DNA of 64,000 nt from contig NC_091131.1 in NCBI RefSeq assembly GCF_040183065.1, forward strand, positions 16,184,800 to 16,248,799, read 5' to 3'. The stretch is from Periplaneta americana. Its lineage: Eukaryota > Arthropoda > Insecta > Blattodea > Blattidae. Shown piece by piece: positions 1 to 64,000 of this stretch (positions are counted from its first letter, which is position 1; the number at the start of each line of letters is the position of its first letter). Under the pieces are notes generated by a model. That model saw only the letters and a list, made by a program, of their open reading frames with translations, was not told the DNA's origin and did no database searches. The position numbers and the translations under genes are program-made.

Positions 1-300
1 TTAAATAACAATTGTATCATTCTGAAATTGGAGCAGACAAACGATGTTTCTTACAGATTCCCTGACATACCAAAACATACAATAAAAAGTGGAAGTGTTT
101 CCCAAGAATACTCAAAACAGATCTTTTTCCTCTTCAAATTTGGTTGCTGCTACTCGGTCAGTTTCTGATATGACTTGTGTAATACAGAGTGATTTATATA
201 GAACTGACACATTTCTTTCATTAATTGTTTCAAAACGAAATGTGCTAGCGACAACTTATTATACCTAACATATAGAGGAATTTTGAGAGATTATTTACCT

Positions 301-757
301 CTATAGCAAATGTTGAAAATGTCCTCCATCCTGCATAAGGCACAACTCAACACGTCGTTCCATGTTACTGGCCACTCGTTGGAGGACTCTCTTGTCAATA
401 GCTTGAATCTCCTGTGTGATGTTGTGCTTCAGATAGTCCAATGTCTGTCTCTCTGACACATTGAGTAGGTGTACCCTGTCTCCTGCGACAAACGTCTTAA
501 TGATTTTTGGGTGACTGCTCCAGTCGTGCTCTTACGTCAACAACAACCGTGGGAAGCCTAGATGAACGATGCTTGCCCTTTTCATTCACCAGAGATCCAG
601 TTGTTTCCAATTTGTTTACCAGTCCCAGTATTGTGTTTCTTTTGGGAGGATTGCGAACACCAAATTCTCTCTGGTATGCCCTTTGAGTAGCTGTAATTGA
701 ATTCGTAATCCAGTATTGCTTCACAAGGAAGAGTCGTTGATTTAATGTGTACTGCAT
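301..757 (-). pseudogene. Transposase remnant: N-terminal helix-turn-helix (DUF4817-like) joined to the C-terminus
   Basis: Reading down from the ATG at 757, the first residues (MQYTLNQRLFLVKQYW) have the look of the insect DUF4817 helix-turn-helix at the start of many Tc1/mariner-type transposases, including a PPKRNTILGLVNKL stretch. The frame closes near 497 with SPKNH. The next reading frame continues the family pattern (SLRRLSQETGYTYSMCQR), then the sequence jumps to a transposase C-terminus ending MQDGGHFQHLL and a stop at 301. The catalytic middle is missing and there is at least one frameshift, so no active enzyme can be made. Confidence 0.75.
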
Positions 758-786
758 TTTCACGTTGACACAAAAGTCGAAAACAG

Positions 787-1314
787 CTGCCAACAATAGG
801 AATAAAACATAAACATCTGCGCATCTAGTGCTGCCAAAAATAGGAATAAAACATAAACATCTGCGCATCTAGTGCTGCCAACAATAGGAATAAAACATAA
901 ACATCTGCGCATCTAGTGCTGCCAACAATAGGAATAAAACATAAACATCTGCGCATCTAGTGCTGCCAAAAATAGGAATAAAACATAAACATCTGCGCAT
1001 CTAGTGCTGCCAACAATAGGAATAAAACATAAACATCTGCGCATCTAGTGCTGCCAACAATAGGAATAAAACATAAACATCTGCGCATCTAGTGCTGCCA
1101 ACAATAGGAATAAAACATAAACATCTGCGCATCTAGTGCTGCCAACAATAGGAATAAAACATAAACATCTGCGCATCTAGTGCTGCCAACAATAGGAATA
1201 AAACATAAACATCTGCGCATCTAGTGCTGCCAACAATAGGAATAAAACATAAACATCTGCGCATCTAGTGCTGCCAACAATAGGAATAAAACATAAACAT
1301 CTGCGCATCTAGTG
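787..1314. repeat. Minisatellite, 12 units of 44 bp
   Basis: Twelve head-to-tail 44-bp units, each starting CTGCCAACAATAGGAATAAA and ending GCATCTAGTG. Units 2 and 5 carry CAAAAA in place of CAACAA, and I saw no other change. The array lies just upstream of the transposase start inside the element, so it probably grew from a single copy of the element's own leader. Because 44 is not a multiple of three, the short minus-strand frames through it rotate and are not genes. Confidence 0.95.
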
Positions 1315-2039
1315 ACAAGGAATCGAAACTCCAGAACATCCTGCTTAATTTGGTGCTAAAATTGGGCCATTGAATGAATTTCCAACGGAATAATTAAAGA
1401 AAGAAATGTGTCAGTTCTATATAAATCACTCTGTATGATGGTCTTAGCTAATACCTTATTCCAATGAAGTCTAAAGCCAATTTGAAGATATTTATAGAAA
1501 AATGTAGTAAATACAAACTTCCTGTGCAATAACACTGCATAAACATTATTTTGCGTCCTGCTCAGTGGCGGCTCCTCCCTACGTGCTAACGTGCTGTAGC
1601 ACGCCATAAAATTATCGTCGAAATAATATTGTAAAAAAAACGCACATAATACAAATTCTACTTATAATATTTCACTATTTTCGATAATTTGGTGCTATAG
1701 ACTCAATGGAATCCATCCTTACTCTACGTGCTAATTCCCAATTCAGCCCGGCTAGCAGTGTCTGCTCATGCTCAGAACAGCACTTCACCTCGCCCCTCCT
1801 TGATATTTTGTCCTGCTTTTTCACACAACACCGTGCTCACTATTGTGCAGCCCGGTACGCTCTTCTTCACTTTGTTATGGTGAAACTTTCTCTCTTCCCT
1901 TCTATATTCTTTGGTTCGTAGCAGTCGACGGAACAGTGCTGCCTAGACACCGCTAAAGATATAACTTTGAAATAGAGAAAATACGTTTTATATATGTAGC
2001 TTATTTTTCCTTTTTGTGTTTTTCATAAATATTGTAACT

Positions 2040-3160
2040 TTTTAAACTAAACAACAATGTAACTTTATTATCTCAACAACAATTCCTTTCTACAATTCAC
2101 CTTAACCGCTCTCGTCAACAATAGGATTTTCACTCAACACCGTATTCGTTATAGCACTCCACTGACGACAATGACAATTTACTTGGACTATTACGAACAA
2201 CAATGGACTGTTAATTTTAACTAATGTTCACAAAGCACTATTTACAAATTAGAACTGTCAGTTCTCAGTTCACAGTTCTTCTAGCTCAGTCACTCGAGTT
2301 CACAGTATCTCGAACCACAGACCTTCAGAGACAGTCCACTGTACTCGAACTCAGGTCCCTCCAACTGCGGTCCACTGCACTCGAACTCAGGCCTTCGGAT
2401 GCTGACACAGTTGCGGACGCACACTCAAGTCGAACTCCGGTACACAAGACTGGCTGGCTTGCTCTGTTGACTGGCTTACTGACTGACTGGCTGAATAAAC
2501 TGAAAACTGCTCAAGTTCGCTCGCGTTTCTTCTTTTATAGCTAAACCATAGTTACGAGAAACTTCTACGGGTGTCCTCTCGAATTATCTGGATATCTCCA
2601 CTTCGGACGGACTTCTGGAAGAGTCGGGAGGGTCCGTCCCCCCCCCTTCACTCCGCACGTAGCAGCTGCGCGCGCAGCCTCCCCTCGCGCGTCGCAGTAG
2701 TACACTGCCCCTCTACCCTCACAGCATCCTGACGCTCCCCGTACCAGCGTTTCGTCTGCCGCGCGCCCTGTCGGACGCGTGTTCGAACCCCGGTGCAGCT
2801 GTCACAATATAATCATATTGAAATACATTTTTGAACGTTTGTGTAAACAGGTTTACTTTTATATAATCTCAGCAGATAGTTTTGAGTTTATTATCTACGT
2901 GTTACGGGGTCTATGTTGGCATACCTTTTCGCGGGAGTCCGTTAAAATATGGATTATTTTCCACTTTCAAAACAGTGTGTGCAGGTTTATTGGATTCATT
3001 ATCTTTTATACTGGGGTCATTTTAAATGTATATTCTGCTGTGTGTCTGTCTATATTTTGTGCCAAGTGTAATTCAAATATATAATATAAGTTTAATGTGT
3101 ATGTTAATCCAGAGACAGGTTTTAATATTGGGATTATAAACAGTTTCAAAAATTACTGTA
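2040..3160. other. Non-coding 5' part of the hAT element with a GC-rich patch
   Basis: From about 2240 to 2440 there are many imperfect repeats of short CAGTTC, ACTCGA and CAGTCC words. From about 2570 to 2800 the sequence turns markedly GC- and CpG-rich, with a C run near 2640 and words such as GCGCGCGCAGCC, unlike its AT-rich surroundings. Frames of 106 and 101 codons cross it but resemble no family I know. It could be the leader of the hAT element or an older insertion such as part of an LTR; no paired ends were seen. Confidence 0.35.
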
Positions 3161-3162
3161 GT

Positions 3163-3460
3163 TATATCATGATGAACTCCATCGATTCATTACTCAAAAC
3201 TGCTTTCTCCAAGCAGCCAAAGAAGATTAAATTAGAATTAAAAATCTAGGGCGGCCAGCACCAATATTGTACAGAAAGTAAAGAATGGTAAAAACTATGT
3301 GTACACTAGGAAATGAAGCAGAAGAGTTTATGACAACAGTGACTGGATATGTGGATGCGAAATACGAAATGCTCTTTTCTGCTTCCCTTGCCTCCTATTT
3401 ATTTAGTAGCGGTGATTCATTCTACGACAGGTGTCAAAGATCTTGGCCTCTGAATGAATA
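3163..3460 (+). pseudogene. hAT transposase, N-terminal TTF-type zinc-finger part
   Basis: The frame starting MNSIDSLLKTAFSKQPKK leads, after a stop, into GRPAPN and then GYVCGC-like text. From about 3270 one frame reads through YDNSDWICGCEIRNALFCFP and CLLF, the cysteine-rich signature of the TTF zinc finger at the start of ZMYM1-like hAT transposases. Two stops follow, and a third frame gives TGVKDLGL, which also fits the family. A MITE starting at 3463 then interrupts the gene, and the next family segment resumes at 4543. Stops and frameshifts make it dead. Confidence 0.72.
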
Positions 3461-3462
3461 TA

Positions 3463-4540
3463 CAGGGACATCATTTTATTTTTACTTCAATTTTTATTGT
3501 ACCTGAGTTTTTGAATGTACTTCACTCCCACCCCTTCTATTAAGGAAGTTCCAACTCCACACAGAACCAAGACCGCAGATAGTAAGCAGTACTGAGTTAC
3601 TGAGTATAGTACGTTCCAGAAATATGTTCGCGTTTTCCAGTGACGAAAGAGCTTTCAATATTGAATCATATTTTCGCACAGGTACTGTCCGTTTGCCTAC
3701 GTCGCATCCCTATTTCCCCCACCTGCTTCTGCTCGCCCCTCTGTAAAAGCAGGGCTGTCTTAGCTCTTTTCTGAAAACATTAATTTCTCTTAGGAATTGG
3801 ACGTTTACGTAATATTATACAGCTGTTTAATTTAACTTAAATAAAAGGGCCTCGTTAAGTAATTAACTGTCACGTGATTTCCTCCCTTTCTACAATCCTG
3901 CGGCATAACCACTTGGACGGACAGTAGATAGCATGTCTGAGTAATTTTATATTTTCGGGTCGGGCAGAAGTGAAGATTGAATTTACAGTACGTAGAGTAG
4001 GTACAGAATTATTTCAACATGAGTTACTAGTACGAAGGACGAAACTGGCAATTGGAATTAGATGCAATAGTCTATAGTGCGATAATATGCACAAAAGAAC
4101 TGAAGCCTGTATCGAAATGAACGGCCACCATTTTCAAAATTGTGTTTAAATATTCATATTATGATTATTTTTCAATTTAACTTCTTTCTCTATATTGTAC
4201 GCTAATGTGCTGTAGACAGTATAATATACACTACATAATGAATAAGTTCGCGTGGATAACTCACTTCGTGAGTAAAAACACTTATTCTTAATACAGTACT
4301 GTACTTTGATTAAAGAAAAACCTAATGAAAATTATCAAACTCAAAATCGCGATATTTCCTAGTTTACGTAAATGGATGAACTACTTTTCTTCCTTCCTAT
4401 ACCTAGTAGAGTGATTTGTGTTTTACGCCAGTATCATCGAACTCCAGTCTTGGAGGGGGGAGCAAGCGGTGTTTCCGGTTCTCTAAAGGTATAGACAGGT
4501 TAATATTAAAAATGTTAGTAAAAATAAAATGGTGTCCCTG
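3463..4540 (+). mobile_element. TA-inserting MITE, copy 1
   Basis: The left end is CAGGGACATCATTTTATTTT and the right end, read inward, is CAGGGACACCATTTTATTTT. TA flanks both (3461-3462 and 4541-4542). No coding frame was seen. A second copy in opposite orientation lies at 5152-6127 and shares both ends and several internal stretches. It split the hAT transposase pseudogene, so it arrived after that element. Confidence 0.83.
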
Positions 4541-4542
4541 TA

Positions 4543-4918
4543 CAAAGAAACATTCACACAGCAAGAAACATGAACTCGTTTGATCTTTGTACGATTGGTA
4601 CCGCAAATATTGCAGCGCAGCTAACAGAGCTTATCAAGAATCAGCACAGAAACATAACGAGAAAGCCGAAAAAATGAATATATTTTATCGAAAATAATTG
4701 ATTGTATTAAATGTTGTGGGAAATTTGAACTAGCGCTACGTGGTCACGGTGAGACGGAAAAGTCAGATAATCTCGTGTGTTCATAGGTCTCAGTAATCGG
4801 ATAAGCAGCGTGGACAGTGTAGTGAGAGAATACATTGAAAATAGCAAATTGTTTAAAGGAAATTCTAAGTCGATTCAAAATGTCGACGGATGGATTTCAC
4901 CTTCAAAAATTAGGAGAG
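4543..4918 (+). pseudogene. hAT transposase continued (DUF4371-like segment)
   Basis: This resumes the transposase interrupted at 3463. Separate frames give AYQESAQKHNEKAEKMNIFY, then IIDCIKCCGKFELALRGHGE followed by TEKSDN, then VVREYIENSKLFKGNSKSIQ followed by N. These are the consecutive blocks of the DUF4371 region in ZMYM1-like hAT transposases. Frameshifts and stops separate them. The text stops matching near 4890 and the element's right end follows within 80 bases, so everything downstream, including the catalytic core, was deleted. Confidence 0.78.
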
Positions 4919-5151
4919 TCTAAAAATATTTTTAGCACGCTATTATTTTCAGGTACGAGCCGCCACTGGTCCTGCTACGAAAATATTTTAATTCGCATAA
5001 GGGACGTTATAGCAGGTAAGAAAATATGATTTTCTTCAGGTGAAACAACAGATGTAATTGGGAGATTCATAAGTCACATTACCGCGGGAACATTGCCACC
5101 TAATAAAATGGCGATGCAGACATCTCTGATATGACACATTTTCAGTTTGTA

Positions 5152-6127
5152 CAGGGACATCACTTTATTTTTACCAACATTTTTAACATTAACCTGGCTA
5201 TACTCGGAAACACTGTTGCCCCCTTCCATTACAGGAGTTTGATGTTACTAGTGCAATATGTAAACAAATCATTTTACTAGGTATAGGAGGAGAGAAAAGT
5301 AGTGTATCCATTTATGTTGTAGGGAAATACGATATTACGATTTTCAGTTTGATCATCACTTTTACGGAATTTATCAAAATACAGTAGAGTAGTAACATTT
5401 TTTTTCAAAAACTCAACTTTTCAGGCGGCTATGTTCGTTATGTAATGTCTACTTTATTTAGCATATTAATTATTGATGTTAACATACAATATAGAGGGTG
5501 CATTTAAATTGAGGGGCTCATATGTAAAGGGCTGTAAGTGCACTTAAGTTACTTTTGAGAAAATGGGGTTTAAATATTTAAGTTTTCGTAAAATCGGTGA
5601 AATTTTTATTTAAATTTTAATGTGTGATGCGATTAAAATATCCCTTTGCCACTAAACTTTTAGATACTTTTGCTTACACTGGATGCACTTAACTCATGTT
5701 ATTACAAATGTCACTAGCATTCCTTTGCTTCTAGCCACCTCAATTCAAAATAAGCTAATCTGAATTTTTAAACAAGTTGCTGAAAATGGTTGCCGTTCAT
5801 TACAATGCAGGCTTCAATTCAGTACGCATATTATTAAAAACATTTTGAAGCATATTCTCTGAAATTGAATTTATCGTTTCTTGAATATAATTTTTTAGTA
5901 CGATATTATTAATATAGATTCTTTCTTCTATAGAAAACGCAATCATATTTATGAAACACACTATACACTGCAGTGTTTACGTCACTGCTTGAAGACATCG
6001 AATGCAACAGCGGCCGTAAGTTTGTGTGTCTGACGGGAGCAAGGACATTAGTGAAGGGGTGGGAGTGAGGTACATTCAGAAATGCAGGTACAATAAAAAT
6101 GCAAGTAAAAATAAAATGATGTCCCTG
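5152..6127 (-). mobile_element. TA-inserting MITE, copy 2 (opposite orientation)
   Basis: Same family as 3463-4540 but inverted: its left end matches the right end of copy 1 and its right end matches the left end of copy 1. TA lies at 5150-5151 and 6128-6129. The shared inner blocks are diverged and carry indels, so the copies are old. No coding capacity was seen. Bases 4977-5149 hold a short frame (GETTDV) that could be a further hAT scrap, but this is too little to call. Confidence 0.82.
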
Positions 6128-6129
6128 TA

Positions 6130-6480
6130 CATTAGTCCCAAGAAAAATGACCGGATTTGATTCAATATGCGGTTCACACATTGTTTCAAAGGAAGACGGG
6201 TATGTGGCCTATTAGATAATAATCGATCATCGAGGATTAAGTGAATGTTCGTCACTCGGATAATCTTCATAACGCTGTCTGTGATCTATAATGCTTTTCA
6301 CGTGACTTAGTTCATACGTCTCATCTTCTATGTGGCTACAATATTTTGCCTGGATGCATGCAATATTTAACTTACCATCACTAACATCGACTAAGTCACA
6401 AGAAAAACTATAGAGGGTAGAACTCTGGTCTCATATGCAAGAGATTAGTGTTTAATGTCTGCTGGAAAAATATTTTTATT
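6130..6480 (-). other. Unassigned stretch with a possible Tc1 transposase scrap
   Basis: On the minus strand around 6270-6150 the text LLSNRPHTRLPL resembles the block before the catalytic core in Tc1 transposases, where R-P-x-x-x-L-P-L is common. It is only about 35 residues long and has no neighbours in the family. Nothing else is recognisable up to 6480. Confidence 0.25.
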
Positions 6481-6544
6481 GTTTTAATTTTTCATTCCCC
6501 GTGATTTACAGTTTCTAGGTTTATACGATTTTTTGTTGTATGGC

Positions 6545-6740
6545 ACACGATGTACAGTAGTGGCAAAAAAAACCGGACCGACCCTTGTATCTGATTTCAG
6601 AGCCTTGTTCACTCCAGAACACGATAGACTGGTAACTAAGACTTTCGTGGTTCGAATCCTGCCTGGGAAGGAAACTTTTTTTTGTTCCTTATTCAAATTT
6701 ATTCCCAATACTCTTCGATTGCAGCGATATTTTACTACTT
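6545..6740. repeat. Probable interspersed repeat with a tRNA-like B box
   Basis: The stretch starts with AGTAGTGGCAAAAAAAACCG, a style of end seen in many Tc1-like elements. It contains GTGGTTCGAATCCTG at about 6648, which fits the internal B box of a tRNA-derived sequence. A T-rich tract follows. It may be a short SINE or the end of a DNA element. The frames across it are not convincing genes. Confidence 0.35.
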
Positions 6741-6811
6741 AATTAACTTATTATTCTCAGAACATGAATTTTACCAGCAAGGATAAGTTTGTTAAAACAG
6801 TAATGAATCCA

Positions 6812-6866
<55 letters not shown>

Positions 6867-6930
6867 TAATAATAATAGTAATAGTAATAGTAATAATAAT
6901 AATAACAATAATAATAGAAAGAGGAACAAA
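6812..6930. repeat. AAT trinucleotide microsatellite
   Basis: A long run of AAT/ATA triplets with a few C and G interruptions. The poly-Ile, poly-Tyr and poly-Leu frames here are translations of the repeat only. Confidence 0.97.
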
Positions 6931-6993
6931 AAGAAAAAAGATAAAAAAAACAAGAAGAAAACAACAGTAAATCTTAATGCAATGTATTGATTA

Positions 6994-7557
6994 CAGGGTT
7001 TTTCATAAGTAAGGAATAAAGCAAATAAAACTAAAATTAACTCATTTCTTGAAATGCACGGACCCGTCAAATTTAATATTTTGAAAGGAAAATTTTACGA
7101 AAGAGACAAAATTTTCAGCCATTATTGTACAGGATGTGACATCATCGACGACATTTTAAACGGCAACATGTTATTTTTTTTTTCTGAAAGGTTGGTACCG
7201 GTGTTTTATTTAGTTATTTATTTAGTTTCATTTGTTTCATACAAAACGTTTGGTTGCTATGGGAATAGTTTCATTGTTTCTCATAGCAACTAAACGTTTC
7301 GTGTGAAACAAATGAAACTAAATAAATAACTAAATATGATACCAACCTTTCAGAAAAAAAAATAATATGTTGCCTTTTAAAAATGTTGTCGATGATGTCA
7401 CACCCTATACAATAATGGTTGAAAGTGTTGTTAAAATTTTGTTTCTTTTTTGTAAAATTTTTCCTTTCAAAATATTAAATTTTACTTGTCCGAGGATTTA
7501 AAAAAGAGAGTTAATTTTAGTTCTATTTGCATTATTCCTTACTTATGAAAAACTCTG
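6994..7557. mobile_element. Fold-back MITE with arms of about 270 bp
   Basis: The left arm starts CAGGGTTTTTCATAAGTAAG and the right arm, read inward, starts CAGAGTTTTTCATAAGTAAG. The arms stay complementary almost to the centre near 7275, where a short GTTTCATTG loop remains. TA lies on both sides (6992-6993 and 7558-7559). No coding potential was seen. The whole 564 bases could fold into one hairpin. Confidence 0.88.
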
Positions 7558-7559
7558 TA

Positions 7560-8230
7560 TAATAATAATAATAATAAAATATGTAGTTATTACCTCCAAC
7601 TTATTATTGACCATATCAAGAACAGCCGCCAGTTCCTTGTCTTCGTATTTATCATAATCTATGTTATTATATAAAAATGTCTCTGCAAGTTAAATTTTGT
7701 GAGTTTATGCATAATTTTTGCACAAACTAAACATTTGGCCACACCGTCAAATTCGACAAATACATCTCTTCCCATTGAACATTAGAATAAATTGTAGGCA
7801 ATGATGACTTTCGTTTCAAAGTAGATATTGTTTTTTTTTTTTATATTTTGTGTATATCTACTGTTTATATGTTAAGACTAGACTAGTTTAAACTATTGTT
7901 AGACATGCATGACGGTGTAGATCTGTAGGGAGTGCTAAGTTAGTTACCAGTCGGACACTTCAACTCCAGCGCTTACGTCAGCTTATGCTAACAGGGCACA
8001 CTGAGAACAGCAAGTTACACTTTGCCCCGGATTTCACTTGTTGGGCTCGCCTGTTCAAGTGGATTTGAATGGTACTAAGTGAGTCAACTAATGCAATTTA
8101 TTCTTCCTGTAGATTTCCTGTTGAAATTTTCTGGATGAGACACACATTGGACCTGATTAATAGGACTGTTGTCTTTAGCCAACTTTTGGTCACCCTACTA
8201 ACGAAATTCTATAAAAATTGGAAATTTATC
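7560..8230. other. No gene seen; weak repeat unit near 8112-8163
   Basis: A short AAT tract (7560-7580) is followed by AT-rich sequence with no family match. Around 8112-8163 is one of three diverged copies of a unit containing TTTTCTGGATGAGAC (others near 9045 and 10381). Confidence 0.5.
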
Positions 8231-8239
8231 TTTCCAACA

Positions 8240-8880
8240 GGTGGAGAAGTTCAAATATCTGGGAGCAACAGTAACAAATATAAATTATACTCGGGAGGAA
8301 ATTAAACACAGAATAAATATGGGAAATGCCTGTTATTATTCGGTTGAGAAGCTTTTATCACCCAGTCTGCTGTCGAAAAATCTGAAAGTTAGAATTTATA
8401 AAACAGTTACATTACCGGTTGTTCTGTATGGTGGTGAAACTTGAACTCTCACTTTGAGAGAGGAACAGAGATTAAGGGTATTTGAGAATAAGGTGCTTAG
8501 GAAAATATTAGGGGCTAAGAGGGATGAAGTTACAGGAGAATGGAGAAAGTTACACAACACAGAACTGCACGCATTGTATTCTTCACCTGGCATAATTAGG
8601 AACATTAAATCCAGACGTTTGAGATGGGCAGGGCATGTAGCACGTATGGGCGAATCCAGAAATGCATATAGAGTGTTAGTTGGGAGGTCGGAGGGAAATA
8701 AAGACATTTTAGGGAGGCCAAGACTTAGATAGGAAGGTAATATTAAAATGGATTTGAGGGAGGTGGGATATGATGATAGAGAATGGATTAATCTTGCTCA
8801 GGATAGGGACCAATGGCGGGCTTATATGAGGGTGGCAATGAACCTCCGGGTTCCTTAAAAGCCAGTAAGTAAATAAGTAA
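8240..8880 (+). mobile_element. RTE-like LINE, 5'-truncated, with stops
   Basis: The 3' end of the most frequent LINE in this window. The first frame reads [15 protein letters not shown] and continues through the C-terminal part of a reverse transcriptase with [18 protein letters not shown] and a last residue block AMNLRVP, stop near 8858. A stop replaces the Trp of the family's CETWTL block (about 8443), another lies near 8731, and there is a small indel around EGNKDILG. The tail is GTAAGTAAATAAGTAAGTA. The catalytic YADD lies upstream of the truncation. No target duplication was found. Confidence 0.88.
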
Positions 8881-8884
8881 GTAC

Positions 8885-9187
8885 CGTAACTATCGAAATT
8901 CGAATCCAGAAGAAGGCGTATGCAATTCTTCTGAAGTGGGTGAGTCACAGAAAGATACCGTCAAAACTGCTCTTTGAGTCTTGTGGATTTGAAGGGATTA
9001 AGAAAGTCAAAGAATGCAGTTTGTGTTTGCATCTGGATTCCCTGTGTAAACTCTCTGGATGAGACGCATAATGGACCAGATTATCAGACACACATACTTC
9101 GAATAACTTCAATCCCTGTACAAAATATTGTCATCCTAATTAATTATTGACTAAGCAGATATTCTGAAGTGGTAGAGTTACACTAAT
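8885..9187. other. Unassigned; contains second copy of a diverged unit
   Basis: No gene. Bases 9045-9098 match the 8112 and 10381 units (CTGGATGAGACGCATAATGG). The surrounding sequence is not recognised. Confidence 0.45.
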
Positions 9188-10306
9188 AGCCGTATTCATA
9201 AACGAGACTTTGGATGAAGACTTCCCAAAGTCGACTTTCGTAGTAAAGTTTAACTTTGTTGAAAGTCTTATTCATAGACAATACTTCTGAGACTTTGACT
9301 TTGGCTTTGGGAAGTCGAGATTTGACGCTCTTGTTCTAATGTTGGCAATCAAAATCGCTGCCTTCTAAACGAATTAAATTTAATAAATAGTTGAACTAGA
9401 GTAGGTATTGTCACAATCAAAGCCATCTTTTCCTTTTCATTCACAAATCAATGAAACAATTGAACATCGGTACATGTTAAGCGATTGTTAGCCGTTCTTG
9501 CAGCTTTACATAAGAATAATTATTCTTGGGGATTAGTGTGAAACTAACGCGAGTACAAAACTTGGCATTTTTAGATCTTTACGCCAATAGATAATAATTC
9601 GTTCTGCCTGCTAAGAATTATGTTGTGAATAAAACATCGATTGTAATTACGTTAGGTTCACATTAAGCCCTCGAATTATTTCATTATAAAATAATTTTAT
9701 TCTGAAAATAAGGAAGATAAGAAGATGCCACTAATGAAGACTACTTAAAAATTAACTGAAATCAATATTCAGAAAACATTATTATGACGACCGCAGGATT
9801 AAAAATTAACTGGATATCCAACTGTATAACATATTCTCTATAGAATTAAACAGTAAAATCAATATTAAGCCATCAATTACCTGTAGCGTAAAATCGGTAT
9901 GAAATAAGAAATTCAATTATTGTTGGAACAGATAATCCTCTTTGATTATTATTCATCAATGAATGTTGAAACATGACGAGGATATCTAATGCTATCTGTT
10001 TATCAAATCTGTACCTTGATTTGAATTTATTATCTATGTCTAATAATACGCTAAGGAACATGAACAGCTTTAATAATCCCTTAGATATCCTAAATATTCT
10101 CGGAAAATTCAACAATTTTCGAAATATCAGCCATTTTCCTTATGTCCACGAACGAAAGTCAAAGTCAAAGTCTAGATTTTCTGCGACTTCGAAGTAAAGT
10201 CACGATTGAAGTTTACTTTTGTCAAAGTGTCGACTGTGAATAGGAAAATGGTGACTTCGTACTTTCCAAAGTAAACTTTGGTCCAAAGTCTTTTCTATGA
10301 ATACGA
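9188..10306. mobile_element. MITE with CGTATTCATA termini and AAAGTC-rich ends
   Basis: The left end GCCGTATTCATAAACGAGAC and the right end, read inward, GTCGTATTCATAGAAAAGAC are inverted repeats. Both continue into subterminal stretches dense in AAAGTC/GACTTT words (9205-9330 and 10145-10290). The interior is AT-rich without a recognisable protein. I could not settle the target duplication, so the superfamily is open; the termini resemble some PIF/Harbinger-like MITEs. Confidence 0.7.
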
Positions 10307-10309
10307 CCC

Positions 10310-11295
10310 CAAGATAATGTTTAGAAATGCTCTTTGGCTTCTAGGAATTCGAACGTATGTATGTTTTTTTTCTTCTGGCTTCCCCTCTTTAATTTTTTCT
10401 GGGTGAGGTGTATGATGTACCAGATGAATAACTCTCCGTGCTTCAGGCAATTTCAGACCACTCTACGAAAGATACTTTTTGAAGAAGCGTTGGGTGGTGG
10501 AACGTGTTGTTTTGCAAGAGAGCGATAAGATATTTCATAGAACGTGACAATCTAATCTACAGCTCTTGAAGCTGGGGATCACTGATATCAATGGAATAAC
10601 GAGAACGGGTATTGAAGGTGATTGCCTCAAGATATTGCACAATTGATTACGCGATAAGTTGACAGTATCAGACCCAGGAATATTGCTCGTATTTATGTTT
10701 GTCATATCTCAACAAGATGTCTTTAAATTCAATGAGCCATCATGTCGTTAGATGAAGAACTGAAAATACTTCTGGGTGAAAGTAATTCGTTCATTCTGAT
10801 AATGGCTGCTTTATGAGACCGAAACAGGTCTGGAATTAGTAGTAGTGGTGGTGTTGATAAGAGGAGTTAGCGTCGTGCATTACCGGCGCTATATTCGGTT
10901 CAAGTTCATCCAGTATGGCGAAGTTCGATGTTCGTCGATGTCCACTCTACAGAAGGAGACCAATCGTTTTTGTTCCAGCTCGCTATAAAAATATTTGCTG
11001 TCCTCCACTCCTATCCCCTTCATGTTTTAACCTCTCATGGATTTTAACACAGATCTTGCAATTATTTTTTCATATGAAAAAAGACGATTGCCTCTCATGT
11101 TCGAACATTGCAGCCCAAATCTTTGTAGATGTCAGAATGGTATTAGTGATGATATTGTGGTGGTATCATTGGAGCAGTTTAATAACTACTGCTAAAGTAG
11201 TAATAGCTTCAATAGTAGTAGTAATACCTACTAGCAACATTAGCATTAGTAGTAATTACAATAGCGACTGTAATGGTAATACACAGGCAACTCAA
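10310..11295. other. No gene seen
   Basis: Bases 10381-10431 are the third diverged copy of the unit at 8112 and 9045. An open frame of 127 codons from 10915 contains an AGT-rich tract and resembles no family. No splice-linked exons were found. Confidence 0.45.
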
Positions 11296-11308
11296 TAAGT
11301 TATAAATT

Positions 11309-11540
11309 AGGCCACCGGAACGCTAGGACATTTGCCTGCCGATCCAGAGTTGCTCTCGGGCATGGGTTCGATTCCCGCTTAGGCTGATTACTTGGTTGGG
11401 TTTTTTCCGAGGTTTTTCAGAACCGTAAGGCAAATACCAGGTAATCTATGGTGAATCCTCAGCCTATCTCGTTATCACCAATCCCAACGACGGTAAGTGA
11501 ACTAGTAGTTGAAACAGCATCGTTAAATAAGCAAGTAAAA
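11309..11540 (+). mobile_element. tRNA-headed SINE
   Basis: A tRNA-like head with the B box GGGTTCGATTCCC (about 11364) is followed by a body with GATTACTTGGTTGGG, a second block with AACCGTAAGGCAAATACC, and a 3' part ACAGCATCGTTAAATAAGC ending in an A-rich tail. Imperfect target duplications flank it: AAGTTATAAATTA before and AAGCTACAAATTA after. The same 3' body occurs at 41786-41880 and, partly, at 30738-30870. Confidence 0.8.
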
Positions 11541-11648
11541 AAAGCTACAAATTAAAGTGGTGACCTCCATTTTTAATGAGTTCTCAGATAGTATCACTGC
11601 TAGATGGCAGTATTAGCCGGGTGTTAAGATAATCGATGTGCACACTAA

Positions 11649-11720
11649 CGCCGGTTCCTACGTGGGCGACAGCAGCGACGCGACACAAGCGGACGGAGCG
11701 GCCCAGCGATACGCTTGTGT
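11649..11720 (+). repeat. Harbinger left terminal and subterminal repeats
   Basis: After the terminal repeat the sequence is rich in GCGACG, GCGACA and GCGGAC words. The same words crowd the right end (14836-15063). Repeated subterminal words of this kind are likely binding sites for the transposase or its MADF partner; this is inference. Confidence 0.6.
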
Positions 11721-11804
11721 CGCAATTATTTATGTAGGTTATTGTGTTCTACGTGGACTGACGATGCGGGCGACACCGGCGATCATATTCAAAACTATTT
11801 CACC

Positions 11805-14320
11805 ATGATCTCCAAGGAGAAAAGACGTAACTTAATACTTTTAGACAGTTCGGTGCTAACGTATGCATATTTAAAAAGGAAGAGTGAACGACGTCAAACA
11901 AACATTATTTATAAAGAACGTCCAATTTATGGCGAGTTTCATCACCTTTATAGAAGATTGCGGCAGTATCCGGAATTGTTTCGTAATTACACGAGAATGA
12001 CAATAGAAACATTCGATTACATTGTCAGTGTTCTAAAAAATGGTTTTACTTTGAGGACAACCAACTTTCAAAGGCCAATATCATTGGAGGAACGGCTTAT
12101 TGTTACTCTCAGGTAAGCATCATTAAATTTATTATTTTTCAGTCATCAAAATGATTTTTTTACTTATGTAAAGAAAATACAATTATTATTGAGTAAATAG
12201 AAATTGTATAACATCAAAGATGGTGGAAGGTAAATAAATAGTTCAATCTTGGTTAAAATTTAGTGTACAAATTTTATGTGCTCTCGGATTTTTACATCTT
12301 TGCACGCTTACTGTATTTACACAAAAGGTTGTAAAAGTTACAAATAACAGGGTGTTGTTACTCGCTTAATGGGCTTTTTAATGCCAAGGTTGTTAATTAA
12401 ACGGATTAATTAGTACGTCGGTCACAGTCAGTGATTGCTGATCCTGTTCGACGTTGACTTCATACTCGTAGTTGTATTGATTGAAACATGAAGGTACGTA
12501 ACTGCTTGAAGATGAATGTGAAGCTGAAGACTGTCCTGGTGAAGGCATTGGTGAAGGTGTAGCACTATCTAATTCCTGTATAACCAAATCTTGGATCTTG
12601 CTTCGAAGTTTCAGTTTTTTTATGGGGTTCATAGTTTTAAAGTAAGGAAGAAGTGACTTAAAAAAATTAAGATCATCATCGTCTGGGTCTTTGAGTAGTT
12701 CAAGTTTCAAGTCCTCTTTCTTCAATAATTCACATTCAAAAGTAGAGAGTGAACTTTGTTTCTGCTTGTTTTTTTGAGGGCGGACTGTTTGTGGTGCGAT
12801 ATGTACAGTAGTATCACTTTTACGCTGTTTTGGAGTAGGTGGTGCTAGAATGTCGGATGTAATGTTGGCAAGCACTGATTCAGAGATGACATTATCTTCC
12901 GTTTCCTCATGTCCCTCATCCAGTAGAGTATCGTCAAGAGAGGAGGTCGAGTCTTCCACAGTTTACAAATTGGAGCTAGTTGATCGAGGCTGAGCCATAT
13001 CTTTCAAAAAAAGCATCGACTGGAAATAGGGCCATTTTCCGTTGTAGACAGGAGCCGAATCAGCTGAATCCCCAGACTTTGGAATGGGTACTTTCTTGTA
13101 CTCCCTGTTAAATGTATCTCTCAAATTTTTCCATTTTTTCTTCACGGCGGCTGCAGCTGAAAAAAGAAAGTTTTCTTTTATTTGCCATTTTCAGAAGTTT
13201 AAGTTGTTAAAAAACGAATTACAGAACTGTGCAATCGTACAAAATTACTTAAGACATTCTCAAAGATATGTGCTAAAGTTAGTGTGATAAGGCAGTTTGT
13301 AACATTATTTAAATTGTAAAACTGATAGTTACTAAACTAATTACAGTAACAAAATTTTTGTGCATAAAAATTACATTTATAATCGGCCTCCTTTGTTATA
13401 ATGATATAATGGTTATTTCCAGGTATCTGGTCACAGGAATGCAATTCAAGCAGTTGGCATGTTCTTTCCGGATATCAAAAACAGCAGTTAGCACCATGAT
13501 CGTTGATATTTGCAAGTCCATCTGGTTAAACTTGCATCCAATTTATATGCCAGTACCGACTCAGAAGACTTTGAAGAAAAATGGTGAAGAATTTGGTAAG
13601 AAATGGGGTTTTCCAAACTGTGTGGGTGCTCTCGATGGAAAACATATTCGAATCAAACGGCCCAATAATTCGCAAAACATGTATAGGAACTACAAAGGTT
13701 TTTATTCAACAAACATGTTAACTGTGACTGATGCAAATTACAAGTTTGTTGTAGTTGATATTGGTGGCTATGGCAAAGACAGCGATGGTGGAATGTTTGC
13801 TGCCTCGGCCTTAAGTGAACAACTTGAATCAAAAACATTAAATCTGCCGCGCCCACAAAAACTGCCAAACTCAGAAATTGAAGCACCATTTGTTATAATT
13901 GCAGACGAAGGCTTTCCTCTACGACCATATCTCTTACGACCTTTCCCAAGAAACCAATTAGTAGAGGGTGGTGAGAAAGATGTTTTCAATTATCGATTGG
14001 CCAGGGCTCGAATGGTTGTTGAGTGTTCTTATGGAAGTCTCCTATCAAAATTCAATATATTATCATTCCCTATTGCAACCGACATTCACAACACTATACA
14101 TATAGTCCAAGCCATGACCCTTCTTCACAACATTATCAGAGACCGAGATGGGTTTACGGATGAAGAAATTTCTACATTCATTAATGTTGAACGTGATCCA
14201 CAAACTGCTATGGCAACTTCAAGAAAACACAATAGCATGAAGAAACGTGCTAAGGAAATTCCAGAGCTGTTTTCCTCATACTTCATCAAAAATCTCCTCC
14301 CTCATCAACAGCCAGCGTGA
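11805..14320 (+). CDS. PIF/Harbinger transposase (HARBI1-like), two exons
   Basis: This is the enzyme that would cut and rejoin the element. Exon 1 is 11805-12112, ending CTCAG before GTAAGC. Exon 2 is 13423-14320, starting after TTATTTCCAG. The join is in frame and gives 401 residues, about the usual length for the family. The start at 11805 (MISKEKRRNL) is chosen because upstream residues are not family-like; an upstream in-frame codon at 11715 is possible. The family DDE triad is visible: Asp174 in GALDGKH, Asp264 in IADEGFPL and Glu303 in ARMVVECSYG. There are no stops or frameshifts. The intron (12113-13422) contains exon 2 of the opposite-strand MADF gene. Confidence 0.92.
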
Positions 14321-14724
14321 GAATTACACTAGTGGATGACTGTTGGGTAAACATTAAACATTCAGTGACTGTTGTGTGCGCAATGTGAGTAAAGACCCTA
14401 GTTTCAAATATTGTAATGCAGAATTGTTGTAAATAAAACCATATAAGATTAACCATATTTGCAGTATTTATTAAGTATCCGGTAAAATTGTACTGTATGA
14501 GTATGACTGTTATACCACGACAACCAAAGTAAACATAAACTTGTACTAACTTAACCTTACTTTTGTAAGACAATAATTAAAGGTTACTTACTGGATTCAT
14601 GAACTTCTTCTGCTACTTTATTCCACAATCGTTCATTCATCAACTTATTATGGTAATGCATATGACGCATATTCCACAAAGATGGGTACTTTTGCACCAT
14701 TGAAATAATTTCTTCAACAGACAT
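12393..14724 (-). pseudogene. MADF/BESS DNA-binding protein of the Harbinger element, one in-frame stop
   Basis: The accessory protein of the element. Exon 1 runs 14724-14592 and starts MSVEEIISMVQKYPSLWNMR, the first half of a MADF domain. It ends before GTAAGT. Exon 2 runs from 13156 (after TTTTTTCAG) to 12393 and continues the domain with KKKWKNLRDTFNRE and a W-P-Y-F block. Near the C-terminus NFFKSLLPYFKTMNP with its following helix matches a BESS motif. A low-complexity Ser-rich tail follows. Total length is 298 residues, interrupted by one TAA at 12965-12963, probably from CAA. Its intron (13157-14591) contains the whole of transposase exon 2. Alternatives: a functional truncated MADF-only protein, or a stop present only in this copy. 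Confidence 0.85.
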
Positions 14725-14779
14725 AATGATAACTCATGAAGTCACACAGACCGGAACTGTATTACACTGTTTTCTCAAG

Positions 14780-15063
14780 TCCCATCTACCGGCCAACAGC
14801 TGACATCGGTGGCGCCGTCAGCATCGCTGGCGCATCACCGTACTACGTGGGCGACACGGGCGACACGAACGACAGGAGCGACGCGACTCGAGCGGACGAA
14901 GCGACCAAAGACAAACTGATTTGAATTTTCAAAATACGCTCGCATCGCCCGCTCATGTCGCGTCGCTATGTTCGGCCACATTGAACGCTCCCATGCATTG
15001 CCATTGGTTTGTAATTTCGTCGCTCATGTCGCGTCGCTGCGGTCGCCCACGTAGGACCCGGCG
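14780..15063 (-). repeat. Harbinger right subterminal region with internal TIR-like copy
   Basis: Besides the terminal repeat, an internal copy of TACTACGTGGGCGAC lies at about 14839 in the same orientation as the left end. It is followed by many GCGAC, GACACG and GCGGACGAAGCG words. The stretch is GC-rich compared with the rest of the element and lies just upstream of the MADF start, so it could also hold that gene's promoter. Confidence 0.6.
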
Positions 15064-15066
15064 TAA

Positions 15067-15300
15067 AGGCACAATTAAAAAAAAAATCAGTTGCAAGATG
15101 GTAGCACTGTACACAACTGTACCACTATCGAGCAGCGTTTCTTTGTGGTATTTTTCTGGAAAAAAGGTCTGGTTGCAAAGGATATTCATAAAAAAAATAC
15201 TGTCCGTGTATAGAGAGCATTGCTTATCAAGTGAAGCTGTTTACAGTTGAAGAATGTGTTCCCAAAACTCGCACAGTTCATTTAGCTATTTTTATGATTT
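15067..15300 (+). other. Unassigned, possible start of a DUF4817-type transposase
   Basis: Around 15220-15265 the frame VKLFTVEECV resembles the first residues of insect DUF4817 transposase proteins, but the match ends within a few residues. Nothing else was recognised. Confidence 0.25.
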
Positions 15301-15302
15301 GC

Positions 15303-15858
15303 ATATTTATTTATTTATTTATTTATTTATTTACTTACTTATTTACGTATTTATTTACTTACTTATTTACTTATTTATTTACTTATTTACTTAGTTATTC
15401 ACTTATTTATTTACTTATTTATTTACTTACTTAGTTACTTATTTACTTATTTATTTACTTAGTTATTTATTTATTTATTTACTTATTTATTTACTTATTT
15501 ATTTACTTACTTATTTATTTATTTACTTTTTTACTTATTTATTTACTTATTTACTTAGTTATTCACTTATTTATTTACTTATTTACTTATTTATTTACTT
15601 ACTTAGTTACTTATTTACTTATTTATTTACTTACTTATTTATTTATTTACTTATTTATTTACTTATTTACTTAGTTACTTATTTACTTATTTATTTACTT
15701 ATTTATTTATTTATTTACTTATTTACTTATTTATTTACTTATTTACTTATTTATTTACTTATTTACTTAGTTATTCACTTATTTATTTACTTATTTACTT
15801 ATTTATTTACTTACTTAGTTACTTATTTACTTATTTATTTACTTATTTATTTATTTAC
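15303..15858. repeat. TTTA/CTTA tetranucleotide tract, about 555 bp
   Basis: A run of ATTT and ACTT tetranucleotides with occasional AGTT and CACT. Longer internal repeats (for example TTATTTACTTAGTTATTCAC at about 15380, 15550 and 15760) show that segments were duplicated as blocks. The frame of alternating Leu/Phe/Tyr/Thr is repeat only. Confidence 0.96.
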
Positions 15859-15859
15859 A

Positions 15860-16090
15860 CTTGAGCTACATTAGGCATTGCAGCCCGAAAGAGCAGAAGC
15901 TCGTGCTCGGGCTCAGTTCAGATCAGTTATACAAAATACAGTATATCACAAAATTAAGAGAGTCCATTGAGCACAATAACATTAATAAATGGTATCATTT
16001 TTTTAGACTTCTATCAATATATTTTAAGCTTATTTTCTTGCAAAACAACGCCAATCCTTGTCTAAAAGTCTGTGTTATTGTGCATGTCAC
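15860..16090. other. No gene seen
   Basis: A 77-codon frame from 15861 has no recognisable features. It separates the tetranucleotide tract from a mariner relic. Confidence 0.4.
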
Positions 16091-16099
16091 TTGAAAACT

Positions 16100-16500
16100 C
16101 ATCCAGTCCGTAGAATAGTGGATAAAAAAAAAACTAGCCCAGTCCTCTCATAAAAATGGACTTCACGCGTTTTGGGATCACACTCTTCAATTGAGTGCAG
16201 TTCTCTGAATGGTGACCAAGTAACGAGTTGGTCAACCAGTGGAGATTGTTACGAAGGCAAATGTGCAACAGGTTGGCGACTTGATCCGAGCAGACAGGAT
16301 GAAGGGAACGATATTCTAGCCCGAATAGCCACAGGAGATGAGTCTTGGGTAAAGCATTATCAGCCAGAGAAATGCGGGCATCAAGTAGCGAATGGTACAC
16401 TCTTTCAGAGGTGCCACGCCGCTATCTTGCAACTGACGCTTTTTTGTTTCGGTTGTGCGCAAGTCGATAACACTGCCATCTAGCGGTGATCGCTGAAGGT
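16100..16500 (+). pseudogene. mariner transposase relic
   Basis: The frame from about 16280 gives DEGNDILARIATGDESWVKH and then YQPEK, the block around the first catalytic Asp of mariner-type transposases (the usual text is T-G-D-E-x-W). Downstream, another frame gives SSEWYT, also expected. Upstream blocks are broken. No terminal repeats were identified around it. The relic is too short and shifted to work. Confidence 0.7.
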
Positions 16501-16504
16501 TTCT

Positions 16505-16968
16505 CATTATAAAATGAATGCGGCTATTTCGATTTGTAACATATTACTGACGTTCTCTCTTAGCAATATCAGCAATAATAGTGGTACTGGTAATCTAGTA
16601 GTAAATCAATTTTTGTGTGTTTCGAAGAATATTTTTAAACAATGAGTAATTTTATAAACGACGTCGTACGATCTGCGTTCTTCTTTCGTGTAAAAAAAAC
16701 TTTATCTTATCGCGAACTCATCACTAATCGTTTTAAACTGTTATTGAAGACAACCGTACTTGTGACAAGATTGCATCAATTTCAGAGTTGCGTCATGCAG
16801 AAGTGAGATAAAAGTTATTATCACAATATCTGGCTCATCCTCGTTTGAGACATGACAGTTACAGAATACCGGAAGAACCCGTGAAGATGCAGGATTTCCA
16901 TGGCTTATGCTACCTATCTCGTAAAATTTATTAAACACGAATAGCCTGCTCGCAACTCACGTAGATAC
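16505..16968. other. No gene seen
   Basis: AT-rich sequence between the mariner relic and Helitron A with no coding, RNA or repeat signal that I can support. Confidence 0.4.
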
Positions 16969-16969
16969 A

Positions 16970-18322
16970 TCTATACTAATAATAAATCTGTAGCCGAAAT
17001 TTTTCTGGTAATTTTCGATTTTCAAAAAATAATTGGTCATAACATATATAATTAACCGCCCTGAAAGCGAAAATCGCTTTTTTGACATTTTTGTTTGTAG
17101 CCTATGTCTGTCTGGATGTTTGTTACCTTTTCACGCGATAATGGCTGAACCGATTTATATGAAAATTGGAATATAAATTAAGTTCGTTGTAACTTAGAAT
17201 TTAGGCTATATGACATTCAAAATATTTTATTTAAAAGGGAGGTTATATGGGGGCTTGAATTAAATAAATCGAAATATCTCCCTTAGTATTAATTTTCGTG
17301 AAAAATATTACATAACAAAAGTTTCTTTAAAAATAATTTCCGATAAGTTTCATTCTATGCAAAATTTTGATAGAACTGATATTTAATGCGATAAATGAGT
17401 TTTAAAATTAAAATAACTGCCATCTAAGGCGGTGTAATGAATTAAAAAACAAATGACTTCGTCTATAAGGGGCCTTGGACAACAACAATCGAAAGCTATC
17501 AAATACAGCCTACAGATAATGTTTCTGTGTTTGTATGAAGTAATATCGGAAGCTAAATTAAGCGATTTGTATAATTAATTATTATTTCACCGTTTGAAAG
17601 TGTAGTTTCTCTAGATGGACATAATGCCATAATATTATTACAGTAACTTCTGAGTGAATTGAGGACAGGTAAGATTAAAATAGCTTCTTATGCACAGAAA
17701 ACTTGATAGGCTATTCTGTATATTCGTTTCCTGTATTTCTTAAAATAATGTTTATGTAAGTTACATCCGTTATCAACACACTTTTTATATAATATAATAT
17801 AATATAATATAATATAATATAATATAATATAATATAATATAATATAATATAATATAATATAATATAATATAATATAATATAATATATAATATAATATAAT
17901 ATAATTTGTTATTTAAGTTATTTGAAGGGTTCAGAACCATAGTGGGCCAAGCGCCATTTACTGAATACGTAGAAAACAAGGGTTAAAATTAAGTTATTAC
18001 CATAATTCAATGGAAACATATAGCAAATAAAATAAAGTATGCACATTAAATCTAATGATGTCAATGTTCATTAAACTATGGTTGCATGTAATAAAAATTA
18101 AGAAACATGTTAAAGGAATTGTCATTGCACCAAATGAGTGTCTCTGGACCAAAATGACTGCATTTTAATTATTTAAATACAATTAAAAAATTAAGTAACA
18201 TATTAAACGATTTATTCTTCTATCAAACACGAATGTTATCTGGATCAAATGTCCTGTTTTAATTATGTAATTACTTTATATTTATTTCTAACGGGTGCAG
18301 CGGAGCGCACGGGTACGGCTAG
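16970..18322 (+). mobile_element. Helitron (non-autonomous), copy A
   Basis: It starts TCTATACTAATAATAAATCT and ends GCACGGGTACGGCTAG. The bases before and after are A and T, so it sits between A and T with no target duplication. It ends in CTAG with a GC-rich palindrome just upstream (GTGCAGCGGAGCGCAC). These are the hallmarks of Helitrons. No Rep/helicase frame is present, so it depends on another element. A pentanucleotide tract lies inside. Copy B at 18769-19987 is the same family in the opposite direction. Confidence 0.87.
17786..17904. repeat. AATAT pentanucleotide microsatellite in Helitron A
   Basis: About 24 units of ATAAT/AATAT. The matching place in Helitron B carries the inverse tract at about 19180-19300, so the repeat is part of the family and not a separate insertion. 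Confidence 0.95.
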
Positions 18323-18768
18323 TAATTAAATAACTCTCAACTTAACGTCGAAATGAACAGATGAACAGACACGACCAAGACAGGTTTTTGTAAGAAACGG
18401 TTAGTTGCTTTCTTGCAAGAAATCAGGAACTCCTCAGCTTGACTTTCCATGTCACATCCGCAGGCAGGACTTCGAGCTAATCTTATAATTTGTGATGCGA
18501 TAAGGGAAAAAGGAACCTATTGTCTTAAAAATTCAAAACTGACTTCTTTGCTTTTTCTTGTAGAGAGTAAAAATACCGAGCTTTCATTTCAAAATTTCCC
18601 AGTCTAAATAACTTATAAATTGAATTCTATTTAAACAAAAAACACATCAATTTAGATATTGAGGGGGAAGTCTGAAACCAGGCTTAATTGCATTTTAGAT
18701 TTCATCCCCAACCCCAGCCACCCCCACTTTGAAATTTCAAATGGCACCCCTATATTTTTATACTTAAA
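18323..18768. repeat. Spacer between Helitrons; left arm of a distant inverted repeat
   Basis: From about 18585 to 18768 the sequence (for example GAGGGGGAAGTCTGAAACCA) is repeated in inverse at 21193-21385, about 2.4 kb away. Helitron B interrupts this repeat at 18768. The first 260 bases show nothing recognisable. Confidence 0.7.
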
Positions 18769-19987
18769 CTAGCCGTACCCGTGCGCTCCGCCGCACCTGT
18801 TAGAAATAAATATAAAGTAATTACATAATTAAAATAGGACGTTTGATCCAGGGAACATTCGTGTTTGATAGAAGGATAAATCGTTTAATATGTTACTTAA
18901 TTTAAATTGCATCCAAATAATTAAAATGCGATCATTTTGGTCCAGAGACACTCATTTAGTACAATGACAATTCCTATAACACGTTTCTTAATTTTTATTA
19001 CATGCATCCATAGTTTAATGAAGATTGACATAATTTAGATTTAATGTGTATACTTTATTTTACTTGTTATAGGTTTCCATTGAATTATGTTAATAACTTA
19101 ATTTTAACCCTTGTTTTCTACGTATTCAGTAAATGGTGCTTGGCCCACTATTGTTGTGAACCCTTCAAATAACTTAAATTATATTATATAATATTACATA
19201 TTATATTATATTATATTATATTATATCATATTATATTATATTATATTATATTATATTATATTATATTATATTATATTATATTATATTATATTATATTATA
19301 TCAGAAGTTACTGTAATAACATTATAGCATTAAGTCCATCCAGAGAAACTACACTTTCCAATGGTGAAATAATAATTAATTATACAAATCGGTTAATTTA
19401 GCTTCCGATATTACTTCATACAAACACAGAAACATTCTCTGTAGGCTATCTTTCATGGCTTTCGATTGTTGCTGTCCAAGGCCCCTTATAGATGAAGTCA
19501 TTTGTTTTTTAATTCATTACACGGCCTTAGATGGCAGTTATTTTAATATTAAAACTCATTTATCTCATTAAATATCAGTCCTATCAAAATTTTTCAAGGA
19601 ATAAAACTTATCGAAAATTATTTTTAAAGAAACTTTTGTTATGTAACATTTTTCACAAAAATCAATAGTAAGCGAGATATTTCGATTTATTTAATTCTGG
19701 CCCCCTTATAACCCCCCTTTTAAATAATGTATTTTGAATGCCATATAGCCTAAAATCTAAGTTACGACGAACTTAAAGTATATTCCAATTTTCATTGAAA
19801 TCGGTTCAGCCATTATCGCGTGAAAAGGTAACAAACATACAGACAGACAGACAGACATACAAACAAAAATTTCAAAAAAGCGATTTTCGGTTTCATGGTG
19901 GTTAATTATATATGTTAGGACCAATTATTTTTGGAAAATCGAAAATTACCAGAAAAATTTCGGCTACAGATTTATTATTAGTATAGA
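18769..19987 (-). mobile_element. Helitron (non-autonomous), copy B, inverted
   Basis: It is the reverse of copy A: it begins with CTAGCCGTACCCGTGCGC at 18769 and ends with the inverse of TCTATACTAATAATAAATCT at 19987. It lies between A (18768) and T (19988). Homology with copy A runs along the full length with scattered differences and a few indels. No Rep/helicase gene. Confidence 0.87.
19180..19302. repeat. ATTAT pentanucleotide microsatellite in Helitron B
   Basis: Counterpart of the tract in Helitron A, with rare interruptions. Confidence 0.93.
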
Positions 19988-20059
19988 TTAGAGCTGAAGA
20001 GAATAAAGCTACAAAAACTTATTGAGCATTTCATTTACTAGCTGTGTTTGTGTATTAAA

Positions 20060-20520
20060 TTATTTTAAAATGGTGCATAGTGGTGTATAATGGTATTCGA
20101 TCATGTAACACCGTCACTAGAATTGTTGTCTTGGAGTCCACTTAAAGAAAGAAGATACTTCAACTCTCTCTTATTACTATTTAAAATCATCCACACCTCC
20201 ACACCCTCTTACCTAGCATCTTGTTTTGTTTACCTTTCACTACCTCGAACCCGGAACATGTACCTTCTCTCTATTCCTCTGCACAGAACATCCTTCTACT
20301 CATCATCTTTCAGCATATCTATTCCACGCCTCTGGAATTCTCTCCCTGACCATGTCAGAGACTGTCGGACAATATCAAAATTCAAATTTAAATTAAAAAA
20401 TCACATTCTAGTTCATGGAATTGCTTGTTGAACACCTGTCAGGTTGCGCAACTTCGGCTTAACCCAAGACATATAGTAAATATTGTAACTATGCTGTTGT
20501 AAAATTGAAAATTATTATTA

Positions 20521-20557
<37 letters not shown>

Positions 20558-20815
20558 CAGTTATCACTATCATCATTGCTATCTCTGTTTTCTTTCTTTT
20601 TTCTTGTATTAGCTCGATGAGAGCTCTATAGTGTTCTTTTGAGTCTGTTGACCCTCTATTAATTAACTTAATATGCATTATTTTCATCAGTGTTTGTATT
20701 TCTTTTTTGTATTTATATGTGCTATCTGGTAGGATAGAAGAGAAGGCCTTATGGCCTTAATCCTGTCAGATTAAATAAATAAATTATTATTATTTATTAT
20801 TATAATCTTCAATAG
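20060..20815 (+). mobile_element. CR1/Jockey-like LINE, 3' part
   Basis: The frame 20090-20431 gives the very C-terminus of a reverse transcriptase: DHVTPSLELLSWSPLKERRY near its start and FSISIPRLWNSLPDHVRDCR near its end. This is the usual last domain of CR1/Jockey-like ORF2 proteins. A 3' UTR follows with a small hairpin (AAGGCCTTATGGCCTT) and AATAAATAAATTATTATT at the end. A TTA microsatellite lies at 20515-20558. 5'-truncated. Confidence 0.8.
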
Positions 20816-20975
20816 AGAATATAAATCATCCTTATTGATTAAATGTAGGAAATTACACAAAATAAGCTGTGTTTTCATCCTAAAATCAACTGATAATAAC
20901 AAAAATACAGGTTTCCAGCGACGATAACAAACAAAATATGGAAAAAAAATGACTGAGGTGTATAAATAATTGAAT

Positions 20976-21137
20976 ACTTACTTACTGGCTTTTAAGGAAC
21001 CCGGAGGTTCATTGCCGCCCTCACATAAGCCCGCCATTGGTCCATATCCTGAGCAAGATTAATCCAGTCCCTACCATCACATCCCAACCCCCAAGCTGGA
21101 GGACCACCCCTTATCGGCTGTCCACGACTGCTTAATT

Positions 21138-21176
<39 letters not shown>
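20976..21176 (-). mobile_element. RTE-like LINE tail fused to another sequence, 15-bp target duplication
   Basis: The insertion is bracketed by TATAAATAATTGAAT (20961-20975 and 21177-21191). It starts with the inverse of the RTE-like LINE 3' end (the AMNLRVP block and (GTAA)n tail) for about 110 bases. It then changes to unrelated sequence (CCACCCCTTATCGGCTGTCC) and ends in a long TA run. One duplication encloses all of it, so both parts arrived together. Confidence 0.75.
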
Positions 21177-21185
<9 letters not shown>

Positions 21186-21192
21186 TTGAATG

Positions 21193-21410
21193 CTCTTTCA
21201 TATTTAAGTATAAAAATATAGGGGTACCATTTGAAATTTCAAAGTGGGGGAGGCTGGCGGTGGAGGGTGGAATCTAAAATGCAGTTAAGCCTGGTTTCAG
21301 ACTTCCCCCTCAATATCTAAATTGACGTGTTTTTTTGTTTAAATTGAATTCAGTTTAAATAATTGGTTATTTAGACTGGGAAGTTTTGAAGTGAAAGCCC
21401 TGACACAAAA
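21193..21410. repeat. Right arm of the distant inverted repeat
   Basis: Inverse of 18585-18768, for example TGGTTTCAGACTTCCCCCTC. High identity over about 200 bases. It may be the other end of an element now filled by Helitron B and LINEs. Confidence 0.7.
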
Positions 21411-21445
21411 ATGAACCTGATACCGCAAAATGGAACTTACTGTCG

Positions 21446-21632
21446 CCACAGTCTAGTATATACAGTCGCGAAGCTCAATACGTAGTAAATATGCAAATAT
21501 TAGATAGTTGCTCACCACTAGCATCGCTAATATCGCCTCATTACAGGCAATGCAAAATAGTACCGTCACAGTCTATTGTTTCTAGCACCCTCAAAACTCA
21601 AGCTTCGTGACTGTATATAGTAGACTGTGCTG
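21446..21632. mobile_element. Short palindromic MITE
   Basis: CAGTCTAGTATATACAGTCG at the left and, inverted, CAGTCTACTATATACAGTCA at the right, followed on both sides by CGAAGCT. About 185 bases, no coding content. Confidence 0.65.
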
Positions 21633-21639
21633 TCGCTTC

Positions 21640-22450
21640 AATATAAATTGTCCATTGCGACATGAGGTTCCTTTTAGCAGAAGTCAGTGTGAACCTGAGA
21701 GGCTAGAAAGATAGGAGGGAGCATAAGCTTGAAACGGTGCAATAAAAAATGTGTAGTATATTACCCATAGTTCATCACTTTTCCGGTGTGTTAATCAGCT
21801 GTTTTTTTTTTCGTATTATTACGATTATGAATTCTGTTTTGTGTTGTTGTGAATATTTCAGAATTCAGTAAAATTCAGCGGGTGTTATTTTTATAAATAA
21901 GCTTATGTTCTGTTCTGTTGGTGAATATAGTGAAATAATAAAAGAAAGTAGAAATGAATGTTCAGTTCATGTAACACCCATAACAGGTTTAATAAATATA
22001 CAGTGAAATATACATTAATAGATTAATCTAATAATACTCCTGTTACCTCCACATCCATTCTAAACCGTTTCCGTATGACCTAAACCGATAGTAGTAATTG
22101 AATATTTGGCTGTATTTCACGGAGGATTACGAGGCGTAAAAGGTGTAGTTTGATGTCATATCCGTCGCACGTATTTCAATCATTTTTCCTCACAGATCAC
22201 AAACAGATAGATATGCAGGTCAATGCTAAAACGATGCCAACATAGGCTGCCAGAACGACCGTAGAGCCATCGTCTTGTGTAAACAAAGTAGGTAACAGCA
22301 TTTTACCACCCACCTCTACTGCTGTGTCGGTAACTACGTTCACTACTATACCAGGCCATTCTATTTACTAGTACAGAATGAATTATTTCTTTTAAAACGC
22401 TTCAGTTTTGGTGGAAATGTTTGAATGCAATTTTTATTTTTTTATATTGA
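21640..22450. other. No gene seen
   Basis: No protein, RNA or repeat signal that I can support in these 800 bases. Confidence 0.4.
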
Positions 22451-22454
22451 ATAA

Positions 22455-22480
22455 TATACAATATTTATTTATTTATTTAC

Positions 22481-22535
<55 letters not shown>

Positions 22536-22990
22536 TCTATTTATGTCCATAACAGGGCAAAGCCCCAATTACAATAGACAGTACAGATAAAAAAAAACAT
22601 ATTGCATACAACACGAAGAAAGAGGTAAAACAGGTACAAGTGTAATTACAAATTAAAAATGGAAAAGAGAAGGGAAAAAAAACAAATAGATACCACCTAA
22701 ATAAAAAAGACAGATAAAGATATAAATGAAAAACACCAAATAAAACAAATCAAAAAGAGCCAAGTACAGACATCACAGCCAAAAATGCAAAATGTAGGCG
22801 TAGCTATAATTGGCAAATTGCAGAGCAAATACAACACCATGTTGATAACACGATTGTATATACATCTTGTAAAAGGCGGAGGTACATTTGAAAAAATCAC
22901 GTACAACAATGTACAGCACTATTTATATTGCATTTTGATTATAATTTTATCCTCCTTTCCCAGCCCACCTGCCTGTAACAATAATCAATA
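22455..22990 (-). mobile_element. 3' end of a CR1-like LINE (untranslated)
   Basis: Read on the minus strand, the sequence ends with a GGGGCTTTGCCC hairpin and GTTATGGACATAAATAAATA, then a long AAAT run (22460-22545 on the plus strand). This matches the hairpin-plus-AAATAAAT design of the LINE tails at 20815 and 42600. No coding part remains. The 60-codon plus-strand frame in the run is spurious. Confidence 0.6.
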
Positions 22991-22994
22991 GTTC

Positions 22995-24275
22995 TCAGCT
23001 TGGTATTTCAGTTTGGGAAGGAGTGGATAGAGTTAATTATTTTTTTTTTCCTTGGAGTGCTCCTTCTTGAAGACTTCTCTGCCATCTAACGTTGAAATAT
23101 ACAATTAACTGAATATTTAATAGGTAGAAAATAATATACTAATAAAAAGAGATCAACAAAAACAGAAAATAGATATTTATGACATGAACTTCGCTTTTCA
23201 GCTCTCCTGTGCAATTTACTTGGGAGACAAGCGGTCCCTGTTCTCTTTGCGCGTCACATTATGACTACATTCTAATAGGTTATTTAACTACTAGACGGTA
23301 ACCTAGCGTCTATTAGATAATTATATCAAGATGGTATTTAGCAAGATGATTCTCAGACGATCTTCCATGGTATTACTTGACATTCGCATGACAGGTGTGG
23401 AATTTTCGAAAAAAAAAAAAAAATGAACTCCTGGCTGATTCTTTTTGTTTTTATTGTTCCTAGAACAGCTTGCCTTTGTGGAAATTCAACACAGTCCTTG
23501 TGCACAAGATGTTGTAAAGCCTCCAAAGTTTCCTGTTAATCTTTATCTACAGATCTCACGGAATTATGAATGACTCAAGCACCTAGTACGTACAAAGCTC
23601 ATTGGACTTGCGTCCATTCCTAACTGATCAACTGAAAGTTATGTGTTTTCGTTGACGTAATTACGCGTCACCACTCTATGTCAAATCTCGCCGGATATTC
23701 ATTTAACTCTACTGTATTATAACAAAATATGTGATTTAGTAAATAATGCTTCACATTCAAGCGGCCCGTGGTTCGATTTCCTGCGTAGATAAAGGAAAAG
23801 GTTTATCTGCCGTCCACGGGAATGATTTGCTGTGCCCTGTTCCGTGCTATTCATAGAACCAGGATGTGCAATGTATGCCTGTGTAGTGTTAGTCCGAGGA
23901 TATATCCCAGCCTAAGTCTTTATTCAAGGAAGAGGCAATATAAGACATGTAAGGCTGCCATATAATGAAATGTGGCCAAACACGCGTTGCAGAAGTGAGT
24001 TAATAGAAATGTTTTTTTTTTCCTATGCTGTTTTATTTACTTAAAAATTGTAAGCAGTTTACGTCGTATTGAATGTAAAAAGCTCCTTGCATTCAACAGT
24101 CATTTTCAGATTGGTCTGAAACTTATCACAGAGGTTAATTAAATGTTGATAAAGGAAATTTAATTAGCTTTTGTATGAAATATTAATATTATGTTATTTC
24201 GGGGTATATTCATATTAAAATATGCTGTAATGGTAAATTCAATAAATTAAAAAGAAATGTATTATGACTCTCTAT
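22995..24275. other. No gene; contains a SINE-like stretch near 23755-23965
   Basis: Bases 23755-23965 hold a tRNA-like B box (GTGGTTCGATTTCC) and a body that reads like a decayed SINE (AATATAAGACATGTAAGGCTG). The rest is AT-rich with several short A or T runs and no gene signal. Confidence 0.4.
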
Positions 24276-24280
24276 TTAGA

Positions 24281-24430
24281 TTAGCTCAAAAAGCTAATTC
24301 ATTTTTATTCCCATGGTTTATAAAGATTTTGGGCAAACTTTAACTCAAGGAGCCTTTTTAGTGACGTCAATATAAAGTATATTTTTAAAAATATATAATT
24401 TCAAAACTATTAGCCCTAATAGGGATATAT
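24281..24430. repeat. Interspersed repeat, uninterrupted copy of the 33006-34150 sequence
   Basis: From AGCTAATTCATTTTTATTCC through GTCAATATAAAGTATATTTT to AATTTCAAAACTATTAG the sequence matches 33006-33126 plus 34098-34150. It lacks the LINE that interrupts the second copy. The family is not identified. Confidence 0.75.
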
Positions 24431-24439
24431 TATGCGAAG

Positions 24440-25070
24440 TTTTACCGTTAGATGACAGGAGCGTTCCATGCGACACATGTTTTTTTTTTTTTTGGCTATA
24501 TTATGTCATATGCTACAGTTCATTACGTTGTCCCGCTTGTTGATTTTCTGTGCGTGTCAAAATTATATTTATTATTATTTTGTATAATCTAGTATAATTT
24601 AATATAATTCAGTACTTTCTTATCTCATAATTTAATAGAAATTGATCGATTAATCGATTAAATCCCACAACACTAGGTTTTGGACATAAAGCTCACACAC
24701 ATCAAAGCTTATATTTAGAAACAAAATATTTTTGTGATTATTGTTGTGCGAGTTATGATGTATTTTATATGGCTCCCGTGGCTAACGAGAAAGACAGGCT
24801 TCGGCACGAATCGGAGTCACGTGGTTATCATGGCCCTCTTGACAATAGCCTGATATAAATATATGTTCAAAGTTAAAAAAAAAAAGGAATTTCTATATTA
24901 AACTCATGTTAAACGTGTATTTACAAATAAACTTGTTCACTGTTGGCCATATTATGACTAAGAATGTGATGTCGCACCGTAGCTTCGAGCCACGTATGGC
25001 TCCTATAGTTTTTAATGTTATCAGAAAACATACTTTTATGTAATATTTCATTAAATTTGTTTTTATATAG
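24440..25070. other. No gene seen
   Basis: AT-rich, a T run near 24480. Nothing supported. Confidence 0.4.
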
Positions 25071-25085
25071 AAGCATTATGGTTAC

Positions 25086-25933
25086 ATAAGCTTCTTGCCT
25101 ATGCGGATGACGTGAATATGTTAGGAGAAAATCCACAAACGATTAGGAAAAACACGGAAATTTTACTTGAAGCAAGTAAAGCGATCGGTTTGGAAGTAAA
25201 TCCCGAAAAGACAAAGTATATGATTATGTCTCGTGACCAGAATATTGTACGAAATGAAATTATAAAAATTGGAGATTTATCCTTCGGAAGGGTGGAAAAA
25301 TTCAAATATCTTGGAGCAACAGTAACAAATATTAATGACACTCGGGAGGAAATTAAACGCAGAATAAATATGGGAAATGCCTGTTATTATTCGGTTGAGA
25401 AGCTTTTATCATCTAGTCTGCTGTCAAAAAATCTGAAAGTTAGAATTTATAAAACAGTTATATTACCGGTTGTTCTTTATGGTTGTGAAACTTGGACTCT
25501 CACTCTGAGAGAGGAACATAGGTTACGGGTGTTTGAGAATAAGGTGCTTAGGAAAATATTTGGGGCTAAGAGGGACGAAATTACAGGAGAATGGAGAAAG
25601 TTACACAACGCAGACTTGCACGCATTGTATTCTTCACCTGACATAATTAGGAACATTAAATCCAGACGTTTGCGATGGGCAGGGCATGTAGCACGTATGG
25701 GCGAATCCAGGAATGCATATAGAATGTTAGTTGGGAGACCGGAGGGAAAAAGATCTTTGGGTAGGCCGAGACGTAGATGGGAGGATAATATTAAAATGGA
25801 TTTGAGGAAGGTGGGATATGATGATAGGGACTGGATTAATCTTGCACAGGATAGAGACCTATGGCGGGCTTATGTGAGGGCGGCAATGAACCTTCGGATT
25901 CCTTAAAAGCGATTTGTAAGTAAGTAAGTAAGT
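25086..25933 (+). mobile_element. RTE-like LINE, truncated at the YADD motif, 15-bp target duplication
   Basis: AAGCATTATGGTTAC lies on both sides (25071-25085 and 25934-25948). The insert begins inside the reverse transcriptase active site ([17 protein letters not shown]). It stays open for 264 residues to MNLRIP and the stop at 25906. The tail is (GTAA)n. It encodes the C-terminal half of the protein only: thumb and the [10 protein letters not shown] and [10 protein letters not shown] blocks common to RTE-like elements. No stops, so it is young, but too short for activity. Confidence 0.92.
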
Positions 25934-25949
25934 AAGCATTATGGTTACT

Positions 25950-28250
25950 ATGGCAATAATATTATTGTATTTTGTTAGTCCGTGTATTGTGGAAGCAGTT
26001 TTATGGATTAAATAAACATAAAAGAAGCTATTTTTAGAATAACTGTTGTTTTTGTGTCTCAGACATCTCCACGTTGCCTGAATTACGCTTTTATTCTACT
26101 CACACTTGACAGACAAATAGGTGGCCGGTTTGGATGAGTATCGTTAAAAAGTGTGCATACCACTTGTTGTGTAACTTCACCAGGATCTGAATTCTATCAT
26201 ATTCTCTTAAGAATATCTTGTTTTTCGTTGATTCCATTAATAATACTGCTACCATAATACAGGGAATAAAATATATCAACAATAAAATTGTTACCATAGT
26301 AACCATAACCACAGTGTTTCTGTACGAAGAAAATGAAGTATTACATAACAAATATGCTCTTTCCGATGACACTAAAAAACTATAGGGTGCCATTTAAAAA
26401 TGATCTCAATGATGTCATAAATCACATTGCAGTCTCAAAAATATTTTGTTTCCATAAAAATATTCAACAGTAATCTCACTAGAGGTTTTGATTTATCTAT
26501 AGAAAATCAAAACTCGAGTGGGATTTAACTGACTATTACACGATTAGAAGAAAGTATATAAAGATTAGAAGTAACGAAGTACTCCAATAAATAAAATATT
26601 AATTGACTTACGAAAATACAAAACTATCTTCAAATTTGTACCATCTCAACATTATAAATATAATGCTAGTAGATGGCAGTAGCGTGTTATGAATAGCTGT
26701 TTTCTTATCAGTTGTGCCAACTACGGAATCTTCATTGAACTCTGTGGACGGTTACTGGTCAAGAAGGCTTTGTTGATTCAGTTTCATTTTTATTAAAACA
26801 GTTGCATTCCACTTCAATTATCCCGATCCCAGTAATCAACGTCACTTTGACAGATGATTTTCAATAAATCTTAGTATTAAACAATCTCTGATACGTGACT
26901 ATCCATAATATCATATAGCAGAAGCTATAACATAACCTAAATAATATAAACGAGTGTTAGAAAAGTTTTAATTAGGGATGATGAAATAAACAAGAAACAT
27001 TTTAATTAACGATGATGAAATAAAAAATAAACATGATAATTTTAAAAGAAACAATTATTGAAAGTAGGTACAATTTTCAAATTTGAATGTTTTAGTGGTT
27101 GGTGGTTCAGTTGATGTTATATTGGACGTGTGCGTAAAAGCAGTGAACTCGTGATGTACATGGTGTATCTCTCAACTTATTCAGGATTTCCGAATGGTGC
27201 TCTTCATATATGACCAGTGATCTTTATTAATTCTTGTTCTTGAATGCCAATGCGAGTCATATTTGAAAGTGCTGTGCATCGACTAGTGTGGTTTGTAATT
27301 TTCTGTTTTTTGACGTCCAGATCAGTGCAGTTTGAAATGTTGGCAAACAAAGAAACAAATGCTAGGGTAGTGATAAAAATAAACAAATACTAGGAACGCG
27401 ATAAAATTAAACAAATGCTAGGGACGCGATAAGCAGCCATGATTGGTTGAAAGACGTCCTTTCGTACCGTTTTATGGTCAAAAGTAGTGTGACGTAGTAA
27501 AAGTGTAATAGTCCCTTTAAATATAAGTTGTAACGTGTCTGAGGTTTACGCTCAAAATCCCCCCATATTAATTACAATTATTATAAGTTATTTTTGAAAC
27601 ACCGTGTATATATAAAGTTATCTTCATATTCATGTTACTGTTGCTAGAATCAAGGAGTAGATGAAAGTTTACGGAAATCACTCGCAGCAACGGTATCCAG
27701 TAAATAAAACAACAAACATACAAATAGCCATTCCTTGTTCTTAGCTACTGTCACATGAATATAAAGGATATATTTAAGGGTTAAATATAAACATGGCAAC
27801 TATCCATTTCATGAAGAAGTGTTGGATAAATATTTTTTGGGCACGTAATCATAATTTTCAGGATATAAATATCCGCTGCCGACTGATGAGCATACATTTC
27901 ATTTTCACGTCATGATCCCTGTACGTCAATGGGGCACTTGACTTATGTACTATCAGTTGTATGCCTTGGTTTATCTTCATACCTAATCTAGAATTGATTT
28001 CTTATACCATCTGTTAGCAAAAGCTATGAACTTATTCGTGAAAGGAGAAATATCGAGTTATAAAAATCGAAATATTTCGCTCATCTTACGTCCATTTTCC
28101 TAAACATATCATATGTAAAATTTCTGGTTACAAGTTGAAATATTTAATTGTCTTGTACACCTCACTTGACGATATGTGTCAGAGGAAGGACAATTATTTG
28201 TATACATTTGAAGTCTGATTAGTGTAATATATAGCTAATCGGCGATGAAT
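25950..28250. other. AT-rich repeats, no gene
   Basis: Bases 25938-25968 recur inverted at 26279-26310 (GGTTACTATGG core). A hairpin at 26472-26524 has arms around TTTTGATTTATCTATAG. At 27348-27436 are three imperfect 29-bp repeats of AAACAAATGCTAGGGACGCG. The ends near 26385 (TATAGGGTGCC) and 27605 (GGTGTTTC in inverse) could belong to a TA-inserting MITE. No frame resembles a protein. Confidence 0.45.
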
Positions 28251-28257
28251 GCAATGG

Positions 28258-28395
28258 AGGGTAAAAGGAACTGGCCATGCCATCCTATTATTTCCGGGTC
28301 TAGTTGCCTCATAAGTGGTGCCTTATTGGTATCACTTGAGGTTCAAATCTGTCTTCGGACAATCGACTCAACAACAACAATAATAATTATGTTAG
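28258..28395 (+). mobile_element. SINE with tRNA-like B box
   Basis: TGGTGCCTTATTGGTATCAC followed by TTGAGGTTCAAATCTGTCTT and CGACTCAACAACAACAATAA. The layout (B box then ACA/ATA-rich tail) fits a short tRNA-derived SINE known to me as common in blattodeans. Confidence 0.55.
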
Positions 28396-28398
28396 TTG

Positions 28399-28500
28399 AA
28401 GAATAAAATGCGTGCAGTTCTGCGTTGTGTAACTTTCTCCATTTTCCTGTAACTTCATCATTTTTCTAAGCACATTATTCTCAAACACCCTTAACCTTGA
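28399..28500 (-). mobile_element. RTE-like LINE fragment, internal
   Basis: Inverse of the LINE segment coding for FENKVLRK and EWRKLHN. About 100 bases, without the 3' tail, so it is a torn fragment or a copy broken by later change. Confidence 0.75.
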
Positions 28501-28700
28501 CACACTTGTATTTTCTTCGTACAAAAAAATAAATAAAAGAGAATGAAAGGAAGTACTTTCACTGGAATGATTACGAAGTTCTCTATGTAGTTGGCCTTGA
28601 TTTCTCGTAACGTTGCAGGACAGTTGTTAATTACTTAACGTGTATTTTAGAATCGTTTCCGGACATTATTTTGTTGTAATGTAAAGGAGTAAATATTATG

Positions 28701-28963
28701 ATTTTTTTTTTATTTTAGTAGGTTATTTCACGACGCTTTATCAACAGCTTAGGTCATTTAGCGTCTTAATGAGATGAAGGTGATAATGCCGGTAAAATTT
28801 GTCCGGGGTCCAACACCGAAAGTTACCCAGCATTTGCTCATATTGAGTTGAGGGAAAACCCCGGAAAAACCCTCAACAAGGTAACTTTCCCCGACCGGGA
28901 GTCGAATCCGGGCCACCTGGTTTCGCGGGCAGACGCGCTAACCGTTACTCCACAGGTGTGGAC
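28701..28963 (-). mobile_element. tRNA-headed SINE with target duplication
   Basis: Read on the minus strand, a tRNA-like head (A box GGTTAGCGCGTCTG, B box GGATTCGACTCCC) is followed by a body with GAGGGTTTTTCCGGGG and a 3' end AAAGCGTCGTGAAATAACC with an A/T-rich tail. TAAATATTA borders it (28690-28698 and 28964-28972). The minus-strand head is GC-rich against an AT-rich background. Confidence 0.85.
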
Positions 28964-28984
28964 TAAATATTAGGTATATTATAT

Positions 28985-29340
28985 TTTTACGAAGGAATAA
29001 TATAATACAATAAAATAAATACTATGCGTAATGTTAAAAGTCTGGAAGAACGGTATTGAAAGAAGTTTTTAATTTTGTAAGCGTCAGTAATTTACAATAT
29101 ATACAAGTTATTTACAAAGAAAACCATTTTTGTTGACGTAAAGACACATTGAATGATTCTCAATACTTCCGACATAACTACAATCTATACCTACACTTAT
29201 TGAAGAGGTGGATTCTAATCTGGCGTAAGTCAAAATGACAAGTTATGAGAATAATGGCAAAAAATAAAACAAATTTGGCGCTTCTAGTGCCTGCATTATG
29301 AGTCTTCAGACGGACCTAAGTAAAGACCTAGGAGAGTCAG
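28985..29340. other. No gene seen
   Basis: Near 29200 GAAGAGGTGGATT is the inverse of a word near 30515-30535, so the MITE at 29344-30425 may sit inside an older inverted-repeat element. Confidence 0.4.
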
Positions 29341-29343
29341 TTA

Positions 29344-30425
29344 GGGGAGTAGTGGGTACAGTGAGACACAAAATATTAAGACATATGCATGCAAGTGAAA
29401 TTTCAAGTTTTTTAAAAATCAAGTGCAAAAGAATTATACATTAAAACATGTAGTACAATAATACATAAACAGAAATGTTAATAGATAAAGGACATAATAT
29501 ACAATGCGTGTTTGTCAAAAAAAATGCAAATGTCACACTGTTCCCATTCAGGTGGGTACAGCGAGACACCACAGTGTCTATTAACGGATATTGAAATGAT
29601 TTAAATTTATTTCAAAAGAAAAGAAACCTTGCTGTCTCTTTATCTTGCCATGTTCTGTAGGCTTATTTAGAATCATCTGATGTCTGACTTCGAAACCATT
29701 GAAACATTTGGAACATTTGGAAAAGTGAATTTTCCATGACTTTTCAAACTATTGCGAAAAAATAAAATGAATTTTCGGTGGCAACAAAGCTTATAATTAT
29801 AAGAATTTAATTTAATTCTTTATTATCTTTTTAATATTTTCTTAAATTTTGTAAATATTTTTTTATTTAAGAAACCATTAAAATGTAATGTATCCATTAT
29901 TTTAAGCTATAGTTCCTAAATTGGTTACTAGTATGTTCATTTTTTATGTTAGTTACCGGTAAATGTAATATAATTACAATTTATTTTTGCAAATCATTGA
30001 TACATGGGAACAGTGAGACGTCTCAGTGTACCCTTCAATGGCATGTCTCACTGTTCCCTTTATGCATAGTTCGTTTAAAAATGACGCCATCACTTCAAAA
30101 TCAAAACAAGAAAGACGAAACTTTGTCAGACATAACGTCAAATGCCATAGTATTAGGTAACAAAACATTCATATTTCTATTTAATTTTTATATCCAATAT
30201 AACCTTCATTAAACACAAGCCAAAATTTTACTTATAGAGTAAAAAATTACGAATTATTTTTTCATTACTCACCTTTATAACTAGAATCAAATCTAGTATG
30301 AAAATACTGTTACTTTACTCATGCAACATAAAATTCCACTGTTACAAACATTTCAACATCAAAATTTACCATCTAATAAAAAATGTCTCACTGTTCTCCC
30401 TGTCTCACTGTACCCCACTTCTTCC
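29344..30425. mobile_element. MITE with repeated GTACAGTGAGACA words
   Basis: The left end is GGGGAGTAGTGGGTACAGTG and the right end, read inward, is GGGAAGAAGTGGGGTACAGT. TA appears to flank both. The word TACAGTGAGACA recurs inside at 29553 and, as a palindrome, at 30006-30058 (GGGAACAGTGAGACGTCTCA then an inverse copy), and twice at the right end. No protein. The superfamily is unclear. Confidence 0.72.
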
Positions 30426-30429
30426 CTAC

Positions 30430-30678
30430 ATAAACTTAGTTATGTATGGGCTTGAAAGGATAAATTAAAATGTGAATGAAACATGTTAAAATATTTAAAT
30501 AAAAATTACAATTTGAAATCCACCTCTTCAATTAGGTCTGCTATTTTGAAGATGGTCTGATGAAATACTAGCTTTCTACAGAGACTGCACTGATTTAGAT
30601 TGTGTAGCAGCTCGAGACGCAAGAATCATCTTGACATTAGTTCGCATTACTTCTTCAGTTGACTTAAGTCTATTAATA
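30430..30678. other. Short unassigned spacer
   Basis: Contains the inverse AGGTGGATT word paired with 29200. No gene. Confidence 0.4.
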
Positions 30679-30737
30679 TACAGTGTGTTGCAAAACTAAA
30701 CCGTAAAACCTGGAAAGTGGTGTTCCCGAGACGTAAA

Positions 30738-30870
30738 CCAGTATCTTGGCCTGATTACCTGGTTGTGTTTGCGAGCTTTCACCCAACTGTCAGGCGAATG
30801 CAAGATGAATCTTCGATCTCATCTCGCCAAAAATCTCGCCATCACAAATCCCATCAAAGTTATAAATAAC
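30738..30870 (+). mobile_element. SINE body fragment
   Basis: CTTGGCCTGATTACCTGGTT, then CATCTCGCCAAAAATCTCGCC and CATCACAAATCCCATC, then TAGGCTAGTTGATATAGTAG. This is the body of the family at 11309-11540 without its tRNA head. Confidence 0.65.
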
Positions 30871-30934
30871 ATAGTAGGCTAGTTGATATAGTAGTTACAA
30901 ATCATGTGAATGTGACTTAATAGTACATTATGCA

Positions 30935-31506
30935 ACGAGCCTATAATGATAGTAATTAAGACGCAAGTACGTTTGTTTATGAAACGAGCGCAAGCGAGTT
31001 TCATAATTTTCATACGAGCGTCTTAATTACCATTATAGGCAAGTTTCATACGACTTTTTATGCTCGACCATATTTCTAACTTTAAATTATTCAGAAGTAT
31101 ACATTTTATTTGTATCTGACAAGATCGGAAGTGACCTTGTTCATAGCTTTTGAATTGTGAGATGTACGCAGACGCGAAAGTATTGATTTTTTTCGAGGAA
31201 CAATAATGTCATTGACCTTGATGTAATGCAGAGAATGTATAACCTGGAAATTGATTTAGAATTGAAAAACGAGATGACAAATTGAATTTATTTGAACATT
31301 ATTCACAATTAACGCTAATTATTTTAGTAACAGAACATAACCTTCTGCGACAGTATTGGATTTCCAGCCTCCGTGACGTTTCCCTCATCTTTCGATTGCA
31401 TATCCGAGAATAATCTAAAACCTGAACTTTAATGAACAGGTGTACTTTAATGAGGTCTGCTACCAGATGTATAATTAGTACATTTCGGCATGGTCGAGCA
31501 TAAAGA
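30935..31506. mobile_element. Nested fold-back elements with hairpin
   Basis: GCCTATAATGATAGTAATTA (about 30940) pairs with TAATTACCATTATAGGC (about 31025). Between them is AAACGAGCGCAAGCGAGTTT, itself a hairpin. Just beyond, ATGCTCGACCAT at 31060 pairs with ATGGTCGAGCAT at 31490. Two inverted-repeat units therefore lie side by side. No coding content. Confidence 0.65.
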
Positions 31507-31693
31507 GCTATATGCACTCCTCCGTCTGCCTAAGCTCAAAACGCAAACTTAATTTTTTTAATACAATGCAGTGTAATGAATAGGAACTGTTGATTGTGGT
31601 TCAGAGTGATCTTAAATTCCACAATGTATGATATTTCTGTTTAGTTTTGCAACATCGCTCTGTATTGATTTGTATATAACCTATAATTTCTAT

Positions 31694-31992
31694 GCGGCCG
31701 GGTAGCTCAGTTGGTAGAGCAGCTGGCTACGGACTGGAAGGTCCGGGGTTCGATCCCAGATGGTGACAGGATTTTTTCTCGTTGCCAAACTTTCAGAACG
31801 GCCTCGAGGTTCACTCAGCCTCCTATAAAATTGAGTACCGGGTCTTTCCCGGGGGTAAAAGGCGGTCAGAGCGTGGTGCCGACCACACCACCTCATTCTA
31901 GTGCCGAGGTCATGGAAAGCATGGGGCTCTACCTCTATGCCCCCCAAGTGCCTTCATGGCATGTTACGGGGATACCTTTACCTTTACCTTTT
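31694..31992 (+). mobile_element. tRNA-headed SINE with perfect 15-bp target duplication
   Basis: ACCTATAATTTCTAT lies on both sides (31679-31693 and 31993-32007). The head GGGTAGCTCAGTTGGTAGAG and the B box GGGGTTCGATCCCAG are very close to a real tRNA. The body has TTCACTCAGCCTCC and GGTCATGGAAAGCATGGGGC, and the tail is repeats of TTTACCT. The 85- and 115-codon frames across it are not genes. Young, clean copy of a family different from the one at 11309. Confidence 0.92.
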
Positions 31993-32009
31993 ACCTATAA
32001 TTTCTATAT

Positions 32010-32605
32010 TACAATAATTTATTTACCTACACTTTCAACTGCAATTTCGTTGATATGATGAGTGGATTATGATTGACATATCTTAAGTCATGAAGTTATC
32101 CTAACTTATGTTATGCAAATATACCGGTGTCTAATATTTTTCCTGAGTAAACTGCGAGAAATCCTAGAGTATCCGTTCTTGGTTACGCATACCAGCACGT
32201 TGTCACGCAACCAAACTATTCAGGTTCTTCCTCGATACTGTCAACTTTACTTTTGAGAGCTGATTCTGTGCTTTGTCGGTAACTTAATAATCTTTCTAAG
32301 CTGTAGAAGTGAATATTGATGGTGTTTCCATCATCAGCAGCTTATAAATTCAGTTATATGGAAAGAAGTTGAAAGAATTACTTCCACCAGATTTTGATCC
32401 ATCATTTGCCTTTTTGATCGATATACGTTTCTTCTTCCAGCAGGGTTTTAACTTCGCTTTTGTAGTATTCTCCTCTATTTACTATTTTTTTGCGATGGTG
32501 ACTAATAATCGCGAGCGAGAGCTATTTTATGCCCGCTGCGCGGAGCTCTTTTACCTGTAAACATTGCTAAAGGATGTACAGATCTTAGAACACAGCGCAT
32601 CATGA
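32010..32605. other. No gene seen
   Basis: A 63-codon frame from 32369 is hydrophobic but without a family. Near 32490-32560 the sequence has GC-rich words (GAGCGAGAGC, CCGCTGCGCGGAGC) that may be an end of the hAT relic that follows. Confidence 0.4.
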
Positions 32606-32607
32606 CG

Positions 32608-32830
32608 GAACGGAAGCGCTTAAAGCTTTCAAGGAAGAGTGGAAGATACAATATTTATGCTTCGAACATGGTGATGAAGTCCAGTGTTTGTTGTGCAAAA
32701 AAAATATCATTTACAAAAAAGCAACATAAAACGGCATTATGAGATGCAACATGAAAAAAAAAATATAGGCATTATTCAGTAGAAAAGAGAAATAAATTAA
32801 TTTCGGAATTGACATCGAAGGTAAATTAAT
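32608..32830 (+). pseudogene. hAT transposase N-terminal zinc finger (GTF2IRD2-like)
   Basis: The frame reads AFKEEWKIQYLCFEHGDEVQ then CLLCKKNI; the next frame continues NIKRHYEMQHEKK. This is the Cys-x-x-Cys ... His ... His finger that opens GTF2IRD2/ZBED-type hAT transposases, where RSFKEEW ... CLIC ... LKRHYETKH is the usual text. A frameshift near 32725 and stops follow. No further part of the gene was found. Confidence 0.72.
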
Positions 32831-33005
32831 TTACATTTGGGTCAGTAGATAGTATCTAGATTCCTTTTATTTCTTTATTTTAAATGTATTGTTGATGTTT
32901 TATTTGTTGCTTGTTTCTGGATATTTACTTTTATTAGACTGCGTGTTTCTTTAATTTAGAAATAATATTTTATCTTTGATTGCACTTTAACTTATACTAT
33001 TACTA

Positions 33006-34160
33006 AACTCAAAATGCTAATTCACTTTTATTCCAATAACTATTTTCAGGATTTTTAGCAAATATGAACTAAACATTTTGAAAACTTTGAAGCAAGGAGC
33101 TTTTTAGTAATGTCAATATAAAATATGTTGTTGTTTGTTGTTGTTTTCTAATGCCAGGCGTTTGACAATTAAGTCATTTGACTTCTTGCACTCCAACATT
33201 TTTCAAAGATATTATCATGGCCAGCCACTGAAGCATAGATTTTGAGGTGTTCCGAATCCATTTCTTGGTTTGAGTTGCACAATGGGCAGTTAGGGGACTG
33301 ATATATTCCAATTCTATGCAGGTGTTTGGCCAAACAATCATGGCCTGTTGCCAATCTAAATGCAGCTACAGACGATTTTCGTGGTAAATCGGGAATTAAC
33401 TGTGGATTTTGATGCAGAGAGTTCCATTTTTTCCCTTGAGCTTGTGTTATCAAATTTTGTTTGTTGAAGTCTAAGTATATAGATTTAATAAATCTCTTCA
33501 CAGAGTAATACGTAGATTTAGTAACAGGTCTGTAAGTAGCAGTGCTGCCCTTCTTTGCTAAAGCATCCGCATTCTCGTTTCCCAGGATTCCACAATGGGA
33601 TGGTATCCATTGGAATACAATTCTTTTATTGAGTGATATTAATTGAGAGAGCAGTTTAGTTATTTCTGCTGTTTGAGATGAAGGTGTGTGTTTAGAGATA
33701 TTGATAGAATAGCTGCTTTGGAGTCTGACAATATAACTACATTTTTAAATTTTTGATGTGGCATAGAAGATTCCTGAGACTTTCACTTATTGCAATGATT
33801 TCTCCATCAAAACTTGTTGTTCCATACCCAAGAGATCTATAAAGTGAGAAGAGACAGCACGTAACACCTGCACCGGCACCTTGTTCTCTGGAGATCAAGG
33901 ATCCGTCGGTGTATAAATGAAGCCAGTTTTGTGGAGGGTACCTAATATTAATTGTCTCTAAAGACAATTGTTTTAGTATTTCAGTGTTTACTTCTGATTT
34001 TAGTATTTCTTCTGTTAAATTTAGATTATATTCTATATTTAATAGAGTTAAAGGGTTTGGTTTAATTTGGAGGTTAAACTAAACCCTAAACTAAACTATA
34101 TAAAATATACTTAAAAATATAATTTCAAAACTATTAGACCTAATTGCGCCAAATTTTGTA
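33006..34160. repeat. Interspersed repeat interrupted by a LINE
   Basis: Bases 33006-33126 and 34098-34150 match, in order, the unbroken copy at 24281-24430. The break is at 33126/34098, exactly at the LINE. The family is not identified. Confidence 0.72.
33127..34097 (-). mobile_element. LINE with RNase H domain, 5'-truncated, 11-bp target duplication
   Basis: ATATAAAATAT occurs on both sides (33116-33126, 34098-34108). On the minus strand the text gives an RNase H domain: LHLYTDGSLISREQGAGAGV with the first Asp, SFDGEIIAISESL with the Glu, DSKAA, and WIPSHCG-like text. A C-terminal Cys/His block follows (CPLCNSNQEMDSEHLKI). Stops and frameshifts break it. The tail is AACAAC-rich. The same family lies at 57319-58066. 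The RNase H places it in an I/Jockey/R1-type lineage and not with the RTE-like LINEs here. Confidence 0.85.
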
Positions 34161-34164
34161 CAGA

Positions 34165-35240
34165 TGATATTATTAGAGATCTGTTTATGTAAGTTAGTTT
34201 AAATTTCACAAATTTTGTCCGAAATTGTGGAAGTTTTAAAAGTCATACATATCCCCTTAAATGATTGACCCTAAAAATTACGATGGCTTCAATATCTTAA
34301 TTTAATCAATTTGTTTTTTCGTGTTACGTGCATCTCACAAATCACTCTAAAAAAACTCATTACATAATCACGACTGGCGAGTAAGGACTGCATTTTCACA
34401 ATCACACAATCAATATACTCTATTTCAATCAATATTGCCATTATTATTTTTTCAACAAATACTCAAAAGTACTTACAGATCACACACGTCGAGCAGGTAG
34501 ACCCTATTAGTTTCTTCTAACCAATGAAGTGAAGTATTTAAATAATAAATAATTGCTTTTAACAATAAAATGGTTTACATACAATTAACTTTGCTATTTC
34601 TCTTTTTGTTCCTAAAATACCCTTCCCTTTGCGATTTGTTTATATATGTACATGTATATTAAATAACTGAGTAATTAGCCCTATTACATAGCCAGAAATT
34701 TAGTAACGCAAGTTATTGTAATAATTGCTGCCTTTATTCGCTGCATGTGCATGTACATCCCTGTTGTCTACGGTACAGTGGATGCACTATGCGCTCGTGA
34801 TTAAGGTCGAGCTCTTCTACCATGATTGGGAGCTAATATCGTCTCATCCCTGATTTACATGAATCAATCAGTTTGCCTAACGTTGTATTGTAATTTCATG
34901 TACACAGTCTGTAATTATGTTATTTGTAATCCTATGTCTGAATTTCTTATTTTACCAATCTGAATTCTATATTAGTCTCATTTCTGCTATAAGTAATCAT
35001 ATTTAGTAATCGTCATTTAATTTCCAAATCTCATTTCCGTACAGTCCATATAAACAATTTACAGAATTCCTTGTCACTCTTCTTACTATGCATTTAATGT
35101 GATTGTTTACTTTTGCTTGCACAACTTTATATTGGAAATGAAATAGATTTATAGTATATTTAGTCCCAAAAAGACGAGACGAAAGCACTTGTACTATATA
35201 CAACATTAAATCCAAGCCCATTTCAGATTCACTTCACAGT
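34165..35240. other. No gene recognised; probable 3' flank of the Ig gene
   Basis: AT-rich. The minus-strand sequence below the Ig gene stop has an ATTAAA at about 35240 that could serve as a poly(A) signal. A 72-codon minus frame at 35003-35221 has no family. Confidence 0.35.
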
Positions 35241-35351
35241 TTTAATTCTTTTCATATCATGGCCAGAGTATGCCATTTCCCAAGTATGCTTAGAGGCGCT
35301 GACAGACGTTTATCACAAGCAGACAAGATCTGGAACTTGGTGCACAAGGTA

Positions 35352-35572
35352 TCAGTGTCTGGCGTCGCTTGTTGGTGTCTTGGTCGACGTCATTCGTCTG
35401 GCAATGCAAAATGCAATGCCTCCCAGCAGCAGAAGTATCCCTGCACCTCCTATAGCAATGGCTACGATGGTCCCTGTGGACAGTCCTACATCGTTCGCCT
35501 CGGTCACGGCCTCGATCACGGGCTCGGTCACGGTCACGGTCTCGGTCTCGGTCTCGGTCTCGGTCACAGGCT
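35352..35572 (-). CDS. Ig gene last exon: stalk, membrane helix, tail
   Basis: The exon starts after TTTCAG at 35573. A GAGACC hexamer run codes for alternating Thr-Glu, then [17 protein letters not shown], a helix [20 protein letters not shown], then a basic stop-transfer ARR and [13 protein letters not shown], stop TGA at 35354-35352. The base composition is far more GC-rich than the flanks. The plus-strand frames over the same bases are shadows. Confidence 0.88.
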
Positions 35573-38500
35573 CTGAAACAGATAAAGAAATACATTGTTA
35601 AAATAAAATATCACCTGACATCACGCATACATTTCAGTATACTCTCATTGTTGGTCGAAGTCATGCTTATTTCGAATTCAAAACATATGTTGGTCAGTGG
35701 TGTCAGATACACGAACGCCAGATAAGATTCTGTGCGACAAATGGACTAGCTGTGTGGCATGTCGTTGTTGAAAGGAACGTTTGTCCTAGCGTTCTTGTCG
35801 AGAGTCTCGGAAGCGGTGGTTGAATAGCTATTTGAAATCGTAGTTCATTGCCCATTTTTTTCACTATAATGATAAAGCTCAAGTAAAGTAGACAATTTTG
35901 TATTTAAATGTTTAAAGAGCTTGACCTGCATGAACACAGTGAGTAACAGTCTATTGCTATACACAAGAGCACACCCAACCCTATAACACAACGCCAGAAT
36001 ACCACACTTACTTTTTAGAGGATTAGTTCCCATGTCAAATACATTATTATGATTGCGTGAAATAGCTTTAGTTTCAAGCAGGGAGAATCCGCCGAGAGTT
36101 ACTTCATACCTCGATTTTTACTGCTGCAAATAAGTAGACACATCTTTCCAGCTCCATAGCAAGGAATCCAAATTTCAGGAAAATGGTTTTTCTATATCAA
36201 TGTATCACCACTTATCGATACGTTATTTACATTCTTACTACCACTTACGTATATTTTCATCATCATCATCATATCCTATATCTCCCTTTGGAGCAAATGG
36301 CCTCAACAAACTTTCGCCACATTCTTCTACTCTGAGCGATATTGAAAATTTCGAGCCATGATGTTCCTACCTTCCGTATTTCCTCTTCTACTGTTCTTCT
36401 CCAGGTAACATTTGGCCTTCCTTCCTTCCTTCCTTTCTGCTGTCTTGTGGGTTCCATCTTAAAGCTTCTTTCTCCGTATAATTTTCTTTTCGAAGAGTAT
36501 AGCCAATCCATCCCCATTTCCTTCGTTTTATTTGTAGATTACGTATATTTTACAACTGATTTATTATTTTCGATACAGTATAATTCGAAACATGAAATAA
36601 CTATTACAGATTTTAAAATATATACTGTTCAATATATAGATTAATAAAATAAAATAGTTATATTAATGTATAGAAACAAAAGTAAATGTCATTAGATACG
36701 TGACGACATTAAGCTATGTGGATCATATGCGGAGAAAGGCAGAAAATAGGAAAGATTGGAGAAAGTTGAGTTTGTAGTGACCTGCCCTTGGGCAAAACAC
36801 TATGAAAGAATGAATTAGATAATGTAACAAATTGAGCTTTTTATCTAAAGTAGAATAAACTAATTTTTAGGTGAATTGTGATGCCGAGAAGCTCATTGTG
36901 TGAATAGAAAAACGTCCTGTTAACTGGAAGGATCACAGCAACTTGTGTTTGGGAATAACTTCTTTGCTGCAGTGTGTATTGAAGACGTTTGAAACATCAA
37001 CAAACATTTTTTCCGAGTAGCCTGAAACAGTTTGTTTGCAGAAGTGTGGCTTAGCCTATGTATATTGGTTTAGAATAAATTACATGCAACTACTTAAGGG
37101 GAGAGGATGGCATTATTTAAAACTTTTTTCCTATTTGGTGTAAAATATTAATTTTTTGTATGTAGAGAGCTAATAGCTGTAGGAACTCAACCAAATATAA
37201 ATATTTTGAAAAAAAAAAAAAAATTATTTGGGGGCCCAAATTTGAAAAAATATATACCCAATGCAGGATTGTACTAAAAACGATATATTTAAACCGTTTT
37301 TAAAGATAGATTCAAACTTTTTTTTGCAATGTATTTGCAAAAGCATGTTCTACAAACTGTCTGTAACAGAATTTTTATATTAGTCCCTACGTTTGTAAAA
37401 TAAACAATTAAAATTTAATAACAATTTTCTGATTTCCTTTCTTGCAAACCAACGGATGTATTTTTAAAACGAAATCTAGTAACAAAATTCTGTTACAGAG
37501 AAACCTTTCCTAATGGTCTAAAGAATGTATGTTCTAAATTTCATGCATATATCGTTAATAGTTCAGAAATTATATCCATTTTTCTCTGGCAATGTAGCAA
37601 AAAAAAAAAATGAAGTTACTGGAAACCGATAAAAGTGGGCGTGTGATTTAAAAATCCATAGCGCAGGAAGTTTAAAAATGACGTCTCAACATCCGATAAG
37701 GGCACAAATACCCACAAAATGTTATGCTATGCATTCCACACATATCAAAGAATATTTTAAAGAAATTATTTTTTTTTAAATTTAATTTACCGGAAACAAC
37801 AGTAAATGGACGAGTGATTTAAAAATCCATAACGCAGGAAGTTTAAAAATGGCGACGCAACATCCGATAAGGGCACAAATACCCACAAAATGTTATGCTA
37901 TGCGTTCCACACATATCAAAGAGTATTTTAAAGAATTTTTTTTTTGAAAATTTACTAATTTTTCACCCAAAAATACCATCCTCTCCCCTTAAACAGTACA
38001 CTAAATTATATGCGATGTCAAATTCCTTATCTTTGGAATTATAAATGTAATTTTTGGGGAGGACATTAAATGAATTACGAGCTCTTTGGCACACGTTTTT
38101 TTCTGTAAGGCTGTACATAATTGTTTTTCGATGAGAATGGAAATAGATTTCTGCTGGCTCACACATTTTTTTTCTTGACATTTCGTATAAAAATTATATG
38201 AATTTAATTGATATTTTTGAGGAATGCTGTACATACATTTCCTTCTCCACTTACCGGTACTGGTCTCCTGAATATTGTCAGCAAGCAGCATGATAGAGTC
38301 TTGGCCCTCCTGGTCGCTGCCCTGCAGTCGTGCCACGCAGGTCCACTCGCCCTCGTCCTCCTGCGTCAGGTTATAGGAAATGATCCTCAGGCCACACTCG
38401 CCTTGGTCCAGACCGCCTGCCTCGTACACGTAGCGCTCCAACACAGCCCTGAAGAAGACACACCTGGCTTACAATCTCAGACGTCATAAGAATGCAGTTC

Positions 38501-38681
38501 CGGAATACAAATGACGGCTGAAATATTCAGAATAAACGTAAGTTATATAATTAATTTCTGAGGGTTATTGTATGTATGTGTATGTATTTATTCACACTGC
38601 AAATGGATATGTACCTGGTGGCAGTGTAACTAATTACACTTAATAATGACAATTAATAATAAACACAACTAATAAAAAACC

Positions 38682-38749
<68 letters not shown>

Positions 38750-41700
38750 GGAGCATCCTAAATTAAATGAAGCATGGTCACTTAAAATAACATTTAAAGT
38801 AAATCTAATTTTTATCTTATCCCTAAATTCGAACTAAGACCCACGAGTGTGACAGGTTCATACCTGCACAAGTACCTATCGGCACTACACTTATTTCGCT
38901 GTCAACTCACTCACTGCACTGATTCTACCTGATTTCACTAACACTTCTAACCATTTCACTGTTCAAATACTTTGCACAGCCACTTCACTGACACAAACAC
39001 ACTTCACTTACACAATAGACTTCACTGGCACTACACACTTCACTGACACAACACACTTCCTCACTGATAGAACACTTCAAATAACAAGATATCAATCACA
39101 CTCTTTAAGTAGTGTGTATAATATACTACCGTCTATTAGTAAAGTCCTTAAGCCTATTTTTAAATACATTCTTGGTTATTGGTAAAGCCTTTAGTAAGTC
39201 TGCTGGTAAAGCATTTCAGTCCCTGATAGTACGATTGAGAAAAGAAAACTTTCCAGTGTCCGTCCTCTGTCTTCTTTCCCTCAATTTATATGAGTGGTCG
39301 TTCCTTCAAGAGTAATTTCGCGGCTGCAACCTATTTTTTATTTCTCTCCAGGCAGGCTCACCTCTGTATGTTTTGAACATTGCGCATAATCGAATTCGCT
39401 TTCTCCGGTCCGTGAGTGTGTCCCATTTTAATGGTGAATTATTACAACACTTGAGAGCCCGTTTTTTAATCTTTTCCAGTGTCTTAATATGTTCTAATCT
39501 GTAAGGATCCCAACATGCAGCACCATATTCCATTACTGGACGAACTAGTGATTTATATGCAATCTCTTTGGATTTATCAGAGCCTTTCCTTAGTACCCTC
39601 ATCACAAAGTGTAACGCCCTCCATGCCTTTCCCGCTGTGTCAGTAACGTGTTCCCCACAGCCGAGATCGCTGCTAAATATTATTCCTAGGTTATTCTTTT
39701 GGATATTTCGAACAAAAATGTTTAATACAATTTTGCTTCCTTTTTCACATAAAAATTGTTTTATGTGAAACATTTCATTTTGGAAAGTCAATGATTCAAT
39801 TCCCAACATGTTCACTCAAATTAAGAGAGCAGTGTATTACGATAATAAATGATTGAAAGCATCTTAGTTTGGGCTTTAAATGTGTACGAATTTGATCCGA
39901 AGAAATGTAACATTGAAAAATTTTCTTTTATAACGAAAAGTTACATTTGTTCGGCTCAAATTTATACACATTTAAAGGATGAAACTAAAATTCTTTCAAT
40001 CATTTATTACCATAATACACTGCTCTCTTAAATGGACTGAGCGTATTGGGAATTAAACCAATGGCTTTCTCAAAACACGCTATGAAAAGTTCCATATAAA
40101 ACAATTTTTATCTCGGAAAGAAAACAAAAACGAGCAAAATTTTATTTAACTATTTTTTGTTTGAAATGTCCCAAAGAGTAGCAATAAATTTTTGAAAGAA
40201 TATTAGTTTGGGCTTTAAATGTGCAGAAATTTGTTCCGAACAAATGTAACATTGAAAAATTTATTTGTAAAACAAAAAGTTACATCTTAGAACAATATGA
40301 AATATATAAACATACAATAACATACCCACAACATATACTTAATACACAATTACAGTTCGATACCCACACATTATTTGATGTCATGATACGTCATAACACA
40401 CAAACAACCAGCCCCCACCATAAGAGCAATACACCCCCATCCCTACAACTGACAAATGCACATCGCAGAATTCAAGATCACCAGTAGTTCAGGAGACACT
40501 GATGAAGACGTAACATCACGTCGAAACGGGCCGTCTGTCCTTTTTTTAAAATTTTAACACTTTTTAATGTGTGACTAAACAATTTTATGTTTTTAACAAA
40601 CAAAGTGTTAACGTGAACTATAATCAATGAAAAAGTTACATTTGTTCGGATCAAATTTCTACACATTTAAAGGACAAAACTAAAATCCTTTCAATCATTT
40701 ATTATCATAATACATTGCTCTCTTAAATTGACTGAGCATATTGGGAATTAAATCAATGGTTTCTCCAAAACATGCTATGAAGTATTTAATATAAAACAAT
40801 TTTTATCTCGAAAAGGAACCAAAACGAGCAAAATGTTATTAAACTTTTTTGTTTCAAATATCCCAAAGAATAACCCCATGAAATTAAAGAAATACGTACT
40901 TACGATTCACTCTGTATAGCCTTATAGGCTATACGATGGCCGGGATTGATATGCAAAAGCAGGCCTGGGCGCTATTAACTCGATTGAGTCACTACAGACC
41001 ACCCCTTAACTCCCGACTTCACGTTCCCCGGCTGAGACAGTAATGTTTTGGTGAGGTACGAGCAGACAGAAACGTCAGTGACGGATTGTATCAGGCGTGC
41101 ATCATAGATTTTACGAACTTTCAGACCTCGCTGAGCGCCTAAAATCCACCACTGATGCACAGAACCCTACTCTGCGTTTGTTCATAAGGCGGTGGAAGCG
41201 AAAAGCACATGGGCAGGGGGTCCTCCGTCCCTTTCACTTCCTCTGTTATACCCAGAGGTATACAAAAGCATGTGCTTACTGAGTAATTGATAGTCACACA
41301 AAAGTATTTTATACCGACACTCCTTTGAATGTCTGAGTTGACGAATACGCAAAGTTAATCATGCATAATTTTGTATATGTCAGCCATCTCTGCACATAAA
41401 AGACTATTGTGCATACATTGATGCATATTTTACAGGATTTTCTTGCATAATCTCCCAAATTTACACATTTTTAAGAAAAAAGTACATTCTGAGTTGTTTG
41501 GTTGTCAACACAATATTTCATGATGAACTGTATTCGATGGCTGGGAATTGCTTGCATATCAAGGACAGATGTGGAAAAAGCAAAGCAACTATTCTCAGCT
41601 TTTGTTACACTTGCCCTTGAGTCGAGAGTTCAGGAGATTGAACTACTGCACAACAAGAAGCATCCCCGAATATCCCTACCTTCCCTAACAGCAATGTTGG

Positions 41701-42595
41701 AATGCGGAAGATGTAGTTCGAAAATTGAAGAGAAAGAGATTGTTAAGGGTTTTTATAGCTATTTGGTAACGATTTGCAATAGAATAATTTGTGCCAAGTA
41801 TTATCTCGCTATCATCAATCTCTTGAAAGATATAACCGAGTAGTTGATACAGCGTCGTTAAATAACCAATTAAAACCAAAAAAATCATTCAACCCATCAA
41901 ACCGTCATCAAGTATTCATTCAACCACTATTGGTGCATTTCTTGCATGCACTTATCCATTCAACTATCTAACAATATACTCATTCAACCATCCGATAATC
42001 ATAGGCCTATATATACATTTAACCAACCAACCAACAATGTAGTGATTCAACCATCAATCAAGCAAATCCTTGAACCATCCAACACGTTTAGTCAACCACC
42101 CAACAATCTATTCATTCAACTATCCAACAAACCATTCAGCCATCCAATAACCTATTCATTCAACCATCCAACAACCTATTCACTCAACCATCCAACCAAC
42201 TCTTAATCTATTTTTTGTGTACATTTTATTCAATTGTCGGTTTCTGGTTTAATCATGTAAATCCTACTTAATTTTAATCCAATACTAATATGTATACTAA
42301 TGCGTTTATTTTTATTTTTACTGTGTACATTTCTTTATTGAATTATCGGCTTCTGTTTTTATGTGATTCGTATTTGATTCTAACAATATTAATATGTATT
42401 CCACTATGTTTATTTTTATTTTATGAGGTAAATTTTTATGTAACTACCTCTTTTGATCTCATTATGTACCTAAATTGTATCAGTATGTAATTACTATATT
42501 CGATCCAGTTTTATGTTCAACTATGTAAGCAAGTTTTAATCCTGGTTAAGTGTAAGAGAAGGCCTTACGTCCTTAACTCTACGAAGTTAAATAAA

Positions 42596-42645
<50 letters not shown>

Positions 42646-45600
42646 CATTATTATTACATATTCACTCAACCGTCCAACAACCTGTTCATTCAGCCATCCA
42701 ACAACTTGCTCATTCAATCACTCAGAAACCTATTCATTCCACCATCCAACAAACTATTCATTCAGCCATCCAACAACTTGCTCATTCAATCACTCAGTAA
42801 CCTATTCATTCCACCATCCAACAAACTATTCATTCAGCCATCAACAACTTGCTCATTCAATCACTCAGTAACCTATTCATTCCACCATCCAACAACCTGT
42901 TCATTCAGCCATCCAACAACTTGCTCATTCAATCACTTAGTAACCTATTCATTCCACCATCTAACAAACTATTCATTCAGCCATCCAACAACCTATTCAT
43001 TCAACCATCGAATAACCTATTTATCCAACCATCAAACAATCTGCACTTTCAACCATCCAATAACCTGTTCATTCAACCACTCAAAACTTATTCACTCAAC
43101 CATCCAACAATATGTTCCTTTATATATTCAACAACTTATTCATTCAACTGTCCAACAAATTATTCATTCAAGCCCCTAAAAATGTATTCGTTCACAAATC
43201 TAAGAAACCATTCATTGACTTATTCATTCAATCCTCCATTCATCTGTTCACTCCATCATCTAACAACAAACTATTCATTCCACCATCCAACAACCCTTTC
43301 ACCCAACCACAGTTCATAGGTTCTTTCAACGATCCAACAGTACATTCATCCAACTCTCCATTTACTTGTTAATTCAAGCATTCATACTTGCTTACAAATG
43401 GCTTTTAAGAAACCCGCAGATTAATTTCCGCCCTCACATAAGCCCGCCATTGGTCCCTATCCTGAGCAAGATTAATCCAGTCTCTCTATCATATCCCACC
43501 TCCCTCAAATCCATTTTAATATTATCCTCCCATCTACGCCTTGGCCTACCCAAAGGTCTTTTCTCCACAGTTCTTCCAACTAACACTCTATATGCATTTC
43601 TGGATTAATTCAAACATTCATTTAGTTCTCAATTGTTTCATTTATACAGCAATCATACCAGGTATTCATTCGCCCAACCATTCATCTATGAATTCATTCA
43701 TTCGGTTACAACTATATAGGTATAATATGCGTTCTCCAATAACGGCATATAAAAGAAAATGAATCGATAAGGAAGAAGATTCAAGTCACAAATTACTCAT
43801 TTCAAGGACAAAACGCTTCTATTGTCAGTTCTTGTATTGATAAAGAATATTACAAAACCGAAATGTAAATACGGATAACAGAAAGTAGGCCTACCTTTCA
43901 TGACATGGCAGACTAACAAGGTTGCTTATCTAATCTGAGGCTGGGCGGAAGAATGGAACTGTCCATTTCCTATCATGTTCTGTTGGGTACACGTGTTGTA
44001 GATAGACTGACCACAGTATAAAGAAGATACAGTAGAGACATTTAGCCTATTTCGTGGAGACGAATTCTGAGTGCGCATATCACGAAACAGAGTTTAATAT
44101 CTGGAATCTCCACCAGATGGTTCTCCATCTACATAAGGAATCCGACAGGGCTGGCATAATTCAATATTAACTGAAACATTTATTACTCATCTTTTAACAA
44201 TTTGAAAGGCATGAAGCGAAGGAATGGCAACATGACCGTAATAATAATTACTTCCGCATGTAAACATCATCAAAATTATTATTCACTGGTAGATGCTTAT
44301 GTAGGTAAGGTAATATTGAACTATTAGTTACATAGATCATGGCATCCGTTTCGGTGAAGTTACAATGTCAACAATGGATATAATAAAATGTTATTGACTA
44401 TATCTATATCTATATATATAATTTGAACTGGTTATGGAAATTACGGGAAAACGGCTGAACGGATTTTAATAAATGACCCCTCATTTTGAAGCTTGGAACC
44501 CAAAGTTTTTCGAAAAAAATAGTAGTTTTCAGTGAAATGTCAATTTTCCTACATAATTTTCCTATTTGCCAAAATCCATCTGTCGCCAGTTTTGAGAACT
44601 AGCTAATTGCATTCAGGAGAAGCGAAGCGAGCATCAAGTCGGCCGTGTTCCATTTCAGAATAAAACAAAACACACACTACAGTAAACAATATTACACGAA
44701 GGCCATGATCTGCAAGAATGCTGACATATTTAGAGCTCAAATTAAATTGGTTATTAAAAACTTATCTTACTAAAAATAATTTACAGGTTCAATTCTGTGG
44801 TGTGTAATTTTCTGGGTACTGCTGTGTATTGGATATTGAAAACTACAAAACTTAAGGTGGTTTGATGACATTATTACTATTAGAAATAAAATATTATTGT
44901 AGTTAATGCCTTGATGTGACTATTTTTCATTAATTATACATATCAGTGCTATATCGATATATGATTATGTCTCGTGACCAGAATATTGTACGAAATGGAA
45001 ATATAAAAATTGGAGATTTATCCTTCGAAGAGGTGGAAAAATTCAAATATCTTGGAGCAACAGTAACAAATATAAATGACACTCGGGAGGAAATTAAACG
45101 CAGAATAAATATGGGAAATGCGTGTTATTATTCGGTTGAGAAGCTCTTATCATCCAGTCTGCTGTCCAAAAATCTGAAAGTTAGAATTTATAAAACAGTT
45201 ATATTACCGGTTCTTCTGTATGGTTGTGAAACTTGGACTCTTACTCTGAGAGAGGAACATAGGTTCAGGGTGTTTGAGAATAAGGTGCTTAGGAAAATAT
45301 TTGGGGCTAAGCGGGATGAAGTTACAGAAGAATGGAGAAAGTTACACAACACAGAACTGCACGCATTGTATTCTTCACCTGACATAATTAGGAACATTAA
45401 ATCCAGACGTTTGAGATGGGCAGGGCATGTAGCACGTATGGGCGAATCCAGAAATGCATATAGAATGTTAGTTGGGAGACCGGAGGGAAAAAGACCTTTA
45501 GGGAGGCCGAGACGTAGATGGGAGGATAATATTAAAATGGATTTGAGGGAGGTTGGGTATGATGATAGAGACTGGATTAATCTTGCACAGGATAGGGACC

Positions 45601-48600
45601 GCTGGCGGGCTTATGTGAGGGCGGCAATGAACCTTCGGGTTCCTTAAAAGCCATTTGTAAGTAAGTAAGTAAGTAAGTAATATTGATGATATGAAAGTGA
45701 AAGGTTTTGGGGTTATATAAGTAGATGTAGAGAATAACTTAAATTAGATTTTGATTTCTATATTTTACTGAGTGGCGGCTATATAGTATATATAGTATAT
45801 GTTACTGAAAGCTATAAAACTTACGTAAGATAATAATATTATTAAAAATCAAATATTTTTATAATTATTAATCAAGTGGGGTTGGGTCTTTTTTATATAT
45901 TTAATGGCGGTGTGGTGTAGATATTTATATGCGTGGTTCTCTTCAGTATTGGCTCGAGAGAGAGTATCTTTCATTATTATGGAAGCAAATAACTTTCCGA
46001 ATGTCTAGTATTCTTCATTGAAAATAAATCTGAAAAATGTTTATTTGAACGTATAATGAACGTAGTTTGCAACATTTGCTGCACAAGCCACTAGTTGATA
46101 TTGATTTTGATTTCCAAAATAGAATTAACAGACACATTAAAATTTCTAGCGGTATCGCTTTTATAGAATGTCTCTAAATAAGTCAAAGAAAACATAACTT
46201 CGGCTACATAATAATTACCCGATTACGTTGAGTCTAGCTGTGAAGGAGTAATTGAAAAGATACAAAAATTGATATGAGCAATGACCCTTGCCCATGTAGT
46301 AACATGCCGGAGTACGAACTCAGTATATGTCAGTCTCTATTTATTCAGCAACGAACTGGGCATCAAATAATACACAGTGAAAATTGTTTAGATCCCAAAG
46401 TTGTAAATTTCCATCATTGAAAGAAGCCACGTATGTGAAATATCTGGGTATCATTTACTTACTTACAAATGGCTTTTAAGGAACCCGAAGGTTCATTGCC
46501 GCCCTCACATAAGCCCGCCAGCGGTCCCTATCCTGTGCAAGATTAATCCAGTCTCTATCATCATACCCCACCTCCCTCAAATCCATTTTAATATTATCCT
46601 CCCATCTACGTTTCGGCCTCCCTAAAGGTCTTTTTCCCTCCGGTCTCCCAACTAACACACTATATGCATTTCTGGATTCGCCCATACGTGCTACATGCCC
46701 TGCCCATCTCAAACGTCTGGATTTAATGTTCCTAATTATGTCAGGTGAAGAATACAATGCGTGCAGTTCTGTGTTGTGTAACTTTCTCCGTTCTCCTGTA
46801 ACTTCATCCCGCTTAGCCCCAAATATTTTCCTAAGCACCTTATTCTCAAATACCCTGAACCTATGTTCCTCTCTCAGAGTGAGAGTCCAAGTTTCACAAC
46901 CATACAGAAGAACTGGTAATATAACTGTTTTATAAATTCTAACTTTCAGATTTTTGGACAGCAGACTGGATGATAAGAGCTTCTCAACCGAATAATAACA
47001 CGCATTTCCCATATTTATTCTGTGTTTAATTTCCTCCCGAGTGTCATTTATATTTGTTACTGTTGCTCCAAGGTATTTGAATTTTTCCACCTCTTCGAAG
47101 GATAAATCTCCAATTTTTATATTTCCATTTCGTACAATATTCTGGTCACGAGACATAATCATATACCTCGTCTTTTCGGGATTTACTTCCAAACCGATCG
47201 CTTTACTTTCTTCAAGTAAAATTTCCGTGTTTTCCCTAATCGTTTGTGGATTTTCTCCTAACATATTCACGTCATCCGCATAGACAAGAAGCTGATGTAA
47301 CCCGTTCAATTCCAAACCCTGCCTGTTATCCTGAACTTTCCTAATGGCATATTCTAGCGCGAAGTTAAAAAGTAAAGGTGACAGTGCATCTCCCTGCTTT
47401 AGCCCGCAGTGAATTGGAAAAGCATCAGATACAAACTGACCTATACGGACTCTGCTGTATGTTTCACTGAGACACATTTTAATTAATCGAACTAGTTTCT
47501 TCGGAATACCAAATTCAATAAGAATATCATATAATACTTCCCTCTTAACCGAGTCATATGCCTTTTTGAAATCTATGAATAACTGATGTACTGTACCCTT
47601 ATACTCCCATTTTTTCTCCATTATCTGTCGAATACAAAAAATCTGATCAATAGTCGATCTATTACGCCTAAAACCGCACTGATGATCTCCAATAATTTCA
47701 TCTACGTACGGAGCTGCATCAAATAATACACAGTGAAAATTGTTTAGATCCCAAAAGTTGTAAATGTCCACCATTGAAAGAAGCCACGTATGTCAAATAT
47801 CTGGGTATCATTATTGATCAGAATTTAAAATGGTCTCATCACATTACTTATCTTTGTAAGAGGCTTCGTAAAACAATTTATAAATTCGTTAATCTTCGAA
47901 GCTACTTACCCATGAGAGTTCTACGAAATGTTTATTTGACCATTATTCAGTCTATCATTCAATATGGAATAATCGTTTGGGGTGGAAGTACTAAAATTAA
48001 TCTTAGTCCATTAAATTTACTGCAAAAACGAATAATTAAAATTTGTTTGAAGAAACGTTTCGATTATCCAACTAAATTAATTTATTCTGAATTTAATGTA
48101 TTTAATATTGAACAAATTTATAAGTATACGCTGTTAAAATTTTATCATAAAAATCGTAATAAGTTTGTATTACAGACATACAATTATGACACAAGACGAA
48201 ATATTAATTCAACATTAGTAGAACCTAAATGTCTCACATCTGCTGGTCTAAAGCATAGCATAAATTTTGGCCCTCGGTTGTACAATGCTTTAACTAAATT
48301 ACACCCAGAACTTCTAACATGTAACCCACTAACATATAATAAGAAAATTAGAAACATGTTAATATCTTCAATTTGATTAAATAAATTTATAGCCTATGTG
48401 TATGAATTAATCAACCTATATTATATTTGTATTCTATGATTTAGAAATATATATAGACCTACTTTTCACGTGCGATATTATTCTTCTCTAGTGTTAATAT
48501 TATATTATATAATTCCATTGCCGCTGTAATTTAAATTTTAGTTCCTATTTCATTTTACTTATTTATTTTTATTATTATTACTTATTTTATTTTTTTATAT

Positions 48601-51600
48601 TATATATTTCTCTTATATTAATATTTTATTATATAATTTCTGTAACTGTAATTTTAATTTTATTTCCTATTTTATTTTATTTTATATTCTCTTATAGGCC
48701 TATTAATATTATATCTGAACTGCGACCGAACACGATCGCTGCTCATTCGGTCTCAAATTTTGTTAATACTACTGTATCTCCTTTTTATATTGATTGTATT
48801 GTTTTATTTCTATTTCTCTTGTTTGTTTGTAATTATATTCTTTATTCTGTATATTTAAATTTAAATAAATAACAATAGGAAGTGACGCTATTCTGAACGT
48901 GTCCGTTAAATTACCACATTTCTCAATTTCTCCTTATCGTGAAGATTTGCCGTAATTCGACGTGATCGTATTGGTACTCACACACTTCCTGGGACGACGT
49001 TGAAGCCCTTTCCATCAGGACGAATAAAGCGGCAGTACTGCAAGGGACTTCCCAATGGTACAGAGTAGCACTGAAGAATCGTATCTTCCGGGGAGAACAA
49101 CACTTCCTCCACCAGACTCACCACGTTTGTTCCTGTAGGGACGAAAATTGATTTCATTACTAATGTACGGAGTGAACGATAAGAAATGTCATAAATTTCA
49201 AGGGGGTTATTCTTTGAGATATTTCCAATAAAAAGTTCGATACAGTTTTGCTCGCTTCTGCTTCCTTTTAGAGAGATAAATTGTTTTGTGCGAGATCGTG
49301 CGTATTTCCTTGTTTTCCGCACAAAACCAATCCGCAGAAAGTCTAAAATTCCACATTCAGTATTCCCAACCTAACACACATAACAATTTCCCTCTTCTTA
49401 CCGCTTAAGTGACATATTGATTTTACTGCTTTAGGCTTTTAAAATATTATTTTTAGAAACGTTCAATATAGTAATAATTATAAATTAGAAACTTACCACT
49501 GCAATTTCACCTAAATTGCACTGTTAATTATTGTTTTTAAATATTTGCAAAAATTAAGTAAACTCTACAACTCCACTAAAGTTACTGCATTTGTGATGCA
49601 AGTAACATTAAGGAAGCCGTGAAAAAAACAACAAGATTCCAGATGCCGATGTTATTACTGCAATATGTTGTATAAATAATATTGTTAAAATATTGAAATG
49701 AAAAATAAATCATTACATAACCTTACCGTTTGTTTTAAGTTCGCATTTATAGACTGGGGGGAAAAAAGACAGACGTATATCACGGCCTGCTGGAGTATAG
49801 TAAATACAGAAAATATTTTAAAGCAACAATGTTGAAGATAGATATTTTTGTTTTGTAAATTTGCTGTCATTGAACAAAAACAAAGATGGAGATTTCATTG
49901 CAACAAATTAGAAATTCCTCTTTCAGGTATGTAATAAACGATCTTCGCACAAAATAATGTACGATACACGAGCGGTATGTTTTCTTTCAATTCTCGGAAA
50001 TTAAAAAAGCTCAACTACGTTTCGCTTTTTCAAACTTTTCCTCATACATGAAAACTTCAAAATACCGCTCTTGTAACGCATATTAGTATTATATGAAATA
50101 TTTCATAGCGTGTTTTCGGAAAGCCTTTGTTTTAATTCCCAATATACTTTGCCAATTTAAGAGAACATTGTATTACAATGATAAATGATTGAAAGAATTT
50201 AAACTTTTTCCTTTAAATATGCAGAAATTTGGTTCGAACAAATGTAACTTTTCGCTCTGCAAAGAAATATTACAATACATTTCTTCAGTGATATGTTAAT
50301 TTCTTCTGTCGTACATTAAATCTTTCAGTCATTAATTTCTTCTGTCGTACATTAAATCATTCAGTCATTAATTTCTTCTGTCGTACATTAATTCAGTCAT
50401 TAATTTCTTCTGTCGTACATTAATTCAGTCATTAATTCCTTCTGTCATACATTAATTCAGTCATTAATTTCTTCTGTCGTACATTAATTCAGTCATTAAT
50501 TTCTTCTGTCATACATTAATTCATTCGCTCATTAGTTTCTTCTGTCGTATAGGCCTATTAATTTATTCAGTCATGCATTAATTTCTTCTGTCGTACATTC
50601 ATGCATTCATTCATAAATAATATTTTATGTCGTACATTAATTCCTTCAATCCTTTCTTCTGTCGTACATTAATAAATTCATTAATTTCTTCTGTCGTACA
50701 TTAATTCCTTCAATCATTTCTTTTGCCGTACATTAGTTCATTTATGCATTAATTTCTTCTGTCGTACATTAATCCGTTAAATCATACAATACTATTTTCT
50801 GTCGTACATTAATTTCTTCAGTCTTATATTAATTCTTTCAGTCTTGTATTAATTCGTTCAGTCTTACATTAATTCCTTCAGTCTTATAATATTTCCTTCA
50901 GTCTTATAATAATTCCTTCAGTCTTGTATTAATTCGTTCAGTCTTACATTAATTCCTTCAGTCTTATAATATTTCCTTCAGTCTTATAATAATTCCTTCA
51001 GTCTTCTATTAATTCTTCAGTCTTACATTAATTCCTTCAGTCTTATAATATTTCCTTCAGTCTTATAATAATTCCTTCAGTCTTATAATAATTCCTTTAG
51101 TCTTCTATTAATTCTTCAGTCTTACATTAATTCCTTCTGTCTTATATTAATTCCTTCAGTCTTACATTAATTCCTTCTGTCTTATAATATTTCCTTCAGT
51201 CTTATAATAATTCCTTCAGTCTTATAATAATTCCTTCAGTCTTCTATTAATTCTTCAGTCTTACATTAATTCCTTCAGTCTTATAATAATTCCTTCAGTC
51301 TTATAATAATTCCTTCAGTCTTATAATAATTCCTTCAGTCTTCTATTAATTCTTCAGTCTTATAATAATTCCTTCAGTCTTATAATAATTCCTTCAGTCT
51401 TATAATAATTCCTTCAGTCTTATAATAATTCCTTCAGTCTTCTATTAATTCTTCAGTCTTACATTAATTCCTTCTGTCTTATATTAATTCCTTCAGTCTT
51501 ATAATATTTCCTTCAGTCTTCTATTAATTCTTCAGTCTTACATTAATTCCTTCAGTCTTATATAAATTCTTTCAGTATTATATTACAGTCTTATATTAAT

Positions 51601-54361
51601 TCCTTTAGTCTTATAATAGTTCATTCAGTCAGTACAGCAGTGCACGACATAAGTACAGTATACGATGAAAGAGTAATGGAACGGAGAAAAATTCTCTCCG
51701 GCGCCGGGATTTGAACCCGGGTTTTCAGCTCTACGTGCTGATGCTTTATCCACTAAGCCACACCGGATACAACCCCGACGCCGGTTAGAATCGTCTCAGA
51801 TTAAGCTCCAACTCTTGGGTTCCCTCTAGTGGCCGCCCTCTGCACTACCTCATAGATGTCTATGAACGCAGGACCGAAGTCCACACATGTGCTGCGGTGC
51901 ACTCGATATGAGTGACTAGTTGGCCGGGATCCGGCCACTAGAGGGAACCCAAGAGTTGGAGCTTAATCTGAGACGATTCTAACCGGCGTCGGGGTTGTAT
52001 CCGGTGTGGCTTAGTGGATAAAGCATCAGCACGTAGAGCTGAAAACCCGGGTTCAAATCCAGGCGTCGGAGAGAATTTTTCTCCGTTCCATTACTCTTTC
52101 ATCGTATGATGACGCAGAATATCTGCATGGAAATATCATATGTACTTCGGTACATTAAAATAATATATATAAGTACAGTAGTGCACGACGTAGTACAGTA
52201 TTGCACGACGTATTACAGTAGTGCTCGACGTATTACAGTAGTGGACGACGTAGTACAGTAATGCACGACGTATTACAGTAGTGGACGACGTAGTACAGTA
52301 GTGCACGACGTAGTACAGTAGTGCACGACGTAGTACAGTAGTGCACAACGTATTACAGTAGTGCACGACGTATTACAGTAGTGGACGACGTAGTAAAGTA
52401 GTGCACGACGTATTACAGTAGTGGACGACGTATTACAGTAGTGGACGACGTAGTACAGTAGTGCACGACGTAGTACAGTAGTGGACGACGTATTACAGTA
52501 GTTGACGACGTAGTACAGTAGTGCACGACGTAGTACAGTAGTGCACGACGTATTACAGTAGTGGACGACGTATTACAGTAGTGGACGACGTAGTACAGTA
52601 GTGCACGACGTATTACAGTAGTGGACGACGTATTACAGTAGTGCACGACGTATTACAGTAGTGGACGACGTAGTACAGTAGTACACGACGTAGTACAGTA
52701 GTGCACAACGTATTACAGTAGTGCACGACGTATTACAGTAGTGGACGACGTAGTACAGTAGTGCACGACGTATTACAGTAGTGGACGACGTATTACAGTA
52801 GTGGACGACGTAGTACAGTAGTGCACGACGTAGTACAGTAGTGCACGACGTATTACAGTAGTGCACGACGTAGTACAGTAGTGCACGACGTAGTACAGTA
52901 GTGGACGACGTATTACAGTACTGGACGACGTAGTACAGTAGTGCACGACGTAGTACAGTAGTGCACGACGTATTACAGTAGTGGACGACGTATTACAGTA
53001 GTGGACGACGTAGTACAGTAGTGCACGACGTAGTACAGTAGTGCACGACGTAGTACAGTAGTGCACGACGTATTACAGTAGTGGACGACGTAGTACAGTA
53101 GTGCACGACGTAGTACAGTAGTGCACGACGTATTACAGTAGTGCACGACGTATTACAGTAGTGCACGACGTATTACAGTAGTGGACGACGTATTACAGTA
53201 GTGGACGACGTAGTACAGTAGTGCACGACGTAGTACAGTAGTGCACGACGTATTACAGTAGTGGACGACGTAGTACAGTAGTGGACGACGTAGTACAGTA
53301 GTGCACGACGTAGTACAGTAGTGCACGACGTAGTACAGTAGTGCACGACGTATTACAGTAGTGGACGACGTATTACAGTAGTGGACGACGTAGTACAGTA
53401 GTGCACGACGTAGTACAGTAGTGCACGACGTATTGCAGTAGTGCACGACGTATTACAGTAGTGGACGACGTAGTACAGTAGTGCACGACGTAGTTCAGTA
53501 GTGCACGACGTATTGCAGTAGTGGACGACGTAGTACAGTAGTGCACGACGTAGTACAGTAGTGGACGACGAAGTGCAGTAGCTCACGACATAAGTGCAGT
53601 AGAGTACGAAGTATTAGAGTTATGCACGACGTAGTACAGTAGTGCACAACATATTAGAGTACCGGTAGTGCAGGGCACAGTACAGTAGCACACGACATAA
53701 GTACAGTAGTGCACGAATGTTAATTCATTCAGTCGTATATTCATTCAGTCAAATATTAATTTCTTTAGTCGTTCATTCATTCATTTATTCATTCATTCAT
53801 TCGTATACTAATTCCTTCAGTCGTACATTATTTCGTATTGGCATATATAATTATTTCATTATGCGTTAATTCATCTAATCGTACGTTAATTCATTCAGCC
53901 GTGCATTGATTGACTCAATCTTACATTAACATTCATCAATGGGAACACTTTAGGTATGGAAACTTCCGCAATAAGATTACCTATAATGTGATAGCAGTAT
54001 ATTATATTGCAACTGTCTGGACCTTACTTACTAGCGACAGTGACATTGATGAGTACTTCCAGGTCTTCATCTGCGTTGTCCGGGTCGTTGACGTAGCAGC
54101 CCCATTGCCCCGAATCCACATACAAGTCTACCTGCGACACACTGAGGGCGCACACCCCTAGATGCAGGGAGTCTGCGAACCAGTAAAAGCGGAACGGATC
54201 TCGCTGCAGTGGCTGTTTGGGGATGCTGAAGCGAAGGTGTTCTCCAGAGGGATGTCGGAACCAACAGTACTCCAGAGGGGTGCCCGCCCGGCAAGACAGG
54301 GTCATCTGCGCACCATTCAGTACCGCCAGGTTGCCCTCCTCCGTCCAGACCCCTTGATATT
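35352..54361 (-). CDS. Ig-superfamily single-pass membrane protein, 3' part (four exons)
   Basis: The only host-like gene. Joining 54361-54032, 49132-48982, 38448-38255 and 35572-35352 gives 297 residues and a stop, with every junction in phase (1, 2, 1) and GT-AG sites throughout. Residues 1-109 are one Ig domain and 110-200 a second; each has four Cys (23, 32, 70, 88 and 131, 143, 178, 197) and the D-x-G-x-W-x-C ending. A linker and a Thr-Glu repeat stalk (225-250) lead to a membrane helix (about 259-282) and a 15-residue tail. Extracellular binding or adhesion is expected from this layout. No signal peptide is in view: the 5' exons are outside the window. I do not recognise the gene. The introns are 2.7, 10.5 and 4.9 kb and filled with transposons. 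Confidence 0.85.
35590..36250. other. Intron sequence, no feature seen
   Basis: Part of the intron between the last two Ig exons. Nothing recognised. Confidence 0.5.
36255..36520 (-). mobile_element. RTE-like LINE C-terminus, second family
   Basis: On the minus strand [19 protein letters not shown] leads to [20 protein letters not shown] and a stop, then a GATGATGATGATG tail. This is the G-R-P-x-x-x-W-R-R end of RTE-type ORFs. The same kind of GAT tail closes the LINE at 55334-56650. 5'-truncated. Confidence 0.8.
36700..36840 (+). mobile_element. RTE-like LINE tail, third family
   Basis: The frame ends [16 protein letters not shown] and a stop, followed by CCTGCCCTTGGGCAAAACAC. The upstream text of the same family appears at 63815-64000. 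Confidence 0.7.
37098..37988. mobile_element. Kolobok-like MITE with TTAA duplication
   Basis: TTAA borders both sides (37094-37097, 37989-37992). The left end is GGGGAGAGGATGGCATTATT and the right end, read inward, is GGGGAGAGGATGGTATTTTT. TTAA with a G-rich end fits Kolobok better than piggyBac, whose ends start CCC. Inside, about 150 bases are repeated directly (37621-37769 and 37794-37942), nearly identical. No coding content. Confidence 0.85.
38255..38448 (-). CDS. Ig gene exon: second half of the membrane-proximal Ig domain
   Basis: It follows CTTCTTCAG and ends before GTAAGT. It codes [20 protein letters not shown] then [20 protein letters not shown], with Cys178 and Cys197 and a possible N-glycosylation site (NLT). 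Spacer residues up to ETST follow. It is much more GC-rich than the surrounding intron. Confidence 0.88.
38570..39820 (-). mobile_element. Jockey/CR1-like LINE, 3' part with AAT tract
   Basis: On the minus strand 39815-39306 gives the C-terminal reverse-transcriptase region: [20 protein letters not shown], then [20 protein letters not shown], then [20 protein letters not shown]. The frame stops at 39306, but the following bases continue the family in another frame ([18 protein letters not shown], ...LNRTIRDWNALPADL). The 3' UTR carries an AAT tract (38690-38750) and ends near GTGAATAAATACATAC. It lies in the Ig gene intron. Confidence 0.83.
39822..40032. mobile_element. Fold-back MITE, about 210 bp
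   Basis: GAGAGCAGTGTATTACGATA at the left and its inverse near TATTACCATAATACACTGCT at the right, with TTACATTTGTTCGG inside. Relatives lie at 40195-40735 and 50125-50265. Confidence 0.75.
40195..40735. mobile_element. Fold-back MITE, second copy, split by a Penelope-like fragment
   Basis: The left half (TTTGAAAGAATATTAGTTTG onwards) and the right half (ending AATACATTGCTCTCTTAAA) are arms of the same family as 39822-40032. About 270 bases of other sequence lie between them (40287-40560). Confidence 0.7.
40287..40560 (+). mobile_element. Penelope-like element, 3' fragment
   Basis: The frame [20 protein letters not shown] then [13 protein letters not shown] resembles the text after the GIY-YIG domain in Penelope-like elements. 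It is followed by CACTGATGAAGACGTAACAT and CACGTCGAAACG, the hairpin-like end common to that group. Only the last 80 or so codons remain. Confidence 0.7.
40740..41780. other. Unassigned intron sequence
   Basis: It contains the end of the fold-back family (to about 40880), then GC-richer unique sequence to 41290 and a 113-codon frame (41502-41843) whose last third is SINE. No protein family recognised. Confidence 0.4.
41786..41880 (+). mobile_element. SINE 3' fragment
   Basis: CAAGTATTATCTCGCTATCA and AGTAGTTGATACAGCGTCGT followed by TAAATAACCAATTAAAACC: the 3' body of the 11309 SINE family. Head missing. Confidence 0.75.
41884..42205. repeat. 24-bp minisatellite, first block
   Basis: Imperfect units of TTCATTCAACCATCCAACAA plus 4 bases. 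Split from the second block by a LINE tail (42206-42655). Confidence 0.85.
42206..42655 (+). mobile_element. CR1-like LINE 3' UTR with TTA tract
   Basis: It ends GAGAAGGCCTTACGTCCTTA, then AAATAAAGTTATTATTATTA and a TTA run to about 42655, the same design as the tail at 20720-20815. It interrupts the 24-bp minisatellite. No coding part. Confidence 0.7.
42656..43365. repeat. 24-bp minisatellite, second block
   Basis: About 28 imperfect units, many read CAACAACCTATTCATTCAAC or with CCACC in place of AACC. Because 24 is a multiple of three, frames with an 8-residue period (NNLFIQPS) stay open for 150 codons on the plus strand. There is no sign of a gene. Confidence 0.9.
43386..43604 (-). mobile_element. 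RTE-like LINE tail with 17-bp target duplication
   Basis: TTAATTCAAGCATTCAT (43369-43385) and TTAATTCAAACATTCAT (43605-43621) flank about 220 bases of the inverse LINE 3' end. It sits at the edge of the 24-bp array. Confidence 0.85.
43625..44395. other. No gene seen
   Basis: Remnants of CATTCATT words to about 43700, then unremarkable intron sequence. Confidence 0.4.
44396..44655 (+). mobile_element. Possible Helitron remnant
   Basis: TATATCTATATATATAATTT followed by ACGGCTGAACGGATTTTAAT, a phrase frequent near the 5' end of insect Helitrons (compare AATGGCTGAACCGATTTATA at 17142), and a GAGAAGCGAAGCGAGC stretch at 44620. No certain 3' CTAG end. Confidence 0.4.
44657..44955. other. No gene seen
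   Basis: AT-rich intron sequence. Confidence 0.4.
44957..45682 (+). mobile_element. RTE-like LINE, 5'-truncated, open
   Basis: Same family as 25086-25933. The family text begins at [20 protein letters not shown] and stays open to AMNLRVP at 45647, followed by GCCATTTGTAAGTAAGTAAG. The first few residues (MLYR) come from flanking sequence. Near-identity with the copy at 46456-47715 indicates recent activity. No clear target duplication. Confidence 0.9.
45690..46345. other. No gene seen
   Basis: AT-rich intron sequence. Confidence 0.4.
46350..48893 (+). mobile_element. CR1/Jockey-like LINE interrupted by another LINE
   Basis: Up to 46455 and again from 47716 the sequence is the same LINE. 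The frame 47774-48376 gives [20 protein letters not shown], then [20 protein letters not shown] and ILISSI-like ending, the C-terminal domain of a CR1/Jockey-like reverse transcriptase. The 3' UTR runs to about 48893, with a GACCGAA...TTCGGTC hairpin at 48724 and AAATAAATAACAATA at the end. The start of the protein is missing. Confidence 0.8.
46456..47715 (-). mobile_element. RTE-like LINE, longest copy, with 96-bp flanking duplication
   Basis: The minus-strand frame is open from 47715 to 46476: it starts [20 protein letters not shown], then [20 protein letters not shown] with the first catalytic Asp, [36 protein letters not shown] with the YADD, and the family C-terminus ending MNLRVP. The tail is the inverse of GTAAGTAAGTA. 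The host sequence 46360-46455 is repeated at 47716-47812, with four or five changes, as a long target duplication. Without endonuclease and upstream parts it is not autonomous. Confidence 0.93.
48982..49132 (-). CDS. Ig gene exon: first half of the membrane-proximal Ig domain
   Basis: It follows CCCTACAG and ends before GTGAGT. It codes [20 protein letters not shown] then [20 protein letters not shown] and [10 protein letters not shown], with Cys131 and Cys143. The P-L-x-Y-C-x-F-x-x-P-x-G text mirrors exon 54032-54361, so the two domains arose by duplication. The Ig domain is split between this exon and 38255-38448. Confidence 0.86.
49145..49330 (-). other. Possible LINE scrap upstream of the exon
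   Basis: On the minus strand the text [20 protein letters not shown] and ISKNN loosely matches the LINE at 39700-39760 ([20 protein letters not shown]). Low certainty. Confidence 0.3.
49335..50120. other. No gene seen
   Basis: AT-rich intron sequence without recognisable features. Confidence 0.4.
50125..50265. mobile_element. Fold-back MITE fragment
   Basis: CAATTTAAGAGAACATTGTA and AATGATTGAAAGAATTTAAA, then AATTTGGTTCGAACAAATGT: one arm of the family at 39822 and 40195. Confidence 0.6.
50290..51625. repeat. AT-rich minisatellite block (32-bp, then 20-bp units)
   Basis: From 50290 to about 50800 units contain ATTAATTTCTTCTGTCGTAC with varied spacers. From about 50810 to 51610 it changes to 20-bp units TTCCTTCAGTCTTATAATAA, with some 19-bp forms (TTCTTCAGTCTTACATTAA). 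More than 35 units in the second part. Confidence 0.92.
51697..51767 (-). ncRNA. tRNA-like SINE head, full cloverleaf
   Basis: Read on the minus strand it can form a complete cloverleaf: a seven-pair acceptor stem (TCCGGTG with CGCCGGA, one G-T pair), D arm GCTT/AAGC, anticodon arm TCAGC/GCTGA and T arm CCGGG/CCCGG. The anticodon loop is ACGTAGA, which would place GTA as anticodon but with C at the position that is nearly always T in real tRNAs. Hence it is a SINE head rather than a working tRNA gene. Confidence 0.65.
52000..52070 (+). ncRNA. tRNA-like SINE head, second copy
   Basis: Same as 51697-51767 with changes in the T stem (CCAGG) and acceptor (CGTCGGA). Confidence 0.6.
52172..53580. 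repeat. 20-bp satellite, about 70 units, no length changes
   Basis: Two unit types alternate irregularly: TAGTACAGTAGTGCACGACG and TATTACAGTAGTGGACGACG. The T/G and C/G differences usually go together. I find the same register held from 52172 to 53580, so there is not one indel across 1.4 kb. The minus-strand frames of 77-97 codons are translations of the repeat (20 residues per three units). It lies in the 4.9-kb intron between Ig exons. Confidence 0.97.
53581..54000. repeat. Degenerate array edge
   Basis: Units of the 20-bp satellite break up to about 53720, then CATTCAGTCGTA and TTCATTCA words related to the 50.3-kb block continue to about 53930. Confidence 0.7.
54032..54361 (-). CDS. Ig gene exon: complete Ig domain
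   Basis: A phase 1-1 exon of 330 bases, the usual form for an Ig domain. It follows TTTTATCAG and ends before GTAAGTAAG. It codes [20 protein letters not shown] then [20 protein letters not shown], later [29 protein letters not shown] and INVTVA. Cys23, 32, 70 and 88 are the four-cysteine set, and NVT is a glycosylation site. Upstream exons are needed to complete the gene and none was found up to 64000. Confidence 0.88.
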
Positions 54362-54416
54362 CTGATAAAACACTTTAAGTCACGAATATTGCTTCTGGAA
54401 GATAATCTGTAGTAAT

Positions 54417-54468
54417 GTCACGAGAGGTCCGAGATTTATCTAGGAAATCTCAGACCTCGAGTGACATT
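54417..54468. repeat. Short perfect hairpin
   Basis: TGTCACGAGAGGTCCGAGAT pairs with ATCTCAGACCTCGAGTGACA around a short loop, with few mismatches. It may be a remnant of a MITE. Confidence 0.7.
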
Positions 54469-54469
54469 T

Positions 54470-55320
54470 ATTAGGATTATTTCGTGAATAAAATAAAAAT
54501 ATATATATAATATATCCCTAAAATTCGATCACAAAATGTTAATAACTGTTTATTAACGAATACTTAACCTATTCAGACATTGTGAAGTTGAAATACTCGT
54601 AGATGAATATCGATTACTGCAATAAAGAAATTCGATGTTATTATTCAGTAATGCCAATTGCGAAATACAGGTTTAACAATGTTAATTACATGTACTGCAC
54701 TTTCCTCTTATTATTATAACATAAATACATTTTCATTATCTGCTGAAATCATAATTTAATTTAACAGTAACAGTGGGGACAGCAATATACCAATGCTTAT
54801 GAATTCACAGCGAGACATGTTGCTACAAAGTGAAGCCATCTCTGTATAGATAGGCCTAATTAAAACACAAATTTTATTACGCCATACGGAAGGCAGTTTG
54901 ATCAAAGACATTATTACTATGCAAGGTCTTTGGGTTTGATATGCGATGATGTTACATAAAATTGAACGTCTATTAATTGTTTAATTTCAATACAAATGTT
55001 ATAGGCTACAATTTTATAGATTATGTTACCTGTGGAAGCAGGACCAACGTCAGCTGTGTCTTATTTCGACCGTTACTTACAATGAGTGCTACACGAAAGC
55101 ATTTTTTATAGCTCGACAAACTCATAATCGTTGTAATGTGTAACGGAACTAAAGCTGCATCTACACAGTTCAATATTCCAATCGAGTATGCGTGCAATCT
55201 GGGAAGAATATTGAAAGAATCGAGTTTAAAAGGTACGTTCAATTAAGATGCATGAACATTTTGTGTCTACATGGTGCGCCGTTTTGAACGTCGTCGTCAC
55301 AGCATAAATATATTAATTAA
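54470..55320. other. No gene; part of a possible MITE around a LINE
   Basis: AT-rich. CTGCATCTACACAGTT at 55152 has an inverse partner near 56690-56712 (GTGTAGTTGCATCTTAA), suggesting that the LINE at 55334 entered an older inverted-repeat element. Confidence 0.45.
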
Positions 55321-55333
55321 TATTAAATATCAA

Positions 55334-56650
55334 AACAGAATATATCTGACTGCCACTTTACCGGAAGAATGGAAAAATAGTGTAATTATTCCCATATATA
55401 AAACAGGAGATAAACAGAATGTTGAAAACTATAGAGGGATTAGTATCCTCAACACATGTTATAAGATATTTAGTAGGATTTTAAATGAAAAATTAAAAAA
55501 ACATGCTGAAACTTTCCTTCTGGAGTGTCAAAATGGCTTTAGAAAAGGAAGATCATGTGTAGATCCATTATTTAGTATTAAACTATTGTTGGAAAAAAGA
55601 AGAGAATTTAATTTAGAAACCCATATAGCTTTTATTGATTTTGTGAAAGCTTTTGATAAAGTCCGAAGAGACCTTTTATTCGACATATTACAAGAAAAAA
55701 ATATTCCAAATTTGCTATTCCAAAATATAATAGAAATCTACACGGACAGCAAAATAAGTGTCAAAATAAATAACTGTATATCCGAAAGAAAATTAGTTAA
55801 TAATGGAGTTCGACAAGGTTGTCCACTATCACCAACTTTATTTAATATTTATATAAATGAAATTATTTTAAAATGGAACCAAATCTACACATCAGGAATC
55901 AAAATAACCAGTGCTCTAACATTAAATACCTTACTCTATGCCGATGATCAAGTCATAATTTCCAATTCAGAGGATAATTTACAAAGAGGATTGTATACAT
56001 TAAATGAAATATTAAAAGATTTTGGGATGGAAATTTCAGCACAAAAATCAAAAGTAATGGCATTTTTAGGACAAGACCCAGTGAGAAGTAAGATAATACA
56101 CAATAACCAATGCCTCGAACAAGTGCAAAATTTCAATTATCTGGGTTGTGAAATATCTTATCAAAATGAAAAAGATGTGAACAAGAAAATTACCAAATTT
56201 ACACAAATTCTAGGAATAATAAACAATACATTAAAAGCTAAATTAGTACAAAAATCTACAAGAATAAAAATATATAATACACTAGCATTACCCACCCTTC
56301 TATACGGAAGCGAGATTTGGACATTAAAGAAAAAAGACATGAACAGAATCAAAGCAACGGAAATGAAATTTTTCAGGAGAACAGCAGGATATACTCTTTT
56401 AGACCGAAAAAGGAATGAAGAAATTTTAGAACAATTAGAAGTAGAGTCAGTAGAAGAAAAAATCACCAGATACAAATTCAATTGGCTAGATCATGTAAGA
56501 AGAATGGAAAATTCAAGAATCCCAAAAATTATGATGCAATATAAACCTAGAGGACATCGTCGACCAGGAAGACCGTTAAGAAGACTGCTAGATGGGGCCG
56601 AAACAGGTCTACAGAGGCCTAATTCGTGAAGGATGATGATGATGATGATG
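55334..56650 (+). mobile_element. RTE-like LINE with 9-bp target duplication, long open frame
   Basis: AAATATCAA borders both sides (55325-55333, 56651-56659). The open frame to 56629 covers most of the reverse transcriptase: LPEEWKNSVIIPIYKTGDKQ, NYRGISILN, FIDFVKAFDKVRRDLLFDIL with the first Asp, GVRQGCPLSPTLFNIYINEI, LLYADDQVIISNSEDN with the YADD, then GSEIWTLKKKDMNRIKATEM and HVRRMENSRIPKI. The end is GRPLRRLLDGAETGL and then a GAT repeat tail. The N-terminal endonuclease is missing. No stops. Confidence 0.93.
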
Positions 56651-56659
56651 AAATATCAA

Positions 56660-57318
56660 TCTTGAATTCATTGCTTTAAAGTTGAAAGAAAAGTTTAACC
56701 GTGTAGTTGCATCTTAATGTATTCATGATCATCAATTTACAGGGAAACAGTTGGGGACAACGACTAAACAAAAGAACGACCATGCGATAAATTGATAGCG
56801 ATAAATCTAGCTGCAAAAATTATCGCAAAGTCTGACTGTGATTGGTTGGAATTCAAAATTGCATTACACTTCATTGGTCGAAAATGGAATGACGTCATAT
56901 AACGAGATAGTCATGTTAATTGACGTAGTAGACTAAACAATTTCTATCTTTTCTTATAGAGAGTGATTCACAAATAATTACTCTCGCTTTAGGAATCTGT
57001 TCTCTAGGAAATTTTGAGCAAAAAATGTCCTATTAACATGGATCCGATTATCATTAGTTTGAAAGCTATTCGTAAAAACCCGAACATCATACTGTGAATC
57101 AGGTTTTGGAGTGCATCGCAATGGAAACGTTGGAATGTAAATTAAACGGAGGGTTGCACTGTGACGTGAAGTACGGGGTAGAAGAGGAAGATTATCAGCT
57201 GCGCTTATCAGGGACAGCCGTGACGAGGTACGGAATGCTACGCGCGCCATTCACATCTGTGCGACCAAGTGCATTCAAGTGGGAGGTGAGATATTTGAAA
57301 ATCTACTTCCAAACTGAT
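56660..57318. mobile_element. Relic of the 58281 MITE family
   Basis: From about 56958, AGAGAGTGATTCACAAATAA and TTTTGAGCAAAAAATGTCCT resemble CAGGGTGATTCACGAGGATT and the following TGAGCAAA of the element at 58281. A 105-codon frame (57094-57411) crosses it without a known family. Truncated by the LINE at 57319. Confidence 0.5.
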
Positions 57319-58066
57319 GTGCCGGTGCAGGTGTTACGTGCTGTCTCTTCTCACTTTATAGATCTCTTGGATATGGAACAACAAGTTTTGATGGAGAAAT
57401 CGTTGCAATAAATGAAAGTCTCAGGAATCTTCTATTTCACATCAATAAATTTAGGAATGCAGTTATATTGTCAGACTCCAAAGCAGCTTTTCTATCAATA
57501 GTCTCTAAACACACACCTTCATCTCAAACAGCAGAAATAACTAAAATGCTCTCTCAATTAATATCACTCAATAAAAGAATTGTATTCCAATGGATACCAT
57601 CCCATTGTGGAATCCTGGGAAACGAGAATGCGGATGCTTTAGCAAAGAAGGGCAGCACTGCTATTTACAGACCTGTTACTAAATCTACATATTACTCTGT
57701 GAAAAGATTTATTAAATCTACATACTTAGACTTCAACAAACAAAATTTGATAATACAATCTCAAGGAAAAAATGGAACTCTCTGGATCATAATCCACAGT
57801 TAATTCCCGATTTACCACGAAAATCGTCTGTAGCTGCATTTAGATTGGCAACAGACCATGATTGTTTTGCCAAACACCTGCATAGAATTGGAATATATCA
57901 GCCCCCTAACTGCCCATTATGCAACTCAAACCAAGAAATGGATTCGGAACACCTCAAAATCTGTGCTTCAGTGGCTGACAATAATAATATTTTTGAAAAA
58001 TATTGGAGTGCAAGTGGTCAAATGACTTTATTGTTAAACGTCTGGCATTAGAAAAGAACAACAACA
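57319..58066 (+). mobile_element. LINE with RNase H domain, second copy
   Basis: Same family as 33127-34097, here on the plus strand. RNase H text: LSDSKAAFLSIVSKHTPSSQ and RIVFQWIPSHCGILGNENAD then ALAKKG, with the C-terminal NCPLCNSNQEMDSEHLKICA. A frameshift near 57775 splits the frame; the earlier GAGAGV block and SFDGEIVAI lie in other frames. The tail is AACAACAACA. 5'-truncated. Confidence 0.85.
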
Positions 58067-58069
58067 TAT

Positions 58070-58280
58070 TTAGTAGGCATTTTGAATTAATATGTATGTG
58101 TATTTTAAGTGAATAATTCTTAGTTCAGCTCAAAACCACTGCTACTTCCGTAGGATTCAATCAGCTGTAATTCTGTAACGATTGATAATCGTATTCATGT
58201 CCATATGACATTTTATGTTCTAAATGGCCCATGGAACTGATTCCAAAGCGCGGATCATTAGTCGCGAATCGTCCTGTATA
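58070..58280. other. Unassigned spacer
   Basis: No features. Confidence 0.4.
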
Positions 58281-59325
58281 CAGGGTGATTCACGAGGATT
58301 TACCGTCACTTACGGAACTTATTTCCGAAGACATTCTGAGCAAAGAGTCATACAAACATGTGTCCTAATCTCAATATTTTCAAAATTACATTAATTTGAA
58401 TTTGTATGTAAAATATCTTTTTTCTTTAGTTTTAAGGGTAAAAGAATATTACAAATAGGAAATATTCAGAAGTATCATTTCTTTAATTGGGTAATATTCC
58501 GAAACTAAAAATGTGTTATCAGCTGCTTTGTAAAGATTTTGCTTCAGTTTTTAACTAAAAATGATATAATTCTTACGCACTTATCACAAAAATTGTTACA
58601 AATCATACAACTTTAGGAACTTGATTCTTTACACAAATCACACTTTCAGGAATAACTCCCTGTAAAGTTAATTTGAAAATTGTCTAAATTAACTTTACAG
58701 GGAGTTATTCCTGAAAGTTTGATTTGCATAATACAGTCACTGTACGTAACAGAAAACCACAATTTAAGTCACACAGAGTTAGTGTGCACTCAATGTTGGT
58801 TGCTTGACGGTTGTCAGCCCACTTTGAGGTCTGTGGATATAGAGGGAAAAATTGGATCGGTTTCGGGTAGAGTTCCCTGGTAGCTCAGTTGGGAGAGCGT
58901 TGGTACGTTTAACCAAAGGTCCCGGGTTCGATACCCGGCCCCGGAACAGTTGATTCTTTACAGTTTAATTACACATCCTAATGTACAGTCTTGAAGAATT
59001 TACAAGAGCGGCGTGATTTGTAAAAATCGTTGTGATAAATGCATAAGAAAATGTAATTTTGGAATTAAAAATCGAAAACAAAATCTGTACGAAGCAACTA
59101 TGGTATTCGCAACACATTTTTAGCATCAGAATATTAGCTAATTAAAAAAATGATACTCTTGAACAGTTCATTCTTTATCTCTAATGTTCTTTTACCTTTA
59201 AAACTCAAGAATAATGGTAGTTTACAAACAATTTCAAATTAGTGTAACTCTGAAAATATTGACATTTTTTGCTCACAATGTCTTCGGAAATAAGCTCCGT
59301 AAGGGGAAAATTATTGTAATGTTTA
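58281..59325. mobile_element. Fold-back element with diverged arms and a tRNA-like centre
   Basis: The left arm begins CAGGGTGATTCACGAGGATT. The right arm read inward has CTTACGGAGCTTATTTCCGA and TCTTATGCATTTATCACAAC, both with left-arm matches, over some 450 bases. A tighter hairpin lies at 58646-58706 (AATAACTCCCTGTAAAGTTA). A tRNA-like stretch (58874-58946) lies near the centre. Confidence 0.7.
58874..58946 (+). ncRNA. tRNA-like sequence (anticodon position GTT)
   Basis: A-box TAGCTCAGTTGG and B-box GGTTCGATACC are perfect or nearly so. The T stem CCGGG/CCCGG and anticodon stem TTGGT/ACCAA pair fully. The acceptor stem has two mismatches (TCCCTGG with CCCCGGA). The loop ACGTTTA has C at the usual T position before GTT. 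It could be a decayed Asn tRNA, but sitting in a transposon it is more likely a SINE head. Confidence 0.55.
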
Positions 59326-59329
59326 TATC

Positions 59330-60110
59330 TCAGCCTGTCCGTGGAAACTGGAAATTCCAATGAAAAAGTCTTTTTCAGAAATATTTGTTTATTATTAGTC
59401 TAAGACATAGACAGATAAGGCTCTAAAATTAAATATTCTAATGTTTTATTTTCAAAATGAAAATATTTTACAAGGGCATTGAATCCAAGTGGTCTTGGCT
59501 GGGTATTGTTTTGTTTCCATGAAGTTTGCAACACTTACTCATAGATAGATCAGCTGTTAATCTGTGTTTTTCAAGGACCTATTGTTGAAAAAAAATTGAG
59601 GCTCTCCACTGTTAATTCCAGAGCTCCAGGATCGAGAAAGTTTTTACTCTGTTTTTATTTCTAGTACTTTGGGTTAATAACAATTAATCTTACAATTCAA
59701 GTGAATATCTTGACTTAGAAATGTCACAGTTGTTTCGAAACTGGGAAAATGAAGACATTAACTCCTCTGTAACATCCGTGACGTGAAAGAAATAATTATA
59801 AAATATTTACCGATTTTCTTGTGTGAACTAATTGGATGCCATGATAATTACAAAGCTTTCACATGAACACTATGAGAATGCATCTCTTTTTGCTTGAGGC
59901 AGAAACCAGAGTTTTAACACTTTTTGTTAACAAGGTGTGAAGTAAGTTCACAAATCTTGTAACATCAATCACATGCAGATATAGTATATTGCAGATATAG
60001 ATATAGTATATGATTCATACTATATATTGCAAAGACACAATCGTCACAAATCTGTCACAGCCTTCACATAAATTTAAAAAAATATTCAGTACACAAGGTA
60101 GAGGATCATA
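59330..60110. other. No gene seen
   Basis: AT-rich. Nothing supported. Confidence 0.4.
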
Positions 60111-60112
60111 CC

Positions 60113-60113
60113 T

Positions 60114-60156
<43 letters not shown>

Positions 60157-60601
60157 TTATTTATTTATTTATTCATTCATTTATTTATTTAATTATTTAT
60201 TTAGTTACTTATATATTACTTATTTCTTACGTACGTATTTATTTAGTTACTTATTTATTTATTTATTCATTTATTTATTCATTTATTCATTGATTTACTT
60301 ATTTATTTAGTTACTTATATATTACTTACTTATTTCTTACGTACGTATTTATTTAGTTACTTATTTACTTATTTATTCATTTATTCATTTACTTATTTAT
60401 TTAGTTACTTATATATTAATTACTTATTTATTACTTACGTATTTATTTAGTTACTTATTTATTTAGTTATTTACTTATTTATTTAATCATTTATTTATTT
60501 ACTTATTTATTTATTTACTTATTCATTTATTTACTTATTTATTTATTTACTTATACATTTATTCATTTATTTACTTATTTATTTAGTTACTTATTTATTA
60601 C
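60113..60601. repeat. TTTA tetranucleotide tract, left half
   Basis: ATTT, ACTT and CATT units. It is split by the hAT element and continues at 63430. Confidence 0.95.
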
Positions 60602-63429
60602 CAGACATCGGATTCTAGGGCAAATGCCTATTTTGTTTCTTTAGGAGAAAAGTAAAAATAATTATTAATATTTGTGTTTCATGGAAATTGAAAGGTATTC
60701 AAAGAGTTTTATAGTGCCCTAAAATGCCCTAAAACGGTTATTAGAGCCTAATTTGTTAATATTCGCCTAAAAATGCCTAACTCACTGTAAAGTTTCGCAT
60801 TTTACTCTTACTTTTTATAATTTATACATGCATTCACTGTGAAATTTAAGGCATTTAAAAAGTGGAAAGTTTGCTTCACACCGGCCATGAAACCATTGAT
60901 AAAGGAAACAAAATGTTTTGAATCTCACGACACTCGCAATAGATTTCACCGAATTTAACATGTTTGGAGGCATAAATGCCGACAAAGAACCAACCTTAGT
61001 TTTGAAGCAGGCAACAATCACAACATGTGCTGCTACCGATTCAGAGATATACTATACTATAAAAATGACTGTTTTCGGTCTGAAACCGATTAGCTGTACT
61101 GCCCTTCAGAGTGTCATAAAATCACAATTTTTGGAGAAAGAGTGTTTTTGAAATATTTATGAAAAGTCGTAAAACTGCGAATTAGTAGGGTAAACCGTTA
61201 CAAAATATTTAAAAGAATGGCCCTCCTAGTGTTAACACTACCAGGAAATGCAACAATAAGTGGAACTTTGTATTTTTGTCCAATTGAATCTCAATAACAA
61301 CGGTTCATTTGAATGCTCGTTAACAGTTGATCTTTCCCTCACCTTATTTGTGTTGAGACGTTTTGAGCGGTAGGACGTTTTCCTGTGAAGTTTAACGCGA
61401 TAATGCCGAAAAATATAAGTGCAAAATCTACATTGATCCGGCAATGGCTAACAGAATATTCAGAATTCACTTATGATGGAAAAATAATATTCTGCAAGAT
61501 TTGTAGCAAACAGGTATGTAACAATAGTTGAAATATATAAATTCTATTAATTTTAATGAGTATGCCTATAATATTTATACATTGACTGAGCTATCCTGAT
61601 GTATAATTCTTTTTAAGACCACTACACTTTAACCTTTTAAATTCTGATAGTTAAAGTATTTGCAGGTCATTAAAATTTTGATTGTTCGAACCCACTAACT
61701 TTGTGATAGAAATACGGCAATACAACAATTAGGATTTTATTTTAATTCAGTTTACTTTACATTTTTAGATTTCGCAAGAAAAGAAGTGCCACCTAAAGCA
61801 GCATGTGCAAGGAGCGGCTCATAAGGCTAAAGCTCAGCAGAAAAATCAACTGCAACAAACTTTACTAACACAGCCTACTTCATCCAATCTCAGCAGCAAT
61901 TTCTATGCTGATTTAACCAGAGCGTTTGTTGCATTCCCTGGAATGCAATTGAAAATCCGGTTTTAAGAGAGTTTTTACAAAAATACTGCAAACAAAATAT
62001 CCCATCTGAGTCGACCCTAAGAAAAAATTACTTAGACAGAATATACAATGAAACTTTAGCTTCCATTCGGGAGGATATAGGTGATTCTTACATATGGGTC
62101 TCTGTGGATGAAACCTCAGATCCTATGAATAGGTATATAGCAAATATGGTAGTAAGAAAGCTTAGTCCTGATGGACCTTCGATTCCACACCTCGTATGTG
62201 TTAAGGAACTTTCGAAAGTGAATAGCCAAGCCATTGCTTATTTTGTAAATAAAAGCCTACAGTCTTTATACTCAGGTAATATAGACGATTCTAAAGTTCT
62301 GTTGTTTTGTACTAATGCTGCCTCATACATGGTTGCTGCAGCTCCACTTCTTAAAACATTTTATCCTAACCTCACGCATGTAACCTGTCTAGCACATGGC
62401 CTTCACAGGGTTTCTGAAACAATCCGGAATGAATTTCCTCTTGTCAATTCATTTATTTCTAACACAAAAAATGTTTTTGTAAAGCCCCATCCAGGATTTC
62501 AATATTCAGAGAGAACTTTCCAGATATCCCACTCCCACCTCAGCCGGTTGTTACACGATGGAGAACCTGGATTCAGTCAGTGGTGTATTATTCTAAGTAT
62601 TTTAAAGAAGTGGTCACAGTTATTGATAAATTACCTGAAGCTGATAGTGCAGCGTGTGTGAAAGCAGTGAAAGATTGTCTGAATGACTCACGAGTGAAAA
62701 ACGATATTGCCTACATAACATCAAACTTTTCTTTCATACAATTAGAACGTGAAAAACAATCTCTTTATAGCCAAATAGCAATAGTAAAGGAAGCTCAAGT
62801 GAACATACATTCTGCTTTGGGCGAAACTGGGAAAAAAGTTAAAAATAAGTGGGACAACGTATTAAATAAGAATGTAGGATTTTCATTGTTGGAAAAAGTA
62901 TCAAGAGTGATATCGGGGGAAAGTGTAAATGTTCCAGTAAGTATTGATGTTTCTATTGTACCTAATTTAAAATTTGCGCCTCTCACATCAGTTTCGGTTG
63001 AAAGAAGTTTTTCTGCTTTCAAAATGATTCTCAGTGACAAAAGGCAAAGGTTAACTGTGGAGAATTTAAAAAAAATTCTGGTGGTGTACTGTGCAGATAA
63101 TTATAATAAAGTCTGAGCATGGAACTGAATTTCAATAACTTAAAATGAGTAATCTTGATATCAATAATCATTATTTCATTAGTTTCAATATATTAAATTT
63201 GTGCAGCTCTGTTTATAAATATAATAAAGTATTCTTTTTTAATGTTTAAACATACTTTTTTGTGCGTATTTTAGTGTATAACTAAAAATTTCAGTGAAGG
63301 AAATAAGTATGACACCTTGATGTGCCTAAAATGCCTATTTTCATTAAAATAGAGCCTAATTTTACAAATTTTGAGCTTATTTTAGGCGCCTAAAACTGCA
63401 ATTTTTAGTGCCTAAAAATCCGATGTGTA
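60602..63429 (+). mobile_element. hAT element with intron-bearing transposase, inserted in a TTTA tract
   Basis: The left end is CAGACATCGGATTCTAGGGC and the right end, read inward, is TACACATCGGATTTTTAGGC. TTTATTAC (60594-60601 and 63430-63437) is the 8-bp duplication. Near both ends the word GCCTAAAA and its inverse are repeated several times (60705-60785 and 63320-63420), likely transposase binding sites. The transposase has two frame breaks, so this copy is dead but recent in outline. Confidence 0.88.
61403..63116 (+). pseudogene. hAT transposase with BED-type finger, two frameshifts
   Basis: Exon 1 (61403-61513, MPKNISAKSTLIRQW...FCKICSKQ) ends before GTATGT. Exon 2 begins at 61769 after ATTTTTAG (ISQEKKCHLKQHVQGAAHKA); together they form the C-x-x-C...H...H finger seen in CGGBP1-like hAT proteins. 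Frame break 1 is near 61937 before IPWNAIENPVLREFLQKY. Then the DUF659-like block SYIWVSVDETSDPMNRYIAN and LTHVTCLAHGLHRVSETIR are intact. Break 2, a one-base loss in AAAG near 62482, precedes APSRISIFRENFPDIPLPPQ. The last frame ends TSVSVERSFSAFKMILSDKR, the hAT dimerisation domain, and the stop at 63116. About 570 residues originally. Confidence 0.88.
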
Positions 63430-63437
63430 TTTATTAC

Positions 63438-63790
63438 TTACTTATTTATTACTTATTTATCTAGTTACTTATTTATTTATTTACTTATTTATTTATTTAT
63501 TTACTTACTTATTTATTTATTTACTTATTTATTTATTTATTCATTTATTTATCTATTCGTCCAATCTCTCACTGTCACTCACTAATTGATTTAATTATTT
63601 ATTTATTATTATCTTTATTTATTTTTTATTCATTCATTTACTCACTCAGTCATTAATTTATGTATTTATTTATTTATTCATTAATTCATACATTAATTAT
63701 TCTTTCATTCATTCACTCACTTATTCATTGATTTATGTATTTATTTATTTACTTATTTTATTTATTTATTTATTTATTTATTTTATTTAT
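63438..63790. repeat. TTTA tetranucleotide tract, right half
   Basis: Continuation of the tract before the hAT insertion, with more CATT and non-repeat interruptions. Confidence 0.93.
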
Positions 63791-63814
63791 CATTAATTTT
63801 TATCATAATATTTA

Positions 63815-64000
63815 TCAGCAAGTGAACAGCTTCAAACTCTTGGGGTGTACTATAAGCAGTAACATGAGCTGCAGCCAGGAAGTCAAAAGGAGGATAGCGA
63901 TGGCAAAGAAAGCTTTTAATAGAAAAAAGAAGCATCTTCTGCGCACCTCTGGAGAAATAACTAAGGAAGAGACTAATGAAGTGCTTTGTGTAGAGTGTAG
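63815..64000 (+). mobile_element. RTE-like LINE (third family), cut by window edge
   Basis: The frame VNSFKLLGCTISSNMSCSQE then VKRRIAMAKKAFNR is the thumb region of an RTE-like ORF. A frameshift follows, after which the next frame continues the family (RSIFCAPLEK). The tail of the same family occurs at 36700-36840. It continues past 64000. Confidence 0.75.

Follow-up and report, generated by a model that had tools for sequence, protein, structure and literature searches.

In the window, i.e. the whole 64-kb stretch of DNA analysed, positions 11649-15063 form a complete PIF/Harbinger element of 3,415 bp, bordered by TAA on both flanks, whose two genes lie on opposite strands and are interlocked: each carries in its intron the second exon of the other. 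From sequence comparisons we consider it highly probable that the element is a recently made copy within the MADF type of PIF/Harbinger cut-and-paste transposons, and that its interlocked layout was inherited from the ancestor of a broad lineage in the source genome. The features of the element are collected in Table 1.

Table 1. Features of the element, in window coordinates (T1 and T2, transposase exons; M1 and M2, exons of the MADF partner gene).
Feature	Position	Strand	Basis or remark
Target-site duplication TAA, left	11646..11648	.	flank sequence
Terminal inverted repeat, left	11649..11691	+	inverted pair I1, 44 nt, 91% complementary
Transposase exon 1 (T1)	11805..12112	+	ends in phase 2, AG/GTAAGC
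Transposase intron, enclosing MADF exon 2 of the opposite strand	12113..13422	+	GTAAGC...TTCCAG
ATTAAA signal past MADF, within the transposase intron	12377..12382	-	consensus match only
MADF exon 2 (M2), second half of the MADF domain and BESS motif	12393..13156	-	gene model, Pfam
BESS motif PF02944, 9.6e-13, past the premature stop	12579..12680	-	coordinates computed from residues 95-128
Premature stop TAA, MADF codon 109	12963..12965	-	private to the window copy
MADF intron, phase 1, enclosing transposase exon 2 of the opposite strand	13157..14591	-	GTAAGT...TTTCAG
Transposase exon 2 (T2)	13423..14320	+	DDE domain PF13359, 1.6e-28, about 13631-14131
AATAAA signal past the transposase, within the MADF intron	14432..14437	+	consensus match only
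MADF exon 1 (M1), first half of the MADF domain	14592..14724	-	gene model
Terminal inverted repeat, right	15021..15063	-	inverted-pair search
Target-site duplication TAA, right	15064..15066	.	flank sequence

The element bears the marks of the PIF/Harbinger group. The 3-bp duplication, usually TAA or TTA in such elements, is TAA here, and the other complete ends of the family are bordered by TAA or TTA in differing surroundings. Terminal inverted repeats are present, the arms 11648-11691 and 15021-15064 being complementary at 91% over 44 nt. The transposase contains a DDE_Tnp_4 domain, matched from position 1 to 158 of the 158 of the profile, and a helix-turn-helix (Pfam). The second gene has a domain of the Myb/SANT/MADF kind, i.e. 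a MADF domain (PF10545, 6.5e-22) together with a BESS motif on its two parts (Pfam), though a stop shortens it in the copy studied here. Copies at different sites, each with its own duplication, point to a mobile, multicopy family. The TAA duplications, the inverted ends and the DDE transposase uphold the original prediction of a Harbinger element, and the Pfam domains on both genes bear out the transposase and the MADF partner assigned to it. The side-by-side arrangement usually reported for PIF/Harbinger genes, which is common without being defining, is not that of the window's family. Of the 42 GCGAC words of the window 16 are inside the element, all near its ends; they are a possible candidate for the binding site of the partner.

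No second copy of the element was found within the 64-kb window. Outside the source genome no relative was found in scans of viral contigs (with the transposase and with MADF), in a scan of genome contigs or by tblastn against phages, and no solved structure matching by sequence was found. Elsewhere in the window Rfam matches tRNAs at 51696-51767 (-), 52000-52071 (+) and 58874-58946 (+), which may be either genes or tRNA-derived repeats; the first two are on opposite strands, about 230 bp apart. Tandem arrays occur at 786-1314 (44-bp unit, 12 times at 99%) and 52172-53716 (20-bp unit, about 77 times), and a TTTA/TTAC-rich array (15304-15857) is located just right of the element.

The order of the exons in the window copy is T1 (+), M2 (-), T2 (+), M1 (-), which confirms the reciprocal nesting on opposite strands that had been proposed. 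The four splice sites, also as proposed, are canonical (GT...AG) and the two joins are in frame in the predicted gene models. Homology runs through both joins. In the transposase, HTH_Tnp_4 (PF13613, 4.6e-07, Pfam) extends over residues 92-128 and therefore spans the join at residue 103; in the partner, the MADF domain scores 78.1 bits when the exons are joined versus 34.7 and 37.2 bits when they are taken separately. Joined T1 and T2 encode 401 aa, open in the window copy. Each intron holds a long open stretch, antisense over 189 codons in the transposase intron and sense over 335 codons in the MADF intron; neither length was reached by any of 2000 base shuffles.

For the MADF gene the original prediction gave an exon and intron model that holds, but it overlooked the stop at codon 109. 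This stop separates the BESS motif from the MADF domain, so the protein of the window copy would have at most 108 aa. The same codon is a sense codon in all six other copies that cover the position. Its partner being cut short by this private stop, the window copy probably depends on the MADF protein of other copies.

Other copies of the window's family (family A) were searched by DNA in the source genome (3.23 Gb, 91 contigs), and 23 candidates were scored. Four copies are full-length, including that of the window, two are split by later insertions and the others are partial. The aligned copies are collinear with the window copy across the parts they retain. Copies with the two genes side by side, which would have spoken against the proposed layout, were looked for in the family and none was found. 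One of the split copies (G000:C3:49881885-49884285) is interrupted by an insertion with ends CCCTT...AAGGG and TTAA on either side, which we take to be piggyBac-like.

No full-length copy among the four keeps two open genes. Two of them, the window's and C7, have an open transposase, C7 having its MADF exon 2 broken by a 1-nt insertion; in C5 the MADF frame is open and the transposase has a stop and a 5-nt insertion, and in C16a both genes are broken. Young copies diverge by 0.12-0.43% among themselves, and older from young copies by about 1.7-3.7%; a rule-based count gives 7 substitutions private to the window copy. Between two subfamilies the fixed changes in the transposase are 8 synonymous and 1 replacement, and those in MADF 2 and 2, i.e. 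few sites without a clear purifying signal. Changes found in a single copy are mostly replacements (33 of 41 in the transposase, 20 of 28 in MADF). This pattern fits a transposase that would have been constrained while active, in copies that decayed afterwards.

To place the layout among relatives, 16 loci (L045-L060) were taken from transposase matches, of which 131 had been scored out of 2103 candidates. The main criterion was a long open frame, with several groups represented, so that they form a non-random sample; L061 and L062 were added afterwards for a whole MADF domain adjoining the transposase. The best PF13359 matches (L001-L008) belong to other transposase groups, about 21% identical to that of the window where they match at all, and were not used; two of them (L005 and L007, G000:C6 and C2) represent a DDE_Tnp_4 transposase from a different group, which is multicopy and presumably THAP-like at its N-terminus.

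A layout could be read in 15 PIF-MADF families of the source genome: 11 are interleaved and 4 are convergent but side by side. The interleaved ones comprise the window's family and family C, both read directly, seven families recognised with independent profiles, and L048 and L050, recognised with iterated profiles only. With profiles from families A-D alone, M2 is found between the two transposase exons, on the opposite strand, at 11 of the 16 loci, which correspond to the seven families (grouped by eye). Ten of the 11 interleaved families have M1 on the far side of T2, the position it takes in the window copy; for L055 it was not found in the stretch examined. The layout, which the original prediction did not know as the standard one, is no one-off: among the related families sampled, interleaving is the commoner of the two.

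The E-values of the iterated profiles are partly circular; the 18 loci were rescanned with the seed profiles only, giving 50 matches on the assigned strand and 1 elsewhere. In this rescan the side was also required for T1 and M1, while M2 and BESS, being the outcome, were allowed on either side. On unrelated DNA of the window the profiles gave 1 weak match in eight 6-kb chunks. A second weak M1-like stretch exists in L045 and in L050, beside the main one.

The transposases of the other interleaved families are about 35-42% identical to that of the window. Inverted ends and identical 3-bp duplications surround whole interleaved elements at 6 of 18 loci examined, in six families, one each. Family C, with a transposase 35-37% identical to the window's, has its interleaved genes in a decayed copy that retains inverted ends and is bordered by a TAC duplication. 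L053 (T2 and M1 only), L051 (no MADF found) and family D were left out of the count, as were L040 and L042, which hold exon 2 and M1 of family C, the other parts not being found in the stretches examined. Family D (L044:484-2171) is a PIF internal-deletion derivative with a TAA duplication; its T1 and M1 donor phases match those of the window's family, and it would fit an interleaved layout.

The side-by-side families are B, L049, L061 and L062. Family B (L039, L021-L025) is the closest to the window's by DNA and protein match, its transposase being about 45% identical. It has both introns at the same positions and a MADF-BESS gene on the opposite strand; however, the order is T1, T2, then M2, M1, convergent and side by side, and the inverted ends differ. 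Its MADF part is known from the single copy L039, which has a stop near the join, the other copies examined ending before M1. The assignment of L049 as side by side relies on the downstream BESS motif alone, its sole M1 match being weak and on the other side and strand. PIF families with an undivided MADF domain, convergent and side by side with the transposase, were seen at G000:C17:10672010-10673551, C17:9492492-9493895 and C10:112664743-112666133.

The splice sites are shared across families. By manual reading the transposase intron is found before the same R-Y/F-L residues and in phase 2, with AG/GT at 15 of the 16 loci, and all 16 agree in the phase of the M2 acceptor. For the M1 donor, 12 of 15 loci show GT in phase 1; it is GC in L045, none is evident in L050, and L053 is unassigned. 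Joined across the antisense transposase exon, the MADF domains of five further families reach 67-85 bits (Pfam). In relatives that have neither intron the genes lie side by side. The transposases of L049, L051, L061 and L062 have no intron at the site of the window's family (those of L061 and L062 are interrupted elsewhere), and the MADF domain of L061 and L062 is in one frame. The distance between M2 and T2 ranges from about 23 to over 300 bp, and reaches 3 kb in family C. The shortest is that of L047, in which the second exons are separated by a 23-bp segment whose ends read CAG on the one strand and TAG on the opposite one. This segment would be the predicted 3' splice site of both genes, one per strand, so that both acceptors would be made of the same base pairs. 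The segment with its border occurs at 14 places with at most 3 mismatches (G000:C1:95997477-95997507 and 13 others).

In the reading that we favour, each gene would start close to an end of the element, and the two would converge with their exons interlocked. Splicing of either pre-mRNA would remove the intron that holds the second exon of the other gene, on the opposite strand. Downstream of either gene, the nearest poly(A)-like signal sits in the intron of the other; from the positions of these signals and of the splice sites, the mature mRNAs need not overlap. The primary transcripts would overlap by about 2 kb. The layout probably persists because disentangling would require several simultaneous steps.

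As to its origin, it is probably an old inherited entanglement of a convergent side-by-side pair, rarely undone. The simplest reading, although weakly supported, would be a single origin from such a pair with later disentangling in family B and perhaps in L049. One idea is that a tandem dimer followed by three deletions might produce the exon order and both introns at once. In the transposase tree, for which L061 and L062 were chosen as the root, family B is beside the interleaved L046 (88/86) and L049 is inside the interleaved set. Grouping all intron-bearing families is nearly cost-free (p-AU 0.384), and a single clade of all interleaved families, with a log-likelihood 13.4 lower, is not rejected (p-AU 0.11). 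The trees being weakly resolved, more than one origin or loss is possible. That interleaving arose repeatedly, through recurrent dimer formation and deletion, nevertheless seems to us quite improbable: the transposase tree does split the interleaved families, as the positions of B and L049 indicate, but order, intron sites and phases are identical every time, the grouping of intron-bearing families is compatible with the data, and the broad groups of the MADF tree are similar to those of the transposase tree, as joint descent predicts. A single rearrangement peculiar to the window's family, or two unrelated insertions that happened to land together, could be suspected given that the closest family by transposase match, B, is side by side. 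This can practically be dismissed, the same order being present in the family copies and in 10 other families, with shared intron positions and phases. Very improbable, too, is that the exons are real but spliced otherwise, e.g. with M1 and M2 as separate short proteins or T1 non-coding; some decayed copies such as L050 do have no evident donor, yet the MADF and helix-turn-helix homologies span the joins, the same transposase residues are contiguous in L049, L051, L061 and L062, and the donor and acceptor phases are conserved.

An antisense coupling of the expression of the two genes is possible. The overlap of about 2 kb between pre-mRNAs could lead to double-stranded RNA and small-RNA silencing or to mutual hindrance of splicing, and thereby to self-limitation. 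We nonetheless judge it unlikely that selection keeps the interleaving because antisense transcription couples or limits both genes. The recurrence of the layout in 11 of the 15 readable families would agree with it, as would the acceptors of both genes placed on the same 23-bp segment in L047; however, the side-by-side families B, L049, L061 and L062 also persist, so interleaving is not required, and the M2-T2 distance varies widely. A wider reading, to which we give somewhat more credit while still finding it doubtful, is that a whole lineage of animal PIF/Harbinger elements is built on reciprocally nested genes of opposite strands, the introns being born with the interleaving and the layout kept by tying the expression and the fate of the two genes. 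An internal deletion would then tend to break both genes, and each pre-mRNA would be antisense to an exon of the other. If real, a reciprocal nesting shared across divergent families would make a natural series to distinguish a frozen accident from a regulated pair, with side-by-side relatives in the same genome as ready controls. When such elements are annotated one exon or one strand at a time, the partner gene can be split or overlooked.

We found no description of an interleaved transposase-MADF pair in the open-access literature searched, though a Repbase or Dfam record may exist; a term search of PMC11893794 gave no match. Insect PIF/Harbinger elements and the domesticated pairs DPLG7-DPM7, APLG1-APM1, APLG2-APM2 and LPLG2-LPM2 are described in the accessible part of PMC9710019. 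Like the window element, these pairs comprise a transposase and a MADF gene coming from one element. They differ in that the two genes are adjacent (separated by 97 and 179 bp in Anopheles gambiae), in an orientation that is not always the same, and the accessible part describes no nesting of exons (PMC9710019). According to the same part of this source, the cockroach domesticated transposases BPLG1 and BPLG2 have two exons each, the BPLG2 intron measures about 900-1500 bp with the exception of one species, and no MADF gene adjoins them (PMC9710019). The long introns seen in domesticated relatives, cockroach BPLG2 among them, might be what is left of a lost partner exon, which we put forward as an idea.

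In plants, PIF/Harbinger elements described from Medicago (PMC2213677) and from grapevine (PMC2528002) resemble that of the window by a transposase accompanied by ORF1, a 3-bp duplication that is mostly TAA or TTA, and inverted ends. In contrast to the window, orf1 of Medicago is up- or downstream of the transposase (PMC2213677), and nested genes are not described for Medicago (PMC2213677) or grapevine (PMC2528002) in the accessible text of these sources. In rice and zebrafish, as reported in the part of PMC9710019 available, transposition needs both the partner and the transposase. Zebrafish Harbinger3_DR can be likened to the window element by its Myb-like partner; that partner is required for nuclear entry of the transposase and binds a 9-bp subterminal motif, according to the same part of this source (PMC9710019).
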